This document shows positions 1 through 64,000 of a stretch of DNA of 64,000 nucleotides, in pieces. The notes beneath the pieces are model-generated. The model saw nothing but the letters and a program-made list of their open reading frames with translations. It made no database searches and was not told the origin of the DNA. The stretch is from Prevotella communis (GTDB lineage Bacteria; Bacteroidota; Bacteroidia; Bacteroidales; Bacteroidaceae): the NCBI RefSeq assembly GCF_022024115.1, contig NZ_CP091792.1, positions 1,116,001 to 1,180,000 on the forward strand. Reading direction: 5' to 3'. How positions within the stretch are numbered: the first letter of the stretch is position 1; the number at the start of each line of letters is the position of its first letter. The position numbers and the translations under genes were made by a program.

Positions 1-312
1 GGATGTCTGAGGGCTGATGTCTGATGTCTGCGGTTTCCATTCTTCAAGGATTATGTTATGTTCGTCGGCCAACCATCGGCAGGCAGCCCTGAAGTCCAGA
101 TTCAGGTGCTTCATCACCAAGTCGATTGGTCCGCCGCTGGCCCCGCACACAAAGCATCGGTATGTGTTCTTGCTTACCTTAAACGATAGGCTGGGGTGGT
201 TGTCGGCATGAAACGGGCACAGAGCCTTATGATGCACAACCCGCAGTCCAAGTCGCTCAGCGACTCCCTCTATGGGGAGTTCGCGGAGCTTTTGAAGATC
301 TTGTCTATCCAT
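1..312 (-). CDS. CHC2 zinc-finger (DnaG-type) primase, 3' part cut by window edge
   Basis: The reading frame opens with ATG at 312 on the minus strand and stays open to base 1 (104 codons seen). Residues 32-56 form a CHC2-type zinc finger: C32-P-F-H35 and C53-F-V-C56, followed by GASGGPIDLVM, the usual DNA-primase N-terminal signature. It begins two bases after the stop of the upstream gene (315-1622), so the two are one transcript. Short CHC2 proteins paired with DUF3987/VirE-like proteins are common in Bacteroidales mobile or prophage-derived loci; a role in priming replication of such an element is inferred. The Toprim part, if present, lies outside the window. It is not the housekeeping dnaG by context. 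Confidence 0.85.
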   Translation of the reverse strand, partial: MDRQDLQKLRELPIEGVAERLGLRVVHHKALCPFHADNHPSLSFKVSKNTYRCFVCGASGGPIDLVMKHLNLDFRAACRWLADEHNIILEEWKPQTSDISPQTS

Positions 313-314
313 GA

Positions 315-1622
315 TTATGAATTCTTCAGATAATTTTCTGTTTTAGAATAGAGCCCAGTCTGCGCAGAGTACTCGATGAACTTGCGATGCACCCATTGAC
401 GTAGTTGGGCTTTTGTGCCCTCTTTGTTCTTACCTGATTCCAGGCGAAGCGCCTCTAATTGTGCTTCGTTGAAGTTGTTGGGCAGCGAGTCGAGCATGTT
501 CTTTGGGCCTGCCTTACTGGTCTCTTGGATGTTGACGTCGCCATCCTTCAGCATGTCGGCAAATATCTGCATTTTTGACCAAAGGTCGTGATACACCAAC
601 CACTCTACCAACTCACCCATGGCCTTTGTCCACGTCTGAGTATTGAGCACCCAGAGTATGCAGCCCGCCTTCCACGCCGAAACGAGTGATCGCTTTGATA
701 CGTCCCAGAGCACATCGTCGTCTACCAGGTCGGCTAGTGTGGCCATATCCTGCGCAAGTCGGTCTATGAGCTTGTTCAGCGGGCGGATGATGAATCGCCC
801 CTTTGTCATGTCGAGACGTGCCATATAGGTGTCCAGTTGTTGGTAGAAATTGTCGGCAAACTCTCCCCTGCGCGGTATGTGCCCACTTCGGGTGGCTTCG
901 CGAGGTTTGTAGGAAAAGACCATGCGGCCGAAGGTGCCGTTGTGGAGCTCATTTTTGTAGAACTTGCGAACCGTGACAGGCACGCCTGAGAGGGTGATGC
1001 AGGCACGGAGCACGGGGTTGCCACTCACACCATTGGCCGTTGCACGCAGGGCTCCAGCTTGAGCCATATCATAGATATTTCTCAGCAGGTGACTCATGTA
1101 CTTGTGGCTGCCACAGAGTTGGTCGGCCATTTCTACCTCAGGAAAGTTGAACAGCTGCGTACGTCCGCCCGCTGCCTCGAGGGCTATAGCGTTTTCTAGG
1201 AAGCCTGCGCTGGTGGTGTTGGCCGGCGGGAGGAAGATGGGGGTATCTGGTTTTACAGGACCATCTTTGCTCTTCGACTTCGAATTGCTGATCTTCGCCC
1301 ACTCGCGCAATTTTTTCATCTCCGTCTCATCGTGCAGACTAAAGTCTCGACAGATAGCCTTCGTTAACTCAGTCAATTGACCCTTGTTACACCCTGATCC
1401 GCCTACCAGATTGGCCATTTGGCCGCACATTTCCTTCCAGGAGCGGTCTGGGTACTGAAATTCCGCGCCGCTTATATGTGCGCCAAGTGAGGGGAAAAGC
1501 ATCGGAACAAGGGGTTCGTGCATGTCTTTTGAGGCTTGTGTGAGCAGTAATTTGATACATTCTGTACCCTTTCCGAGGTTAGGCATCTCGGGAGCCTTGT
1601 TTGTTGTGATATCGTATTTCAT
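315..1622 (-). CDS. DUF3987/VirE-like primase-associated protein
   Basis: 435 residues, soluble, without signal peptide. A glycine-rich segment near residues 73-80 (VGGSGCNKG) resembles a relaxed P-loop, and a stretch around 135-170 (PPANTTSAGFLENAI... FNFPEVEMADQL) resembles the DUF3987 core that follows the P-loop in VirE/DUF3987 proteins. The C-terminal quarter is charged and predicted helical. Family assignment is by motif pattern only. It is followed two bases later by the CHC2 primase gene, supporting a helicase/primase-like pair for an integrated element. Its promoter region contains the long inverted repeat at 1661-1831. I place the start at the ATG at 1622; no strong ribosome-binding site is visible, as is usual in this phylum. 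Confidence 0.6.
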   Translation of the reverse strand: MKYDITTNKAPEMPNLGKGTECIKLLLTQASKDMHEPLVPMLFPSLGAHISGAEFQYPDRSWKEMCGQMANLVGGSGCNKGQLTELTKAICRDFSLHDETEMKKLREWAKISNSKSKSKDGPVKPDTPIFLPPANTTSAGFLENAIALEAAGGRTQLFNFPEVEMADQLCGSHKYMSHLLRNIYDMAQAGALRATANGVSGNPVLRACITLSGVPVTVRKFYKNELHNGTFGRMVFSYKPREATRSGHIPRRGEFADNFYQQLDTYMARLDMTKGRFIIRPLNKLIDRLAQDMATLADLVDDDVLWDVSKRSLVSAWKAGCILWVLNTQTWTKAMGELVEWLVYHDLWSKMQIFADMLKDGDVNIQETSKAGPKNMLDSLPNNFNEAQLEALRLESGKNKEGTKAQLRQWVHRKFIEYSAQTGLYSKTENYLKNS

Positions 1623-1660
1623 TGATTATAAGCTTTTTAGATGAATTTGATGTTGACTGA

Positions 1661-1831
1661 GCGTGACAGTGACAGTTGTGACAGTTGTTTTTTGAGGGGT
1701 ACCCCTTTTCTTAATATTCTATTTATAATATATATAACTAATTATATATCAATAAGTTATATATACTTATAAGGGGTATAGTGAGATGTGTACTCTCAAT
1801 TTTTTAATTGTCACAACTGTCACTGTCACGC
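1661..1831. repeat. Perfect 23-bp inverted repeat around an AT-rich core
   Basis: The arms 1661-1683 and 1809-1831 are exact reverse complements. Each arm carries short direct repeats built on GTGACAGT (two GTGACAGTT copies in the left arm). Between them lie a GGGGTACCCC palindrome (1696-1705) and about 65 bases that are almost only A and T. The region is upstream of the DUF3987-like/primase pair. It could be an iteron-like replication origin with an unwinding element, or a regulator operator. No function can be proven from sequence alone. Confidence 0.85.
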
Positions 1832-1858
1832 ACTCCGTCATTTCTCTTTTTTACCTTT

Positions 1859-2254
1859 TTACCTTTCCTCTACCAGGCCCTCCAACGCCCACATCAGTTC
1901 GTTGCCCACGCTGCTGGCATAGCTGTCCACGCAGAAGCCTGGTCCTATGTGTATCGGGCGGAGGTTGGGACGGTAGGAGCCGTCGCTGTGCCGGGTGATG
2001 GTGATATACTCACCCTCGAAGATGCGCGGGTTGCGCTTGGTGCATGTTTTGTTAGAGGTCTCCACAAACGTCATGTATTCGTTGTACTTGAAGTCCTCGC
2101 ACCTCACGTGCCGTTTCAGCACGCCCTGGTAGCACTTGCCCGCCTTCATCCTGGCATCGCTCCTCAGGAAAGTCTTCACGTCCATACACAGTTCTGTATT
2201 CTTTTTCCAGCCCTGCTTCTCAGGGCACTCCGTAATTATTATTGTCTGTTTCAT
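1859..2254 (-). CDS. Hypothetical protein beside M15 peptidase
   Basis: 131 residues, cysteine-containing (five Cys), no signal peptide or membrane segment. I do not recognise the family. The minus frame is preferred over a plus-strand frame of similar length because it continues the minus-strand gene series and starts 34 bases after the stop of the M15 peptidase gene, consistent with one operon. The protein has alternating basic and aromatic residues and a central segment rich in Tyr/Thr (EGEYITITRHSDGSY) that looks like beta strands. In related Bacteroidales loci small hypothetical proteins accompany an endolysin-like peptidase and a primase; that is context, not function. Confidence 0.6.
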   Translation of the reverse strand: MKQTIIITECPEKQGWKKNTELCMDVKTFLRSDARMKAGKCYQGVLKRHVRCEDFKYNEYMTFVETSNKTCTKRNPRIFEGEYITITRHSDGSYRPNLRPIHIGPGFCVDSYASSVGNELMWALEGLVEER

Positions 2255-2288
2255 AAATAATTCGTTTAATTCGTCTTAATTCGTTGTT

Positions 2289-2774
2289 TTAAATCACATT
2301 GAGAAGGGATATCTTCCTGCGGTTGTTCTTGGGACGCACGGCAAAGTGCAGCCAGTAGCCGCGGGCATTGCGCTCCATGAGCAGCTCATCGAAGTCCTGA
2401 TGCATCTCGTCGCTGATGTCGAGCAACAGCACCACATACCTCAGCAGCTGCTCCTTGCCCATGACCCGCAGGTCGGCAGCACACCCCGTGAGATGGTTCG
2501 ACGTGGTGCATCCACCCACCAGCCTGTTCAGCTCCTTGCAGCGGAAGGCGCTGTTGATGATCACAGGGTCGTTGCCCTCGCCATACTGCTCGTTCCAGCG
2601 CTGGCGCAGCATCTCCAGCCACTGGCACACCCTCGTCAGGTTCTCTGTCACCTGCTCATCCGGCTGCGTCTGCCGCTGGCGGTCCACATATCCCAGCTCC
2701 ACGTCTGTGCGCGTCATCTCCTCAAGTGTAAAGTGAGGCGTTAACTTTGTCGTTTTATTATTTTCTTTTGCCAT
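2289..2774 (-). CDS. Peptidase M15 family protein (endolysin-like)
   Basis: 161 residues. It matches peptidase M15A: SAFRCKELN followed by SNHLTGCAADLR and WLHFAVR, giving zinc ligands H94, D101 and H143. These enzymes cleave D-Ala-containing peptide bonds in peptidoglycan. There is no signal peptide, which fits a phage-type endolysin or a lytic enzyme of an integrated element more than a housekeeping carboxypeptidase. It is the first gene of the minus-strand cluster that runs to the primase. Its promoter is the TAACTTTG box at 2840-2847 (minus), with a 12-bp palindrome at 2814-2825 just downstream of the predicted start site, a likely operator position. Confidence 0.85.
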   Translation of the reverse strand: MAKENNKTTKLTPHFTLEEMTRTDVELGYVDRQRQTQPDEQVTENLTRVCQWLEMLRQRWNEQYGEGNDPVIINSAFRCKELNRLVGGCTTSNHLTGCAADLRVMGKEQLLRYVVLLLDISDEMHQDFDELLMERNARGYWLHFAVRPKNNRRKISLLNVI

Positions 2775-2813
2775 AACAGTAAAATTTTAAAATTAATAAT
2801 GTTTGTTGGATTG

Positions 2814-2847
2814 AGCTGGCCAGCTTTGATTTCCGGCGGCAAAGTTA
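2814..2847 (-). promoter_or_regulatory. Promoter and palindrome for the M15 peptidase operon
   Basis: The minus-strand -7 box TAACTTTG lies at 2840-2847. The perfect palindrome AGCTGGCCAGCT is at 2814-2825, about 10 bases beyond the expected transcription start. Two more palindromes, CCCCTTAGGGG and CCACGCGTGG, lie just upstream around 2869-2892, so the divergent region is rich in possible operator sites. Confidence 0.6.
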
Positions 2848-2927
2848 GGGGTATTCTCCGATTCCTACTCCCCTTAGGGGTACCACGCGTGGGTACTACG
2901 GTCTGAATAGTTAAAAATATGGTAGTA

Positions 2928-2981
2928 TAACAAAAAAGTTACCAAATAATTTGTTTGTTTATAACTTTTTTGTTACTTTTG
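2928..2981 (+). promoter_or_regulatory. HicB-like gene promoter with 14-bp inverted repeat
   Basis: TAACAAAAAAGTTA (2928-2941) and its exact reverse complement (2962-2975) are separated by 20 bases. The right arm overlaps the -7 box TACTTTTG at 2974-2981. Nine bases later the start codon follows, so the mRNA is leaderless or nearly so. The position is right for autorepression by the encoded HTH protein. Confidence 0.7.
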
Positions 2982-2989
2982 CACCGTCT

Positions 2990-3391
2990 ATGAGGAAAGT
3001 ATTAGTGATAGTATCGCAGGCATCCGACGGCACATTCTGGTGCCACACAGAAAAGGATGTCTATGGCGCGGGACTGAATGCAGCAGGCCAGACTGTGAAG
3101 GAGGCCAAGGACGACTTACTGGCTTGTCTGGAAGAGGCTAAGGCAGACTACGAAGAAAGCGGGAAGACGGCTGAGCAAGTAGAGTTCCGCTATCAGTATG
3201 ATTTGCAGTCGTTCTTCGACTACTTTTCTTTTTTGAATGTCACAGAGGTTGCCAAGCGCGCTGGAATCAATCCTTCGCTGATGCGCCAGTACACACGGGG
3301 TATCAAAACGGCAGGTGAAAAGACTTATGAGCGTCTGACTGCCTGCATGGCAAGTATTACTAAGGATCTGCAAGCCGCGTCTTTCCGTTAG
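2990..3391 (+). CDS. HicB-like antitoxin/HTH regulator, orphan
   Basis: 133 residues when started at the ATG at 2990; an upstream in-frame ATG at 2951 lies before the promoter and is rejected. The N-terminal half (KVLVIVSQASDGTFWCHTEK... GAGLNAAGQTVKEAKDDL) matches the HicB partial RNase-H fold; the C-terminal half (VTEVAKRAGINPSLMRQYTRG) is a helix-turn-helix. HicB proteins normally neutralise a HicA RNase and repress their operon. No HicA-sized frame is adjacent, so this is an orphan or a stand-alone repressor. The inverted repeat over its promoter supports autoregulation. An intrinsic terminator follows at 3433-3464. Confidence 0.8.
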   Translation: MRKVLVIVSQASDGTFWCHTEKDVYGAGLNAAGQTVKEAKDDLLACLEEAKADYEESGKTAEQVEFRYQYDLQSFFDYFSFLNVTEVAKRAGINPSLMRQYTRGIKTAGEKTYERLTACMASITKDLQAASFR

Positions 3392-3432
3392 GATGGCACG
3401 GATGTATTTCATAAAACAAGAACAAGAACAGT

Positions 3433-3464
3433 AAAAGTCCTGATGCGTGAGCACCGGGACTTTT
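3433..3464. terminator. Bidirectional intrinsic terminator
   Basis: AAAAGTCC (3433-3440) pairs with GGACTTTT (3457-3464). T-rich on the plus strand and A-rich on its left side, so it can serve both the HicB-like gene and the convergent gene ending at 3471. Confidence 0.75.
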
Positions 3465-3470
3465 CGCTTC

Positions 3471-3881
3471 TTAATCAAACAACACCTTCAGTTCGTCTAG
3501 AAAGTCGAGCGTTTTCTTTCTGGTAAGGGCCAAGTTATAATCACTTCGCATGTAATTCCGATTCCAGAAGCCCTCGAACACCTTCCACTTCTCTTTGATG
3601 CCCAGTCGCTCCGCCATCGCATCGGCCAACAGTGCCGCCTGCGTCCGCGATATCAAGGGCTGGTAGTGCTCATCCACGTAGCCCGCCTGCTGCGCCTTCC
3701 GCCATAAAGCCATAGCTTTATCTGTAGCGAGAACTTCAGGCAACTCTTTATATTCTGCCTCCTGAATCTCGGCTTCTTCCACCGTATGCCACAGCCCGTT
3801 CTTGTCTTGCACCAGCGTCAATTTGCCGCCAGCGTTCACCTCGATGTTGGGTCCGTAGTTGTTCTTGATATGAAATCCCAT
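3471..3881 (-). CDS. Hypothetical protein with N-terminal GPNIE motif
   Basis: 136 residues, not recognised. The N-terminus (NNYGPNIEVNAGGKLTLVQ) closely resembles the C-terminus of the protein encoded just upstream (NFGPNIEHNGGTLSLP). The rest is helical with many aromatic and charged residues; no membrane segment. It starts three bases after the stop of the HIRAN-like gene, so the pair is one operon and probably works together. The shared glycine/asparagine-rich beta motif may be a pairing or polymerising element; this is inference. The gene faces the HicB-like gene and shares its terminator. Confidence 0.7.
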   Translation of the reverse strand: MGFHIKNNYGPNIEVNAGGKLTLVQDKNGLWHTVEEAEIQEAEYKELPEVLATDKAMALWRKAQQAGYVDEHYQPLISRTQAALLADAMAERLGIKEKWKVFEGFWNRNYMRSDYNLALTRKKTLDFLDELKVLFD

Positions 3882-3884
3882 CGT

Positions 3885-4949
3885 TTACTCTATGTTTTTA
3901 TTGGGCAGCGACAACGTGCCGCCGTTATGCTCAATATTCGGCCCGAAGTTCTTGTCGATGTTTGTATCCTTATTGCTGAAAAGTTCTACGTGTACGTTCA
4001 CGTTCTGAGGCGTTTTCTCGTTCTCGGCCGCCGATGTACTCTCAGACTTCTGGCGCGCAGAGACGGCCTCATAGAAGGCTATGCCCGAGATGAATCGCCA
4101 CAACACCTCGCGAGGGATGTGCATATACAGCAACTTAGCCACAAAGTTCTCCTTATTCTCTATCCACTCCTCAAACATCGACTCTGGGAAACATTCCAAC
4201 TGCCTCTTTATCTCGTCAATATTGTGCTCGTGACGACATACCAGCAGGGGCTTGATGGTCTTCGGTTCTGCAATCAGGCGCATCCAGTAGTTGAGCACCT
4301 TTCCGCCATGCGACTCACGTCCTGCGCGGCCACACGCCATCTTCAGTTCCTCCGTCAGTTCCTGAAAGCCGTAGTCGTCAATCTCCATCAGGCGCAGACA
4401 GAGCCTGCGGCGGAAGTCGCTCATCTCGCCACTCAGGTCGTAGCATGACAACTCGCAGAATCGCATGGTCAGCGTCAGAAAATCGCGATGCTCCTCATCG
4501 CTCCACAGCTCATGCTCATCCAGTCGCTCGCAGATCTCGTCCATCATATAGTCCAGCGTCACCATCTCATGCGTGGATTTCAGGCGTGGCCCCGTGTAGT
4601 TCCAGGCCGTATACGCTGCCGTGGGGTATAACTCGCACGACTCGCCCAGCGTCTCCACCTTGCACTCAAACACCAGGCACTTGTGCTCGCCGTTCACCTC
4701 CACAATACGTCCGCGCAACGACTTCCTGCCGCTGCCGCGCAACGTCTGCCAGGCTTCCCTCAGGTCGTAGGCTGCCACATAGCCCGCATGCCGTCCCTCC
4801 CAATCGTAGGCACAGATGGCTTTTGCATCAACGTCGTTGGCTGGATCGGGGCGCAACGTCATAGCACGTCCCATCGCCTCGGCAAGAAACTCGCCCAAGC
4901 AGTCTTTCACATTATAATAAGGTAACGCAACAATATGTGTCCTGAACAT
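3885..4949 (-). CDS. HIRAN-like domain protein with C-terminal GPNIE motif
   Basis: 354 residues. Residues about 5-60 resemble a HIRAN domain: ...LPYYNV... followed by LRPDPANDVDAKAICAYDWEGRHAGYV, the typical pattern of an RP-x-N-xxD-AI core ending in GY. HIRAN domains bind 3' DNA ends or accompany helicases/nucleases, but no enzymatic domain is visible here. The middle (100-290) is helical and unassigned. The C-terminus (from about 310) is low-complexity Asn/Val-rich and ends in the GPNIE motif that recurs at the start of the next protein. Promoter: TACCTTTG on the minus strand at 4983-4990. Close to an R-M system, so a defence or DNA-repair role is conceivable but unproven. Confidence 0.65.
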   Translation of the reverse strand: MFRTHIVALPYYNVKDCLGEFLAEAMGRAMTLRPDPANDVDAKAICAYDWEGRHAGYVAAYDLREAWQTLRGSGRKSLRGRIVEVNGEHKCLVFECKVETLGESCELYPTAAYTAWNYTGPRLKSTHEMVTLDYMMDEICERLDEHELWSDEEHRDFLTLTMRFCELSCYDLSGEMSDFRRRLCLRLMEIDDYGFQELTEELKMACGRAGRESHGGKVLNYWMRLIAEPKTIKPLLVCRHEHNIDEIKRQLECFPESMFEEWIENKENFVAKLLYMHIPREVLWRFISGIAFYEAVSARQKSESTSAAENEKTPQNVNVHVELFSNKDTNIDKNFGPNIEHNGGTLSLPNKNIE

Positions 4950-4982
4950 CGGTGTTTAATTATTCTCAAAACAATCGAGGTG

Positions 4983-4990
4983 CAAAGGTA
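4983..4990 (-). promoter_or_regulatory. -7 box for HIRAN-like operon
   Basis: CAAAGGTA on the plus strand reads TACCTTTG on the minus strand, 34 bases before the start codon at 4949. Confidence 0.65.
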
Positions 4991-5190
4991 CAAAAAATCC
5001 GGCAAAAAATCGAACAAATCGCCAGGTATTATCTACATATTTTTTTATGTATCATCCTAAATCTCCTTTTTATTGTCCTTTATTGGTTTAATGGATCCAT
5101 ATTTTTCCCCACCAACCCTTCTTTTTCTTTGAAAAACGACAAGATTGTATTCTTTTTTTTAAGAACTTCATGATGAAGTACAAACAAAAA
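4991..5190. other. AT-rich intergenic stretch, no gene seen
   Basis: Strongly A/T-rich sequence with poly-T runs. An arm-perfect palindrome ACTTCATGATGAAGT (5165-5179, central base unpaired) is the only notable structure. Possible frames here are short, compositionally biased and without promoter support. Confidence 0.5.
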
Positions 5191-5193
5191 TAA

Positions 5194-5307
5194 AGAGCAA
5201 TCGTTGAACGACGGCTCTCTATAAATTGGGCAGTATCGATAAAGCCTTACCCCACGCGGGATTCTACCCGGATAGTCAAAAACAAATGTTCTGACGTTGC
5301 AAAGATA
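5194..5307 (-). ncRNA. Candidate small RNA with own promoter and terminator
   Basis: A minus-strand -7 box TATCTTTG lies at 5300-5307. About 80-100 bases downstream a hairpin (AGAGC 5194-5198 with GCTCT 5214-5218, plus an inner TCGT/ACGA stem) is followed on the minus strand by the U-rich tract TTTATTTTTG. The interval has no convincing reading frame. This promoter-hairpin-U-tract arrangement is what a ~100-nt sRNA gene would show. No known family is recognised. Confidence 0.4.
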
Positions 5308-5476
5308 GAAAGTATTTTCGTTAATTCCAGATTTTTGAGCAGCGAATGCAATAAATGCTTGCATTTGTATTGCTGAGTCGTGAAAAAATTCGCCCGTCGG
5401 GTCAAATTTTTGAGAGGAAATCTTTCTAAATCTCATTTTTTTTCTTGTACTATTTGATAAGATTACTTTTTTTTAC

Positions 5477-5484
5477 TACCTTTG
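5477..5484 (+). promoter_or_regulatory. -7 box for the R-M leader transcript
   Basis: TACCTTTG followed by a ~395-base untranslated region to the mod start codon at 5886. No closer TAnnTTTG box is seen upstream of mod, so this is the likely operon promoter. Confidence 0.6.
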
Positions 5485-5492
5485 TAGGCAAT

Positions 5493-5598
5493 TACCGGCA
5501 ATTGTCGTTGTTCGGCCTCTGGTCGCTTGTTCCCGTAAGGGTCTCAAGAAAACAGCGCATGCTGCAAAGCATCAGTCTCTGAGAGCAGAGAGCCGGTA
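5493..5598 (+). ncRNA. Multibranched structured RNA element in R-M leader
   Basis: A closing stem TACCGGC (5493-5499) / GCCGGTA (5592-5598) encloses three hairpins: 5526-5548 (CTTG..CCC-GTAA-GGG..CAAG), 5559-5572 (ATGCT-GCAA-AGCAT) and 5576-5591 (TCTCTG-AGAG-CAGAGA). Two of the loops are GNRA tetraloops, which is typical of folded functional RNAs. I cannot match it to a known riboswitch, RNase P, tmRNA or SRP RNA from its conserved motifs. It may be an independent ncRNA or a cis-acting leader of the R-M operon. Confidence 0.5.
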
Positions 5599-5643
5599 TG
5601 ATTTTTGAGGGTAAAAACATAGCGTTTGCTGTTTATTCAATAA

Positions 5644-5813
5644 CGTTCGGGAAACTTGGCGGTGGAAAGAACAAGGATACAGAGTAACAGTAGATGTTCA
5701 CGTATGTGGGCACTACTACATCTGTATTCTTAGGTTTCCGCCAAGTACCTCCGAACGGGATGTGGTTAAGGTGTCCACTTCTCGTTTCTTTGATGAAGGT
5801 ACTTGGTGGAAAC
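5644..5813 (+). promoter_or_regulatory. Two mutually exclusive long hairpins upstream of mod
   Basis: Hairpin A: 5644-5650/5751-5757 (CGTTCGG/CCGAACG), 5654-5662/5738-5746 (ACTTGGCGG/CCGCCAAGT) and 5673-5683/5721-5731 (11 bp, one G-U). Hairpin B: 5734-5750 pairs with 5797-5813 (AGGTACTTGGTGGAAAC) over 17 consecutive positions with one G-U. The central strand 5738-5746 is needed by both, so the RNA can adopt only one at a time. This is a switch-like geometry; ligand or protein partner is unknown. Confidence 0.55.
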
Positions 5814-5885
5814 TGTTGTTATCTGAATCTTATTCAGCTTACTTGGCTTTGATGATGCCCCACATCATTAAACTATGTAGTATTT

Positions 5886-7982
5886 ATGGCTGTTATCAAT
5901 GATCTGATAGATAGAATCAGTGACCCAGAACTGCGTCGTCGTATTAATGACGAGGTGGTACGTTTACAACAACAGAAGAAGTTTGGGCTGGTGTTTGAGG
6001 AACATTTGCCTGAAGCAACTCCCTTATATGATGTCCCCATCAAGGTGAAGTCGTTAGTGGCTCGTAAGGATGGATACTTCAAAGAGTTCTTCCGTGTAAA
6101 GCGTATAGAGGGGAATGTTCTGTTTTGCGAACGGGAGGATGACAGTCATGAACAGGTCGAGTTACAAAAGAATGAAGCTGTAGCTGTTGCGCTTTTTGGA
6201 GAGCCCATCTATCCATACTTAAAGCCAATGGATGCCGTGAAGAATGCGCCTGATAGCGACTTGTGGCATACATTGATAGAGGCCGATAACTATCACGCTC
6301 TGCAACTTTTGGTTTATCTTTATGGTGGTATGGTGGATTGTATCTATGTTGATCCGCCTTATAATACAGGAGCTAAAGACTGGAAATATAACAATGACTA
6401 TGTTGATAGCTCAGACAGTTACCGTCATAGTAAATGGTTGAGCATGATGAAAAAAAGATTGGTTCTTGCCAAGAAGTTGCTCAATCCCCAAAACTCTGTT
6501 CTGATAGTCACAATAGATGAAAAAGAATATCTTAGATTGGGATGCCTGTTGGAGGAATTGTTTCCTGAGGCAAGGATACAGATGGTTAGTAGTGTCATTA
6601 ATCCAGCAGGTGTAAGTCGTGGTGGAGAATTTGCTAGAACAGATGAATATTTGTACATAGTAATGCTTGGAGATGCATCTCCACAGGCGTTACCATTATC
6701 AAATGACTGGAGAGGAAATATAAAAGGAGGATATAAAGACAAACTGCGTTGGAATGGCCTTCAACGTTCAGGTACGGCAGTCTTAAGGACGGACCGCCCC
6801 AAGATGTTTTATCCAATATATTTAAATTCTTCAGGTGATAAGATAATTGAAGTGGGTAGCGATATACCATTGGATGTGGATAGAAAGTCCGTTTCATGCC
6901 CAAAAGGATTAATTCAAATATGGCCAATATTTCCGGATGGGAAAGAAGGTAGATGGCGACTCGGAAGAGAAACATTAATTGACCTAATCGATAAGCACTA
7001 TGTAAAAATAGGAAAACTCAGAGGTGAGAAAACATCCTTAACCTATCTGGCAAAAGGAGAACAACAGAAAGTAGAAAGAGGCGATTTCCCGATTATCGGC
7101 TATGCTGCAGATGGATCTATTATTGTGGACGAGAGTAACTATGAGGCAAAGTTTATTCCAGGAACACAATGGTGGATTAGTTCTCACGATGCGACCCAAC
7201 AGGGGACAAAGCAACTTAATGCAATTATTGGAAAACGTTTTGATTTTCCGAAATCAGTGTATGCAGTTCATGATGTTTTACATTTCTTCGTTGTTAATAA
7301 ACCCAATGCTCTTATCGTAGATTTCTTCGCGGGCTCGGGTACAACATTACAAGCCGTTAACCTGCTGAATGCAGAGGATGGTGGACATCGTCGCTGCATT
7401 ATGGTGACAAACAATGAGGTATCGGAGTTTGAAGCTAAGGCGCTGAGAAAGAAAGGTTACCAACCTGGCGATGAGGAGTGGGAGAAATATGGCATTGCCC
7501 GCTATGTAAACTGGCCTCGAACGGTTTGTAGTATTGAAGGCCACGATATTAACGGACAGCCATTAAAAGGTAATTACTTAGGTAGTGATATACCTATGCA
7601 GGATGGATTCAAGGCCAATGCAAAATACTTTAAGTTAGGTTTCCTTGATAAAAACTCTGTGGCAGCTTATCGTCAATTCCATGAATTGCTGTCACTACTT
7701 TGGATGAAAGCTGGTGCTATTGGCGAATGTCCTACATTAAAAGGCAAGGAAATTCCAGAATTTTTGATTCTGACAGAGAATAAGATGGCTATTCTGACAG
7801 AAGAATGGGCCTATGCTAAGTTTATGGATGAGATGAAGGACCGCCAAGACATTAAAACGGTGTTCTTGGTTGTTGACTCTGAGATTGGCTTCCGTGAGAT
7901 GGCTGCACCATTGAAGTGGGCCAAGACCTATCAATTGTATAAAGACTATTTGGAGAACTTCACTATTAACTACGAGAAATAA
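5886..7982 (+). CDS. mod: Type III restriction-modification methyltransferase (Mod)
   Basis: 698 residues. Beta-class N6-adenine methyltransferase order: DPPYNTG at D156 (motif IV, catalytic) before FFAGSGTT at F480 (motif I, SAM binding). The region between (about 220-450) is the variable target-recognition part. Mod methylates one strand of an asymmetric site and is also required for cleavage by Res. The res gene starts one base after its stop, so they are co-translated. Base composition is clearly more AT-rich than the flanking core genes (many ATA, AGA, AAA codons), suggesting acquisition. I see no simple-sequence repeat in the 5' part that would make it phase variable. The long structured leader may regulate it. 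Confidence 0.92.
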   Translation: MAVINDLIDRISDPELRRRINDEVVRLQQQKKFGLVFEEHLPEATPLYDVPIKVKSLVARKDGYFKEFFRVKRIEGNVLFCEREDDSHEQVELQKNEAVAVALFGEPIYPYLKPMDAVKNAPDSDLWHTLIEADNYHALQLLVYLYGGMVDCIYVDPPYNTGAKDWKYNNDYVDSSDSYRHSKWLSMMKKRLVLAKKLLNPQNSVLIVTIDEKEYLRLGCLLEELFPEARIQMVSSVINPAGVSRGGEFARTDEYLYIVMLGDASPQALPLSNDWRGNIKGGYKDKLRWNGLQRSGTAVLRTDRPKMFYPIYLNSSGDKIIEVGSDIPLDVDRKSVSCPKGLIQIWPIFPDGKEGRWRLGRETLIDLIDKHYVKIGKLRGEKTSLTYLAKGEQQKVERGDFPIIGYAADGSIIVDESNYEAKFIPGTQWWISSHDATQQGTKQLNAIIGKRFDFPKSVYAVHDVLHFFVVNKPNALIVDFFAGSGTTLQAVNLLNAEDGGHRRCIMVTNNEVSEFEAKALRKKGYQPGDEEWEKYGIARYVNWPRTVCSIEGHDINGQPLKGNYLGSDIPMQDGFKANAKYFKLGFLDKNSVAAYRQFHELLSLLWMKAGAIGECPTLKGKEIPEFLILTENKMAILTEEWAYAKFMDEMKDRQDIKTVFLVVDSEIGFREMAAPLKWAKTYQLYKDYLENFTINYEK

Positions 7983-7983
7983 T

Positions 7984-10518
7984 ATGGCTATTGCATCAGA
8001 ACTTTTCCCCTTTCAGATAGAAGCTTTAGATAAACTTCGTTCGTTCTGCAAGAAAGCAAAACGCGACTATGAAGATGATGGTGAGAACACCATTATTACG
8101 CTCGCGGCTCCTACAGGAGCTGGTAAGACTATCATTATGTCGGCTCTGATAGAAAAAATTCTTTGTGGTGATGAAAACAACAAGAGCGAACGTAATTCTA
8201 TCTTCATATGGTTGTCGGACGACCCAGAGTTGAATGAACAATCTATGCACAAGGTGGAGCGTGAGACAAGATTCAAACTGCCGATAAATAGTCTTGAGAT
8301 TATTAGTGATGAGTCTTTTGATAAGGCGGAATTGGAGGATGGCAAGATATACTTTCTGAACATTCAGAAGTTGAGCAAGTCGAGCAACCTAACCAAGAAA
8401 GGAGATGGCAGAGAGCATACCATCTGGCAGACTCTTCAACGAACCATTGAGAACAAAGGTCATCGTTTATATTTTATAATTGATGAAGCGCATCGTGGCA
8501 CTTCAAAGGTCAGCGAAACTAAACAGGCCAATAGCATTATGCAAAAGTTTATCTTTGGCAGTTCTGATGATGGACTAAGCAAGATGCCCATTGTGATTGG
8601 AATGAGTGCTACCGTTGACCGTTTCACAGAACTGATTAAGGATTCTGGATCCACCACGCGTTCTTGGTCTATTGATGCTGAAAAGGTCAAGGATTCTGGA
8701 CTGCTGAAAGACGAAATAGAGATAAGCTATCCTGGTGATAATCAAATGCAACGTGGTATGGCTATTCTGAAATATGCTACCCGTGAATGGATGGAGAAAT
8801 GCCAGCACTGGGAAGACTATTGTAAGAAGGAGCATGAACCAACGGTATATCCTGTAATGGTGATACAGGTAGAGAATGGTACTGGAGGAAAGATTTCTGA
8901 AACTAATCTTGATGAATGTCTGAAGACGGTTGAAGAAGAACTTGGAAGAAGCTTGTATGAGGGCGAAGTGGCTCATTCGTTTGGCGAACCTAAGACAGAA
9001 CTGAATATCAATGGTTTGAAGGTGCCCTATGTGGAACCATCAAGAATCGACGAGAGTCAGAAAGTAAGAATTGTATTCTTCAAGGAGAGTCTTTCTACAG
9101 GTTGGGATTGTCCAAGGGCAGAGACGATGATGTCGTTCAGAACTGCCAACGATTATACATATATCGCTCAGTTGATGGGTCGTATGGTGCGTACACCATT
9201 GCATCGCAGAATTGAAGGTGACGAATCGTTGAATAATGTACATCTGTTTTTGCCAAACTATAATAGTGAGAATGTTCAACGCGTCATTGATGCATTAAGC
9301 AGTAAGGAGGGAGAAGGAATTCCTTCAAATATCAAAAAGAAACCGGTGGGCAATCCTGATGAGCAAGAACTTCATGTGGCAGAGGATAAGAAAGATGTGT
9401 ATGAGTGGTTGAATAATCTGCAGTTGAAGACATATGTATTCAACAGATTTAAGGTGAACAACTACCTAACTTCGTTGTTTAATCTGGCATATCTTGCTGC
9501 TAATACACAAGGCTGCGATCCTGATGCAGCAGTCAGAGTGTCAAAACAGGTATGCAAGATGATTTCTGACTATATTGAGGGTCTGAAAACTGAAGGCATA
9601 TACATTGATAAGGTGCGCGATGTCAAACAGTTTATACTGACAGAAAGCAAAATGGAGTATCTAACTGAGAATAAGTTGAAAGATGCTTCGAACCTTGTAT
9701 TGGAATTGACAGACTATGATATTGAACGTGAATTTGCGAGAGCTGATTCAAGACTAAAGAATGCAGGTCTTCGTTATGTCCGTGATAACTATGATGAAGA
9801 AGACCCCATGAAACCCAAAGTGGAGGTGATTCTATTTGCGCAGTCAGAGGAATGCATGGCTGAACTTGATAAATATGCAAAGAATACGTTCTATCAGTAT
9901 AAGCATGACTATAGAAAGTATCTGTCGAAATATAGCGAAAGTGTTAAGAGTAAATACGATAAATACACTCGTGAAGGAGAATGTGTGAGTGACCACTCTT
10001 GGATGTTACCATGTACTATTTATTTGCCTAAGGGTGAAGAGCAATGGGAAGAGCGTAATCATCTATTTGTAGATAGTGAAGGAAAGGCATTCTTTTCATT
10101 GAATGGTTGGGAAAGGGATGTTATCATTGAGGCAAAAAAGGATCCCAACTTTGTATGCTGGTTACGAAACCAACATATGAAACACTGGGCATTATGTCTT
10201 ACTTATTCAATGAGTGAAAAGAATCATCCTTTCTATCCAGATTTCATCATTGTTAGGAGAGATGGTCAAGGTGGCTATCTACTTGATATTGTCGAACCTC
10301 ATAAGAAGGATGAGGACAATGTTCCCAAGGCAAAAGCTATGGCTAAATATGCAGAAGAAGCAGATGGTGACGTTGAGCGATTTGAAATGACTAGAATGTA
10401 TGGAGACAAGATGCTTAGGCTTGACTTTGCTAACCCTGCTATTAGCCATCACTTAAGCGATGCTACAAAATATGATGACGACTATCTGGATGAATTGTTC
10501 AGAAAAATAAATCAATAG
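7984..10518 (+). CDS. res: Type III restriction enzyme helicase/endonuclease (Res)
   Basis: 844 residues. SF2 helicase: Walker A PTGAGKT with K48, DEAH box at 167-170, a GMSATVDRF motif III and QLMGRMVRTP motif VI. The C-terminal domain carries a PD-(D/E)xK-like nuclease region: YPD753F ... D768-I-V-E771-P-H-K774. Res translocates or diffuses on DNA after Mod recognition and cuts ~25-27 bp away, in known type III enzymes. The lysine spacing of the nuclease motif is not canonical, so nuclease activity is probable but not certain. It follows mod by one base and shares its low GC. Alternative: a related DEAD/DEAH helicase-nuclease of a similar two-gene system. Confidence 0.9.
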   Translation: MAIASELFPFQIEALDKLRSFCKKAKRDYEDDGENTIITLAAPTGAGKTIIMSALIEKILCGDENNKSERNSIFIWLSDDPELNEQSMHKVERETRFKLPINSLEIISDESFDKAELEDGKIYFLNIQKLSKSSNLTKKGDGREHTIWQTLQRTIENKGHRLYFIIDEAHRGTSKVSETKQANSIMQKFIFGSSDDGLSKMPIVIGMSATVDRFTELIKDSGSTTRSWSIDAEKVKDSGLLKDEIEISYPGDNQMQRGMAILKYATREWMEKCQHWEDYCKKEHEPTVYPVMVIQVENGTGGKISETNLDECLKTVEEELGRSLYEGEVAHSFGEPKTELNINGLKVPYVEPSRIDESQKVRIVFFKESLSTGWDCPRAETMMSFRTANDYTYIAQLMGRMVRTPLHRRIEGDESLNNVHLFLPNYNSENVQRVIDALSSKEGEGIPSNIKKKPVGNPDEQELHVAEDKKDVYEWLNNLQLKTYVFNRFKVNNYLTSLFNLAYLAANTQGCDPDAAVRVSKQVCKMISDYIEGLKTEGIYIDKVRDVKQFILTESKMEYLTENKLKDASNLVLELTDYDIEREFARADSRLKNAGLRYVRDNYDEEDPMKPKVEVILFAQSEECMAELDKYAKNTFYQYKHDYRKYLSKYSESVKSKYDKYTREGECVSDHSWMLPCTIYLPKGEEQWEERNHLFVDSEGKAFFSLNGWERDVIIEAKKDPNFVCWLRNQHMKHWALCLTYSMSEKNHPFYPDFIIVRRDGQGGYLLDIVEPHKKDEDNVPKAKAMAKYAEEADGDVERFEMTRMYGDKMLRLDFANPAISHHLSDATKYDDDYLDELFRKINQ

Positions 10519-10808
10519 AAAAAAGAGGACATCAGAAGAATGTCGCAGGGGCTGGTTCCTGCCATCCATTTTTATGAAGATAGTCTTAGGAGGACATCAG
10601 GGACAGACGAGTGTCTTGCTTCTGAATCATTACCTTATGGGTAAGGAAGAGTCGAGATGCCAGTCCCCTGGCATCTTGCTAAAGAATTATTTGGTTATGT
10701 TAGTTTTTATGGTTATCTTTGCATTACATATATATCACCCGGTGAGGCGTTATTCCGGAGGCAATATGTAATTATCTTAAATCCAACACATTATAACAAA
10801 ATAGACAA
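10519..10808 (+). other. Intergenic region of tandem hairpins after res
   Basis: Contains GGACATCAG twice (10528 and 10592 regions), a GACAT/ATGTC hairpin (10528-10544), GCAGG/CCTGC (10545-10562), CCTTA/TAAGG (10633-10645) and the strong AGATGCCAG/CTGGCATCT hairpin (10655-10676). The last lacks a clean U-run, so it is at best a weak terminator for mod-res. A -7 box TATCTTTG at 10714-10721 then serves the next gene. Short frames here are not convincing. Confidence 0.5.
10714..10721 (+). promoter_or_regulatory. -7 box for small membrane protein gene
   Basis: TATCTTTG, 88 bases upstream of the start codon at 10809. The leader contains CACCCGGTG and a TTCCGGAGG segment that could form local structure. 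Confidence 0.55.
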
Positions 10809-11072
10809 ATGAAATCAATCAGACAATTATTCGAGAATGTAAGGCAATGGTTGCGGTCGCTCTCCTTCAGGACTGGAGTTATCGTATTGATGAGTTGCAT
10901 ACCGTTTTATATTTTATCCTTCGCCCAGATGGTGCTACCTATAAGCGCTGCAGCAAAAGGTATTCTTTGGACGGTACTCTTCGGACTGGCAAAGACCTGT
11001 CAGTATGGAGGCCTGACAATACTCGGCGTGGAAGGATACAAGCGATTCAAGAACATGCTTAAACGTAATTGA
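10809..11072 (+). CDS. Small membrane protein, unknown function
   Basis: 87 residues with two predicted transmembrane helices (about 22-43 and 50-72) and basic ends (RNVRQWLR at the start side, KRFKNMLKRN at the end). Both termini probably face the cytoplasm. I do not recognise a named family, though small two-helix proteins like this are common in Bacteroidales. It has its own promoter at 10714-10721 and a strong terminator at 11117-11157, so it is monocistronic. A second frame over part of the same DNA (10847-11062) is rejected because it lacks membrane logic and starts inside the gene. Confidence 0.7.
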   Translation: MKSIRQLFENVRQWLRSLSFRTGVIVLMSCIPFYILSFAQMVLPISAAAKGILWTVLFGLAKTCQYGGLTILGVEGYKRFKNMLKRN

Positions 11073-11116
11073 CCCCGTAGCTCAGGTTCCCTATACATCT
11101 ATTTATAAACTCATAA

Positions 11117-11157
11117 AAAATGGGAACCTCGGGGGCTACTCCCGAGATTCCCATTTT
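11117..11157. terminator. Bidirectional intrinsic terminator
   Basis: AAAATGGGA (11117-11125) pairs with TCCCATTTT (11149-11157), with an inner TCGGG/CCCGA stem. T-run or A-run on each side allows use by the convergent genes ending at 11072 and 11177. Confidence 0.85.
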
Positions 11158-11176
11158 ATGATATAAGAGAGAGGGT

Positions 11177-12139
11177 TTATTTCTTCGTGCGAACAGCATC
11201 GAGGAAGTTGGTCATCTTCTTCAGGTTCTCGGCAGAGTACATGCCCATGCCGTGACCGCCTTCAGGTTCCAGGGTGATGTCGGTCTTGACGCCCAGAGCC
11301 TTCAGGGCATCGTAGAGCTTCTTGCCCTGACAGCAAGGCACCACATTGTCCTTCATGCCATGGAATACGATGAGGGGAACATCGTTCTTGTCGATATATG
11401 GCAGGAAGCTGACAGAGAGGTATTTGTCGGGATCTACGTCCTTCTTGCTGTTTACAAGGGCATCCTCGGGACTGGAGGGGCCGAACGACATGTGTTCACC
11501 GCACTCCATATCGGTCACGTCGACAGGGCCGGACCAGTCGCAGGCGGCATTCACCAGGCTGCTCTGCTCGGTATACTGACCAACGGTACCCTCGATATTC
11601 AGTTGCTCCTTGCCCACCTTGGTCTGTCCTACGCCATTGGTGACGGCACAGAGGGTGGCCAGGTGACCACCTGAGGAGAAGCCTGAGGTGGCGATGAACG
11701 AGGTGTCGAACTTATAGGTCTTGGCCTCGCCGCGGATGAAGCGCACCACGGCCTTGATATCATTGATCTGGGCAGGCCACTTGGCATCGGCGCTGGAACG
11801 GTGGTTAGGACAAACCACGGCATAGCCGGCATCGAGGAGCGACTTCACGATGGTGCCAATATCGGCAGCACCCTTACTGTTGTTTGAGAACCACGCACTG
11901 CCGTAGATATGTACTACGACGGGATAGGCTGCCTTCTCCTGCTTGGGCAGGTAGATGTCGCAGGTGTGGAATGCCTGGCCGTCGCCGGCATAGTTCACAT
12001 CCTTCCACTGCTGTGAGGTTTCAATACTTGCCTGCTGCTGGAAGCCGCCGAAACCGCCGGCTGGCTGGGCCATCAATGATGATGTGCCGAGCAATGCTAC
12101 GCAGCACACCATCGTCTTCAGATAATTTTTCTTCATCAT
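11177..12139 (-). CDS. Secreted alpha/beta-hydrolase (carbohydrate-esterase/lipase-like)
   Basis: 320 residues. An N-terminal signal peptide (MMKKNYLKTMVCCVALLG...SLMAQ) directs export. The fold is alpha/beta-hydrolase of the BD-FAE/HSL type: an oxyanion-hole HIYGSAWF segment, nucleophile elbow GFSSGGH, an Asp in FHGMKDNVVP and a His in GGHGMGM. Such enzymes deacetylate or de-feruloylate plant polysaccharides, or hydrolyse small esters; the exact substrate is not readable. No glycan-utilisation genes flank it directly, but a GH43/GH2 pair lies 7 kb away. The unusual HIYG in place of HGGG is worth noting. Gene is separated from the next upstream gene by 60 bases. Confidence 0.85.
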   Translation of the reverse strand: MMKKNYLKTMVCCVALLGTSSLMAQPAGGFGGFQQQASIETSQQWKDVNYAGDGQAFHTCDIYLPKQEKAAYPVVVHIYGSAWFSNNSKGAADIGTIVKSLLDAGYAVVCPNHRSSADAKWPAQINDIKAVVRFIRGEAKTYKFDTSFIATSGFSSGGHLATLCAVTNGVGQTKVGKEQLNIEGTVGQYTEQSSLVNAACDWSGPVDVTDMECGEHMSFGPSSPEDALVNSKKDVDPDKYLSVSFLPYIDKNDVPLIVFHGMKDNVVPCCQGKKLYDALKALGVKTDITLEPEGGHGMGMYSAENLKKMTNFLDAVRTKK

Positions 12140-12199
12140 TTTTTTTTGTTAGACTTTTAATGTATTTGGTTGGGTAAATTGATAACTTTGCTCACAGGG

Positions 12200-12838
12200 C
12201 TACTTCAGGTACAACATGATGATGTCCACGATCTCGTCCTCGGTCTTGCCGTCGGCCTTGATCACGATGTCGTAGTTGCGGGTGTCGTAGCGTGAGGTGC
12301 CGGTATGTTTCCTGACATAGTTCTCGCGCATCAGGTCCACCTCCTTGATGACCTTGAGTGCCTCTTTCTCGCTGATGCCCTGCTTGCGCATCACACGCTC
12401 CAGACGGAAGGGCTGGGAAGCCTGGATGAGGATACTGACGTGGTTGGGGTGGTTGCGGAAGATATGGAAACCACTACGACCGGCAATGACGCACGACTCC
12501 TCGTGGCTGATGCCCTTGAGTATCTCGGTCTCAGCCTCGAAAATCTGGTCGGTATCCAGCAGTTCGGGTTCGCTGCCTTTCTCGGGGATATAGTAGTTGG
12601 AGTGCATGCTGGGACTCACAAACATGATGCGCTTGATGTCGGCCCACCAACCTTGTTTCTGACCCTTCAGCTTTTCAATCTCTTCTACAGTAAGGTGGTA
12701 TTGCTCCATCAACCCTTTGATGACCGCCTTATCATAGAATTCCACACCCAGTCGCTCGGCAAGTTTACGACCTACGGTACGACCTCCGCTTCCTAGTTCA
12801 CGGTTGATCGTGATGACAAATTTCACGTTTTTATTCAT
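12200..12838 (-). CDS. Cytidylate kinase-like family protein
   Basis: 212 residues from the ATG at 12838. The family start FVITINRELGSGGRTVGRKLAERLG is a P-loop kinase signature of the cytidylate kinase-like (Cmk2) family, distinct from housekeeping Cmk. The C-terminus RYDTRNYDIVIKADGKTEDEIVDIIMLYL is typical. It presumably phosphorylates CMP or a related nucleotide, but the family's true substrate is not established. An in-frame ATG at 12895 would add 19 unrelated residues; with the promoter at 12924-12931 either is possible on transcript grounds, and I prefer 12838 because it matches the family start. Confidence 0.82.
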   Translation of the reverse strand: MNKNVKFVITINRELGSGGRTVGRKLAERLGVEFYDKAVIKGLMEQYHLTVEEIEKLKGQKQGWWADIKRIMFVSPSMHSNYYIPEKGSEPELLDTDQIFEAETEILKGISHEESCVIAGRSGFHIFRNHPNHVSILIQASQPFRLERVMRKQGISEKEALKVIKEVDLMRENYVRKHTGTSRYDTRNYDIVIKADGKTEDEIVDIIMLYLK

Positions 12839-12923
12839 AATGGTTTTATTTTGATTAAAGATTATTTTCTTGTAATGGTCTCCTAATTCCTTCATGGGGT
12901 GTTAGTATTATTTTTTTCACTGA

Positions 12924-13001
12924 CAAAGGTAAGAATATTTTCCGTAGCGTCCAAATTATTCGGGAGAAAAGCGCAAAATATTTTTTTTTTGATTACCTTT
13001 G
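12924..13001. promoter_or_regulatory. Divergent promoters of cmk-like gene and topB
   Basis: TACCTTTG on the minus strand at 12924-12931 and TACCTTTG on the plus strand at 12994-13001. The plus box lies after the first possible ATG region and fixes the topB start at 13021. Confidence 0.7.
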
Positions 13002-13020
13002 CATGCAAATTAAGAGAAAC

Positions 13021-15099
13021 ATGATTGTTTGTATAGCAGAGAAACCCAGCGTGGCGAAAGATATAGCACGTATCATCGGTGCTAACAGTAGTCACGACGG
13101 ATATATGGAAGGCAACGGCTATCAGGTGACGTGGACATTCGGTCATCTGTGTGAGCTGAAGATGCCCGAGGACTATACGCCCGTGTGGAAGGCGTGGAGT
13201 CTGTCGGCACTACCCATGATTCCGCCTAAGTTCGGCATCCGCCTGAAGGACGATGCAGGCATCAAGAAGCAGTTTGCCATCATCGAGAGCCTGATGCAGA
13301 AGGCCGACGGCATCATCAACTGCGGTGACGCCGGACAGGAGGGTGAACTGATTCAGCGATGGGTGATGCAGAAAGCGCAGGCCAAGTGTCCGGTGCAGCG
13401 CCTGTGGATATCGTCGATGACCGACGAAGCCATCCGCGAGGGTTTCGCCACGCTGAAAGACCAGAACGAATATCAGTCGCTCTACCTGGCTGGACTGTCG
13501 AGGGCTGTGGGCGACTGGCTCCTTGGTATAAACTGTACGCGCCTGTATACCATTAAATATGGACAGAATAGGCAGGTGCTCTCCATCGGTCGTGTGCAGA
13601 CGCCCACGCTGGCGCTGATCGTGAACCGTCAGAAGGAGATAGACAACTTCAAGCCGGAGCCCTACTGGGTGCTGGCCACCGTATATCGTGACACAACGTT
13701 CACGGCCACATCGGGTAAGTTCACGTCGAAGGAGGAGGGTGAGAAGGCCTTTGCCACCATCGAGGGAAAGCCATTCACGGTGACGAAGGTGGAGAAGAAA
13801 AACGGTAAGGAGACGCCGCCAAGCCTGTATGACCTGACCTCGCTGCAGGTGGACTGCAACAAGAAATTCGGGTTCTCGGCTGAGATGACGCTGAACATTA
13901 TCCAGCAGCTCTACGAACAGAAACTGACCACCTATCCGCGTGTGGATACCACCTTCCTGCCGGATGATGTGTATGCTAAATGTCCGCAGACAATGAACGG
14001 ACTGTTCCAAGTGAAGTTTGCCGGACAATCAGTTTATGCTGATTTGGTTAAAGCGTTGGGTGGTAAGCCGTTACAGAAGTCAAAGAAGGTGTTTGACTCG
14101 TCGAAAGTGACCGACCACCACGCCATTATCCCCACGGGAATCGTGCCCCAGAACCTGACGGATGTACAGCGTAAGGTGTACGACCTGATAGCCCGCCGTT
14201 TCATCTCGGTGTTCTATCCCGACTGTAAGTTTGCACAGACCACGGTACTGGGAGATGTGGACGGTGTGGAGTTCAAGGTGACCGGTCGTACCATCATTGA
14301 TCCGGGATGGCGTGCCGTGTATGCAAAGGACGCTCAGACGGATGATGACGAGAAGAAGCCGGAGGAGGAAGAGCGCACGTTGCCTGCCTTCGTGAAAGGC
14401 GAGAGTGGGGAACATACGCCTACGCTGACGGAGAAGATGACCACGCCGCCAAAGTACTATACGGAGGCCACGCTGTTGCGTGCGATGGAGACGGCCGGTA
14501 AGCTGGTGGAGGATGAGGAACTGCGCAGGGCGATGAAGGAGAACGGTATCGGCCGTCCGTCAACGCGTGCTGCCATCATCGAGACGCTGTTCAAGCGCCA
14601 TTATATCCGCAAGGAACGCAAGAACCTGTTGGCCACGCCTACGGGTATAGAACTGATAGACTTGATTCGTGAGGAGCTCCTGAAGAGTGCCGAACTGACG
14701 GGTATCTGGGAGAAGAAACTTCGCGACATAGAGGCGAAGAAATACGATCCGATGCAGTTTATCGATGAACTGAAGCAGCAGGTCACGGAAATTGTCCGCG
14801 AGGTGATTGGCGACACCACCAACCGTCGTGTCACCGTGACCACCGAAGAAGACCTGAAGGTCAAGAAGAAGCGCGCAACAAAATCCACTGCTCCCAAGTC
14901 TAACAACTCCCCTCTCTCACAGAGAGGGGCTGGGGGTGAGTCTGCAGGGGGTGAGTCTGCTGGGGGTGAGTCCGGTGATTCTTTGGCTGGCCAACCTTGC
15001 CCTGTTTGCGGCCAAGGCACCATTATCAAGGGCAAAACGGCCTATGGCTGTTCGCGCTGGAAGGAAGGATGCACTTTCCGCAAACCTTTTGAGCAATAA
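13021..15099 (+). CDS. topB: DNA topoisomerase III
   Basis: 692 residues from the ATG at 13021 (MIVCIAEKPSVAKDIA), the family's normal start; an upstream ATG at 13003 lies before the expected transcription start. Type IA topoisomerase: Toprim region at the N-terminus with GDAGQEGELI, and active-site Tyr305 in LTTYPRVDT. It relaxes negative supercoils and decatenates DNA by single-strand passage. The C-terminus carries a four-cysteine zinc finger (CPVCG...GCSRWKEGC). Between residues 629 and 651 it contains a low-complexity SPLSQRGAGGES AGGES AGGES tract encoded by a palindromic repeat (14907-14974), which looks like a repeat insertion in the linker before the zinc finger. Confidence 0.95.
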   Translation: MIVCIAEKPSVAKDIARIIGANSSHDGYMEGNGYQVTWTFGHLCELKMPEDYTPVWKAWSLSALPMIPPKFGIRLKDDAGIKKQFAIIESLMQKADGIINCGDAGQEGELIQRWVMQKAQAKCPVQRLWISSMTDEAIREGFATLKDQNEYQSLYLAGLSRAVGDWLLGINCTRLYTIKYGQNRQVLSIGRVQTPTLALIVNRQKEIDNFKPEPYWVLATVYRDTTFTATSGKFTSKEEGEKAFATIEGKPFTVTKVEKKNGKETPPSLYDLTSLQVDCNKKFGFSAEMTLNIIQQLYEQKLTTYPRVDTTFLPDDVYAKCPQTMNGLFQVKFAGQSVYADLVKALGGKPLQKSKKVFDSSKVTDHHAIIPTGIVPQNLTDVQRKVYDLIARRFISVFYPDCKFAQTTVLGDVDGVEFKVTGRTIIDPGWRAVYAKDAQTDDDEKKPEEEERTLPAFVKGESGEHTPTLTEKMTTPPKYYTEATLLRAMETAGKLVEDEELRRAMKENGIGRPSTRAAIIETLFKRHYIRKERKNLLATPTGIELIDLIREELLKSAELTGIWEKKLRDIEAKKYDPMQFIDELKQQVTEIVREVIGDTTNRRVTVTTEEDLKVKKKRATKSTAPKSNNSPLSQRGAGGESAGGESAGGESGDSLAGQPCPVCGQGTIIKGKTAYGCSRWKEGCTFRKPFEQ
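14907..14974 (+). repeat. Palindromic repeat with 3x15-bp tail inside topB
   Basis: CCCCTCTCT (14909-14917) pairs with AGAGAGGGG (14921-14929). The tail CTGGGGGTGAGTCTG then occurs three times in tandem (14930-14974) and is read as AGGES x3. The hairpin plus GGGGGTGAGTC tail is the same family as the repeats at 17625-17725 and 24850-24950. Confidence 0.85.
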
Positions 15100-15127
15100 A
15101 ACGGAGAAGTTTGCGTTATAATAGGGT

Positions 15128-17164
15128 ATGCGCAAACTTATCGCAATCATATATACAGCATTAATCGGTCTCCTCGTCACAGGATGTGGAGCCGATTCTG
15201 CTATGCGTAAGGGTGACAAGTTCTATGCCCTGGGTGAATACAATGATGCTGCCGACCAGTACAAGAAGGCCTACTCGCAGACGAAGTCGAAGGACAAGCC
15301 CTTGCGCGGGCAGCGAGCCTTGAAACTGGCCGACTGCTACCGACGTATCAACTACACGCAGAAGGCTATCGGAGCCTACCAGAATGCGGTGCGATTTAAG
15401 CAGGCCGACTCTACGGCGATGCTCCATCTTGGGCGCTTGCAACTGAAAAACGGGTCGTATAAGGAGGCTGAGAAGATATTTAAAACGTTAGAGGATTCTA
15501 TGCCGCGTAACATTCTGGTTAAGAATGGATTACAAAGTGCGCAGATGGCGCCGAAATGGAAGGCGGAAGCCCAGTATTCAGGCTATACGGTGAAGAAGCA
15601 GGACCTGTTTAACTCGCGCCGGTCGGAGTACTCACCGATGTTGGCTGGCGATGATTACAACCAATTGTATTTCTCGAGTACTCGCAGTCAGGCAAAGGGC
15701 GACGAACTGAGTGGCATCACGGGTACGAAGAATGCGGATATCTTCTTCTCACAGAAAGATGACAAGGGAAAATGGTCGAAGCCGGAGGTGATAGAGACCG
15801 ACCTGAACACGGAGTTTGATGAGGGTGCCTGTGTCTTTACGCCCGACTTCAAGACGATGTATCTCACGGTGTGTAAGACCGACCCGGAATATCCGCGCTT
15901 TGCACAGATAGCCACCGCCCAGCGTAGTGATGCATCGTGGGGTAAGGCTACCGAACTGGAGATTACGAAGGACACGCTATCTACGTTTGCGCATCCTGCC
16001 ATATCGCCCGATGGCATGTGGCTCTATTTCGTCAGCGACATGCCCGGCGGACTGGGCGGCTATGATATCTGGCGTGTGGAGATTACGGCCCACGGACTGA
16101 ACAGTCTGGAGAATCTGGGGGCGCCTATCAACACGCCCGGCAACGAGATGTTTCCCACGTTCCGCCCGAATGGAGACTTGTATTTCTCGAGCGACGGGCA
16201 TCCGGGATTCGGAGGCTTGGATATCTTTATAGCTTCGCCTAATAAGGATGGGGTGTATGTGATAGAGCACCCTGGCGCACCGCTCAACTCGCAGGGTGAT
16301 GACTTCGGCATGACTTTCGAGGGACTGCACAACAGGGGCTATTTCTCGTCGAACCGTGGCGACGCACGCGGATGGGACCATATCTACTCGTTTGAGAAGC
16401 AGGAGGTGGTACAGACGGTGAAGGGCTGGGTGTACGAGAAAGACGGATACGAACTGCCTGAGGCACTGGTCTATATGGTGGGTAATGACGGTACGAACAA
16501 GAAACTGAGCGTGAAGGGTGACGGTTCGTTTACGGAACTGATAGACCCCAACGTGGACTATGTGTTCCTGGGTACGTGTAAGGGCTACCTGAACCATACG
16601 GAGGAGTTGCGCGTAGAACCGGTACTGGAGTCGGAGGAATACGTGCTGCAGTTCCCCCTGGCATCGCTCACGGCGCCTGTGCTCATCAGGAATATCTTCT
16701 ATGATTTCGACAAGGCTACGCTGCGCCCGGAGTCAACCATGGCGCTGGATAGCTTAATAGAACTGCTCAACGAGAATGCGAATATCACCATCGAACTGAG
16801 TGCGCATACCGACTATCGTGGTTCGGCGGCCTACAACGAGCGACTCTCACAGCGTCGTGCGGAGAGTGTGGTGAATTATCTGATAGAACATGGTATAGCG
16901 GCGGATCGCCTGAAGCCCGTGGGCTACGGTAAGATGAAGCCTAAGACGGTGAAGCGCAAGCTCACGGAGACCTACCCCTGGCTGAAGGAGGGCGATGTGC
17001 TGACGGAGGAATTCATCAAGGCCCTAGACGAGGAGAAACAGGAGATATGCAACCAGTTGAACCGCCGCACGGAATTCACCGTGCTGCGTACAACCTACGG
17101 CATGGATGCTAAATCTGCAGACGCTCCATCTTCTGAACCAGTTCAACCACAGCCAGGGAGATAA
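15128..17164 (+). CDS. porE: PorE-like lipoprotein of the type IX secretion system
   Basis: 678 residues. Lipobox ends at C20 (LLVTGC). Domain order: TPR (about 24-150), PD40-type beta-propeller (170-415, repeats such as SPDGMWLYFVSD, RPNGDLYFSSDG), a carboxypeptidase-regulatory-like beta-sandwich (about 427-500) and an OmpA-C peptidoglycan-binding domain (520-655: IRNIFYDFDKATLRPES, NERLSQRRAESV, LNRRTEF). This four-part order is that of PorE, which anchors the type IX secretion machinery between outer membrane and peptidoglycan. No other por genes are nearby. It begins 28 bases after topB. Its last 56 bases overlap the convergent gene ending at 17109. A related OmpA/PD40 protein with another role cannot be excluded. 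Confidence 0.82.
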   Translation: MRKLIAIIYTALIGLLVTGCGADSAMRKGDKFYALGEYNDAADQYKKAYSQTKSKDKPLRGQRALKLADCYRRINYTQKAIGAYQNAVRFKQADSTAMLHLGRLQLKNGSYKEAEKIFKTLEDSMPRNILVKNGLQSAQMAPKWKAEAQYSGYTVKKQDLFNSRRSEYSPMLAGDDYNQLYFSSTRSQAKGDELSGITGTKNADIFFSQKDDKGKWSKPEVIETDLNTEFDEGACVFTPDFKTMYLTVCKTDPEYPRFAQIATAQRSDASWGKATELEITKDTLSTFAHPAISPDGMWLYFVSDMPGGLGGYDIWRVEITAHGLNSLENLGAPINTPGNEMFPTFRPNGDLYFSSDGHPGFGGLDIFIASPNKDGVYVIEHPGAPLNSQGDDFGMTFEGLHNRGYFSSNRGDARGWDHIYSFEKQEVVQTVKGWVYEKDGYELPEALVYMVGNDGTNKKLSVKGDGSFTELIDPNVDYVFLGTCKGYLNHTEELRVEPVLESEEYVLQFPLASLTAPVLIRNIFYDFDKATLRPESTMALDSLIELLNENANITIELSAHTDYRGSAAYNERLSQRRAESVVNYLIEHGIAADRLKPVGYGKMKPKTVKRKLTETYPWLKEGDVLTEEFIKALDEEKQEICNQLNRRTEFTVLRTTYGMDAKSADAPSSEPVQPQPGR

Positions 17165-17447
17165 GTACACCGGCTGTCATGAAGATGGGTACGGGGTGCA
17201 AATCGCCGATATTGGTATTCAGGAGTGTGAGGATACCGCGGAAGATGGGTTGCCAGCCTACGAATACCACGAAGGCCACGATGCCCAGCAGCACGCAGAA
17301 GAGTGTCCACAGATGCGACAGGCACACGGCGTTATAAGGCACCTTGCGCATCACACGTTCCGTAAATCCGTTGTCTTCCACCTTCACCGCCTTTGCGGGT
17401 TGGAAGAACTGTTCCAGTAATTGATCATTTATTTCCGTCATAGCCAT
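17109..17447 (-). CDS. DUF5056-like membrane protein downstream of ECF sigma factor
   Basis: 112 residues with a soluble N-terminus (MAMTEINDQLLEQFF...VEDNGFTERVMRKVP) and two membrane helices (about 44-65 and 85-105). The N-terminal FTERVM motif and position behind a sigma factor resemble the short membrane proteins that take the place of anti-sigma factors in Bacteroidales (DUF5056). The start overlaps the end of the sigma gene by 23 bases, so translation is probably coupled. A second in-frame ATG at 17441 is equally possible. Its 3' end overlaps porE on the other strand by 56 bases. Role as a sigma regulator is inference. Confidence 0.72.
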   Translation of the reverse strand: MAMTEINDQLLEQFFQPAKAVKVEDNGFTERVMRKVPYNAVCLSHLWTLFCVLLGIVAFVVFVGWQPIFRGILTLLNTNIGDLHPVPIFMTAGVLISLAVVELVQKMERLQI

Positions 17448-17994
17448 TATTCTTTAAGTAGGTCGTCAGTTTCTCTTTACCGCGTCGCAGGTGCGACTTC
17501 ACCGTATTCACCGGCATTTCTGTCATCTTGGCTATCTCGTCGAGCGAATAGCCGTCGATGAGCTGTAGGGTCACGCACACTCGCTCTTCCTCCTTGAGGA
17601 TGGCGAGGGCTGAGTGGATATCAAGACCCACCCCCGTCCCCTCCCTGTAAGTGAGGGGCGTAGATTGACTTTGCTCCAGAGGGCGACCACTCCCCTCTCT
17701 CTCAGAGAGGGGCTGGGGGTGAGTCCTCCTCTTGTCGTCATAGTACACATTATACGCAATACGGAAGAGCCAGGTCTGAAACGAGGCGATACCCTGGAAT
17801 TGCGTGATGTGGGTATAGGCACGGATAAAGGTGTCCTGTGCCAGGTCGTCGCTCAGCGCCTCGTTGCCCAGCGTGAGGTTGAGCAGGAACCGGCGCACGG
17901 GCGACTGGTATTTCCTTACCAACTGGTCGAAGGCCCGTCGGTTGTGGAATACCGCCACCTGTGCTACGAGGGATATATCGCTTAGCGACTGCAT
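17425..17994 (-). CDS. ECF-type RNA polymerase sigma factor with repeat-derived linker
   Basis: 189 residues. Sigma region 2 (FDQLVRKYQSPVRRFLLNLT... DDLAQDTFIRAYTHI, FQTWLFRIAYNVYYDD) and region 4 (LQLIDGYSLDEIAKMTEMPVNTVKSHLRRGKEKL) are intact. The linker, residues 91-124, is unusually long and is encoded by a 101-bp inverted-repeat element (17625-17725); it reads as Pro/Ser/Arg/Gly-rich, unlike the rest of the protein. ECF sigma factors redirect RNA polymerase to stress or envelope genes. Here it lies between a DUF6249-like membrane gene and a DUF5056-like gene, all minus strand with 15-base gap or overlap, implying one operon. Confidence 0.9.
   Translation of the reverse strand: MQSLSDISLVAQVAVFHNRRAFDQLVRKYQSPVRRFLLNLTLGNEALSDDLAQDTFIRAYTHITQFQGIASFQTWLFRIAYNVYYDDKRRTHPQPLSEREGSGRPLEQSQSTPLTYREGTGVGLDIHSALAILKEEERVCVTLQLIDGYSLDEIAKMTEMPVNTVKSHLRRGKEKLTTYLKNNGYDGNK
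17625..17725. repeat. 101-bp REPIN/MITE-like inverted pair inside sigma gene
   Basis: Left arm 17625-17658 (begins GACCCACCCCCGTCCCC) and right arm 17689-17725 (ends GGGGCTGGGGGTGAGTC) are imperfect inverted copies, each with its own internal hairpin, and are separated by 30 bases. The reading frame stays open through it. Confidence 0.85.
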
Positions 17995-18009
17995 GGTCTT
18001 TATCTGGGT

Positions 18010-18684
18010 TTATTCGTGTTCTGGTTCCTGGGTGGATGTTCTGCTCTCGCTGCCTTTGTTGAACATGCGGTCGTGCAGCTCCTGCTCCTTCTGCTTCTGC
18101 TTGGCACCATAACCGATAGCCATGTTACCAATGCCAATCAGGGTGATGAGGACACCGATAGCCATTCCGAGTTTGCCGATAATCACCCACAGCAGTAAGC
18201 CAACGCCAGCGCCGAGGAATATCTGCTTGACACCTTTGTTCCACACGTCCTCTCCTTTCTGGCTGGGCATGCCCACGGCCTCTACGGGTATCTGCTTGCC
18301 ACTCTTCATGGCCATCTCCATCATGCGCATCTTCTGCTTGCGGCTCTTATAGACGAAGAACAGGATGATGCCTATCAGGCCAACCGGGGCCAGGATAAAG
18401 ATAATAATCAGGACGATAATCACAAATAACATACCTAACAGACCGTCGTCAATGCCTATTTCACTCATCAGGGAATTGGTGTCAGAGGCACTCATTCTGT
18501 CCCATACTTCATCTTCATCCCAGAAGTCCTCATCCATTGCAGCTGAGTCCAATGATGTGGTGTCAGAGTATGCCTCTATCTGAGGCACGGTGTCATTCTT
18601 AGGCGTAGCAGCCTTCTTCTGTGCTTCCATGGGCACTGCCATGGTCATGATGGCAAGTACCAGTGTAAATAGAATCTTTTTCAT
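18010..18684 (-). CDS. DUF6249-like exported membrane protein
   Basis: 224 residues. A signal peptide (MKKILFTLVLAIMTMAVPMEAQ) is followed by an acidic stretch (DEDFWDEDEVWDRM), two to three membrane helices (about 82-112 and 150-185) and a charged cytoplasmic tail with a basic KSRKQKMRMMEM segment between helices. The pattern fits the DUF6249 family found beside ECF sigma genes in Bacteroidales; biochemical function unknown. It is the first gene of the operon with the sigma factor (15-base gap) and the DUF5056-like gene, which suggests an envelope-sensing module. Confidence 0.72.
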   Translation of the reverse strand: MKKILFTLVLAIMTMAVPMEAQKKAATPKNDTVPQIEAYSDTTSLDSAAMDEDFWDEDEVWDRMSASDTNSLMSEIGIDDGLLGMLFVIIVLIIIFILAPVGLIGIILFFVYKSRKQKMRMMEMAMKSGKQIPVEAVGMPSQKGEDVWNKGVKQIFLGAGVGLLLWVIIGKLGMAIGVLITLIGIGNMAIGYGAKQKQKEQELHDRMFNKGSESRTSTQEPEHE

Positions 18685-18736
18685 ATTCTTTCTCCTTTTC
18701 TTTTGTTGTTTCTGTACGTTAGACGTAGGGAGAAAT

Positions 18737-18766
18737 AAAAAAGTTGCAACGGGTGCAACTTTTTTT
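18737..18766 (-). terminator. Intrinsic terminator after GH43 gene
   Basis: AAAAAAGTTGCA (18737-18748) pairs with TGCAACTTTTTT (18754-18765), loop of 5. On the minus strand it ends in a U-run and lies just past the GH43 stop, insulating it from the downstream sigma operon. Confidence 0.8.
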
Positions 18767-18782
18767 AAAAATAAATCAGATT

Positions 18783-20423
18783 TTATTTTGTCTGGAACGC
18801 AAAATTCTCGAGTTTGCAGAGGGATTTGCCCTTCGTATCCGACTTGAACACGAAGAAGATGGCGTGCTTGTCTGAATAGGTGGACAGGGGATCCAGGGGT
18901 ACTGCAACCTCTGTGGGTACCTTCTTCATTTCTTTTGTCAGCTCCATAGAACCCAGTTTCACGCCACCGCGCGACTCCCAGGGACTGTCGATCATGATGT
19001 CAATCTGGCCCTTGATGCCTTCGGGGATGAAGTTGAGCAGCAGCGAGGTCTTCTTGCCTTCCGTCTCGGTGAAGTTGAAGTATTTATAACCTACGATAGA
19101 CCCGTCGGTATTGTTGACCACCGAGTTGGTGTTGTTCTTCAGGTCGTAGGGCTTCTCAAACTTATCGTCGGTGCCATAGGAAGAGGCTACATAAGAACCA
19201 AAGAACGTGTTGTTAGGCCACTCGTGGATGGCGGTCTTTGGACCTGTGTACCAGCAGGCAATACCGGCAGAATGGCGCTCCAGCGGGTTCAGGCCATCGG
19301 TGCAGAAACCCTCGGAGGTATATTCGCCCTCGCTGATGAAGACCTTGCCGCCAGGACCTTCCTCTACTTCTACCTCGATAGGAGCCACCATAGCCTGACG
19401 GGCATACTCGTCGGTGCCTGTCTGACGATGATAGAACACCCACCATTGTCCGTTGATCTCGCAGATGCTGCCGTGGGTATTACCATCTACTGTGGCCGTA
19501 GCGATTGTGTCGCCCTGCTCGTTGACGTCACGTCCGCGTCCGTCGATGATGGTGCCGCCATAGGTCCAGGGACCCAGGGGGTTGTCGCTATAGGCATAGG
19601 CCAGCGTGTAGTTGGATATGGGCAGTCCGAACTCGCCATCCTTGGTGAAACGGCTATAGATGAAGACGTACTTGTCCTTAATCTTACGGATAGAAGAGGC
19701 CTCGAAGAAACTGAAGATGCCCTTCTGGTTGCGACCGGATATCATATCCTCCACAATCTTGGTGCCTGGTTTCACGGTAGCCATCGTGGCAGGGTCGAAC
19801 TCGGCGGCATACGAGCGCTCAAAGCCCCAGTAGCCATACACGCGTCCGTCGTCATCTACGAAGACGGCGGGGTCGAACTGCAGCACGCCATCGGTGGCGT
19901 TGGGGTTCTCCTTACTCCAGTTGCACACCTCGAAAGGTCCGTCGGGGCGGCTGCTCTTACATACCATGCCGTTGCGTCCCCACGACTGGTTGTTGGGGAA
20001 GAGGTAATAGACCTTGTTGCCTGCCGAGTCGGTGGTCATCGTCACATCGGGTGCGAAGAGCACGTCGGCCAGTCCGGCACTGTCCAGCAGTTCACCATTG
20101 GCATTCTTGTTGACGCTGAATATCTCACCATCATAACGCCAGTCGGTGAGGTTGTCGACGGGTGCCGACCATACCACCTGGTCGCGTCCGCAGTAGGCTG
20201 TCACCAGGTCGTCGTGCGAGCCATACAGATAGACACGGTACTGGCCGGGATTGTCGGGATCCTCAAACACATAGGGTTCGCCATCGGGGATATGTTCCCA
20301 GAGTGGAAGGAAGGGGTTGCCCGGTGTGGTGAGTTTGGTTTCTGCCATCTCCTTGGGTTGTGTGTTACACGAAAGGACCATAGCCCCTAAGGCCATGTAT
20401 CCTAGCAGATTCTTGTAGTTCAT
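18783..20423 (-). CDS. GH43-family glycoside hydrolase, lipoprotein
   Basis: 546 residues. Lipobox LSC19 marks a lipoprotein, probably surface or periplasmic. The five-bladed GH43 propeller spans about 35-340: DGEPYVFED, LFAPDVTM with the second acidic residue, and FEASSIRKIKDKYVFIYS carrying the likely general-acid Glu; TVDGNTHGSICEINGQWWVFYHR completes the blade pattern. Residues 390-546 form a beta-sandwich resembling a CBM6-type carbohydrate module. GH43 enzymes cleave arabinofuranosyl, xylosyl or galactosyl linkages in plant glycans; subfamily is not readable. It follows the GH2 gene in the same direction with a 69-base gap, so both may act on one arabinogalactan-like substrate. Confidence 0.87.
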   Translation of the reverse strand: MNYKNLLGYMALGAMVLSCNTQPKEMAETKLTTPGNPFLPLWEHIPDGEPYVFEDPDNPGQYRVYLYGSHDDLVTAYCGRDQVVWSAPVDNLTDWRYDGEIFSVNKNANGELLDSAGLADVLFAPDVTMTTDSAGNKVYYLFPNNQSWGRNGMVCKSSRPDGPFEVCNWSKENPNATDGVLQFDPAVFVDDDGRVYGYWGFERSYAAEFDPATMATVKPGTKIVEDMISGRNQKGIFSFFEASSIRKIKDKYVFIYSRFTKDGEFGLPISNYTLAYAYSDNPLGPWTYGGTIIDGRGRDVNEQGDTIATATVDGNTHGSICEINGQWWVFYHRQTGTDEYARQAMVAPIEVEVEEGPGGKVFISEGEYTSEGFCTDGLNPLERHSAGIACWYTGPKTAIHEWPNNTFFGSYVASSYGTDDKFEKPYDLKNNTNSVVNNTDGSIVGYKYFNFTETEGKKTSLLLNFIPEGIKGQIDIMIDSPWESRGGVKLGSMELTKEMKKVPTEVAVPLDPLSTYSDKHAIFFVFKSDTKGKSLCKLENFAFQTK

Positions 20424-20492
20424 AGCGCTTATCTTTGTTTTTTTTTTCTTTTAGTCGCTACGCTTTGTAAAAGCGCTAAAGCGAGTCCCTTT

Positions 20493-24461
<3,969 letters not shown>

Positions 24462-24498
24462 TTAGGTTTTATTCTGATGTCTTGGTTTTTTAATCGTG

Positions 24499-24558
24499 CA
24501 AATTTACGAAAAAAATCATAATTCATAATTCATAATTCATAATTATTTTCTACTTTTG
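24499..24558. promoter_or_regulatory. Divergent promoters with (CATAATT)4 tandem repeat
   Basis: Minus-strand box TAAATTTG (24499-24506) drives the GH2 gene; plus-strand box TACTTTTG (24551-24558) drives the methyltransferase gene and lies 4 bases before its ATG. Between them are four exact CATAATT copies (24517-24544), where changes in copy number would alter the spacing of upstream promoter elements. Confidence 0.7.
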
Positions 24559-24562
24559 CAGA

Positions 24563-25831
24563 ATGATGATACAACTGCCAAAAGAATTTATACATACAAC
24601 GAAAGCGTTGATGGGTGAAGAGCGCTTCGAACGCTATCTTCATTCGTTTGAGGAAGAGACGCCTGTGAGCATCCGACTGAATCCGATGAAGCTGTCAGAG
24701 GGTAAATATCAGATGGAAGATGCGGTGCCCTGGTGTCGTAATGCCTATTATCTGGCCAAGCGTCCCAACTTTACTTTCGACCCTCTCTTTCATGCCGGCT
24801 GCTACTACGTGCAGGAGGCCGCCTCGATGTTTTTGGATGAAGTATTGAAGACCCTCCTCCGAGCCCTCCCTGAAATGAAGGGGAGTAATTACGCTCAAGA
24901 ACAAATTCTTTCTACTCCTCTCCCTAGCAGGGAGGGGCTGGGGGTGAGTCTTGACCTCTGTGCTGCCCCTGGTGGCAAGTCCACGTTGCTCCGTTCTGCC
25001 CTGCCTGCGGATTGTGTGCTCTATAGCAACGAACCTATGCAGAAGCGTGCCAGTATTCTTCTGGAGAATGTGACGAAGTGGGGCTACAAGAATCATCATG
25101 TCACCAATCTCTATCCTCGAGACTATCGGAAGTCGAAGATGAAGTTCGACCTGATTCTCTGTGATGTGCCCTGCTCTGGTGAGGGTATGTTCCGCAAGGA
25201 TGAGGCCACCATCAAGGAGTGGAGTCCGCAGAACGTGGAGAAATGCTGGCAGTTGCAGCGTGAGATAGTCAGCGATGCGTGGGCCTGTCTCAACAATGGC
25301 GGCATCCTGATTTACAGTACGTGTACCTTTAATACCAAGGAGAACGAGGAGAATGTCCGTTGGATACTGTCTGAGTTTGATGCTGAGGTGGTGCCCATTG
25401 AGACCAAGCCCGAGTGGAATATTACCGGTTCGCTCCTGCAGGACTTCGATGAGCCCGTCTATCGCTTCATTCCCGGCATCACGCGCAGTGAGGGCTTGTT
25501 TATGTGTGTGCTGCGTAAGGGTGGTGAAAGAAGTAAGAGGGATGATGTAAGAGGTAAGATGGACAGATTAAGGACTATGACATCAGACTTCAACCTTCAG
25601 CCGTCAGCTGTAAAAGTAGAACTGTCTTATTCTCAGGCCCTGGCTTATCTGCGTCGTGAGGCACTGGCGCTGCCTTCCGACACGCCTCTGGGTATTGTGG
25701 AAGTCTGTTTTATGGGGCATCCCTTAGGTCTGATGAAGAATATTGGCAATCGTGCCAATAACCTTTACCCCAAGGAGTGGCGCATCAAGACCACACACGT
25801 GCCGCAGGAGTACGAGCCTGTGTTGTGGTGA
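24563..25831 (+). CDS. NOL1/NOP2/Sun-type rRNA m5C methyltransferase (RsmF-like)
   Basis: 422 residues. SAM-binding motif DLCAAPGGKST, motif IV CDVPCSGEGMFRKD with the PC dipeptide, and motif VI LIYSTCTFNTKENE with the catalytic TC cysteine identify an RNA cytosine-C5 methyltransferase. The C-terminus (EVCFMGHPLGLMKNIGNRANN) is the RsmF-type RNA-binding domain, so 16S rRNA is the likely target. Residues 96-130, directly before motif I, are encoded by a 101-bp inverted-repeat element (24850-24950) and read as a Pro/Leu/Gly-rich extra loop. Transcript starts almost at the ATG (leaderless). ATG at 24566 is an equal alternative start. Confidence 0.92.
   Translation: MMIQLPKEFIHTTKALMGEERFERYLHSFEEETPVSIRLNPMKLSEGKYQMEDAVPWCRNAYYLAKRPNFTFDPLFHAGCYYVQEAASMFLDEVLKTLLRALPEMKGSNYAQEQILSTPLPSREGLGVSLDLCAAPGGKSTLLRSALPADCVLYSNEPMQKRASILLENVTKWGYKNHHVTNLYPRDYRKSKMKFDLILCDVPCSGEGMFRKDEATIKEWSPQNVEKCWQLQREIVSDAWACLNNGGILIYSTCTFNTKENEENVRWILSEFDAEVVPIETKPEWNITGSLLQDFDEPVYRFIPGITRSEGLFMCVLRKGGERSKRDDVRGKMDRLRTMTSDFNLQPSAVKVELSYSQALAYLRREALALPSDTPLGIVEVCFMGHPLGLMKNIGNRANNLYPKEWRIKTTHVPQEYEPVLW
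24850..24950. repeat. 101-bp REPIN/MITE-like inverted pair inside methyltransferase gene
   Basis: Left arm 24850-24886 (begins GACCCTCCTCCGAGCCCTCC) and right arm 24914-24950 (ends GGAGGGGCTGGGGGTGAGTC), 27-base spacer. Same arm family, orientation and total length as the element at 17625-17725, though the spacers do not match. Confidence 0.85.
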
Positions 25832-25849
25832 GGTTATTCATATGAATGT

Positions 25850-25879
25850 CGTAGGTGTCTGGCCTGCGGCTTTTTTTTT
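25850..25879 (+). terminator. Intrinsic terminator of methyltransferase gene
   Basis: CGTAGG (25850-25855) pairs with CCTGCG (25863-25868, one G-U) and is followed by nine T. Confidence 0.6.
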
Positions 25880-25902
25880 CTTAGTGGGTAATTGGGATGA
25901 TG

Positions 25903-25938
25903 AAAAAAAATCCTGAAACCCATTTTGAGGTTTCAGGA
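25903..25938 (-). terminator. Intrinsic terminator of tRNA-Cys
   Basis: TCCTGAAACC (25911-25920) pairs with GGTTTCAGGA (25929-25938); on the minus strand it is followed by a run of eight U. It lies 11 bases beyond the tRNA 3' end. Confidence 0.88.
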
Positions 25939-25948
25939 CTTTTCTCTG

Positions 25949-26020
25949 AGGTGCCTGGCGGATTCGAACCGCCGTAGACGGTTTTGCAGACCGTTGACTA
26001 AGCCACTCATCCAAGGCACC
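25949..26020 (-). tRNA. tRNA-Cys (anticodon GCA)
   Basis: 72 nt. Acceptor stem GGTGCCT/AGGCACC, anticodon stem CGGT/ACCG with loop CTGCAAA (anticodon GCA), T-arm GCGG-TTCGAAT-CCGC. The discriminator is U73, the identity element of tRNA-Cys. No CCA is encoded. Promoter box TACCTTTG at 26046-26053 on the minus strand. Confidence 0.95.
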
Positions 26021-26045
26021 AACTATATTTCCTTGTTTGCGGGTG

Positions 26046-26053
26046 CAAAGGTA
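26046..26053 (-). promoter_or_regulatory. -7 box for tRNA-Cys
   Basis: CAAAGGTA on the plus strand (TACCTTTG on minus), 26 bases before the tRNA 5' end and 12 bases before the stop of the gene upstream. Confidence 0.7.
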
Positions 26054-26064
26054 GTCATTTTTTT

Positions 26065-26259
26065 TTATTTGGCAAAATTTTTTTGTGGTTTTTTGCAGTC
26101 GCAGCATGGATTTCCTCCTTTTTTCTGCATTTGCTCTTTCAGCGCACAGCCAGGACAATCGTCGCATGCGCAACTCTTGTTTCTTATCGTGCGGGTAATC
26201 CTGTTCACGACATAGGCTACAGAGGCGATGATGATGGCAATGACGATGATGATTTCCAT
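26065..26259 (-). CDS. FeoB-associated Cys-rich membrane protein-like
   Basis: 64 residues from the ATG at 26259 (MEIIIVIAIIIASVAYVVN). One N-terminal membrane helix is followed by a basic turn and a cysteine-rich tail: CACDDCPGCALK and NPCCDCKKP, seven or eight Cys. This matches the small Cys-rich membrane proteins often associated with FeoB, though no feo genes are in the window. The tail could bind iron or another metal. An ATG at 26271 adds four residues. It lies between the lipid kinase (37-49 bases away) and tRNA-Cys, all on the minus strand; read-through into tRNA-Cys is possible. Confidence 0.75.
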   Translation of the reverse strand: MEIIIVIAIIIASVAYVVNRITRTIRNKSCACDDCPGCALKEQMQKKGGNPCCDCKKPQKNFAK

Positions 26260-26307
26260 AGGGGTGTACAAATTATAATTATGTTCGCGCGTACATTATT
26301 AATATAA

Positions 26308-27270
26308 TTATATGATGATTTTGTCTATTGTCTTGCTGATATTGTCGATTACCTTGCCTGGTTTGGCATCATCTTGCGTGCGATCTGGGTTGATGATGGC
26401 TTTCAGTCCTAAGGGTTCTATGCGTACGTCGATGTCTGTGCCCATCTTTGTGGGGTCACCATCGAAATGTACGGCACCGGATTCGTTGCGATGGATATGG
26501 ATGCTGCGTGCCTGGAACGTCTTGATGTGCTTGTTGCTCTTCAGTGTCTTGGCAAAGAGATCGAATCCTACCTTTGCAGCCTCGATGATATTGAAGGGCT
26601 CCATGATAATCACGTCGAGAAGTCCGTCCTGCATGGATGCCTCAGGAGCTATATAGGCATTGTTGCCATATTGGGAGGCATTGGCGCAGGCCACGAGGAA
26701 GGCGTTGTACTGATGATTGCCTGACTCATCGGTGATGATGTAGGTGTCCGGTTTGTAGGTGAGTCCCTCCTTGAGTACGTTTTCCACGTAGGTGGCAAGA
26801 CCGCGCTTGCCAGACTCGGCAAATTTCAGTGAGACATAGGCATCGAAGCCCATGCCACAGGTGCAGAAGAAGGGCTGGTCGTTGATGACGCCATAGTCGA
26901 AATAGTCTGTCTTTCCTGCATTGATAACCTGCAGGGCCTGCTTCATATCCATCGGAAGACAGAGATGACGGGCTAGTCCGTTGCCAGATCCGCTGGGGAT
27001 AATTCCCAGAGCCGTCTCACTGTGGGCGAGTGAGCGTGCCACTTCGTTGACGGTACCGTCGCCACCTACAGCCACGCAGATGTCTATATGGTCATTCACG
27101 CACTGGCTGGCAAGCTCGGCTGCATGTCCGGCATATTCTGTTTTGATGATTTCACACTCGTAGAGACTGTCATCAATCAACTGCTTGACGAGTAGGGGTA
27201 GGGTGTCTTTTGATTTAGTACCCGATATAGGATTAACGATAAAGGTAATGTTCTTTTTCTTCTTTTGCAT
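26308..27270 (-). CDS. Diacylglycerol/sphingoid lipid kinase family protein (YegS/DgkB type)
   Basis: 320 residues. DAGK catalytic domain: FIVNPISGTKSKD, the nucleotide-binding GGDGTVNEV, and PSGSGNGLARHL. The C-terminal beta-domain ends with HFDGDP, as in YegS/DgkB. Such kinases phosphorylate diacylglycerol or sphingoid bases at the membrane. It is divergent from a serine palmitoyltransferase gene, so a dihydrosphingosine or ceramide substrate is plausible; this is context inference. Its -7 box TAATTTTG at 27275-27282 (minus) puts the start site within a few bases of the ATG. Confidence 0.87.
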   Translation of the reverse strand: MQKKKKNITFIVNPISGTKSKDTLPLLVKQLIDDSLYECEIIKTEYAGHAAELASQCVNDHIDICVAVGGDGTVNEVARSLAHSETALGIIPSGSGNGLARHLCLPMDMKQALQVINAGKTDYFDYGVINDQPFFCTCGMGFDAYVSLKFAESGKRGLATYVENVLKEGLTYKPDTYIITDESGNHQYNAFLVACANASQYGNNAYIAPEASMQDGLLDVIIMEPFNIIEAAKVGFDLFAKTLKSNKHIKTFQARSIHIHRNESGAVHFDGDPTKMGTDIDVRIEPLGLKAIINPDRTQDDAKPGKVIDNISKTIDKIII

Positions 27271-27274
27271 AGTG

Positions 27275-27385
27275 CAAAATTACATATTTTGGATGAAAAA
27301 AGAGGTGTAAATGATGAATAAAAAGAAAAAAACAAACTTTTATTAAGAAAAATGTGCACGATTTGCGGAATTTTGTGTAACTTTG
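27275..27385. promoter_or_regulatory. Divergent promoters of lipid kinase and SPT
   Basis: TAATTTTG on the minus strand (27275-27282) and TAACTTTG on the plus strand (27378-27385), the latter 34 bases before the SPT start codon. Confidence 0.65.
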
Positions 27386-27418
27386 CACCCCAAATAAAAG
27401 TGAAACCTAACAAAAGAT

Positions 27419-28606
27419 ATGGGACAACTACAAGAAAGATATAAGTCGTATCGCATTCCTCAGGAGGCAATGGCTAAGGGAATCTACCCCTATTTCCGTG
27501 CTATTGAGGGCAAACAGGGTACGGAAGTTGAGATGGGCGGACACAAGGTTTTGATGTTTGGCTCAAATGCATATACTGGTCTGACAGGCGATCAGCGCAT
27601 CATTGACAAAGCTAAGGCTGCGCTCGATAAATATGGCTCTGGTTGTGCTGGAAGCCGTTTCCTGAATGGTACGTTGGACTTGCATATCCAGCTGGAGAAG
27701 GAAATCGCTGAATTTATTGGTAAGGATGACTGTCTCTGCTTTAGCACTGGATTCTCAGTAAACCAGGGTGTTATTCCTGCATTGCTGGGTAAGGATGACT
27801 TCGTGATTTGCGATGATCGTGACCACGCATCTATCGTAGATGGCCGTCGTCTGGCTTTCGCTAAGCAGCTCCACTATAAGCACAACGATATGGAAGATTT
27901 GGAGCGTGTGCTTCAGAAACTTCCTGCTGAAGCTATCAAGCTCATTGTGGTAGATGGTGTGTTCTCAATGGAGGGCGACCTGGCTAAGCTGCCCGAAATT
28001 GTGAAGCTGAAGCATAAGTACAACTGCTCAATCATGGTTGACGAGGCTCACGGTGTTGGCGTATTCGGTCGTCAGGGACGTGGTGTTTGTGACCATTTCG
28101 GACTGACTGATGAGGTTGACCTGATTATGGGTACTTTCTCAAAGTCACTGGCTTCTATCGGTGGTTTTATCACTGCTGATGCTGATACCATCAACTGGTT
28201 GCGCCATACATGTCGTACTTATATCTTCTCTGCTTCTAACACCCCTGCAGCTACTGCAGCTGCTATGGAGGCTCTGCATATCCTGCAGCAGGAGCCCGAG
28301 CGTATTGAGAAGTTGTGGAAGGTGACCCGCTATGCTTTGAAGCGCTTCCGTGAGGAGGGCTTCGAGATTGGCGATACAGAGAGCCCCATCATTCCTCTTT
28401 ATGTAAGAGATACCGATAAGACATTCCTGGTAACTGCCCTGGCTTTCAATGCTGGTGTATTTATCAACCCTGTAATTCCTCCTGCATGTGCTCCTCAGGA
28501 CACGCTGGTGCGCTATGCCTTGATGGCTACACACACCGAGGAACAGGTAGAACGTTCGGTAATTGCACTGAAAAAGATCTTTGTTGAACAAGGAATTATA
28601 AAATAA
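27419..28606 (+). CDS. spt: Serine palmitoyltransferase
   Basis: 395 residues, alpha-oxoamine synthase fold with PLP. The pyridoxal lysine is K242 in GTFSKSLASIGG; DEAHGVGVFG and GSGCAGSRFLNGT are characteristic. The N-terminus YRIPQEAMAKGIYPYFRAIE and the C-terminal NPVIPPACAPQDTLVR match Bacteroidales serine palmitoyltransferase rather than KBL or BioF. It condenses serine with a long acyl-CoA to 3-keto-sphinganine, the first step of bacterial sphingolipid synthesis, in the cytosol. The divergent lipid kinase may act in the same pathway. No clear terminator follows; tRNA-Pro begins 55 bases on with its own promoter. Confidence 0.9.
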   Translation: MGQLQERYKSYRIPQEAMAKGIYPYFRAIEGKQGTEVEMGGHKVLMFGSNAYTGLTGDQRIIDKAKAALDKYGSGCAGSRFLNGTLDLHIQLEKEIAEFIGKDDCLCFSTGFSVNQGVIPALLGKDDFVICDDRDHASIVDGRRLAFAKQLHYKHNDMEDLERVLQKLPAEAIKLIVVDGVFSMEGDLAKLPEIVKLKHKYNCSIMVDEAHGVGVFGRQGRGVCDHFGLTDEVDLIMGTFSKSLASIGGFITADADTINWLRHTCRTYIFSASNTPAATAAAMEALHILQQEPERIEKLWKVTRYALKRFREEGFEIGDTESPIIPLYVRDTDKTFLVTALAFNAGVFINPVIPPACAPQDTLVRYALMATHTEEQVERSVIALKKIFVEQGIIK

Positions 28607-28641
28607 TTGCGGAAAAATTTGCAAAGGTCACAAAAATTGTG

Positions 28642-28649
28642 TACCTTTG
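28642..28649 (+). promoter_or_regulatory. -7 box for tRNA-Pro
   Basis: TACCTTTG, 12 bases before the tRNA 5' end. An upstream mirror GCAAAGGT (28621-28628) pairs with ACCTTTGC (28643-28650), forming an inverted repeat over the promoter. Confidence 0.75.
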
Positions 28650-28661
28650 CACCCGCAAAAA

Positions 28662-28734
28662 CGAGGTGTAGCGCAGTTGGTAGCGTTCCTGGTTTGGGAC
28701 CAGGCTGTCGCAGGTTCGAGTCCTGTCACCTCGA
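28662..28734 (+). tRNA. tRNA-Pro (anticodon TGG)
   Basis: 73 nt. Acceptor stem CGAGGTG/CACCTCG, anticodon stem CCTGG/CCAGG with loop TTTGGGA (anticodon UGG), T-arm CAGG-TTCGAGT-CCTG. Discriminator A73; no CCA encoded. Confidence 0.95.
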
Positions 28735-28868
28735 CTAGCAGATAAATTAGGAAAGCATTTAGTCAAAATGGCTAAATGTTTTCTTTTTTTATTCATTTTT
28801 CTGTCAAAAAGTTTGCAAAGAAAGATTTTTTCACTATCTTTGTAGCCAGATTAATCGGCTATAGCGAT

Positions 28869-31319
28869 ATGAAATCTATACTAAGGGTCTTTACTATAAT
28901 ACTACTACTGCTAGGAAATCAGCACGCCGAGGCTTTTGAGGGACGAACCTTCAAAACCATTAATGCATCCAATGAGTTGGCAGATAATAGTGCGCAGATT
29001 GTTGTCTGCACAAAGACCGGTCGTATGATTATCGCTACACTTGGAAGCCTGAACTTCTATAATGGTTCGGGATTCTCACATATCACTCCTCATCACGACT
29101 GTCAGTATCAGTTGCCACGCTATACTGGTAACTATCGCCTGGGGTTTGACCGTAAGCATCATATATGGTTGAAGAATTCGCATACGTTGACATGTGTAGA
29201 CCTGTTGATGGAGCAGTTTATTGTGAATGTCGACAGTGTCATCAATGATTTAGGGTGTCACGAGCCTATAGAAGATTTGTTCGTGGATTCGGAGGGAGGC
29301 GTGTGGCTTCTCACGGAAAAAGGTCTCTTTGGAGTAAACGACCAGCAGACGTATACCGTGCTGCGTGATCAGAACCTGCAGGATGTGGATGTGTATGAAA
29401 ACCTGCTGCTTACTTTCTATGGCAATGGTGAGGAGGTTGGTCAGGACCTTAAAACGGGTAAGACCGTGCATCGTACACGTGCTTATGACTGGGATACAGG
29501 ACAGCGCTACAATCAGACATCGGCTATCATTCGTTATGAAGACGGCTATTTCATGGTGAGAAATGGTGAGAAAGAGTCTGCGTTCTTGTATTTTGATGTG
29601 AAACAGTTGCAGTGGACGGTTATTCAGACTTTCACCTTCCATGTCAATCATCTTGCCCTTCATGACGAAATGATTTATTTGCCATCACAACGTGGATTCG
29701 GCATATTTGACATCAAGCAGAATAACATGGCCTGGGTGGATGAGTTCCCGCTTGTTGACGGACGTAAGGTTCAGACAGATTGTAATATGATTGCCTTTGA
29801 TCGTCAGGATGGTATGTGGATCGGCACAGAAGACCGTGGCGTACTTTATTCCCGTCCGGCAAAATTACAGTTTATGTCGTACGCCGTTTCAACACCGGAA
29901 GCTGAGCACTATTCCAGGATGATGGATGAGTTGAATCAGAATATCACGGAATTTCATGGTCTGCGTGCCAACTGTATGTTTATGGACAGTAGGGGCTGGT
30001 CGTGGATAGGTACGACAACAGGACTCTATCTGTATAAGACGCCTCAGTCGGAACCACTGGTATTCTCCAAGAGAAACGGATTCTATAATAATGTGGTCCA
30101 TACGGTGGTGGAAGATAGGAATCATAATATCTGGGCTGCTACGTCAAATGGTGTCTCCTATGTACGTTTCAAGGGTGAGAAGGTGGAGTTTGTCAATAGC
30201 TTCAATGATATTGACGGCGTGCCAAGCGAGTCCTTTGTAAATTGTAAGGGCAGGATGCTTGATGACGGTACGATTATTATGCAGGCTATAGATCATGTCG
30301 TGCGATTCAATCCTGACGATTTGGAGGAGGTCAATACACCTCATCCCTATAAACTGTTTCCCAAGCTGATTCGCCTGATGGTGAATGGAAATAATATTGA
30401 ACCCGATATGATGATGGATAATCATATCGTTATTGACAGAGCATTGTCACGTACATGGGAAATCGTGTTGAGCAGTGAACATTCGTCGGTATCTCTGACT
30501 TTCTCGCCTCTAAACTACTATCGTCCTCTGCAGACGTACTACAGACTCAGGATAAAAGGTGTTAAGGAATATGAGGAATGGACACTGCTATCCGTCTTTA
30601 ATAGTGGTGGAAAGGTTGATTCCAAAGGTATGTTGCATGTTCCACTGATGGGATTGGCTCCAGGTTCATATCAATTGGAACTGCAGGCTTCGATGTATCC
30701 TGACCAGTGGGATGGGGAACCGTTTATTTGGAATATCATCGTCAACGAACCTTGGTGGCAGACTACCGGTATCTTGTGGCTTCTCGGCATCATCGTATTT
30801 ATGATTGGTATTACCAATTTCGTCTTCTATATGCGAAACGAGCGCATGCGTATGCGCAGGAGTCATGGTGAAGGTGATATGATACGAAAGATACGTCAGT
30901 TTGTGACACGCTGTAATACCGATACAAGTGAATCCCTGTCACCGATGCATGAAGAGTATGGCCATAATTCCGAGAATGCAGACGTCAAACTGAGTCCGGA
31001 GTTTATGGAGGTGATGATGCGTATCCTGCCTTATGTAAAGGCTCACATGAGGGGTGACTTGAGTATGGCACAGTTGAGCCATGTGGCAGAAATGGATGTG
31101 GTGCCTTTCTATGAGTTGATGATGGATAATATCTATAAGAGTCCTCGCGACCTGGCACGTTTCTATCGTCTGGAGAATGCCACAAAACTATTGCTGACAA
31201 CGGATCATACGATAGAACAAATTGCAGAGGAATGTGGATTCTTTACTGCCAATTATATGATTGGCACCTTCTTCCATCAGTATAAGCAGACGCCTCAGGA
31301 ATATCGTGAGAGTCATTAA
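28869..31319 (+). CDS. Propeller-Y_Y_Y-TM-AraC regulator lacking kinase and receiver
   Basis: 816 residues from the ATG at 28869; earlier in-frame ATGs precede the promoter (TATCTTTG 28835-28842). Signal peptide, periplasmic two-component-regulator propeller (about 25-560, repeats such as GMWIGTEDRGV, WSWIGTTTGLYL, HNIWAATSNGVSYV), a Y_Y_Y-like domain (about 560-665), one membrane helix (~666-690) and a C-terminal AraC helix-turn-helix (about 715-816: IEQIAEECGFFTANYMIGTFFHQY). HTCS proteins normally have HisKA, HATPase and receiver domains between the membrane and AraC parts; here none are present. It should act as a single-step transmembrane regulator. The ligand is unknown; flanking genes give no clear target. 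Confidence 0.85.
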   Translation: MKSILRVFTIILLLLGNQHAEAFEGRTFKTINASNELADNSAQIVVCTKTGRMIIATLGSLNFYNGSGFSHITPHHDCQYQLPRYTGNYRLGFDRKHHIWLKNSHTLTCVDLLMEQFIVNVDSVINDLGCHEPIEDLFVDSEGGVWLLTEKGLFGVNDQQTYTVLRDQNLQDVDVYENLLLTFYGNGEEVGQDLKTGKTVHRTRAYDWDTGQRYNQTSAIIRYEDGYFMVRNGEKESAFLYFDVKQLQWTVIQTFTFHVNHLALHDEMIYLPSQRGFGIFDIKQNNMAWVDEFPLVDGRKVQTDCNMIAFDRQDGMWIGTEDRGVLYSRPAKLQFMSYAVSTPEAEHYSRMMDELNQNITEFHGLRANCMFMDSRGWSWIGTTTGLYLYKTPQSEPLVFSKRNGFYNNVVHTVVEDRNHNIWAATSNGVSYVRFKGEKVEFVNSFNDIDGVPSESFVNCKGRMLDDGTIIMQAIDHVVRFNPDDLEEVNTPHPYKLFPKLIRLMVNGNNIEPDMMMDNHIVIDRALSRTWEIVLSSEHSSVSLTFSPLNYYRPLQTYYRLRIKGVKEYEEWTLLSVFNSGGKVDSKGMLHVPLMGLAPGSYQLELQASMYPDQWDGEPFIWNIIVNEPWWQTTGILWLLGIIVFMIGITNFVFYMRNERMRMRRSHGEGDMIRKIRQFVTRCNTDTSESLSPMHEEYGHNSENADVKLSPEFMEVMMRILPYVKAHMRGDLSMAQLSHVAEMDVVPFYELMMDNIYKSPRDLARFYRLENATKLLLTTDHTIEQIAEECGFFTANYMIGTFFHQYKQTPQEYRESH

Positions 31320-31324
31320 TAAGG

Positions 31325-32716
31325 TTATCCGAATAGGGCACGGAGGGCTTCTTCCACTTTCCTGACGGGATGAATCTCAATCTTGTATTTCTTTGTGTTG
31401 AGACCTTGCATGTTATAGCGAGGGATGATGATGTGCTGGAATCCTAATTTCTCAGCCTCGGCAATACGTTGGTCAATACGATTGACAGGTCGCACCTCAC
31501 CACTTAATCCTACCTCGCCGGCCATGCACCAGCCTGGTTCGATGGGTGTGTCAACATTTGACGAGAGTACGGCAGCAATGACGGATAGGTCCATAGCCAA
31601 GTCTGTAACCCTCAGTCCGCCAGCGATATTCACAAAGACATCCTTCTGCATCAGTTTGAATCCTACGCGTTTTTCCAGGACAGCCAGCAGCATATTCAAT
31701 CGGCGCTGATCAAAACCTGTGGCCGAACGTTGTGGGGTGCCATAGGCTGCTGATGATACAAGGGCCTGGGTCTCAAGCAGGAACGGACGTACACCTTCAA
31801 TGGCACTGGAGATGGCAATGCCGGACAGACCTTCATGGTCTTGTGTGAGCAGAAGTTCTGATGGGTTGTTCACCTGTCTGAGGCCGTTTTGCAGCATCTC
31901 GTAGATACCTAGTTCTGATGTGCTTCCAAAACGATTCTTGATACTTCTCAGGATACGATACATATAATGCTGGTCGCCCTCAAACTGAATGACGGTGTCA
32001 ACGATATGTTCCAACACCTTTGGACCTGCCAGTGTACCTTCCTTTGTGATATGTCCAATCAGGATGACAGGTACGCCACTTGTCTTGGCAAATCGCAATA
32101 ATGCAGCAGCACACTCACGTACCTGAGCCACGGAGCCGGCACTTGACTCAACATCCTCAGTGGCAATGGTCTGTATGGAGTCAACAACAACCAGGTCTGG
32201 TTGTTCTTCCTTGATATGTTCAAAGATATGTTCCAGTGCGTTCTCGCACAGAATCATAAAGTTCTCTGGATTGGGCTGTCCGTTTAAGATGCGCTCTGCA
32301 CGCATCTTCAACTGGTGGGCACTTTCCTCACCACTGACGTAGAGAATGCGCTTGTCGGTAAGACGGAGCATGGTCTGTAATGACAGCGTGGATTTTCCGA
32401 TTCCAGGTTCGCCGCCAAGCAGTACGATACTGCCTGGTACCAGACCACCTCCAAGAACGCGGTTCAGCTCTTCGTCATGCATATCGATACGTTTCTCGTC
32501 ATGGCTGCTTATCTCGCTGAGTCTCATGATGCGGTTGGTGCGTAGGGCATGACCTGTCTTGGCTGCGGCGGAGGTGGCACTCTGTCTGACGTTGTCAGTA
32601 CTGAGCTTGATTTCCTTGAATGTGTTCCACCGTCCGCAAGACGGACACTTTCCAATCCATTTTGCTGATTCTTGTCCGCAGTTCTCGCAGACGTATGCTG
32701 TCTTGTCCTTTGCCAT
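31325..32716 (-). CDS. radA: DNA repair protein RadA
   Basis: 463 residues. N-terminal zinc finger C10-C13-C24-C27, RecA-like core with Walker A GGEPGIGKST and the RadA-specific KNRFGSTSELG motif, and a C-terminal Lon-protease-like domain (GGLRVTDLAMDLSVIAAVLSS). RadA is a ssDNA helicase that processes recombination intermediates. It is convergent with the regulator gene (five-base gap), without a visible terminator. Promoter TACCTTTG at 32745-32752 on the minus strand. Confidence 0.96.
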   Translation of the reverse strand: MAKDKTAYVCENCGQESAKWIGKCPSCGRWNTFKEIKLSTDNVRQSATSAAAKTGHALRTNRIMRLSEISSHDEKRIDMHDEELNRVLGGGLVPGSIVLLGGEPGIGKSTLSLQTMLRLTDKRILYVSGEESAHQLKMRAERILNGQPNPENFMILCENALEHIFEHIKEEQPDLVVVDSIQTIATEDVESSAGSVAQVRECAAALLRFAKTSGVPVILIGHITKEGTLAGPKVLEHIVDTVIQFEGDQHYMYRILRSIKNRFGSTSELGIYEMLQNGLRQVNNPSELLLTQDHEGLSGIAISSAIEGVRPFLLETQALVSSAAYGTPQRSATGFDQRRLNMLLAVLEKRVGFKLMQKDVFVNIAGGLRVTDLAMDLSVIAAVLSSNVDTPIEPGWCMAGEVGLSGEVRPVNRIDQRIAEAEKLGFQHIIIPRYNMQGLNTKKYKIEIHPVRKVEEALRALFG

Positions 32717-32744
32717 TCTGAGTTTTCTTATATCAAGTTTGATG

Positions 32745-32752
32745 CAAAGGTA
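32745..32752 (-). promoter_or_regulatory. -7 box for radA
   Basis: CAAAGGTA on the plus strand, 29 bases before the radA start codon at 32716. Confidence 0.7.
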
Positions 32753-32837
32753 CTAAATTCAAAGGCTCTATACAAGGCTTTTTACTTTATTAACTCTTGT
32801 ATTTGGTGAATGATTTCGCAGTTACAAAAGAATTTAG

Positions 32838-32845
32838 TACTTTTG
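32838..32845 (+). promoter_or_regulatory. -7 box for binding-protein/TPR operon
   Basis: TACTTTTG, 7 bases before the ATG at 32853, giving a leaderless or near-leaderless transcript. Confidence 0.7.
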
Positions 32846-32852
32846 CACCACG

Positions 32853-33770
32853 ATGAACGGAATAAGACTATTTTTTACTATCGCCACTGGTTTGTTGTGT
32901 TTTGTTGCATGTGCAGGCAGGGGTGATAATACGCAAACGGATAATGAAAAAGATACGCGGGAGTCAGACTCTGCCTCACTGCGTATTGCGGTGATGCCTA
33001 CCATAGACTGTCTGCCCTTGTTTGTGGCAGAGGAGGAGGGTATGTTTGAACGTCATGGTGTCAGCGTAAGCCTCTATCCCTATCAGGCTCAGATGGATTG
33101 TGACACGGCCATTCGGAATGGATGGGTGGATGCAATGGTGACGGATCTGGTGAGAGCAGAGCGTCTGAAGAGTCAGGGCGTGCAGTTGCGTTACCTTACT
33201 GCTACAGACTTGCAATGGCAACTGTTGGCCGGAAAACATGCTCGCCTGAAGAAACTGGGACAACTCGAGAACAAAATGATTGCGATGACGCGTTATTCCG
33301 CTACAGCTATGTTGGCTGACGTGCTTGTGGATAGTGCTTCTGTCATCAATGAGCATGTGTTCAGGATTCAGGTTAACGACCTTGGTGTACGTCTTCAGAT
33401 GTTGGAGACTGAAACCATGGATGCTATGTTCCTGCCTCAGCCTCAAGCTACTGCTGCAAAACTGTTAGGTGCCGAAGTTCTCTATGATACGCAGTGGAAT
33501 GATGTCTGCATGGGGGCGATGGTCGCCAGTGAGGCTTCTCAGTGTGATACGTTGCGCCAGCGTCTGACAAAAGGTATGCTGAAAGCCTATGGTGAAGCTT
33601 GCGATACCATCAATAAACGTGGTGTGAGATTTTACAGTAAACTGTTGGCACAGCGATGTGGACTGAAGGGTGGAGTGGCGGACTCCATATCTTCGGATAT
33701 TCATTTTAACGGGGTGCGTCAGCCACGTCAGCAAGATATTACGAGAGCTACTTCATGGCTTAATAAATAA
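32853..33770 (+). CDS. NMT1/SsuA-like substrate-binding lipoprotein
   Basis: 305 residues. Lipobox LCFVAC20 is followed by an acidic linker and a periplasmic-binding fold: LRIAVMPTIDCLPLFVAEEEGMFERHGVSVSLYPYQAQMDCDTAIRNGWVDAMVTDLV is shown here only in part by its key motif SLRIAVMPTIDCLPLFVAEE. It resembles NMT1/THI5-like ABC binding proteins for sulfonates, thiamine precursors or similar small molecules. No permease or ATPase gene is adjacent, so it may act with a remote transporter or as a sensor. The TPR gene follows after 19 bases and is likely co-transcribed. Confidence 0.8.
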   Translation: MNGIRLFFTIATGLLCFVACAGRGDNTQTDNEKDTRESDSASLRIAVMPTIDCLPLFVAEEEGMFERHGVSVSLYPYQAQMDCDTAIRNGWVDAMVTDLVRAERLKSQGVQLRYLTATDLQWQLLAGKHARLKKLGQLENKMIAMTRYSATAMLADVLVDSASVINEHVFRIQVNDLGVRLQMLETETMDAMFLPQPQATAAKLLGAEVLYDTQWNDVCMGAMVASEASQCDTLRQRLTKGMLKAYGEACDTINKRGVRFYSKLLAQRCGLKGGVADSISSDIHFNGVRQPRQQDITRATSWLNK

Positions 33771-33789
33771 TTGGCATAAGGAGAGATAC

Positions 33790-35988
33790 ATGCAGAACGT
33801 GAATCCACTAGACGGAGTTATATCGTATATAACAGCCAAAAAACTCTTTGCGGGCATACAGAGCCTGGAGAATTATCTCCTGTCGTATCCGCAAATGCCT
33901 GGCTTGGACAAATTGTCGGCTATCAAGGTCGACTATGAGTTGATGGCCGACTATTGGAAGCGTGGGGCAAATGATCCTGAGCGTGAACAGGTCTATGAGC
34001 AATTGCTGAGACGTCTGTATGTGTTGGCCATGAATATCCGTGCTCATCATCTCTACCGCACTAATTCCTACTGGATAACTACTTATCAGCGTCCACGTAA
34101 GAACAGAACTGAATGGGGACTGACGGGCATAAGGGAGGAGTTGGAAAACTATGTCACTGAGACGGCGATGCTGGATTTTGAACCTGCACATATCAGGGCA
34201 AACAAAAGTCTGCAATTGAATCAGCGTCATCAGACCTTCATGAGTAATCTCTTTGAATATGTGTTGACTTCGCGCCAATGGAAAGATTCTTTGTCAGAGC
34301 AGTTCGTGGATATCCTACTGTCGCCTACGATTGATACCGTAGATCAGCAGTTGCTTGTAAGTGCCATCACGCTGGCTGCCCAGAATGCGTTTGACGTGAA
34401 TAAGGTGCTGACGCTGATAAAGGTGTATAAGCAGTCAACTGATATCTGTGTCCGTCAGCGTGCGCTGGTAGGGTGGACGTTGACTGTTAATGCTGAAAAA
34501 TCTACCCTTTATCCTGAAATAAAACAGACTATTGCTGAGATAGGTGCTGATGAGACAATGTGCCAGGAGTTGACGGAACTGCAGATGCAACTGTTCTTCT
34601 GTAAGAGCACGGAGAGTGATCAGAAGAAGATTCAGGATGAGATAATGCCTGATATTATGAATGGCGGTCATTTTAAGATGACTTCAAAGGGACTGGAGGA
34701 AATGGATGAGGACGCGCTGGAGGATATCCTGCATCCTGATGCAGCTGAACGTGATATGGAGAAGATGGAACAGAGCGTGACGCGTATGACGGATATGCAG
34801 AAAGAAGGCTCTGACATCTATTTCGCCGGCTTTGCGCAGATGAAGCGTTTCTCCTTCTTCTACGACTTATCCAACTGGTTCGTTCCTTTCTTTGCGAATC
34901 ATCCAGCTGTTAATAATATCTGGGAGAACTCAAAAGGTCAGAAATTCCTGCATTCAATTATATCAAGGGGCGCTTTCTGCGATAGTGACAAATACTCGTT
35001 TGTTCTGAGTTTTGACCAAGTGCTTAATCGTTTGCCTGCCCATATATTGAATATGATGGAAGAAGGTGAAGCGATGGCGATGCCTCTGGGCGGGATAGTA
35101 ACGAACGAAGAAAGGAAAACGCCTGCTTACATCAGACGTATGTATCTGCAGGATTTATACCGCTTCTTCCGACTGTACCCTGCTCGTCAGGAGTTCCGGA
35201 ATCCTTTTGATGAGGAAAAGATATATCTTTTCTTTGCAAGTGAATTGTTGTGTAAGACGTCACTGGTCAATCGTATGAGTGAAGTGGTAAACTTCCTTGT
35301 GAAGCGCAAATACTATCATGAGGCAGAGGAGATTCTTTGTCTTTATCCCAAGGATAAGCGCGACTATCAATATTGCTTCTTACGCGGACATCTATGTCAG
35401 GTACAGCCGGAAGGCTTGGGTGGAGAGGACAAATTCTGGTATAAAGCGGCCTTGAAACTGAAACCTGATGATAAGAAGGCGCTAGCGGGATTGGCACGCG
35501 CGCATTTTTATGATAATGAATATCGTCAGGCTCTGGATGTCTACAAGCAGCTACTGGACATAAATGCAGAGTCCAGGTCGTATATGCTTAATGCGTCTAT
35601 TTGCATGGCTAACCTTCGTCAGTGTGAGGATGCCCTCAAATTGCTGTATAAGTTGAACTATCTCGATGAAGAGAATATGGAGGTGGTGCTTGTATTGGCT
35701 TGGGTGCTGACAATTGATGGACGTTTTGATGAGGCAAAGAAATACTTTGCCCAACTCATGACTCAGGAGCATCCTCAGGCAGATTGTTTCCTTTATCAAG
35801 GTTACTGCCTGTGGTTTTCCGGCGACATTGGAGGAGCCATCCAGTCATTTCGCCGTTATCAGGATCTTCTCATTGCTTCGGATCCTTCGTTGGAAAATGC
35901 TTTCTATTTGACGGAAAATGACGTTATTCGCAAATACCATATAGGTAAAGGCGAGATTCAGATGATGCTGGATGCGATAAAAGGTTAG
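33790..35988 (+). CDS. Tetratricopeptide-repeat protein
   Basis: 732 residues from the ATG at 33790, which follows an AAGGAG Shine-Dalgarno-like sequence, unusual in this window; a longer frame from 33670 would overlap the previous gene. All helical and soluble. The C-terminal third contains TPR units (for example ALAGLARAHFYDNEYRQALDVYKQ and AKKYFAQLMTQEHPQADCFLYQGYC). The N-terminal two thirds are helical and unassigned. Probably a protein-protein scaffold; partner unknown. It forms an operon with the binding lipoprotein and overlaps the convergent phospholipase-D-like gene by four bases. Confidence 0.8.
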   Translation: MQNVNPLDGVISYITAKKLFAGIQSLENYLLSYPQMPGLDKLSAIKVDYELMADYWKRGANDPEREQVYEQLLRRLYVLAMNIRAHHLYRTNSYWITTYQRPRKNRTEWGLTGIREELENYVTETAMLDFEPAHIRANKSLQLNQRHQTFMSNLFEYVLTSRQWKDSLSEQFVDILLSPTIDTVDQQLLVSAITLAAQNAFDVNKVLTLIKVYKQSTDICVRQRALVGWTLTVNAEKSTLYPEIKQTIAEIGADETMCQELTELQMQLFFCKSTESDQKKIQDEIMPDIMNGGHFKMTSKGLEEMDEDALEDILHPDAAERDMEKMEQSVTRMTDMQKEGSDIYFAGFAQMKRFSFFYDLSNWFVPFFANHPAVNNIWENSKGQKFLHSIISRGAFCDSDKYSFVLSFDQVLNRLPAHILNMMEEGEAMAMPLGGIVTNEERKTPAYIRRMYLQDLYRFFRLYPARQEFRNPFDEEKIYLFFASELLCKTSLVNRMSEVVNFLVKRKYYHEAEEILCLYPKDKRDYQYCFLRGHLCQVQPEGLGGEDKFWYKAALKLKPDDKKALAGLARAHFYDNEYRQALDVYKQLLDINAESRSYMLNASICMANLRQCEDALKLLYKLNYLDEENMEVVLVLAWVLTIDGRFDEAKKYFAQLMTQEHPQADCFLYQGYCLWFSGDIGGAIQSFRRYQDLLIASDPSLENAFYLTENDVIRKYHIGKGEIQMMLDAIKG

Positions 35989-37277
35989 AGGAAAGGACGC
36001 AACAGGTGGGCAAACCAGCCACGGAAACGTTGCCAGGGCGTGCGGAATTCTTTCCATGTCTGTGGTGTCAGGTAGATGCTTTCCTTCTTATCACGCTCAA
36101 ACATATCATCCAGTTCTCGTGTGGTGCAACTGTCAATAATCACGGCGTTCTCTTCGTAGTCGAATCGTGTGCTGCGGGCATCCAGGTTGGTACTGCCAAC
36201 AGTACAGAATTTCCCGTCGACCATCATAATCTTAGAATGATGGAAACCTGGTTGGTAAAGCCATACATTTGCACCGCGCTTCATTAATTTATGAGCATTA
36301 TAGAATGCACAGTCCGGTGTCAGGGGAATATCGCTCTTGGCAGATAGCATGATGTCCACTTTGATACCTCGCTTCAGAGCCTGCTTGATTGCTTTCTTGA
36401 TGCAGGGAATCAGGGTGAAGTAGGGGTTGATGATGTGGATAGAGTCTTTGGCATCGTTGATGGCATTGACATAGAAGTAGCGCATGGCATCATTCGTGAT
36501 ATGGGGCTCACGATTAATGATACCCACCAGTTTCTTCCCTGCTGTTGCTGTCGTGTCTGGCTTGAGACCTTTCATGGCTGTAGGTTCATAGGCCCTGAAG
36601 TACTGAGGCTGTGAGAGTAGATCCTCGCCAGTGGCTTTCTTCCATATCCTACAGAAAATCTGTTGCAGCACATTGACGGCGCCACCCTCAATACGACAGT
36701 GCATGTCGCGCCAAGCACCTACCTGCTCCGTACCTTTTATATAATAGTCGGCAACGTTCATACCTCCTGTATAGGCAATACTTCCGTCGATGACTACAAT
36801 CTTACGATGGTCGCGTGGCCATATATGGTTGACCCAGGGAAAACGGATCGGATCGAATTCTACGATGTCAATACTGTCTTTTCGAAGGGCTTCCAGATGA
36901 TGTTTGCGCAGAGGCTGGTTATTGGAATCGTTACCAAAACCATCAAACATGGCGCGGATCTCTACGCCTTCCTTGCGCTTCTCCTTCAGAATGTCGAAAA
37001 GAAGCATGGCGATAGAGTCGTTGCGGAAATTGAAATACTCCAAGTGGACGCTATGCCTGGCCTGCTTGATAGCTGCAAACATATCGTCGAATTTTTCCTG
37101 TCCCGACATAAGGAGCGTCACGCTGTTATTATCTGAGAACGTGACATCATAGTCCTTCAACTGCCGATATATCAGGGAATCGGAGGTGAGGTTATCCTGT
37201 GCTTTTAATGTGCTTGTTGAAAGAATAGCAAGTGCCACGAGAGTAACACTTGCCATCTTATATCCTAATGTATTCAT
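35985..37277 (-). CDS. Exported phospholipase D/cardiolipin synthase-like protein
   Basis: 430 residues. Two HKD motifs: HRKIVVIDG at H157 and HSKIMMVDG at H347, the catalytic pair of the phospholipase D superfamily, with GSTNLDARS after the second as in cardiolipin synthases. Unlike ClsA/B, the N-terminus is a cleavable-looking signal peptide (MASVTLVALAILSTSTLKAQ) rather than two membrane helices, so the enzyme is probably periplasmic. It may make cardiolipin or hydrolyse phospholipids. Its ATG overlaps the stop of the HTCS-like gene (ATGA, four bases), meaning translational coupling. Confidence 0.87.
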   Translation of the reverse strand: MNTLGYKMASVTLVALAILSTSTLKAQDNLTSDSLIYRQLKDYDVTFSDNNSVTLLMSGQEKFDDMFAAIKQARHSVHLEYFNFRNDSIAMLLFDILKEKRKEGVEIRAMFDGFGNDSNNQPLRKHHLEALRKDSIDIVEFDPIRFPWVNHIWPRDHRKIVVIDGSIAYTGGMNVADYYIKGTEQVGAWRDMHCRIEGGAVNVLQQIFCRIWKKATGEDLLSQPQYFRAYEPTAMKGLKPDTTATAGKKLVGIINREPHITNDAMRYFYVNAINDAKDSIHIINPYFTLIPCIKKAIKQALKRGIKVDIMLSAKSDIPLTPDCAFYNAHKLMKRGANVWLYQPGFHHSKIMMVDGKFCTVGSTNLDARSTRFDYEENAVIIDSCTTRELDDMFERDKKESIYLTPQTWKEFRTPWQRFRGWFAHLLRPFL

Positions 37278-40200
37278 TTGCGGTGTTTAAGCCTGTATTC
37301 AGAGGGCGTCATTCCGAAGCGCTCCTTAAAGAGGTTGATAAAGTGCTCGCCAGTTGCAAATCCAACGTGTGAAGCCAACTCACTCATGTTGATATTCGTA
37401 CGCTGGAGCAGGATGCAGGCGTGGCGCAGACGTAGGTCGCGCACAATCTCGGCAGGTGTCTTTCCTGTGATGTCATGAACCTTCTGGAAGAAGGGCTTCA
37501 TGCTCATGCCCATCGCTTCTGCCATATCCTCCAGATTGATGGTGCCACGATTCATATTCTGTTGGACATACTGCTCAATGCTGTTGATGAGTTGCTGGTC
37601 CATGCTCTCAGTCATACTGAATTTCTCGTGCATCTCATCCTGGTCGTCTGTGAAGTTGTAGTTCTGTTCCATGGCCGATGCAGTATGGTCTCTGACAATC
37701 TGTATGGCCAGTGACTTCATCTGTTCATCTTCCTCAATATCATTGGCGCTTGGGTTGTAGGTTGCCAAATCCATGCTCTCAGTGGCGGTAGTCATGCTGG
37801 AGTTACGACCTTCCAGTTCACGTGTCTCTGCACCTTCAATCAAATCTGTCTTAATCTCAATTGGTCCTACGCCAAGCAGTTTGTTGAAACGCATCACAGC
37901 TTCTTGCAGGTTGAATGGTTTAGCCAGATAGTCGTCAGCGCCCATCGTGATATTCTGACTCGTCATCTCCTGTGGGGAGAGCTTGTTGTCTGTCATCAGT
38001 ACGAACTTGATGCGGTTAAGCGTGGGGTGCATCTTGATGTTATTGCACAGTTCGCTACCTGTCATCTTGGGCATGTCCTGTTTACAGATAACCAGATCTG
38101 GCATCATGGATTCGATATCGGTGGCAGCTTTATGGATATCGTTATAAGTATGGAACTCATAAACAAACTTCAGGTGCGACTTGATGAACTTGATAAACTC
38201 TACATTGCTGTCAATGAAGACAACACGGAATTTTGCTGTTGGGAGTTCTGCCTGATAGGGGCGAATCTCAGATGTGAGTTCTTCACTCAGCAGGTCTGGC
38301 AGACTCATCTCACCCTTGGCGTTAATCTCGAAGTGCTTTTGTACAGCCTTCTTGGCTCTCTCCTCCGGATTCTCAAGTATGGTCTGCATATCGCTGACGC
38401 GCGTGATGAGTTGCAGCATCTGGGCGTGAAGTGCATTGAGCTGTTCGCGCTCTTCCAGCGTGCTCTCTTTCTCTGAGAGATTCATGATGATAGTCGTCAT
38501 GCGCGACATTGGCTGACGTAAGTCATCACTGGCCGACTTGATTTCCTCACGCTGCTGAACCAGTTCGCCGAGAATTGCTTTCTTCTTCTTCCACAACAGA
38601 CGGATGCGGTCCATGCCTTGTTTCCACATGTAGATGACAATGATAAGGATGAGGGCATAGATACCAATCATCCACCACTGCAGGAACCAGGGACGAGCCA
38701 CAACAATCTCTATGACACGCTCCTGATTGCTGACAGCTCCTTCCGCACTGACGGCTTTGACATGGAGCTTATAGGTTCCCGGTGAAAGGTCTGTGAATGT
38801 GACACCATGTTTCAGTGCATCACCATCATGCCAGTTGTTGTCCAGGCCCTCCATCTCATACATGAACTGCAGGCGCTCACTCTGGTTATAGTTGCCGGCG
38901 GCAAATTTGATGGTAATGGTATTCTGGTCGCTCTTCAATTGGATGCGACTACTTTCGTTGAGTGCCTGGGTCAGAGGGATGTTGCCATTGTAAGAATGAC
39001 CTACCAGGATTTCCTCTTCACCAATAAATAACTGGGTAAGCATCACACGTGGCAGACTGACAGTCTCGTCAATGGTCTTTGGACGTATCCAGTTGATACC
39101 ATTCAGACCACCCATTACTACGTTGCCATCGCGACGAATGAGGATTGAGCCAATATTAAACTCGTCGCCCTGCAGTCCGTCGTTGCGTGTGTAATTATAA
39201 AGACCATAGTTGTACGTGTCGTTCTCGTGATTCCTTTGGATGACAACTCGACTGACACCATTGCTGGTTGACAGCCATACATTGTGACTGGCATCCTCTG
39301 CTATACCACAAATGTTATTGTTGCACAGTCCGTTCTTTTCAGTCAGGTAATCCAGATGGTCGTTGTTTGGATTCCAGATATTCACACCTTCACGTGTTCC
39401 TACCCATATCAAGCCACGGGAGTCCTCAAAGACCTGAGTAACATAGTTATTTGTATACTTTGACAGATTCGTAGAGTTACCAGTGTACTGGCGCATCTCT
39501 GTTGTAGAGATGTTCATGATGATAAGTCCCTCGGAGGTTCCTATCAGCATGTTGTTGTTTGAAGTGTAGAATAGCGACGTGATGTTGTTAACCCTAATCT
39601 TACCATTCTTTTTGGTGTAGTTTGAGAACTGGTTGACGCGTGGGTTGTAAACCTGCAGACCACCATCAGTAGCGATCCAAAGGTTGCCGGCCTTATCAGA
39701 TGTCAGTGCATTGATATGGTCGTCAATCATCATTCGTTGTGTGCTGTCGTTGGCCACAGAGTATATCTGTGATACACCATTCTTGATGCGGGTAATACCA
39801 TTCTGAGGAGAGCCCACCCAAAGGCTTCCGTCCTTGGTATATGCCATAGCCGAAATCTTATTGCTGGCGAGTTTGCCATCAAAATCTATGATACCTTTAT
39901 CACTGGTGCCATACCACACTTTGCCTGCGCTATCTTCCACAATCGCTGTGATGTCACCCAGTTTCTGAGACTCAAATTTATAGATGTTCTGTCCCATATA
40001 GGCAACACCAGATTTTGCCGTACCTATCCATAGGAGGTCTGTATCATCAACATAGATACTGCGTATACCCATGTTGTTTTCAACCAGACGTGTTGAGTTA
40101 AGACTCTTGGTCTGAACATTTTCAATGACATGGGTGTTGACATTCATCTTAAGCAGATAGGGCAGGTTGGTACCCAGCCAGATGTTGCCACTGCGATCGC

Positions 40201-41029
40201 CACCCATGGAATAGACTGCATTATCAACATTAATGCCTGTCAGGTCCAGTTGGTCTCCAATGCTGGTATCCCAACTCTTTACTTTCTTATTATAAAGGAA
40301 TAGTGTTCCTTGTCCGTAAAGCCAGATATTGTCTTTCTGATCGGTGAATACACGTAAAGAACTGGTCTTGCGGAGTCCCTTGTTGGCAATGTCGTAGTTA
40401 CGCCATACCACATTTTGCTGGTGGATGATGTCAAGACATACGATACGTCCATCGTCATAGACATAGATGACGCCATCCTTGCATTCGCCTATAGAACAGA
40501 CATTTCCTTGTGGAATGCCATATGAATCGTCTGATTCCGGAAACTCATAGAACAGTTGCTGTTGGGTGTTATAACTGATGGCACCTCTTCCCGAGATATA
40601 GCCCCAGAGGTTTTTGTGACGATCGATATAGATAAGTTCTGGCACATCTTTGATTCCAAGACGGGCAAAGGCCTGACGCATATCGCGCTCGAAACTCTCT
40701 GATTGTGGGTGGTAGATACAGTAGCCGGCTATAGTCTTTACCCACAAGTTACCATCATAGGCTTCCTGAATGGATTCTATATAACTGTCTGGAAGTGATG
40801 AACCATCCTGGGAGTCTGTCTGGAAATGTTTGAATATATATCCGTCATAACGATAGAGACCTGCAGGGGTGCCCAACCAGATGAATCCGCGCGAATCCTT
40901 CGTGATGCAGTTAATCTGGCTGGATGTCAGTCCGTTGCGGGCGTCCAACGTCTTGAAAAGATAATCGGCCGACGTAGCCAACGGCAACATCAGCGCTATG
41001 ATAATCAGAACTTTCTTAAGTGCGTTCAT
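37274..41029 (-). CDS. Degenerate HTCS: propeller sensor with dead kinase/receiver and AraC domain
   Basis: 1251 residues from the ATG at 41029 (MNALKKVLIIIALMLPLATS, signal peptide); an ATG at 41056 lies inside the kdsD stop region. Periplasmic propeller (about 25-690), Y_Y_Y domain (about 700-775), one membrane helix (~780-800), a coiled H-box-like segment, a receiver-like domain (about 930-1050) and an AraC HTH (about 1140-1251). The H-box reads SDDLRQPM with D835 where His should be; no HATPase domain is present; the receiver has K983 (ICKQDMPKMTG) in place of the phosphoacceptor Asp, but keeps the LAKPF lysine. It cannot phosphorylate itself by the usual route. It lies 14 bases after kdsD and is coupled to the PLD gene. 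Confidence 0.85.
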   Translation of the reverse strand: MNALKKVLIIIALMLPLATSADYLFKTLDARNGLTSSQINCITKDSRGFIWLGTPAGLYRYDGYIFKHFQTDSQDGSSLPDSYIESIQEAYDGNLWVKTIAGYCIYHPQSESFERDMRQAFARLGIKDVPELIYIDRHKNLWGYISGRGAISYNTQQQLFYEFPESDDSYGIPQGNVCSIGECKDGVIYVYDDGRIVCLDIIHQQNVVWRNYDIANKGLRKTSSLRVFTDQKDNIWLYGQGTLFLYNKKVKSWDTSIGDQLDLTGINVDNAVYSMGGDRSGNIWLGTNLPYLLKMNVNTHVIENVQTKSLNSTRLVENNMGIRSIYVDDTDLLWIGTAKSGVAYMGQNIYKFESQKLGDITAIVEDSAGKVWYGTSDKGIIDFDGKLASNKISAMAYTKDGSLWVGSPQNGITRIKNGVSQIYSVANDSTQRMMIDDHINALTSDKAGNLWIATDGGLQVYNPRVNQFSNYTKKNGKIRVNNITSLFYTSNNNMLIGTSEGLIIMNISTTEMRQYTGNSTNLSKYTNNYVTQVFEDSRGLIWVGTREGVNIWNPNNDHLDYLTEKNGLCNNNICGIAEDASHNVWLSTSNGVSRVVIQRNHENDTYNYGLYNYTRNDGLQGDEFNIGSILIRRDGNVVMGGLNGINWIRPKTIDETVSLPRVMLTQLFIGEEEILVGHSYNGNIPLTQALNESSRIQLKSDQNTITIKFAAGNYNQSERLQFMYEMEGLDNNWHDGDALKHGVTFTDLSPGTYKLHVKAVSAEGAVSNQERVIEIVVARPWFLQWWMIGIYALILIIVIYMWKQGMDRIRLLWKKKKAILGELVQQREEIKSASDDLRQPMSRMTTIIMNLSEKESTLEEREQLNALHAQMLQLITRVSDMQTILENPEERAKKAVQKHFEINAKGEMSLPDLLSEELTSEIRPYQAELPTAKFRVVFIDSNVEFIKFIKSHLKFVYEFHTYNDIHKAATDIESMMPDLVICKQDMPKMTGSELCNNIKMHPTLNRIKFVLMTDNKLSPQEMTSQNITMGADDYLAKPFNLQEAVMRFNKLLGVGPIEIKTDLIEGAETRELEGRNSSMTTATESMDLATYNPSANDIEEDEQMKSLAIQIVRDHTASAMEQNYNFTDDQDEMHEKFSMTESMDQQLINSIEQYVQQNMNRGTINLEDMAEAMGMSMKPFFQKVHDITGKTPAEIVRDLRLRHACILLQRTNINMSELASHVGFATGEHFINLFKERFGMTPSEYRLKHRK

Positions 41030-41043
41030 ACGTCTTATATCTC

Positions 41044-41991
41044 TTAAATCATACACGAGTAATGGTCTACGACGCCCAATAGCTGGTTGTCTTTGCTGAT
41101 GACCAGTACGGAATGAATCTTGTATTGTTGCATGATGCGTTGAATCTCTGTAATCTTTGTATCCAGCTCTACTGTCTTCGGTGTGCGAGTCATGATGTCG
41201 CTGACGGTGTGGTTGAAGAAGTCGGCTTGCCAGCGTTCGATGGCTCTACGGATATCACCGTCGGTAATCAAACCGGCAATGGTGCCGTCAACCTCAGCAA
41301 CACCCAGTCCCAGTTTGCCTTCGCTGACTATCATGATGGCCTCGCCAAGACGTGTCTCTGGTGAGAGAATAGGCATGTCGTCGCTGCGCATCACGTCTTG
41401 AGCTGTCGTCAACAAGCGTCTGCCGAGTTCTCCGCCAGGGTGGAAATGCGCAAAATCCTGCGGACGGAAATTTCTTTTCTGCATTAAGGCGATAGCCAAA
41501 GCATCGCCCATAGCCAGTGCAGCGGTGGTACTGCTGGTAGGCGCAAGGTTCAGCGGACAAGCCTCTTTCTTAACGCCTACATTCAGATGGAAAGTGGAAT
41601 ACTTCGCCAATAATGACGCAGGGTTACCACTCATGCCGATAATGGGTATCTCCATGTGGAGTACCATGGGGATGAAACGCAGTAGTTCGTCTGTCAGACC
41701 AGAATTGGATATGGCAAGTACCACGTCGTCATGTGTCATCACACCCAGGTCACCGTGATAAACGTCCAGGGGGTTGATGAAAAACGAGGGTGTTCCTGTG
41801 GAAGCCAGTGTTGCTGCTATCTTTGCACCGATATGTCCGCTCTTGCCTACCCCCGTAACGATAACCTTACCTTTACAGTTCAGCATCAAGTCGACGGCCT
41901 TGTCAAACTGGTCGTCCATTTTTGGAATCATATCGAGCAGGGCCTCTGCTTCGTCTTTTATTGCCTGTATACCGTATTCTCTTGTCGTCAT
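41044..41991 (-). CDS. kdsD: Arabinose-5-phosphate isomerase
   Basis: 315 residues: N-terminal SIS domain (VTGVGKSGHIGAKIAATLASTG, STTAALAMGDALA) and two C-terminal CBS domains (QDVMRSDDMPILSPE, SDIMTRTPKTVELD). It converts ribulose-5-phosphate to arabinose-5-phosphate, the first step of Kdo synthesis for lipopolysaccharide. Its ATG overlaps the kdsA stop by four bases. The reading frame ends 14 bases before the HTCS-like gene. Confidence 0.93.
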   Translation of the reverse strand: MTTREYGIQAIKDEAEALLDMIPKMDDQFDKAVDLMLNCKGKVIVTGVGKSGHIGAKIAATLASTGTPSFFINPLDVYHGDLGVMTHDDVVLAISNSGLTDELLRFIPMVLHMEIPIIGMSGNPASLLAKYSTFHLNVGVKKEACPLNLAPTSSTTAALAMGDALAIALMQKRNFRPQDFAHFHPGGELGRRLLTTAQDVMRSDDMPILSPETRLGEAIMIVSEGKLGLGVAEVDGTIAGLITDGDIRRAIERWQADFFNHTVSDIMTRTPKTVELDTKITEIQRIMQQYKIHSVLVISKDNQLLGVVDHYSCMI

Positions 41992-42749
41992 GAAATCAGT
42001 TTCTTTACTAAGTCTTCCAGTTTATCCAGCTCTAACATGTTTGCAGCATCGCTTAATCCTTGATCAGGGGTAGGGTGTACCTCGAAAAAGTAGCCCGTAG
42101 CCCCAAAGGCCTTTGCTGCTAAGGCCATAGATGGTACAAAACGGCGATCGCCTCCCGTCTTGCCTCCTTTGGCGTCAGGGCGTTGCACGCTATGGGTGCA
42201 GTCCATGACGACGGTGGGTACAATCTCCAGCATATCGCTGATATTGCGGAAGTCTACCACTAGGTTGCCATAGCCCATCATATTGCCGCGTTCGGTGAGC
42301 CATACCTCTTTTGCGCCGGCATCCTTTGCTTTTTCTACAGGATATTTCATGTCGCGGCCACCCAGGAACTGGGCTTTCTTGATGTTCACCGTCTTACCAG
42401 TCTTTGCTGCAGCAACCAGTAAGTCGGTCTGCCGGCAAAGGAATGCAGGAATCTGAATGACGTCTGCCACCTGACCTGTAGGTTCTGCCTGCCATGCTTC
42501 GTGGATATCGGTGAGTATCTGCAATCCGTATTTCGATTTGATGTCGCCCAGCATCTGCAGTCCCTTGTCAATGCCAGGACCGCGGAAAGAGTTGATGGAG
42601 GTGCGGTTGGCCTTATCGAATGAGGCCTTGAATATGATATTGGTGCCAAGACGACGATTGATGTCAACCAATGTTCTGGCAACGGTGTCCAATAACTCGG
42701 CAGACTCAATGACGCAAGGCCCTGCAATAAACTTCAGATTGTTGTTCAT
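41988..42749 (-). CDS. kdsA: 3-deoxy-8-phosphooctulonate (Kdo-8-P) synthase
   Basis: 253 residues from the ATG at 42749 (MNNNLKFIAGPCVIES); in-frame ATGs at 42770 and 42782 lie at or before the expected transcription start (box at 42772-42779) and are rejected. Hallmarks: FIAGPCVIES, FKASFDKANRTS, GYGNLVVDFRN, DCTHSVQ, and FFEVHPTPD. It condenses arabinose-5-phosphate with phosphoenolpyruvate. First gene of the kdsA-kdsD-HTCS-PLD series. Confidence 0.95.
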   Translation of the reverse strand: MNNNLKFIAGPCVIESAELLDTVARTLVDINRRLGTNIIFKASFDKANRTSINSFRGPGIDKGLQMLGDIKSKYGLQILTDIHEAWQAEPTGQVADVIQIPAFLCRQTDLLVAAAKTGKTVNIKKAQFLGGRDMKYPVEKAKDAGAKEVWLTERGNMMGYGNLVVDFRNISDMLEIVPTVVMDCTHSVQRPDAKGGKTGGDRRFVPSMALAAKAFGATGYFFEVHPTPDQGLSDAANMLELDKLEDLVKKLIS

Positions 42750-42771
42750 ATTATTAATGTATTCAACCATG

Positions 42772-42779
42772 CAAAGGTA
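42772..42779 (-). promoter_or_regulatory. -7 box for the kds operon
   Basis: CAAAGGTA on the plus strand (TACCTTTG on minus), 23 bases before the chosen kdsA start. Confidence 0.75.
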
Positions 42780-42873
42780 CATAATTTATGCGAAATTAGC
42801 AAGGATTTATCATCTTTTTGAGTAAAATGTGAATTTTTTTTAGAAAAATGTTTGGTGGTATTAAAGTTTTTTG

Positions 42874-42881
42874 TACATTTG
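42874..42881 (+). promoter_or_regulatory. -7 box for outer-membrane barrel gene
   Basis: TACATTTG, 68 bases before the start codon at 42949. Confidence 0.7.
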
Positions 42882-42948
42882 CACCCGAAATCATTAATAA
42901 CCCGCTTTTTAAGGGCGGAAAAGTTTAACAAAATTAATTTATAAAACT

Positions 42949-43476
42949 ATGAAGAAAATTTTGATGTCAATGGTTGCCTTGTTCGCAGCTGTAACTATGA
43001 ACGCACAGGTTTATGTTGGTGGTGGTGTAGGCTTTCAAAAGAAAGGTGATGCCCAGACTTTCACAATTGCTCCCGAAGTAGGCATGTCTTTGGATGAGAA
43101 ATTTGGTGTAGGTCTCCAGTTCGGATACACAAATGTTAAGGATACTTACACTCAGTGCGCTGTCAACCCCTACCTCCGTTATCAGGCTCTTGAAATTGGT
43201 AAGGCAAAGGTGTTTGTTGATGGTGGTGCCTATTTCAATACCAAGAAGTTGGAAGGTGCTGACAAGTCTTCAAATGCATTTGGTTTGAATGTTGCTCCTG
43301 GTGTTGCCTTTAACCTGACAGATCATATTAGTATTGTTGCTAAGGCTAACAACCTCTTTGTGTTGGATTTCTCTAAGGAGGCTGGTGACGATGACACAAG
43401 AACCATCGTTGGTCTGAATACCCTCAATAATTTCAGTGCTGGTGACCTGATGTTTGGTTTCTACTACAACTTCTAA
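42949..43476 (+). CDS. Outer-membrane beta-barrel protein
   Basis: 175 residues. Signal peptide (MKKILMSMVALFAAVTMNAQ) followed by eight likely amphipathic strands with alternating aromatic/hydrophobic residues (VYVGGGVGF, GVGLQFGYTNV, AKVFVDGGAYFNT) and a C-terminal LMFGFYYNF ending in aromatic F, as in barrels inserted by BAM. An OmpX/porin-family small barrel (OMP_b-brl) is the best description; function unknown. It is monocistronic, with its own promoter and a strong terminator at 43503-43535. Confidence 0.85.
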   Translation: MKKILMSMVALFAAVTMNAQVYVGGGVGFQKKGDAQTFTIAPEVGMSLDEKFGVGLQFGYTNVKDTYTQCAVNPYLRYQALEIGKAKVFVDGGAYFNTKKLEGADKSSNAFGLNVAPGVAFNLTDHISIVAKANNLFVLDFSKEAGDDDTRTIVGLNTLNNFSAGDLMFGFYYNF

Positions 43477-43502
43477 GAAACGAATTTAATTCAAATAATA
43501 AG

Positions 43503-43535
43503 GGGGATGCGCCGCAGTTGGCGTATCCCCTTTTT
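43503..43535 (+). terminator. Intrinsic terminator after outer-membrane barrel gene
   Basis: GGGGATGCGCC (43503-43513) pairs with GGCGTATCCCC (43520-43530, one G-U) and is followed by TTTTT. Confidence 0.9.
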
Positions 43536-43541
43536 GTTTGT

Positions 43542-43604
43542 AGTCCGTAGGCGTCGGACTGTCAGTACGTCGCCTACGGACTAGGAGTCCGACGACGTCG
43601 GACT
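43542..43604. repeat. Nested palindromes built on AGTCCG/CGGACT
   Basis: AGTCCGTAGGCG (43542-43553) is the exact reverse complement of 43571-43582. AGTCCGACG (43586-43594) pairs with CGTCGGACT (43596-43604). CGGACT/AGTCCG words recur so that several alternative hairpins are possible. On the minus strand it precedes nothing coding and lies just beyond the tex stop, so it may act as terminator or be a dispersed repeat. Confidence 0.75.
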
Positions 43605-43606
43605 TT

Positions 43607-45748
43607 TTATTGCTTCATGGATAATGAGATGCGATGACGTCGTTGGTCGATTTCAATGACGCGTACGGTGACGTGCTGATGCAGTTTTACTACATCCGTA
43701 GGATGAGCAATGCGACGATTGGCCATCTGTGAGATATGTACCAGTCCGTCCTGGTGCACGCCAATATCCACAAAAGCACCAAAGTTGGTGATGTTGGTCA
43801 CGATGCCGGGCAGTAGCATTCCTTCCTCCAAGTCGTCGATTGTCTGCACGCGACTGTCAAATTCGAACACTTCCAGTTGCTCGCGAGGATCGCGTCCGGG
43901 CTTCTCCAACTCCTTCATGATGTCGGTCAGCGTGGGAAGACCAACCTCTGATGTGACGTATTTCTTGATGTCCAACTTGGCACGTAAATCCTTTTGTTCA
44001 ATCAGGTCCTTCACTGTGCATCCCAAGTCCTTTGCCATCTGTTCTACGATGGGGTAACTCTCTGGATGAACAGCGCTGTTGTCGAGCGGATTCTTAGCAC
44101 CGGGAATACGCAAAAATCCTGCACATTGCTGGTAGGCTGAAGGTCCTAAACGGGGTACTTTCTTGAGTTGGGCTCGCGAAGTAAAAGCACCGTTTTCTTT
44201 GCGATAGTCTATAATGTTCTTTGCAAGTGTAACTCCCAGTCCGCTAACGTATTGCAGTAAATGACTGGAGGCGGTGTTTAAGTTGACTCCAACTTGATTG
44301 ACACAGCTTTCTACTGTTTGATCAAGCTGGTGTTTTAATTTTGTCTGGTCAATGTCATGTTGATATTGTCCTACTCCAATGCTCTTAGGGTCAATCTTCA
44401 CTAACTCTGCCAAAGGGTCCATCAGACGACGTCCGATGGAGATGGCACCGCGAACGGTGACATCCTCGTCAGGGAACTCTTCGCGGGCTACTTTTGATGC
44501 GGAATAGACAGAAGCGCCGTCCTCGCTTACCACAAAGACATTGATTCCGTCGTGACCTTGAAGGGCGTCTTCGATGAATGCCTTCGTTTCGCGACTGGCA
44601 GTACCATTTCCAATAGCGATTGCCTCAATATGATACTGTTCCAGCATCTGTTGCACGTGAACAGTAGCCTGCATACGTTTGTTGACAGGCGGGTGGGGGA
44701 AGATGGCTTCATGGTGTAGCAGGTTGCCCTGTGCATCCAGACAAACCACTTTACATCCAGTACGGAATCCTGGATCAACGCCCATCACGCGCTTCTGACC
44801 TAAGGGGGCTCCAAGCAACAACTGTCGCAGATTCTCTGCAAACACTCGGATTGCTTCTTCGTCGGCCTGCTCCTTGCTCAGATTGGCAAATTCAGTCTCA
44901 ATGCTGGGCTTCAGGAGACGCTTGTAACTATCCTCTACAGCCTCGGCTACCAAATCTCCGCAAGGTGTATGTCCGTAAACATAGTGACGTTGCAGACGCT
45001 CGATACATTCATCATCGTCGATGGGGTCGATACTCAGGCGTAAAATGCCTTCGTTCTCACCTCTGCGCATTGCCAGTAAACGATGGCTCGAACAGCGTTT
45101 CAATGGCTCGTGCCAGTCAAAGTAGTCGTGATATTTCGCGGCTTCGTCCGTGTCGGCCTTTGCTTTTACTGCTTTTGACGTGATGATAGCTGTACGACGA
45201 TAGGCACCACGCAGCTGTTGACGTGAACGTTCGTCCTCACTTACCATCTCTGCTATGATGTCCTGAGCTCCTTTAATAGCTGTCTCTGCATCCTTTACGT
45301 CGCCTTTTACAAAGGCCTGTGCAGCACGTTCAGGGTCGCGTTCGCGTTGCACCATCAGAATCTGGGCTAAGGGTTCAAGTCCTTGCTCGCGAGCCACTTG
45401 CGCACGTGTGCGTCGGCGGGGCTTGAAAGGCAGGTAGATATCTTCCAATTCCGTGCTGTCCCAGCATTGCTCAATGCGCTTCTGTAGCTCAGGTGTCATT
45501 TTCTCCTGATCTGTAATCGTCTTGATGACTGTCTCCTTACGCTTCTGAATTTCCTTCAGGCGCTCGTTTTCGTCGCTGATGGCTGCAATCTGCACTTCAT
45601 CGAGCGCACCTGTGCGTTCTTTCCTGTAGCGCGAGATGAAAGGAATGGTGCATCCTTCCTCTAATAAAGATAAGGTGTTGCCCACAGCCTCAACACTCAG
45701 ATTCAGGCTTTGGGCTATCAGTTTGGCAAAGATAGTCTGCGTGTTCAT
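43607..45748 (-). CDS. tex: RNA-binding transcription accessory protein Tex
   Basis: 713 residues from the ATG at 45748 (MNTQTIFAKLIAQ), which overlaps the stop of the upstream gene by four bases. Tex layout: N-terminal helical domain, YqgF-like RNase-H fold (VMGVDPGFRTGCKVVCLD), helix-hairpin-helix region (ASSHLLQYVSGLGVTLAKNI) and a C-terminal S1 domain (GMLLPGIVTNITNFGAFVDIG). Tex binds RNA and affects transcription; its exact role is unsettled. A longer frame upstream to 45805 lies inside the msrC-like gene. Confidence 0.95.
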   Translation of the reverse strand: MNTQTIFAKLIAQSLNLSVEAVGNTLSLLEEGCTIPFISRYRKERTGALDEVQIAAISDENERLKEIQKRKETVIKTITDQEKMTPELQKRIEQCWDSTELEDIYLPFKPRRRTRAQVAREQGLEPLAQILMVQRERDPERAAQAFVKGDVKDAETAIKGAQDIIAEMVSEDERSRQQLRGAYRRTAIITSKAVKAKADTDEAAKYHDYFDWHEPLKRCSSHRLLAMRRGENEGILRLSIDPIDDDECIERLQRHYVYGHTPCGDLVAEAVEDSYKRLLKPSIETEFANLSKEQADEEAIRVFAENLRQLLLGAPLGQKRVMGVDPGFRTGCKVVCLDAQGNLLHHEAIFPHPPVNKRMQATVHVQQMLEQYHIEAIAIGNGTASRETKAFIEDALQGHDGINVFVVSEDGASVYSASKVAREEFPDEDVTVRGAISIGRRLMDPLAELVKIDPKSIGVGQYQHDIDQTKLKHQLDQTVESCVNQVGVNLNTASSHLLQYVSGLGVTLAKNIIDYRKENGAFTSRAQLKKVPRLGPSAYQQCAGFLRIPGAKNPLDNSAVHPESYPIVEQMAKDLGCTVKDLIEQKDLRAKLDIKKYVTSEVGLPTLTDIMKELEKPGRDPREQLEVFEFDSRVQTIDDLEEGMLLPGIVTNITNFGAFVDIGVHQDGLVHISQMANRRIAHPTDVVKLHQHVTVRVIEIDQRRHRISLSMKQ

Positions 45749-46209
45749 GAATATAATGTCTTGGTGATAATCTCGCAAACGCGCTCTAGATTCTGTCTGT
45801 CGCACTCGTCAAAGGTGTTGAGCTCTGTACTGTCGATGTCAAGAACGCCAACGGGATGGTGCGCTTTGTCGAAAATGGGAACGACGATCTCTGAACGCGA
45901 CAAACTGGAACAGGCAATGTGACCAGGGAACTGCTCTACATCTGGTACAACGATGCTCTGCTGCTGTTCGAAGGAGGTGCCACAGACGCCTCTTCCTATT
46001 TTAATATGCATGCAAGCTAATGTGCCCTGAAACGGACCAAGGCGCAATTCGCCTTCACGCTCCAGATAGAATCCTATCCAGAACCAGCCGAATCGTTCCT
46101 TCAACACTGCGCTGACATTTGCCAGTACGCTCATCTCTTCTTTCTCGCCCTCGATGAGTGATGCCAATTGTGGTATTAACTCGTCGTATTCTTGTTGCTT
46201 GTTTGTCAT
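45745..46209 (-). CDS. msrC: Free methionine-(R)-sulfoxide reductase (GAF domain)
   Basis: 154 residues, single GAF domain. C66, C76 and C100 have the 10- and 24-residue spacing of the catalytic and resolving cysteines of fRMsr; GRGVCGT and DIDSTELNTFDE are typical. It reduces free methionine-R-sulfoxide in the cytosol. The stop overlaps the tex start (ATGA). Promoter TACTTTTG on the minus strand at 46217-46224, giving a near-leaderless mRNA. Confidence 0.9.
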   Translation of the reverse strand: MTNKQQEYDELIPQLASLIEGEKEEMSVLANVSAVLKERFGWFWIGFYLEREGELRLGPFQGTLACMHIKIGRGVCGTSFEQQQSIVVPDVEQFPGHIACSSLSRSEIVVPIFDKAHHPVGVLDIDSTELNTFDECDRQNLERVCEIITKTLYS

Positions 46210-46216
46210 AATGGTG

Positions 46217-46308
46217 CAAAAGTAAGAAATAATTGTGAATAATAAAAAAATAAATATGATTTTTTCCCTCTTTTCGTTTGTTGGTTTCAGATATTCTGCT
46301 TATCTTTG
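46217..46308. promoter_or_regulatory. Divergent promoters of msrC-like and mut operons
   Basis: TACTTTTG on the minus strand at 46217-46224 and TATCTTTG on the plus strand at 46301-46308, the latter 45 bases before mutA. Confidence 0.7.
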
Positions 46309-46352
46309 CAATCTAGAACTTAAAACTTATATTAATAATACTCTAAGAAATT

Positions 46353-48218
46353 ATGTCAAACAAAAAGGAGAAGCTCTTTACCGAGTTCACTGCGCCGACC
46401 AAACAGGAATGGCTCGACAAGATTGAGGTTGACCTGAAAGGTGCCGACTTCCAGAAACGCTTGGTATGGAGAACCAACGAAGGTTTTAATGTACAACCTT
46501 TCTACCGCCGTGAAGATTTGGCGAACCTGAAGACACCAGATGCTCTCCCTGGAGAGTTTCCGTTTGTACGTGGAAACAAGAAGGACTCAAATGAGTGGTA
46601 TGTCCGTCAGAATATTGATGCCAGCGATCCAAAGGCTGCAAACGCTAAGGCACTCGACATCCTGAATAAGGGTATCGACTCGTTAGGTTTCAAGATTCCT
46701 GGTAATATGGTATCTATGGATACAGTCGAGACTTTGCTCGAGGGTATCTATTGTGAGTATGTTGAGGTGAACTTCTCTACCTGTCAGCGTCATTCGCTCG
46801 AACTGGCAGAAATCCTCAAAACCTATTGGCAGAAGAAAGGATACGACAAGGATAAGATTGTGGGCTCTATCGAATGGGACCCCATGAAGAAAATGGTACT
46901 CAAGGGTAAGGATGTGTCGCCTATCCTGGCATTCGGGCCTAAGCTGGCCGAGTCGCTCAAGGAGTATCCCAACTTCCGTGGTATTGTAGTTCATAGTGAT
47001 GCCTTTAATAATGCTGGTGCTTATATCGTACAGGAGTTGGGCTATGCGTTGGCTTGGGGTAACGAATATCTGCAGCAGTTGACTGATGCTGGTGTTGATG
47101 TTGATACTGCTGCGAAGAGCATCAAGTTCAATATGGGCGTTAGCGAGAACTATTTCATGGAGATTGCCAAGTTCCGTGCCGCCCGTTTGCTCTGGGCTCA
47201 GATTGTAAAGCAGTATGAGCCTAAGTGTGACTGCGCCTGCAAGATGATTATCAACGCTACTACCTCTACTTATAACCAGACGCTGTTCGACAGCTATGTT
47301 AACCTGTTGCGTTCGCAGACCGAGGCGATGAGTGCTGCCCTGGGTAGTGTTCACTCGATGGTGGTAACACCATTCGATGCACCTTACGAGGAGGCTACCG
47401 ACTTCTCGGAGCGTATTGCCCGCAACCAGCAGTTACTGATTAAGGAGGAGAGCCATTTTGACCGTATCGTCGACCCATCAGCAGGTTCTTATTATATTGA
47501 GCATCTGACTGATGCTTTGGCTACTGAGGCCTGGAAGATATTCCTGAAGGTGGAAGAAGAGGGAGGTTTCCTCGCTGCCATCAAGGCTGGAACTATTCAG
47601 GACGATATCAATGCTACCAACGTGAAGCGCCACGGCGATGCTGCCAAGCGTAAGGAGTTCCTGTTGGGTACCAACCAGTTCCCCAACTTCACGGAGAAGA
47701 GTGAGGGTAAGCGTGCCTATAAGCATAACTGTGGTTGTGGTGGCGTGCATCATCATGGTGAGGAGAGTGTGCCATTCAAGGCTATTGAGACTACTCGTCT
47801 GGCTGCTGATTTCGAAGACCTCCGTATCCATACCGAGGAGACCAAGGTGCCTACAGCCTTTATGCTGACCATTGGTAATCTGGCCATGCGTCAGGCTCGT
47901 GCACAGTTCTCGTGCAACTTCCTGGCTTGTGCTGGCTATAAGGTGATTGATAACCTTGGATTCAAGACCGTTGAAGAGGGTGTTGATGCTGCTTTGGAAG
48001 CTAAGGCCGATATCGTGGTTATCTGCTCGAGCGATGATGAGTATGCCGAGTATGCTATCCCTGCCTTTAAGTACCTCGATGGTCGCGCCATGTTCGTAGT
48101 GGCTGGTGCGCCTGCCTGCATGGAAGACCTGAAGGCTGCCGGCATCGAGAACTTTGTTCACGTAAAGTGCAACGTACTCGAGACTTTGAAGGAATATAAT
48201 CAGAAACTTGGTATTTAA
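46353..48218 (+). CDS. mutA: Methylmalonyl-CoA mutase small subunit
   Basis: 621 residues. TIM-barrel plus degenerate B12-fold, as in MutA: the cobalamin-binding DxHxxG of the large subunit is absent. It pairs with MutB to interconvert succinyl-CoA and methylmalonyl-CoA on the route to propionate. An unusual Cys/His cluster, C460-G-C462 and H466-H467-H468 in HNCGCGGVHHHGEE, lies in the linker between the barrel and the B12-like domain and could bind a metal. mutB follows after 19 bases with an AGGAG in the gap. Confidence 0.93.
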   Translation: MSNKKEKLFTEFTAPTKQEWLDKIEVDLKGADFQKRLVWRTNEGFNVQPFYRREDLANLKTPDALPGEFPFVRGNKKDSNEWYVRQNIDASDPKAANAKALDILNKGIDSLGFKIPGNMVSMDTVETLLEGIYCEYVEVNFSTCQRHSLELAEILKTYWQKKGYDKDKIVGSIEWDPMKKMVLKGKDVSPILAFGPKLAESLKEYPNFRGIVVHSDAFNNAGAYIVQELGYALAWGNEYLQQLTDAGVDVDTAAKSIKFNMGVSENYFMEIAKFRAARLLWAQIVKQYEPKCDCACKMIINATTSTYNQTLFDSYVNLLRSQTEAMSAALGSVHSMVVTPFDAPYEEATDFSERIARNQQLLIKEESHFDRIVDPSAGSYYIEHLTDALATEAWKIFLKVEEEGGFLAAIKAGTIQDDINATNVKRHGDAAKRKEFLLGTNQFPNFTEKSEGKRAYKHNCGCGGVHHHGEESVPFKAIETTRLAADFEDLRIHTEETKVPTAFMLTIGNLAMRQARAQFSCNFLACAGYKVIDNLGFKTVEEGVDAALEAKADIVVICSSDDEYAEYAIPAFKYLDGRAMFVVAGAPACMEDLKAAGIENFVHVKCNVLETLKEYNQKLGI

Positions 48219-48237
48219 AGAATAGGAGACTTGAATT

Positions 48238-50403
48238 ATGCGTAAACAGTTTAAAGATATTGATATCTATGCAGGCATCAAGGCTCAGGATGGTGCCAAG
48301 TGGATTAAAGATAATGGTATTGAGGCCAACTGGAAGACCCCAGAGCACATCGAGGTTCGTCCAGTTTATACAAAGGAAGACCTTGAGGGTATGGAGCACC
48401 TCGACTTTACAGCTGGTATCCCTCCCTATCTGCGTGGTCCGTATTCGATGATGTACCCCTTCAAGCCTTGGACCATCCGTCAGTATGCCGGATTCTCAAC
48501 GGCTGAAGAGTCGAATGCCTTCTATCGCCGTAACCTGGCTTCTGGACAGAAGGGTCTTTCTGTGGCTTTCGACCTGCCTACACACCGTGGTTACGACCCT
48601 GATAACGCTCGTGTAGTGGGCGATGTGGGTAAGGCGGGTGTGTCCATCTGTAACGAGGAGAATATGAAGGTGCTCTTCAGCGGTATCCCCTTGAATAAGA
48701 TGTCTGTGTCAATGACCATGAACGGTGCTGTGCTGCCTATCCTGGCATTCTACATCGTAGCTGGTCTGGAACAGGGCGCTCAGCTCGAGGAGATGGCTGG
48801 AACTATCCAGAACGATATCCTGAAGGAGTTCATGGTGCGTAACACCTATATCTACCCACCTGCATTCTCCATGAAGATTATCGCTGATATCTTCGAATAT
48901 ACCTCGCAGAAAATGCCTAAGTTCAACAGCATCTCTATCTCAGGTTATCACATGCAGGAGGCTGGTGCTACAGCTGATATCGAGTTGGCTTACACCTTGG
49001 CAGATGGTATGGACTACCTGCGTACGGGTGTGAATGCGGGTATCGATGTGGATGCTTTTGCTCCTCGACTCTCGTTCTTCTGGGCTATCGGTATGAACCA
49101 CTTTATGGAGATTGCCAAGATGCGTGCAGGCCGACTGCTGTGGGCTAAGATTGTAAAGAGCTTCGGTGCCAAGAATCCTAAGTCGCTGGCGCTGCGTACT
49201 CACTCGCAGACATCAGGATGGTCACTCACCGAGCAGGACCCATTCAATAACGTAGGCCGTACCTGTATCGAAGCTATGGCTGCTGTGCTGGGTCACACCC
49301 AGTCGCTGCATACCAATGCCCTTGATGAGGCTATCGCTCTGCCTACCGACTTCTCGGCTCGTATCGCTCGTAACACCCAGATTTATATCCAGAACGAGAC
49401 TAAGGTGTGTAAACAGATTGACCCGTGGGCTGGTTCTTACTATGTTGAGACCCTGACCAACGAACTGGTTCACAAGGCTTGGGAGCATATCCAGGAGATT
49501 GAGAAGCTGGGTGGTATGGCTAAGGCCATCGAGACCGGTCTGCCTAAGATGCGTATCGAGGAGGCTGCTGCCCGTACGCAGGCTCGTATCGACAGTGGTG
49601 TCCAGACCATTGTTGGTACCAACAAGTATCGTTTGGAGCACGAGGATCCTATTGATATCCTTGAGGTTGATAACACCGCTGTACGCAAGCAGCAGGAGGA
49701 GAGCCTGAAGGAGGTTCGCTCTACCCGCGACGAGGCTGCTTGTCAGGCTGCGCTCAAGGCCATCACGGAGTGTGTCCGTGATTTCAATGAGGGTCGTAAG
49801 AGCGAGAACAACCTGCTCGACCTGGCAGTAAAAGCCGCTCAGTTGCGTTGTACCCTTGGTGAGATTTCAGATGCCTGCGAAGAGATCGTAGGTCGTTATA
49901 AAGCAGTAATCAGAACAATTTCAGGCGTGTACAGTTCAGAGTCTAAGAATGATAGCGAATTTGAGTTGGCTTGTAAGCTGACTGATGAGTTCGCAGAGAA
50001 AGAAGGTCGTCGTCCTCGTATTTTCATCGCTAAGATGGGGCAGGATGGTCACGATCGTGGTGCTAAGGTAGTTGCTACGGGTTATGCCGACTGTGGTTTC
50101 GACGTAGATATGGGACCACTGTTCCAGACACCTGCCGAGGCCGCACGCGAGGCTGTGGAGAATGACGTCCATGTTGTTGGTGCTTCGTCTCTGGCTGCAG
50201 GTCACAAGACACTCATTCCTCAGCTTATTGAAGAGCTGAAGAAGCTGGGTCGTGAGGATATCATGGTCATTGCAGGTGGTGTTATTCCTGCTCAGGACTA
50301 TGACTTCCTGTATAAGGCCGGTGTGGCTGCTATCTTTGGTCCTGGTACCTCTGTGGCTAAGGCTGCTGTGGAAATGATGAAGATTTTGCTCGATAAAGAG
50401 TAG
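48238..50403 (+). CDS. mutB: Methylmalonyl-CoA mutase large subunit
   Basis: 721 residues. Catalytic barrel ([47 protein letters not shown]) and a C-terminal B12-binding domain with D603-G-H605-D-R-G608 (DxHxxG), H605 being the axial cobalt ligand. Adenosylcobalamin-dependent isomerisation of succinyl-CoA to (R)-methylmalonyl-CoA. Co-transcribed with mutA. A perfect 14-bp-stem terminator follows at 50421. Confidence 0.96.
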
Positions 50404-50420
50404 ATAATCAGTTAAATATC

Positions 50421-50461
50421 AAATTACTGCCCACTAAATTTGGTGGGCAGTAATTTTTTGA
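50421..50461 (+). terminator. Intrinsic terminator of the mut operon
   Basis: AAATTACTGCCCAC (50421-50434) pairs perfectly with GTGGGCAGTAATTT (50443-50456), followed by more T. Confidence 0.92.
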
Positions 50462-50462
50462 T

Positions 50463-50470
50463 TACCTTTG
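50463..50470 (+). promoter_or_regulatory. -7 box for kinase-nucleotidyltransferase gene
   Basis: TACCTTTG, overlapping the end of the mut terminator and 32 bases before the ATG at 50503; an ATG at 50440 is upstream of it and rejected. Confidence 0.75.
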
Positions 50471-50502
50471 CACGTGTCATTTTAGATTTAAGTTACAAAA
50501 CT

Positions 50503-52470
50503 ATGATAAAGCTATTTGTGCCAGGCCGTTTGTGCCTGTTTGGAGAACACACAGACTGGGCAGGCCATTATCGTACCATGAATGCCGATATCGAGCCTGG
50601 TGCTGCCATCGTTACTGGTATTGAACAAGGTATATATGCAGAAGTGGAGAAGTCCTCAATGTTTGAGGTGAAGTGCTCTTTCCTGAATGAATCTGGCGAG
50701 AACGCAGATTTCTCGTGTAGAATGGATGAACAGGAACTGAAACGTGTGGCACGTTCCAAGAACTTCTTCTGCTACTGTGCTGGTGTGGCATCTTATATGC
50801 TGGAATGGTATAAGGTCGGTGGCGTGAGTATTAATATCACGGATATGACGCTCCCAATGAAGAGCGGCCTGTCGTCATCGGCAGCTATCTGTGTGTTGGT
50901 AGCTCGTGCGTTCAACTTGCTGTATAACTTGAATCTGAACACCATGGGCGAGATGAATATCGCTTATGTAGGTGAGTTGCGTACCTCTTCGCGTTGTGGA
51001 CGTCTGGATCAGGCATGTGCCTTCGGTGTGAAGCCTAGTCTGATGAAGTTCGATGGCGATGAGATCGAGGTTCAGACCCTGAATGTCAAGAAACCTCTTT
51101 ATTGGGTCTTCGCTGACCTTTGTGGTAAAAAGAATACCATTAAGATTCTGGCCGACTTGAATAAAGCCTATCCTTTTGCCTCCAATGAGCGCGAACAGAA
51201 GTTGCATGATGCATTGGGACAACATAATCAGGATATTATCAATCGTGCAATTAAGTTTATGGCTGAGGGCGAGATTGAGCGTCTTGGTATGCTGATGACA
51301 GAAACTGAAAAGGTATTTGATGAACAAGTGGCTCCCCTTTGTCCGGAGGAGTTGCGTGCTCCGAAACTCAAGGCTGTTCTTGCTGATGAACATATCAAAG
51401 CTCTGACTTATGGCGGGAAGGGTGTAGGTTCGCATGGTGACGGTTCGGTGCAGTTCCTGGCTAAGGATGCGGATTGTCAGCAGCAGTTGGTCGACTATCT
51501 GAAGGCGGAGGGTATGCCTGCATATAGTCTGACGATTAATCCTGTTCATACAGTACGTAAGGCAATCATTCCTGTGGCAGGCTTTGGTACTCGTCTCTAT
51601 CCTGCGACGCGTTGTCAGAAAAAAGATTTCTTCCCTATACCTTGTCCTGATGGCATGGTGCGCCCAGTTATCCTGATTCTGCTGGAAGAACTGGTGCAGA
51701 GTGGTATTGAGGAGATTTGCCTGGTACTTGGCAGTGAGGAAGAACGTCAACTGTATACTGATTTCTTCGAACGTCCTTTGACGCAAGAGCATTTAAGTAA
51801 GTTGAATGCAGAGTGTCAGGAGTATGAGAACAGGATCTTGGATATTGGCAAACGCTTGCGCTATGTCTATCAGACAGAAAAGCGTGGCTTCGGTCATGCC
51901 GTTTATCAGGCTGCACATTTTGCAGGCAACGAACCTGTATTGCTGATGCTCGGTGATACCCTGAGCCGTTCTACATCTAATAAACCCTGTGCCCTGCAGC
52001 TTATTGAAGCATACGAACGCTATAATCGCCTGATTCTTGGCTTATATCCCGTTCCTGTGTCAACTGTGAGCCATTTCGGTATTATGTCTGGCGTATGGGA
52101 GGATAAGGACGAGCGCATCATGCACGTTCATGCTTTCGTAGAAAAGCCTAAGGCCAGTTATGCAGAGGAGTTCCTTGGTGTGAAGAATAAGCAGGGCGAC
52201 AAGGAATACTGTTCGGTATTCGGACAATATATCCTGACACCTGAGGTGTTTGCCCAGTTGGAGGCAGATATAGCTGCAGCCGACGCTGAGGGTGATATGA
52301 CAAAGGAAATCGGATTGACAGAGGCGTTGGAAGCTGTCAGAAAGCGCTCCGGTATGATAGGCTTCCGCCTGAAAGGTCTTCGTTACGATATGGGTAATCA
52401 GGGCGCATTGATTAACACTATTACGGAATTTTCGCAAAAGACAATAGAAGATAATGGTAAAAAAGCGTAG
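50503..52470 (+). CDS. Bifunctional GHMP sugar kinase - sugar nucleotidyltransferase
   Basis: 655 residues. Residues 1-350 are a GHMP kinase: PGRLCLFGEHTDWAGHY near the start, ATP loop PMKSGLSSSAA, and a late GGKGVGSHGDGSVQF motif. Residues 354-650 are a nucleotidyltransferase with IIPVAGFGTRLYPATRCQKKDFFPI shown only by its core VAGFGTRLYPAT, as in GalU-type UTP-glucose-1-phosphate uridylyltransferases. The fusion would phosphorylate a sugar at C1 and activate it to an NDP-sugar, analogous to Fkp but in the reverse domain order. The sugar is not readable; galactose, arabinose or glucuronate are possibilities. The next gene, map, overlaps its end by 17 bases. Confidence 0.85.
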   Translation: MIKLFVPGRLCLFGEHTDWAGHYRTMNADIEPGAAIVTGIEQGIYAEVEKSSMFEVKCSFLNESGENADFSCRMDEQELKRVARSKNFFCYCAGVASYMLEWYKVGGVSINITDMTLPMKSGLSSSAAICVLVARAFNLLYNLNLNTMGEMNIAYVGELRTSSRCGRLDQACAFGVKPSLMKFDGDEIEVQTLNVKKPLYWVFADLCGKKNTIKILADLNKAYPFASNEREQKLHDALGQHNQDIINRAIKFMAEGEIERLGMLMTETEKVFDEQVAPLCPEELRAPKLKAVLADEHIKALTYGGKGVGSHGDGSVQFLAKDADCQQQLVDYLKAEGMPAYSLTINPVHTVRKAIIPVAGFGTRLYPATRCQKKDFFPIPCPDGMVRPVILILLEELVQSGIEEICLVLGSEEERQLYTDFFERPLTQEHLSKLNAECQEYENRILDIGKRLRYVYQTEKRGFGHAVYQAAHFAGNEPVLLMLGDTLSRSTSNKPCALQLIEAYERYNRLILGLYPVPVSTVSHFGIMSGVWEDKDERIMHVHAFVEKPKASYAEEFLGVKNKQGDKEYCSVFGQYILTPEVFAQLEADIAAADAEGDMTKEIGLTEALEAVRKRSGMIGFRLKGLRYDMGNQGALINTITEFSQKTIEDNGKKA

Positions 52471-53311
52471 ATGGCACTGTCTGTCAGGACAGGAACCAAC
52501 GGAATTTGATAAGCAGATTATGTATTGGGAGAACAAGGGAAAGCTTGTTCCTACCCGTGAGTTGATAAAGACTCCAGAACAGATTGAGGGCATCCGTAGG
52601 GCTGGTGTGGTAAACACTGCAGTTCTAGATGCTGTGGCAGCAACTATTCATGCAGGCATGAGTACGCTGGAGATTGACCAGCTTTGCCGGAAGGTATGCG
52701 AAGAGCATCATGCCATTCCAGCCTGCTTGAATTATGAGGGATTCCCCATGAGTGTGTGTACCAGTATTAATGAGGTGGTATGTCATGGTATTCCTAAAGA
52801 AGAGGATGTGTTGGAGGAAGGCGATATCATCAATGTCGATTTCACCACCATCTTGGATGGCTATTATGCCGATGCCTCTCGCATGTTTATTATCGGTAAG
52901 ACAACACCTGAAAAGGAACAGTTAGTACGTGTTGCCAGGGAATGCTTGGAGATAGGTATGGAGGCTGCCAAGCCTTGGGGTTTTGTAGGTGATATCGGTC
53001 ATGCTATTGAGAAGCATTGCAAGAAATATGGCTATGGTATCGTACGCGACTTGGCCGGTCATGGTGTAGGACTTCAGTTCCATGAAGATCCGGAGGTGAA
53101 CCACTACGGACATCGTGGTACGGGTATGCTACTCGTGCCAGGTATGGTATTCACTATCGAACCAATGATTAATATGGGTACGTGGCGCGTATTTATTGAT
53201 GCCGATGATCCCTATGGATGGGAGGTTATCACGGAAGATGAGAAACCCAGTGCCCAATGGGAGCATACATTGGTCATGACGGACCACGGTGTTGAGATAC
53301 TTACTTATTGA
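52454..53311 (+). CDS. map: Methionine aminopeptidase, type I with N-terminal extension
   Basis: 285 residues. Metal ligands: the Asp pair 11 apart in DFTTILDGYYADAS, His in HGVGLQFHEDP, Glu in FTIEPM and Glu in WEHTLV. It removes N-terminal methionine from nascent proteins. The first ~45 residues (KKRRWHCLSGQEPTEFDKQI) are longer than in E. coli Map and resemble the short linker extensions of some bacterial Maps. If translation started at the internal ATG at 52522 the protein would be 262 residues, near normal length; both are possible because the longer start overlaps the upstream gene. Confidence 0.92.
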   Translation: MVKKRRWHCLSGQEPTEFDKQIMYWENKGKLVPTRELIKTPEQIEGIRRAGVVNTAVLDAVAATIHAGMSTLEIDQLCRKVCEEHHAIPACLNYEGFPMSVCTSINEVVCHGIPKEEDVLEEGDIINVDFTTILDGYYADASRMFIIGKTTPEKEQLVRVARECLEIGMEAAKPWGFVGDIGHAIEKHCKKYGYGIVRDLAGHGVGLQFHEDPEVNHYGHRGTGMLLVPGMVFTIEPMINMGTWRVFIDADDPYGWEVITEDEKPSAQWEHTLVMTDHGVEILTY

Positions 53312-53730
53312 CGTTTAGGTCTGACAAATGGCAGAGTGCTTGGCAACTTCTGCCATTTGCCGTCATTAGGCACCTTTAAGGTAGAGCCTTTGCCTTGCTT
53401 TAATACATAGATGCTATCGTTCTCGCGTGTCAATGTGGCTTCAAGATCCTCACTGCCGTAGTCATTTACCATTTGCAGGTGAGCCTTGTTTCCTTTGACT
53501 TTCGCGCTGACAATAGGCCAACAGAAACTGTTACGCTCTTTGCCCAGGTAGCCGGGTAGGGGACCAAGCAAGTCTTGGTCGGGAATAATAACATCCTGAT
53601 CATAGAAGTTGATTCGCAAATACACTTTGTACTCTTTATTATATAAATAGGTGTGAAATGTTGTCTTATCGCTTTGTGCATAGGTTGCGAAACTCCATAA
53701 AGCACAGATACTTATCAAGATAGCTCTCAT
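53305..53730 (-). CDS. Secreted hypothetical protein
   Basis: 141 residues. Signal peptide (MRAILISICALWSFATYAQ) then a soluble beta-rich domain with many aromatic residues (TYLYNKEYKVYLRINFYDQDV) and a conserved-looking PLPGYLGKERNSFCWPI segment. Family not recognised. It is convergent with map and overlaps it by seven bases. Promoter: TAACTTTG on the minus strand at 53750-53757. Confidence 0.75.
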   Translation of the reverse strand: MRAILISICALWSFATYAQSDKTTFHTYLYNKEYKVYLRINFYDQDVIIPDQDLLGPLPGYLGKERNSFCWPIVSAKVKGNKAHLQMVNDYGSEDLEATLTRENDSIYVLKQGKGSTLKVPNDGKWQKLPSTLPFVRPKRQ

Positions 53731-53749
53731 TTTTTTCTTGTTTAGAATA

Positions 53750-53840
53750 CAAAGTTAGCAGATTTAAATCAATTATTTCTGAAAAACGGGAAAATAGTTT
53801 GGAGTTTTTGCTAGATTTAATATTATTTTAAGTATCTTTG
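53750..53840. promoter_or_regulatory. Divergent promoters of secreted protein and glycogen synthase
   Basis: Minus box TAACTTTG at 53750-53757 and plus box TATCTTTG at 53833-53840, the latter 21 bases before the glycogen synthase start. Confidence 0.7.
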
Positions 53841-53861
53841 CAGCCATATAAAACGTGTAAA

Positions 53862-55517
53862 ATGAATAAAAAGCTATTAACTCCAGACTATATCTTTGAA
53901 TCGAGTTGGGAGGTTTGTAATAAAGTTGGTGGCATCTACACCGTCCTTTCAACCCGGGCAAAAACCTTGCAGGAAAAATTTGAAGATAAGATCATCTTTA
54001 TTGGCCCTGATTTCTGGAAAGAAAAAGAGAGCCCATATTTCCGTGAAGAACCTTCTCTCTTTGCTGAATGGCAGTGGGAGGCTAAGGAGCAGGGACTTAA
54101 AGTCAGGGTAGGACGTTGGACTGTACCAGGCGAACCTATCGCAGTCCTGGTGGATTTTACACCGTATTTCGAAAAGAAAAACGAGATTTATACTTGGTTG
54201 TGGGAGAATTATCGTGTGGACTCCCTTCATGCTTATGGTGACTATGATGAGGCTTCAATGTTCTCATATGCAGCCGGATTGGTTGTAGAAAGTTTCTATC
54301 ATCACTCTCTTTCAAGTAAGCAGAAGGTGGTTTACCATGCTAATGAATGGATGTGTGGTCTTGGTGCTCTCTATATTAAGAACAAGTTGCCACAGATAGC
54401 CACCGTCTTTACAACCCACGCTACAAGTATTGGTCGTTCTATTGCCGGTAATCAGAAACCTCTCTATGATTATCTTTTTGCCTATAATGGTGATCAGATG
54501 GCTGAGGAACTGAATATGCAGTCAAAGCATTCTATTGAGAAACAGACGGCATGGCATGTCGACTGCTTCACAACAGTGAGCGATATCACAGCCAATGAGT
54601 GCAAGGAATTGCTGGATAAACCTGTTGATGTGGTACTTCCTAATGGCTTTGACAATAGTTTTGTGCCAAAGGCTGCCTCGTTTACAAAGAAACGTAAGGC
54701 TGCACGTCAGAAGATGTTGCAGGTGGCCAATGCGCTGTTGGGTGAGAATCTGGATGATGAGACGATTATTGTTTCAACCTCTGGCCGGTATGAGTTCCGC
54801 AATAAGGGTATCGATGTGTTTGTAGAAGCCATGAACCGCCTGCTGCGTGACCGTGACCTGAAGAAAAAGGTTCTTGCTTTCATTGTTGTGCCCGGTTGGG
54901 TAGGTGAGCCTCGTAAGGACTTGCAGGAGAGACTGGAAAGTGGTAAGTCCTATGATACTCCCTTGGAGGTTCCGCAGGTTACTCACTGGCTTCATAATAT
55001 GGGTCACGACAGTGTGCTTAATATGATGAAGTATTACGATATGCACAATCGTCATGAAGATAATGTTAAGGTGGTTTTTCTGCCCGATTATCTGGATGGT
55101 CGTGATGGCATCATGAATCTTACCTATTATGATGTTGTCTTGGGTAATGACCTGTGTATATATCCCTCTTACTACGAGCCTTGGGGCTATACCCCGCTTG
55201 AGGCCGTAGCATTTAAAGTGCCTTGTATTACTACTGATTTGGCTGGTTTCGGACTGTGGGCCAATAAGGAATTTGGACATGAAGGTCAGTTGCAGGATGG
55301 TGTACGTGTGATACATCGTACAGACTATAACTATTCTGAGGTGGCCGACTATATCAAGGACACTGTAGCGGAATTCTCAACGATGTCTAAAACAGAGGTC
55401 GATGCTTGTCGTAAGGCTGCTGAGACACTCTCTAAAAAAGCTCTTTGGAAAGAATTTATCAAGTATTATTATGAGGCATACGACATAGCTTTGAAGAAGG
55501 TCGTTGCCAGAAGTTAG
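53862..55517 (+). CDS. Glycogen synthase, GT3 (eukaryote-like) type
   Basis: 551 residues from the ATG at 53862; the upstream ATG at 53838 overlaps the promoter. The N-terminus YIFESSWEVCNKVGGIYTVLS and the segments HANEWMCGLGALY, FTTHATSIGR and SYYEPWGYTPLEAVAF match GT3 synthases rather than bacterial GlgA (GT5). It adds glucose from a nucleotide-glucose donor to glycogen. The alpha-glucan phosphorylase gene follows after 36 bases, so synthesis and breakdown are co-encoded. Confidence 0.92.
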   Translation: MNKKLLTPDYIFESSWEVCNKVGGIYTVLSTRAKTLQEKFEDKIIFIGPDFWKEKESPYFREEPSLFAEWQWEAKEQGLKVRVGRWTVPGEPIAVLVDFTPYFEKKNEIYTWLWENYRVDSLHAYGDYDEASMFSYAAGLVVESFYHHSLSSKQKVVYHANEWMCGLGALYIKNKLPQIATVFTTHATSIGRSIAGNQKPLYDYLFAYNGDQMAEELNMQSKHSIEKQTAWHVDCFTTVSDITANECKELLDKPVDVVLPNGFDNSFVPKAASFTKKRKAARQKMLQVANALLGENLDDETIIVSTSGRYEFRNKGIDVFVEAMNRLLRDRDLKKKVLAFIVVPGWVGEPRKDLQERLESGKSYDTPLEVPQVTHWLHNMGHDSVLNMMKYYDMHNRHEDNVKVVFLPDYLDGRDGIMNLTYYDVVLGNDLCIYPSYYEPWGYTPLEAVAFKVPCITTDLAGFGLWANKEFGHEGQLQDGVRVIHRTDYNYSEVADYIKDTVAEFSTMSKTEVDACRKAAETLSKKALWKEFIKYYYEAYDIALKKVVARS

Positions 55518-55553
55518 TGTTATTCAATGTAAAATCCCTTAATAAGTAAAGAT

Positions 55554-58124
55554 ATGAAAATTAAAGCTGACTACGTGAATGCTCCTCAATGGAAGGAGAT
55601 GATTGTAAAATCTCGTCTGCCAGAGGAGTTGAAATGCCTTGGTGAGATTGCACACAACTTGTGGTGGGTATGGAACTATGAGGCTCGTGACCTTTTCCGT
55701 GACCTCGATCCAGAACTCTATCACGACGTGAAGCACAACCCCGTGATGTTGCTCGAGCGTCTGAGCTTTTCGCGTAAGGAAGAGATTGTCAAGGACAAGG
55801 CTCTGATGAAGCGTATCAAGGATGTATATAAGATGTTTCGTGCTTATGTTGACGTAAAGCCCGATGCAAAGCGCCCTTCTGTAGCATACTTCTCTATGGA
55901 GTATGGTATGCACTCTGCCCTGAAAATTTACTCTGGTGGTCTTGGCATGTTGGCCGGTGACTATCTGAAAGAGGCCTCTGACTCAAATGTTGATATGTGT
56001 GCCATTGGCTTCCTCTATCGTTTCGGCTACTTCACCCAGAGCCTGTCAATGGATGGACAGCAGATTGCCAACTATGAGGCTCAGAATTTTACGTCGCTGC
56101 CTATTGAGCGCCAGCTTGACGAGAACGGACAGCCAATGGTGGTTGACGTTCCTTATATGAACTATACGGTTCATGCTTATATTTGGCGTGTCAACGTGGG
56201 TCGTATCAAGCTGTATCTGCTCGATACCGATAATGATATGAACTCAGAATACGACAAGCCTATCACTCACTCACTTTATGGTGGTGACTGGGAGAACCGC
56301 TTGAAGCAGGAAATCCTGCTCGGTATCGGTGGTGTGCTCACCCTGAAGAAACTGGGTATCAAGAAGGATATTTATCATTGTAACGAGGGACATGCTGCTC
56401 TTTGTAACCTGCAGCGTCTGTGCGACTATATCGAGGAAGGACTGACCTTCAACCAGGCCATGGAACTGGTTCGTGCCAGCGGTCTCTATACCGTACACAC
56501 ACCTGTTCCTGCAGGACACGACTACTTTGATGAGGGCCTCTTCGGTAAGTATATGGGAGGTTATCCTCAGAAGTTGGGTATCTCTTGGGATGAGTTTATC
56601 GGTATGGGTCGTACAAATCCTGATGACCACGGTGAGAAGTTCTGTATGTCAACTTTCGCTTGCAACACTTGTCAGGAGGTTAATGGCGTATCTATGCTCC
56701 ACGGCTGGGTTTCACAGAAGATGTTTGCCGGCATCTGGAACGGCTATTATCCCGAGGAGAATCACGTGGGCTATGTCACCAATGGTGTACACTTCCCCAC
56801 ATGGTGTGCTACCGAGTGGCGCCGTGTCTATGCAAAGTACTTTGATACCAAACATATGAGCGACCAGTCAAACGAGGAAATCTGGCACGGTATCTACAAT
56901 TGTCCCGATGAGGAGATTTGGGAGACCCGTATGGCCCTGAAGAATAAGTTGTTCGACTATATCAAGGAGCAGTTCCGTGATACATGGCTCAAGAATCAGG
57001 GTGATCCCTCTCGTGTGGTTGCTCTGCTTGATAAGATGAACCCCAATGCGCTGGTCATTGGCTTCTGCCGCCGTTTTGCTACCTATAAGCGTGCACATCT
57101 GTTGTTCATGGACGAGGCTCGTCTGTCTAAGATTGTAAACGATCCCGAACATCCCGTTATTTTCCTCTTTGCAGGTAAGGCTCACCCCGCAGATGGTGCT
57201 GGTCAGGGTCTGATTAAGCGTATCTACGAGATTTCTCAGCGTCCTGAGTTCCTGGGTAAGATTATCTTCCTTGAGGACTATGACTTCCTGTTGGCTCGCC
57301 GCCTTGTATCAGGTGTTGATATCTGGATGAACACGCCTACACGTCCTCTTGAGGCTTCTGGTACCTCTGGTGAGAAGGCCGAGATGAATGGTGTTGTCAA
57401 CCTCTCCGTGAAAGATGGCTGGTGGCTTGAGGGCTATCGTGAGGGTGCTGGATGGGCTCTTACCGAGAAGCGCACCTATCAGACTCAGGGCTATCAGGAC
57501 CGTCTTGATGCAGCTACTATCTATGGCTTGCTCGAGAACGAGATTATACCTCTTTATTATAATAAGAACAAGAAGGGTATCAGTGAAGGCTGGGTGAAGG
57601 TTATCAAGAACTCTATCGCTCTCATTGCTCCTCACTACACCATGAAGCGTCAGCTCGATGATTACTATGATAAGTTCTATGTAAAAGAAGCAAAGCGTTT
57701 CAAGGAAATCTCTAAGAACAACAACCAGTTGGCTAAGGATATTGCTCAGTGGAAGGAAACAGTTGCTGAGCGTTGGGATAGCATCAATGTTGTTTCTGCC
57801 GAGTGGAATATTCCTTCAACGGGTCTCGAGACAGGTCAGGAGTACACACTCCGTTATGTCATAGATGAGCAGGGACTTGAAGATGCCGTTGGACTGGAGA
57901 AGGTCAATGTATTTGTCAACAAGGAAGGTGAAGAGCGTATCTACTCTATCGAACCATTGAAGATGGTGGGTCGTGAAGGCAATAACTTTGTATTCGAAGC
58001 TAAGCTGGCTCCTCATCAGGCTGGTGCGTACAAGTGTTCAGTACGTATGTATCCAAAGAACAAGAATCTGCCTCATCGTCAGGATTTCTGCTACGTTAAG
58101 TGGTTAGAGTTGCCTCAGATGTAA
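55554..58124 (+). CDS. glgP: Alpha-glucan (glycogen) phosphorylase family protein
   Basis: 856 residues. N-terminal DUF3417-type segment ([22 protein letters not shown]), two Rossmann-like domains with [20 protein letters not shown] and [14 protein letters not shown] motifs, the PLP-region [14 protein letters not shown] and a C-terminal beta-domain (about 760-856). Members transfer glucose from alpha-1,4-glucan to phosphate, giving glucose-1-phosphate. The paired GT3 synthase fits glycogen turnover. No terminator is obvious before the leu leader. Confidence 0.93.
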
Positions 58125-58164
58125 AAAAAGTATCGATTTATTTGCATGATTGGCTGGAAATATG

Positions 58165-58172
58165 TAAATTTG
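58165..58172 (+). promoter_or_regulatory. -7 box for the leu operon leader
   Basis: TAAATTTG, about 29 bases before the leader-peptide ATG. Confidence 0.75.
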
Positions 58173-58200
58173 CAGCCGAAAAGAAGAAAAAAGTATTAAA

Positions 58201-58266
58201 ATGATACAGCAGAGCCTACTAAACGCCATTATTATTATTCGACTGCAACTATGTGGTCGGAAGTGA
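58201..58266 (+). CDS. leuL: leu operon leader peptide
   Basis: 21 codons: MIQQSLLNAIIIIRLQLC-G-R-K then TGA. Four Leu codons (two CTA-CTA in tandem) and four consecutive Ile codons in so short a peptide are diagnostic of an attenuation leader. Its ATG lies 22 bases after the expected transcription start. The last codons and the stop (58257-58266, TCGGAAGTGA) are the 5' arm of the antiterminator. A ribosome stalled at Leu or Ile leaves this arm free; one that reaches the stop masks it. Confidence 0.85.
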   Translation: MIQQSLLNAIIIIRLQLCGRK

Positions 58267-58353
58267 TGAGGCGTATATATAGAGCAGGTAAATGCTAACA
58301 TACATTTGAATCATACAAGAGCCTTTCTCACTTCCGAGTGTGAAAGGCTTTTT
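58257..58353 (+). promoter_or_regulatory. leu attenuator: antiterminator versus terminator
   Basis: Terminator: AGCCTTTC (58320-58327) with GAAAGGCT (58342-58349), extended by CAC/GTG across one mismatch, followed by T5. Antiterminator: 58257-58266 (TCGGAAGTGA) pairs perfectly over 10 bases with 58328-58337 (TCACTTCCGA), which lies in the terminator's upper stem and loop, so only one can form. GGC at 58270-58272 can extend the antiterminator to 58321-58323. Confidence 0.85.
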
Positions 58354-58397
58354 TCGTATAACGTCATAACGATTTAACGACATAAAAAGAAACTAAG

Positions 58398-59903
58398 ATG
58401 AGTGACAGATTGTTTATTTTCGACACGACACTGCGCGATGGTGAACAGGTGCCTGGATGCCAGTTGAACACCGTAGAGAAGATTCAGGTGGCTAAGGCCT
58501 TGGAGCAGTTGGGCGTTGACGTGATTGAAGCAGGATTCCCTATCAGTAGTCCGGGCGATTTTAATTCGGTAATTGAGATTTCAAAGGCCGTCACTTGGCC
58601 TGTTATCTGTGCGTTAAGCAGAGCTGTACAGCGCGATATTGACGTGGCAGCCGAAGCGTTGAAGTATGCCAAGCACAAACGTATCCATACCGGTATCGGC
58701 ACAAGTGACGAGCATATCAAGTTCAAGTTCAATAGCACGCGTGAGGAGATTCTTGAGCGAGCTGTAGCTGCGGTGAAGTATGCGCGCCGTTTTGTGGACG
58801 ATGTCGAGTTCTATGCCGAGGATGCCGGACGAACGGACAATGAGTACCTGGCTCGTGTCGTTGAGGCCGTCATCAAGGCCGGTGCCACGGTGGTCAACAT
58901 CCCAGATACGACAGGCTATTGTCTGCCTGAAGAGTTTGGACAGAAAATACGTTATCTGAAGGAGCATGTTGATAATATCGATCGTGCTATCATTTCCACC
59001 CACTGTCACAATGACTTAGGTATGGCTACGGCCAACACGCTTGAAGGTGTGCTCAATGGTGCCCGTCAGGTTGAGGTCACAATCAATGGTATAGGTGAAC
59101 GCGCCGGTAATACTAGTTTGGAGGAGATTGCCATGATATTGAAATGTCACAAGTCAATCGATATCGAGACCAATATCAACACACAGAAAATCTATCCTAC
59201 ATCTCGTTTGGTTTCCAGTCTTATGAATATGCCTGTCCAGCCCAATAAGGCTGTCGTAGGACGTAATGCTTTTGCTCATTCCAGCGGTATCCATCAGGAT
59301 GGTGTGTTGAAGAACGTGCAGACCTATGAGATTATGGATCCTAAGGATGTTGGTATTGACGACAACTCTATTGTATTGACCGCACGTAGTGGTCGTGCTG
59401 CCTTGAAACATCGTCTGCATATCAATGGCGTTGACGTGAGCGATGAGGAGAAGGTCGATAAGATTTACGAGAAATTCCTGGCTCTGGCCGATTTGAAAAA
59501 AGAGGTAAGCGATGCCGATGTGCTGATGTTAGCGGGTGCCGATACGGCTGAGCAACATGCTGTGAAACTCGACTTCCTGCAGGTTACCACGGGTAAGGGC
59601 GTGAAGAGCGTGGCTTCTATCGGACTGGATATCAGTGGACAGAAGTTTGAGGCTGCATCCAGTGGCAATGGTCCGGTGGATGCCGCTATCAAGGCTCTGA
59701 AGAAGATTATTATGAAGCACATGACATTAAAGGAATTCACCATTCAGGCTATCTCCAAGGGGTCTGATGATGTAGGTAAGGTACATATGCAGGTAGAGTA
59801 CCAGGGTGCTTTGTACTATGGCTTTGGTGCTAATACCGACATTGTGACCGCTTCCGTGGAAGCCTATATAGACTGTATCAATAAATTCAAGAAAGCAGAA
59901 TGA
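58398..59903 (+). CDS. leuA: 2-isopropylmalate synthase
   Basis: 501 residues. Catalytic barrel signature [15 protein letters not shown] at the N-terminus, [16 protein letters not shown], and a C-terminal LeuA regulatory domain (about 390-501) that binds leucine for feedback inhibition. Condenses acetyl-CoA with 2-ketoisovalerate. First gene of the operon behind the attenuator; leuC starts four bases before its stop. Confidence 0.95.
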
Positions 59904-61276
59904 ACACACTTTTCGATAAGATATGGGACGCCCATGTGGTACAGACCGTGACCGATGGTCCCACACAACTTTATATTGATCGCCTCTACTGTCATGAGGT
60001 GACTTCACCACAGGCCTTCGATGGTATGCGTGCCAGGGGCTTAAAGTGTTTCCGTCCGGAACAGATTGTCTGTATGCCCGACCATAACACGCCTACTCAT
60101 GATCAGGATAAGCCAATTGCCGACCCTGTCTCAAAGAAACAGGTGGATACCTTGGAACGAAATGCCCGTGAGTTTGGCTTGAAGCATTTTGGTATGATGT
60201 CAAAAGATAATGGCATCATCCATGTGGTAGGTCCGGAGAAAGGACTCTCGTTGCCCGGTATGACGATTGTATGTGGCGACTCTCATACCTCTACCCATGG
60301 TGCCATGGGTGCTGTTGCTTTCGGTATCGGTACCAGTGAGGTCGAGATGGTCATGGCTTCACAATGTATCCTGCAGCAGAAACCAAAGTCTATGCGAATC
60401 ACCATCAACGGACAGTTGGGTAGGGGAGTGACGGCCAAGGATGTTGCCCTCTATCTCATGGCGAAACTGACAACCAGTGGTGCCACGGGATATTTTGTTG
60501 AGTATGCAGGTGAAGTGGTTAAGAACCTGTCGATGGAAGGTCGCCTGACGCTCTGTAACCTTTCTATTGAGATGGGGGCGCGTGGAGGTTTCATAGCTCC
60601 TGACAACGTGACCTTTGATTATATAAAAGGTAAGGAATACGCCCCCAAGGGTGAGGATTGGGATAAGGCCATGGCCTATTGGCGCACGCTGAAAAGTGGC
60701 GATGACGCTGTGTTTGATAAGGAACTGGTGTTTGATGCTGCGGATATCGAACCTCGTATCACTTATGGCACCAATCCCGGTATGGGAATCGGTATTACAG
60801 AGTCAATTCCTGCTGAGGGTGATGCCAATTTTAATAAATCTTTGCAGTACATGGGCTTCAAGGAAGGTGAGAAACTGTTGGGCAAGAAGATTGACTATGT
60901 CTTCCTGGGCGCCTGTACCAACGGCCGTATCGAGGACTTCCGTGCCTTTGCGTCTATCGTGAAAGGACGTCAAAAGGCTGCTGATGTGGTGGCATGGCTG
61001 GTACCTGGCTCATGGGCTGTTGACAAGCAGATTCGTGAGGAAGGACTTGATAAGGTTCTCGAAGCTTCAGGCTTTGAAATCCGTCAGCCTGGTTGCTCAG
61101 CCTGTTTGGCGATGAACGATGACAAGGTTCCTGCAGACAAGTATGCCGTATCAACGAGCAACCGTAATTTTGAGGGCCGTCAGGGACCTGGTGCACGCAC
61201 CATCCTCTGTTCCCCCCTTGTAGCTGCCGCTGCAGCAGTCACTGGAGTAATCACTGATCCACGTACATTATTATGA
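59900..61276 (+). CDS. leuC: 3-isopropylmalate dehydratase large subunit
   Basis: 458 residues, aconitase family. Cysteines for the 4Fe-4S cluster in [11 protein letters not shown] and [23 protein letters not shown] and PDHNTPT are typical. With LeuD it isomerises 2- to 3-isopropylmalate, and citramalate in the isoleucine route. Overlaps leuA and leuD by four bases each. Confidence 0.96.
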
Positions 61277-61863
61277 AACAGAAATTTGACATCATCACAT
61301 CTACCTGCGTGCCCTTACCTTTAGAGAACGTAGATACAGACCAGATCATTCCCGCCCGTTTCCTGAAAGCCACGGATAAAGAGGGCTTTGGCGATAATCT
61401 CTTCCGTGACTGGCGCTATCGTCCCGATGGCAGTATCGTTGAGGATTTTGTTCTCAATGACCCGAAGTACAAAGGATGTATCCTCGTGGCAGGTAAGAAT
61501 TTTGGTTCTGGTAGCAGTCGTGAACATGCCGCCTGGGCTATCGCTGGCTATGGCTTTCGTGTGGTTATCAGCAGCTTTTTTGCTGATATCCATAAGAACA
61601 ACGAACTGAATAACTTTGTTCTTCCTGTGCAGGTGAGCGAAAACTTTCTGCAGGAACTCTTCCAGACAATTCAGAATAATCCCGATACTCAGGTCGAGGT
61701 TGATCTGCCTAATCAGACCGTGACCAATAAAGCAACTGGCAATAGCGAGCATTTTGATATTAATGGCTATAAGAAGCACTGTCTGATGAATGGTCTTGAT
61801 GATATCGATTTCCTCGTGGCCAATAAAGATAAGATAGAAAAATGGGAACACCAGAGAAACTGA
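61273..61863 (+). CDS. leuD: 3-isopropylmalate dehydratase small subunit
   Basis: 196 residues. [13 protein letters not shown] at the start and [22 protein letters not shown] are the swivel-domain hallmarks. Partner of LeuC. The next gene overlaps its end by 22 bases, implying coupled translation. Confidence 0.95.
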
Positions 61864-63431
61864 ATACGTATCAGCGCATTTTGCCCTTTGTGGAGATTAT
61901 GGACTCCACGCTCCGTGATGGCGAACAGACCAATGGCGTGTCGTTCCTGCCTCACGAGAAGTTGGTGATGGCGCGCAAACTGCTCTCCGATGTCAACGTA
62001 GACCGTATCGAGGTGGCTTCTGCACGTGTCTCTGAGGGAGAACACGAGGCCGTCTCCAAAATATGTGCCTATGCCCAGAAGATGGGACTCTTGAGTCGTG
62101 TTGAGGTCTTAGGCTTTGTTGATGGTGGACAGAGCATCGACTGGATTGACAGTTGTGGCGGTCGTGTCGTAAACTTGTTGGCCAAGGGTTCACTGAAACA
62201 CTGCACTCATCAGTTGCACAAGACGCCAGAAGAGCATATCAACGATATTCTTAGTGAAGTGGAATATGCTGCCAGCAAGGGCATCAGTGTGAATCTCTAT
62301 CTGGAGGACTGGTCTAACGGCATGAAGGACTCCCCAGAGTATGTATATCAACTGATGGATGCAATAACCTCTTCCTCCCCCTTGGGGAAACAGGGAGGGG
62401 TCCAGCGTTTCATGCTCCCTGACACCCTTGGCGTGATGAACCCTTTGCAGGTCATCGAGTATTTCCGTAAGATGATAAAGCGTTATCCTGATGTCCATTT
62501 TGATTTCCATGCACATAATGATTACGACCTTGCGGTAAGTAATTCCTTGGCAGCCGTATTGAGTGGTGCCAAGGGGCTGCATGTCACCGTGAATGGGCTG
62601 GGTGAGCGTTGTGGTAATGCGCCGATGGCTTCTGTTCAGGCTATTCTGAAGGATCAGTTCCATGCCAAGACAAATATTGTAGAGAGTCAGCTCAATGACC
62701 TCTCACGTATGGTCGAGAGCTTTAGTGGCATCACGGTAGCCCCCAACCAGCCTATCGTTGGTGAGAATGTGTTTACGCAGGTGGCTGGTGTGCATGCCGA
62801 TGGCGACTCGAAGGATAAGCTTTATTATAACGAGTTGGTTCCAGAACGTTTCGGACGTAAGCGTGAATATGCCCTGGGAAAGAATTCGGGTAAGGCTAAT
62901 ATCGCTAAGAATCTTGAGGAACTGGGGTTGGAACTCACGCCTGAGCAGACACGCCGTGTCACGGAACGTATCACAGAACTGGGTGACAAGAAGGAGATTG
63001 TGACACAGGAAGACCTGCCCTTTATCGTCAGTGACGTCTTGAAGCACGACGGTTCCGAGGATAAGGTCAAACTGATCAGTTACATGGTCTCTACGGCTTA
63101 TGGCCTGCGCCCGGGTGCTAATGTCAAGGTAGAAATCAATGGTCAGCAGTATGATGGCAGTGCTGTGGGTGATGGTCAGTATGACGCTTTTGTCAAGGCG
63201 CTTCGTTATATTTATAAGAAGTATCTGAACCGTACGTTTCCTGTCTTGGCCAATTATCAGGTTACCATTCCGCCGGGCGGACGTACCGATGCCTTGGTAC
63301 AGACAGTCATCTCTTGGCATTATAATGGGGGTATCCTGCGCACACGCGGACTGGATGCTGACCAGACGGAGGCTGCTATCAAGGCCACGTTCAAGATGCT
63401 GAACATCATCGAAAACGAGATTCCTAATTAG
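61842..63431 (+). CDS. Second LeuA-family synthase (citramalate/2-isopropylmalate synthase)
   Basis: 529 residues, DRE-TIM family: DSTLRDGEQTNGVSF, HFDFHAHNDYDLAVSNSLAA and NGLGERCGNAP, plus a C-terminal regulatory domain. It diverges from LeuA and is placed in many Bacteroidales leu operons, where a (R)-citramalate synthase role (pyruvate + acetyl-CoA, toward isoleucine) is plausible; substrate choice is not proven from sequence. Residues 178-187 (SPLGKQGG region) are encoded by a GC-rich palindromic repeat at 62374-62401 that appears inserted before the conserved RFMLPDTLG. Confidence 0.85.
   Translation: MGTPEKLNTYQRILPFVEIMDSTLRDGEQTNGVSFLPHEKLVMARKLLSDVNVDRIEVASARVSEGEHEAVSKICAYAQKMGLLSRVEVLGFVDGGQSIDWIDSCGGRVVNLLAKGSLKHCTHQLHKTPEEHINDILSEVEYAASKGISVNLYLEDWSNGMKDSPEYVYQLMDAITSSSPLGKQGGVQRFMLPDTLGVMNPLQVIEYFRKMIKRYPDVHFDFHAHNDYDLAVSNSLAAVLSGAKGLHVTVNGLGERCGNAPMASVQAILKDQFHAKTNIVESQLNDLSRMVESFSGITVAPNQPIVGENVFTQVAGVHADGDSKDKLYYNELVPERFGRKREYALGKNSGKANIAKNLEELGLELTPEQTRRVTERITELGDKKEIVTQEDLPFIVSDVLKHDGSEDKVKLISYMVSTAYGLRPGANVKVEINGQQYDGSAVGDGQYDAFVKALRYIYKKYLNRTFPVLANYQVTIPPGGRTDALVQTVISWHYNGGILRTRGLDADQTEAAIKATFKMLNIIENEIPN
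62374..62401 (+). repeat. Palindromic repeat inside second leuA-family gene
   Basis: CTCCCCCTTGGGGAAACAGG and the next eight bases form a CTCCC..GGGAG hairpin like the stems of the repeats at 14907, 17625 and 24850 but without the GGGGGTGAGTC tail. Frame preserved. Confidence 0.6.
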
Positions 63432-63463
63432 TAAAATAGTGTATAACTTCTAAGTAAATTGAT

Positions 63464-64000
63464 ATGAAACTAAAAATAGCTATTCTTCCGGGCGACGGTA
63501 TCGGACCGGAGATTATGAAACAAGGTGTGGCTGTGCTCAATGCTGTAGCAGAGAAATGCGGTCATGAGTTTACTTACGAGGAAGCGTTGGTAGGTGCCTG
63601 TGCCATTGAGGCCTGCGGTGATCCTTATCCGGAGGCTACCCATCAGGCGTGTATGAATGCAGATGCCGTGCTCTTTGCGGCAGTGGGCGATCTGAAATAT
63701 GATAATAACCCCACGCTGAAGGTACGTCCTGAGACTGGTTTGCTGGCTATGCGTAAGAAGCTTGGCCTCTTTGCCAACGTGCGTCCGGTGGCTACATTCG
63801 ACTGCCTCCTGCATAAGTCACCCCTGAAGGAGGAACTGCTTCGCGGGGCAGATTTCGTGGTGCTGCGCGAACTCACTGGTGGTATGTACTTCGGGGAAAA
63901 ATATCAGGACAATGATAAGGCATACGATACCGATGTATATACGCGCCCAGAGATTGAGCGTATCCTGAAGGTTGCTTTCGAGATGGCTATGCAGCGTCGT
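63464..64000 (+). CDS. leuB: 3-isopropylmalate dehydrogenase, cut by window end
   Basis: 179 codons of the N-terminal part are seen. [21 protein letters not shown] is the family start, shown by its core [33 protein letters not shown] carries the conserved substrate-binding arginines. Oxidatively decarboxylates 3-isopropylmalate and can serve the citramalate branch. It starts 32 bases after the previous stop. The C-terminus lies outside the window. Confidence 0.95.

Follow-up and report, generated by a model that had tools for sequence, protein, structure and literature searches.

A probable ribosome-mediated attenuator with Ile and Leu control codons before the leu operon of Prevotella communis and other Bacteroidales

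The leuA-leuC-leuD-cimA-like-leuB operon of Prevotella communis is very probably controlled by a ribosome-mediated transcription attenuator that senses charged tRNA-Ile and tRNA-Leu. The leader was analysed within a 64,000-nucleotide stretch of the genome (the window), for which an earlier note had proposed attenuation of this kind from the letters alone; conservation, covariation and codon placement lend the proposal good support and make Ile/Leu-dependent attenuation the likely mode of control. By computation, we observed the individual elements, the mutual exclusion of their helices, and their conservation and covariation. The leader possesses an Ile/Leu-rich ORF, an intrinsic terminator, an exclusive antiterminator and a 1:2 hairpin, all traits of the attenuator class. 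The further trait that a stalled ribosome masks strand 1, and not strand 2, is displayed by the control codons except the last Leu codon.

The leader elements lie between the end of an upstream phosphorylase ORF at 58124 and the start of leuA at 58398 (Table 1). The succession described previously, from a promoter box through a 21-codon leader ORF with four Leu and four consecutive Ile codons to a terminator before leuA, is confirmed in its coordinates. The four Leu codons of the 21 are CTA, CTA, CTG and CTA; the consecutive Ile codons at 58228-58239 are all ATT, and a fifth Ile codon (ATA) occupies position 2. We take TAAATTTG to be a -7 box and the TTTG at 58141..58144 to be a candidate -33 element, in line with the Bacteroidetes promoter consensus. 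A promoter and terminator scan by the standard consensus reported neither the -7 box, a type which that consensus does not cover, nor the leader terminator; the latter was detected by strand folding and by a separate custom terminator scan.

Table 1. Features of the leader and of the operon downstream, in window positions.
Feature	Coordinates	Strand	Basis
TTTG, candidate -33 element, 20 nt 5' of the -7 box	58141..58144	+	Sequence; Bacteroidetes consensus
TAAATTTG, presumed Bacteroidetes -7 type promoter box (TAnnTTTG)	58165..58172	+	Sequence; Bacteroidetes consensus
Leader peptide ORF, MIQQSLLNAIIIIRLQLCGRK, 21 codons, TGA stop 58264-58266	58201..58266	+	Sequence; related peptides in relatives
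Strand 1, partner of strand 2 in the 1:2 hairpin	58223..58247	+	Leader folding, mask folding, relatives
Control codons Ile-Ile-Ile-Ile-Arg-Leu	58228..58245	+	Ribosome-mask folding; codons versus structural boundary in 69 leaders
Strand 2, holding antiterminator arm 58257-58266 and extension 58268-58272	58252..58274	+	Folding, covariation
Intrinsic terminator hairpin and six-T run (58349-58354)	58319..58354	+	Folding z = -5.2; covariation
Strand 3, terminator 5' arm and loop; partner of strand 2 in the antiterminator	58321..58337	+	Folding, covariation
leuA, 2-isopropylmalate synthase	58398..59903	+	TIGR00973 and NF002086 above cut-off
leuC	59900..61276	+	TIGR00170 above cut-off
leuD	61273..61863	+	TIGR00171 above cut-off
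cimA-like, citramalate synthase type (isoleucine route), tentative name	61842..63431	+	Best family NF042433, 619 bits, cut-off 950
leuB, partial, runs past the window end	63464..64000	+	Best match TIGR00169, 228 bits versus cut-off 353

Structurally, the leader offers two mutually exclusive arrangements. The last ten bases of the leader ORF (TCGGAAGTGA, 58257-58266) are, as had been claimed, perfectly complementary to TCACTTCCGA at 58328-58337. In 2000 dinucleotide shuffles of the leader, duplexes with the terminator arm reached 9 bp once and 10 bp once, and none was longer. The antiterminator extends beyond these ten pairs, with GAGGC at 58268-58272 also pairing with 58321-58325. Folding of the whole leader gives z = -6.4, and the structure of lowest energy combines a long 1:2 hairpin with the terminator. 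Within the 1:2 hairpin, the strand carrying the Ile-Arg-Leu codons (58223-58247) is paired with the antiterminator strand (58252-58274). The earlier note had described the device as simpler than the E. coli leaders and in need of no separate pause hairpin; this strong 1:2 hairpin, which it had overlooked, contradicts that description. The hairpin is that of classical attenuators, and the device is no simpler than these. Among the 69 leaders that pass the test described below (window included), strand 2 is paired upstream at a probability of at least 0.5 in 68. The local z value of the hairpin averages -2.31 and falls below -2 in 41 of the 69 and not in the other 28; the 1:2 hairpin is thus common among passing leaders, yet not clearly above chance in each one.

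In the proposed mechanism, an untranslated leader RNA would fold into 1:2 and then into 3:4, the terminator, leaving the operon off. Were a ribosome to stall on one of the four Ile codons, or on a Leu codon located 5' of 58246, it would cover strand 1 and so leave strand 2 free to pair with strand 3, and the resulting antiterminator would allow the operon to be transcribed. A ribosome that reaches the stop codon would instead cover strand 2, upon which 3:4 would form and the operon would again be off. The scheme supposes that the leader is translated and that the ribosome is coupled to the polymerase, and it predicts read-through that would depend on starvation.

We modelled these states by folding the RNA with the ribosome footprint kept unpaired at successive codons, an approach whose folding energies, fixed footprint and equilibrium assumptions are all crude. 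For a short RNA ending before the terminator 3' arm and carrying no ribosome, the probability of the 1:2 hairpin is 0.95 and that of the antiterminator 0.0003. Placing the A site at one of the Ile codons (58228-58237), at Arg 58240 or at Leu 58243 raises the value for the antiterminator to 0.92-1.00; it reaches 0.90 at the early Leu codons (58216, 58219) and 0.89 at Gln 58246, and stays at or below 0.01 at the last Leu codon (58249) or later. A stall on the control codons would, in this model, free the antiterminator arm. At full length, equilibrium favours the terminator at Leu 58216 (0.84), Leu 58219 (0.81), the first Ile (0.69) and Gln 58246 (0.83), so these codons would be effective only if folding follows the order of transcription. 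All five ribosome footprints tried gave the same outline; with the smallest (12, 9), the last Leu codon is permissive as well. With four of the five, that codon (CTA, 58249) lies too near the arm for a stall there to bring about antitermination. In many relatives, the model gives a free strand 2:strand 3 pairing of 0.7-0.8 without a ribosome, so that the order of folding has to account for the off state in them. The E. coli leaders thrL, leuL, ilvL, trpL and hisL served as positive controls: the antiterminator response was clear in thrL, weak in leuL and irregular in ilvL, the crude scan assigned strand 2 ambiguously in trpL and hisL, and the terminator probability never fell below 0.8 in any of them. 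Given these uneven responses and the terminator that is never lowered, the mask model is only a guide.

The arrangement is not confined to the window. Two sets of relatives were assembled, namely the best 80 of at least 588 LeuA loci, and 56 upstream regions from the 59 genomes with LeuA among 148 genomes of the order that were searched; omitted from the latter were the window's own locus and two 5'-truncated LeuA matches. In the first set, 79 of the 80 loci are labelled Prevotellaceae, Bacteroidaceae, Bacteroidales or a genus of these, the exception (L033) being labelled 'uncultured bacterium'. A region passed the fixed test with an ILV run of at least 3, at least 6 ILV residues, a stem of at least 11 and a drop in antiterminator probability of at least 0.25. 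Both a terminator and a candidate ORF could be identified in 90 of the 137 leuA upstream regions (136 relatives and the window). The test was passed by 69 of the 137, a sample that includes the best 80 of at least 588 loci: 45 of the 81 in the Prevotellaceae set drawn from those loci, window included, and 24 of the 56 at order level. Of the 68 that did not pass, 45 have no called terminator, two no ORF, and 21 fail the criteria. The scan overlooked some of these 68, as L043 and L049 carry the leader and, by eye, a plain terminator, and L030, L036 and L041 look genuine; in some others the element seems to be absent. Within the 69, the ORF is wrong at L062 and L067 and doubtful at L099 and L118, all four still being counted. 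As a whole, the switch was found to recur in several Bacteroidales families, whose related sequences are not independent of one another.

As a control, we applied the same test to the regions upstream of mechanically defined ORFs of at least 200 aa from the window and L082-L136. Three of 221 pass, and two of these three are leuA with an extended start, leaving 1/219. Since 168 of the 221 control regions have no terminator and many lie inside other genes, the fairer comparison takes only regions with a called terminator, of which 69/92 pass for leuA and 1/51 for the control. At the level of the phylum, 20 of 51 matches outside the order were taken, and none of these 20 genomes has a convincing leader directly 5' of leuA, which is not necessarily the first gene of its operon there. 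Likewise, no convincing leader with terminator stands directly before ilvD, hisG or two aspartokinase genes (L164-L167) of the same genome, which are perhaps not operon-first. An Ile-rich short ORF 5' of one aspartokinase gene was dropped for lack of a supporting structure (z -0.18). A His-codon pattern has 15 matches in the same genome.

Conserved Leu/Ile codon runs and compensatory changes in the 10-bp helix had been put forward beforehand as checks on the attenuator, and both are present. Across the 69 leaders, Ile, Leu and Val have a share of 0.78-0.87 at the positions three to five codons 5' of the structural boundary; this share drops to 0.59 at the last permissive codon and is 0.17 one codon further on. 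The run of Ile/Leu codons comes to an end at the point from which a ribosome would start covering the arm. For covariation, the doubtful L062, L067, L099 and L118 were removed, and 40 of the remaining 65 leaders were aligned (22 at order level and 18 of the 43 others). Seven of the ten antiterminator pairs have changed on both sides in these 40 leaders, in which 84.0% of antiterminator cells are paired, against 80.6% in shuffles. The covariation score exceeds all 500 shuffles and all slid versions; the count of further pair types is not above shuffles (278 of 500), and only 34.6% of cells retain the outermost pair. The extended antiterminator is paired in 83.3% of cells and shows a both-sided change at 7 of 14 pairs; one slid version has 8 such pairs against these 7, but only 44% of its cells are paired. 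In the terminator, 94.4% of cells are paired and 10 of 12 pairs have changed on both sides.

An alignment-free comparison of each arm with its own and with swapped partners, in which both were given the same freedom, points in the same direction. At order level (n=24), strand 2 forms 7.75 Watson-Crick pairs with its own terminator arm and 6.07 with those of others, a difference attained in 0 of 10000 permutations. In Prevotellaceae (n=45), the values are 8.84 and 8.65 (160 of 10000 permutations), a weak result since the arms there are nearly uniform.

The arm core could be placed at 59 loci, where it is read in frame 0 (mostly Gly-Ser-Asp) at 48, in frame 1 at 8 and in frame 2 at 3, two of the last being the wrong-ORF loci L062 and L067. 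Frame 1 ends at a TGA inside the arm (the window, L002, L027, L060, L061, L087, L089 and L098), and in L022 and L100 the stop adjoins the arm. An antiterminator arm built into the stop of the leader, singled out by the earlier note, is thus real in this genome, but it does not mark a separate design, as it occurs at only 8 of the 59 loci and is shared by E. coli thrL. When the 59 loci are placed on a LeuA tree, the stop-in-arm state takes 7 changes, also 7 without L062 and L067, and 8 once L043, L049 and L052, whose leaders end alike, are added. Over all 92 tree rows, with unlabelled rows counted as 'not', 8 changes result, at least 4 of them enforced by strongly supported branches of what is a quick tree with 33 of its 89 inner branches open. 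Retention of the arm sequence across these switches of frame points to the RNA, and not the peptide, as the target of selection. The switches bear on an alternative that sees in the conserved ORF the gene of a small protein with an independent role. The C-terminal GSD-x-x-C/Y pattern of many Prevotellaceae leaders would suit such a protein; at other loci these bases fall in a different frame, two of the frame-2 ORFs being doubtful, and the 7 changes on the tree also speak against it, so that we consider this explanation scarcely credible. The case illustrates how a leader peptide could pass for a conserved small protein.

Two other explanations compete with ribosome-mediated attenuation. The hairpin could be the ordinary terminator of the upstream phosphorylase gene, whose ORF ends about 200 nt 5' of it, with the leuA promoter farther downstream and the leader ORF accidental. 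The -7 box, however, sits between the phosphorylase gene and the leader, and 66 of the 69 passing loci carry a TAnnTTTG box no more than 75 nt 5' of the leader start, compared with 5.7% of base shuffles; between hairpin and leuA there is no TTTG. With the antiterminator covarying and the same arrangement in only one of the 51 other regions with a called terminator, we regard this explanation as very improbable. Alternatively, the switch may be real and its effector a protein, a small RNA or a metabolite (a riboswitch, T-box or protein-binding type) in place of the ribosome, given that a pair of alternative structures does not in itself reveal what is sensed. In Rfam searches with the leader and with the whole window, no family matched the leader at its gathering score. 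A search of 58120-58450 at E up to 5 returned three matches, all far below their gathering scores, and no T-box among them. The run of Ile/Leu codons stops at the structural boundary across the 69 leaders, and an effector of another kind is about as improbable as the phosphorylase terminator. Attenuation by the translating ribosome is accordingly the reading followed below.

A wider reading of the attenuator, to which we give limited credence, is that the arm is kept across Bacteroidales while the frame flips repeatedly and shifts the stop from within the arm to a place well beyond it, that the position of the stop is an evolutionarily tuned knob for basal read-through, and that the switch implies a close coupling between ribosome and polymerase. 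Attenuator theory, as argued in PMC1183508, predicts less basal read-through when the stop is placed far downstream in region II. Natural leaders with varied stop positions and a conserved arm would offer a direct test of stop placement against basal expression. The motif Arg-Leu-Arg/Lys occurs in 8 of the 69 passing leader peptides, and the window has Arg-Leu-Gln. An Arg-Leu-Arg motif is linked to antibiotic-induced ribosome stalling in part of PMC8632094; in the leaders, Arg-Leu-Arg/Lys may be a mere consequence of 1:2 pairing.

The operon makes Leu and, via the cimA-like gene, probably Ile, which fits the mixed Ile/Leu control codons. The cimA-like product (61842-63431) scores below the curated cut-off of its best family and may represent a distinct group of citramalate synthases. 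Ile codons are also present in the L135 leader, which precedes a leu operon without a visible cimA. Among the 56 order-level loci, the test is passed by 20 of 35 with cimA in view and by 2 of 9 with leuB but no cimA, a tally made by hand in which one of the two cimA-less passes (L099) has a doubtful ORF; in the remaining 12, neither gene is visible or the region is incomplete. The co-occurrence of leader and cimA is suggestive; as it is confounded by relatedness, we left it out of the case for attenuation.

Compared with known systems, the leader resembles E. coli attenuators in its layout. In thrL (K-12 MG1655), strand 2 (GGTGCGGGCT) likewise pairs with the terminator 5' arm; it begins 9 bases ahead of the stop codon and ends on the first base of that codon, placing the stop in the arm, and a stall 5' of strand 2 likewise raises antiterminator pairing in mask folding. 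In contrast to the window, thrL has Thr/Ile codons and precedes thrA, and we claim no relation in sequence. The leuL and ilvL leaders share with the window a Leu- or Ile/Val/Leu-rich peptide, a branched-chain operon and an intrinsic terminator. Their predicted arm lies inside the ORF (from -31), as in most Bacteroidales relatives. A run of four Leu codons characterizes leuL, whereas the window has four Ile codons before a leu operon with a cimA-like gene.

Within the phylum, Bacteroid-trp RNA (RF01692) appears as a candidate cis-regulatory RNA of Bacteroidetes in Table 1 of PMC2864571; its covariance model has no match to the leader and none in this genome. Leader-peptide attenuators have been proposed from strong clues before amino-acid operons of Flavobacterium psychrophilum, which belongs to the same phylum and would use the same principle, with no leu leader named in the relevant part of PMC9723704. 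Short ORFs in 5' UTRs of B. thetaiotaomicron are called reminiscent of leader peptides in a section of PMC7366714. The actinobacterial LEU element is similar in having a Leu-codon ORF before leuA, but is outlined in part of PMC1262725 as a pseudoknot whose base stem pairs the Leu codons with the leuA Shine-Dalgarno box, and not as a terminator switch. Before 2010, ermC aside, no leader-peptide systems were known outside Proteobacteria and Actinobacteria, by a statement in PMC2965389, whose own case comes from Firmicutes.

The mechanism is thus known, being classical attenuation; the Bacteroidales leu leader itself, matched by no Rfam family, appears to be new. The abstract of Vitreschak 2004 is said to mention candidate attenuators in Bacteroidetes/Chlorobi, and an earlier prediction of such a leader is possible. 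Our literature search found no description of a Bacteroidales leu leader, the comparative papers Vitreschak 2004 and Lopatovskaya 2010 being outside its coverage. If the mechanism holds, Bacteroidales, which comprise many gut and rumen bacteria, would use textbook ribosome-mediated attenuation for branched-chain amino acids. To our knowledge, coupling of ribosome and polymerase has been little tested in the Bacteroidetes phylum. Because attenuation requires a ribosome close behind the RNA polymerase, the leader would provide a ready reporter of transcription-translation coupling in Bacteroidales.

Elsewhere in the window, a 676-aa ORF at 50440-52470 has motifs suggesting a sugar kinase of the galactokinase type with a nucleotidyltransferase domain after it. 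The window further contains genes for tRNA-Cys (25948-26020, minus strand) and tRNA-Pro (28662-28735, plus strand), both unrelated to the leader.
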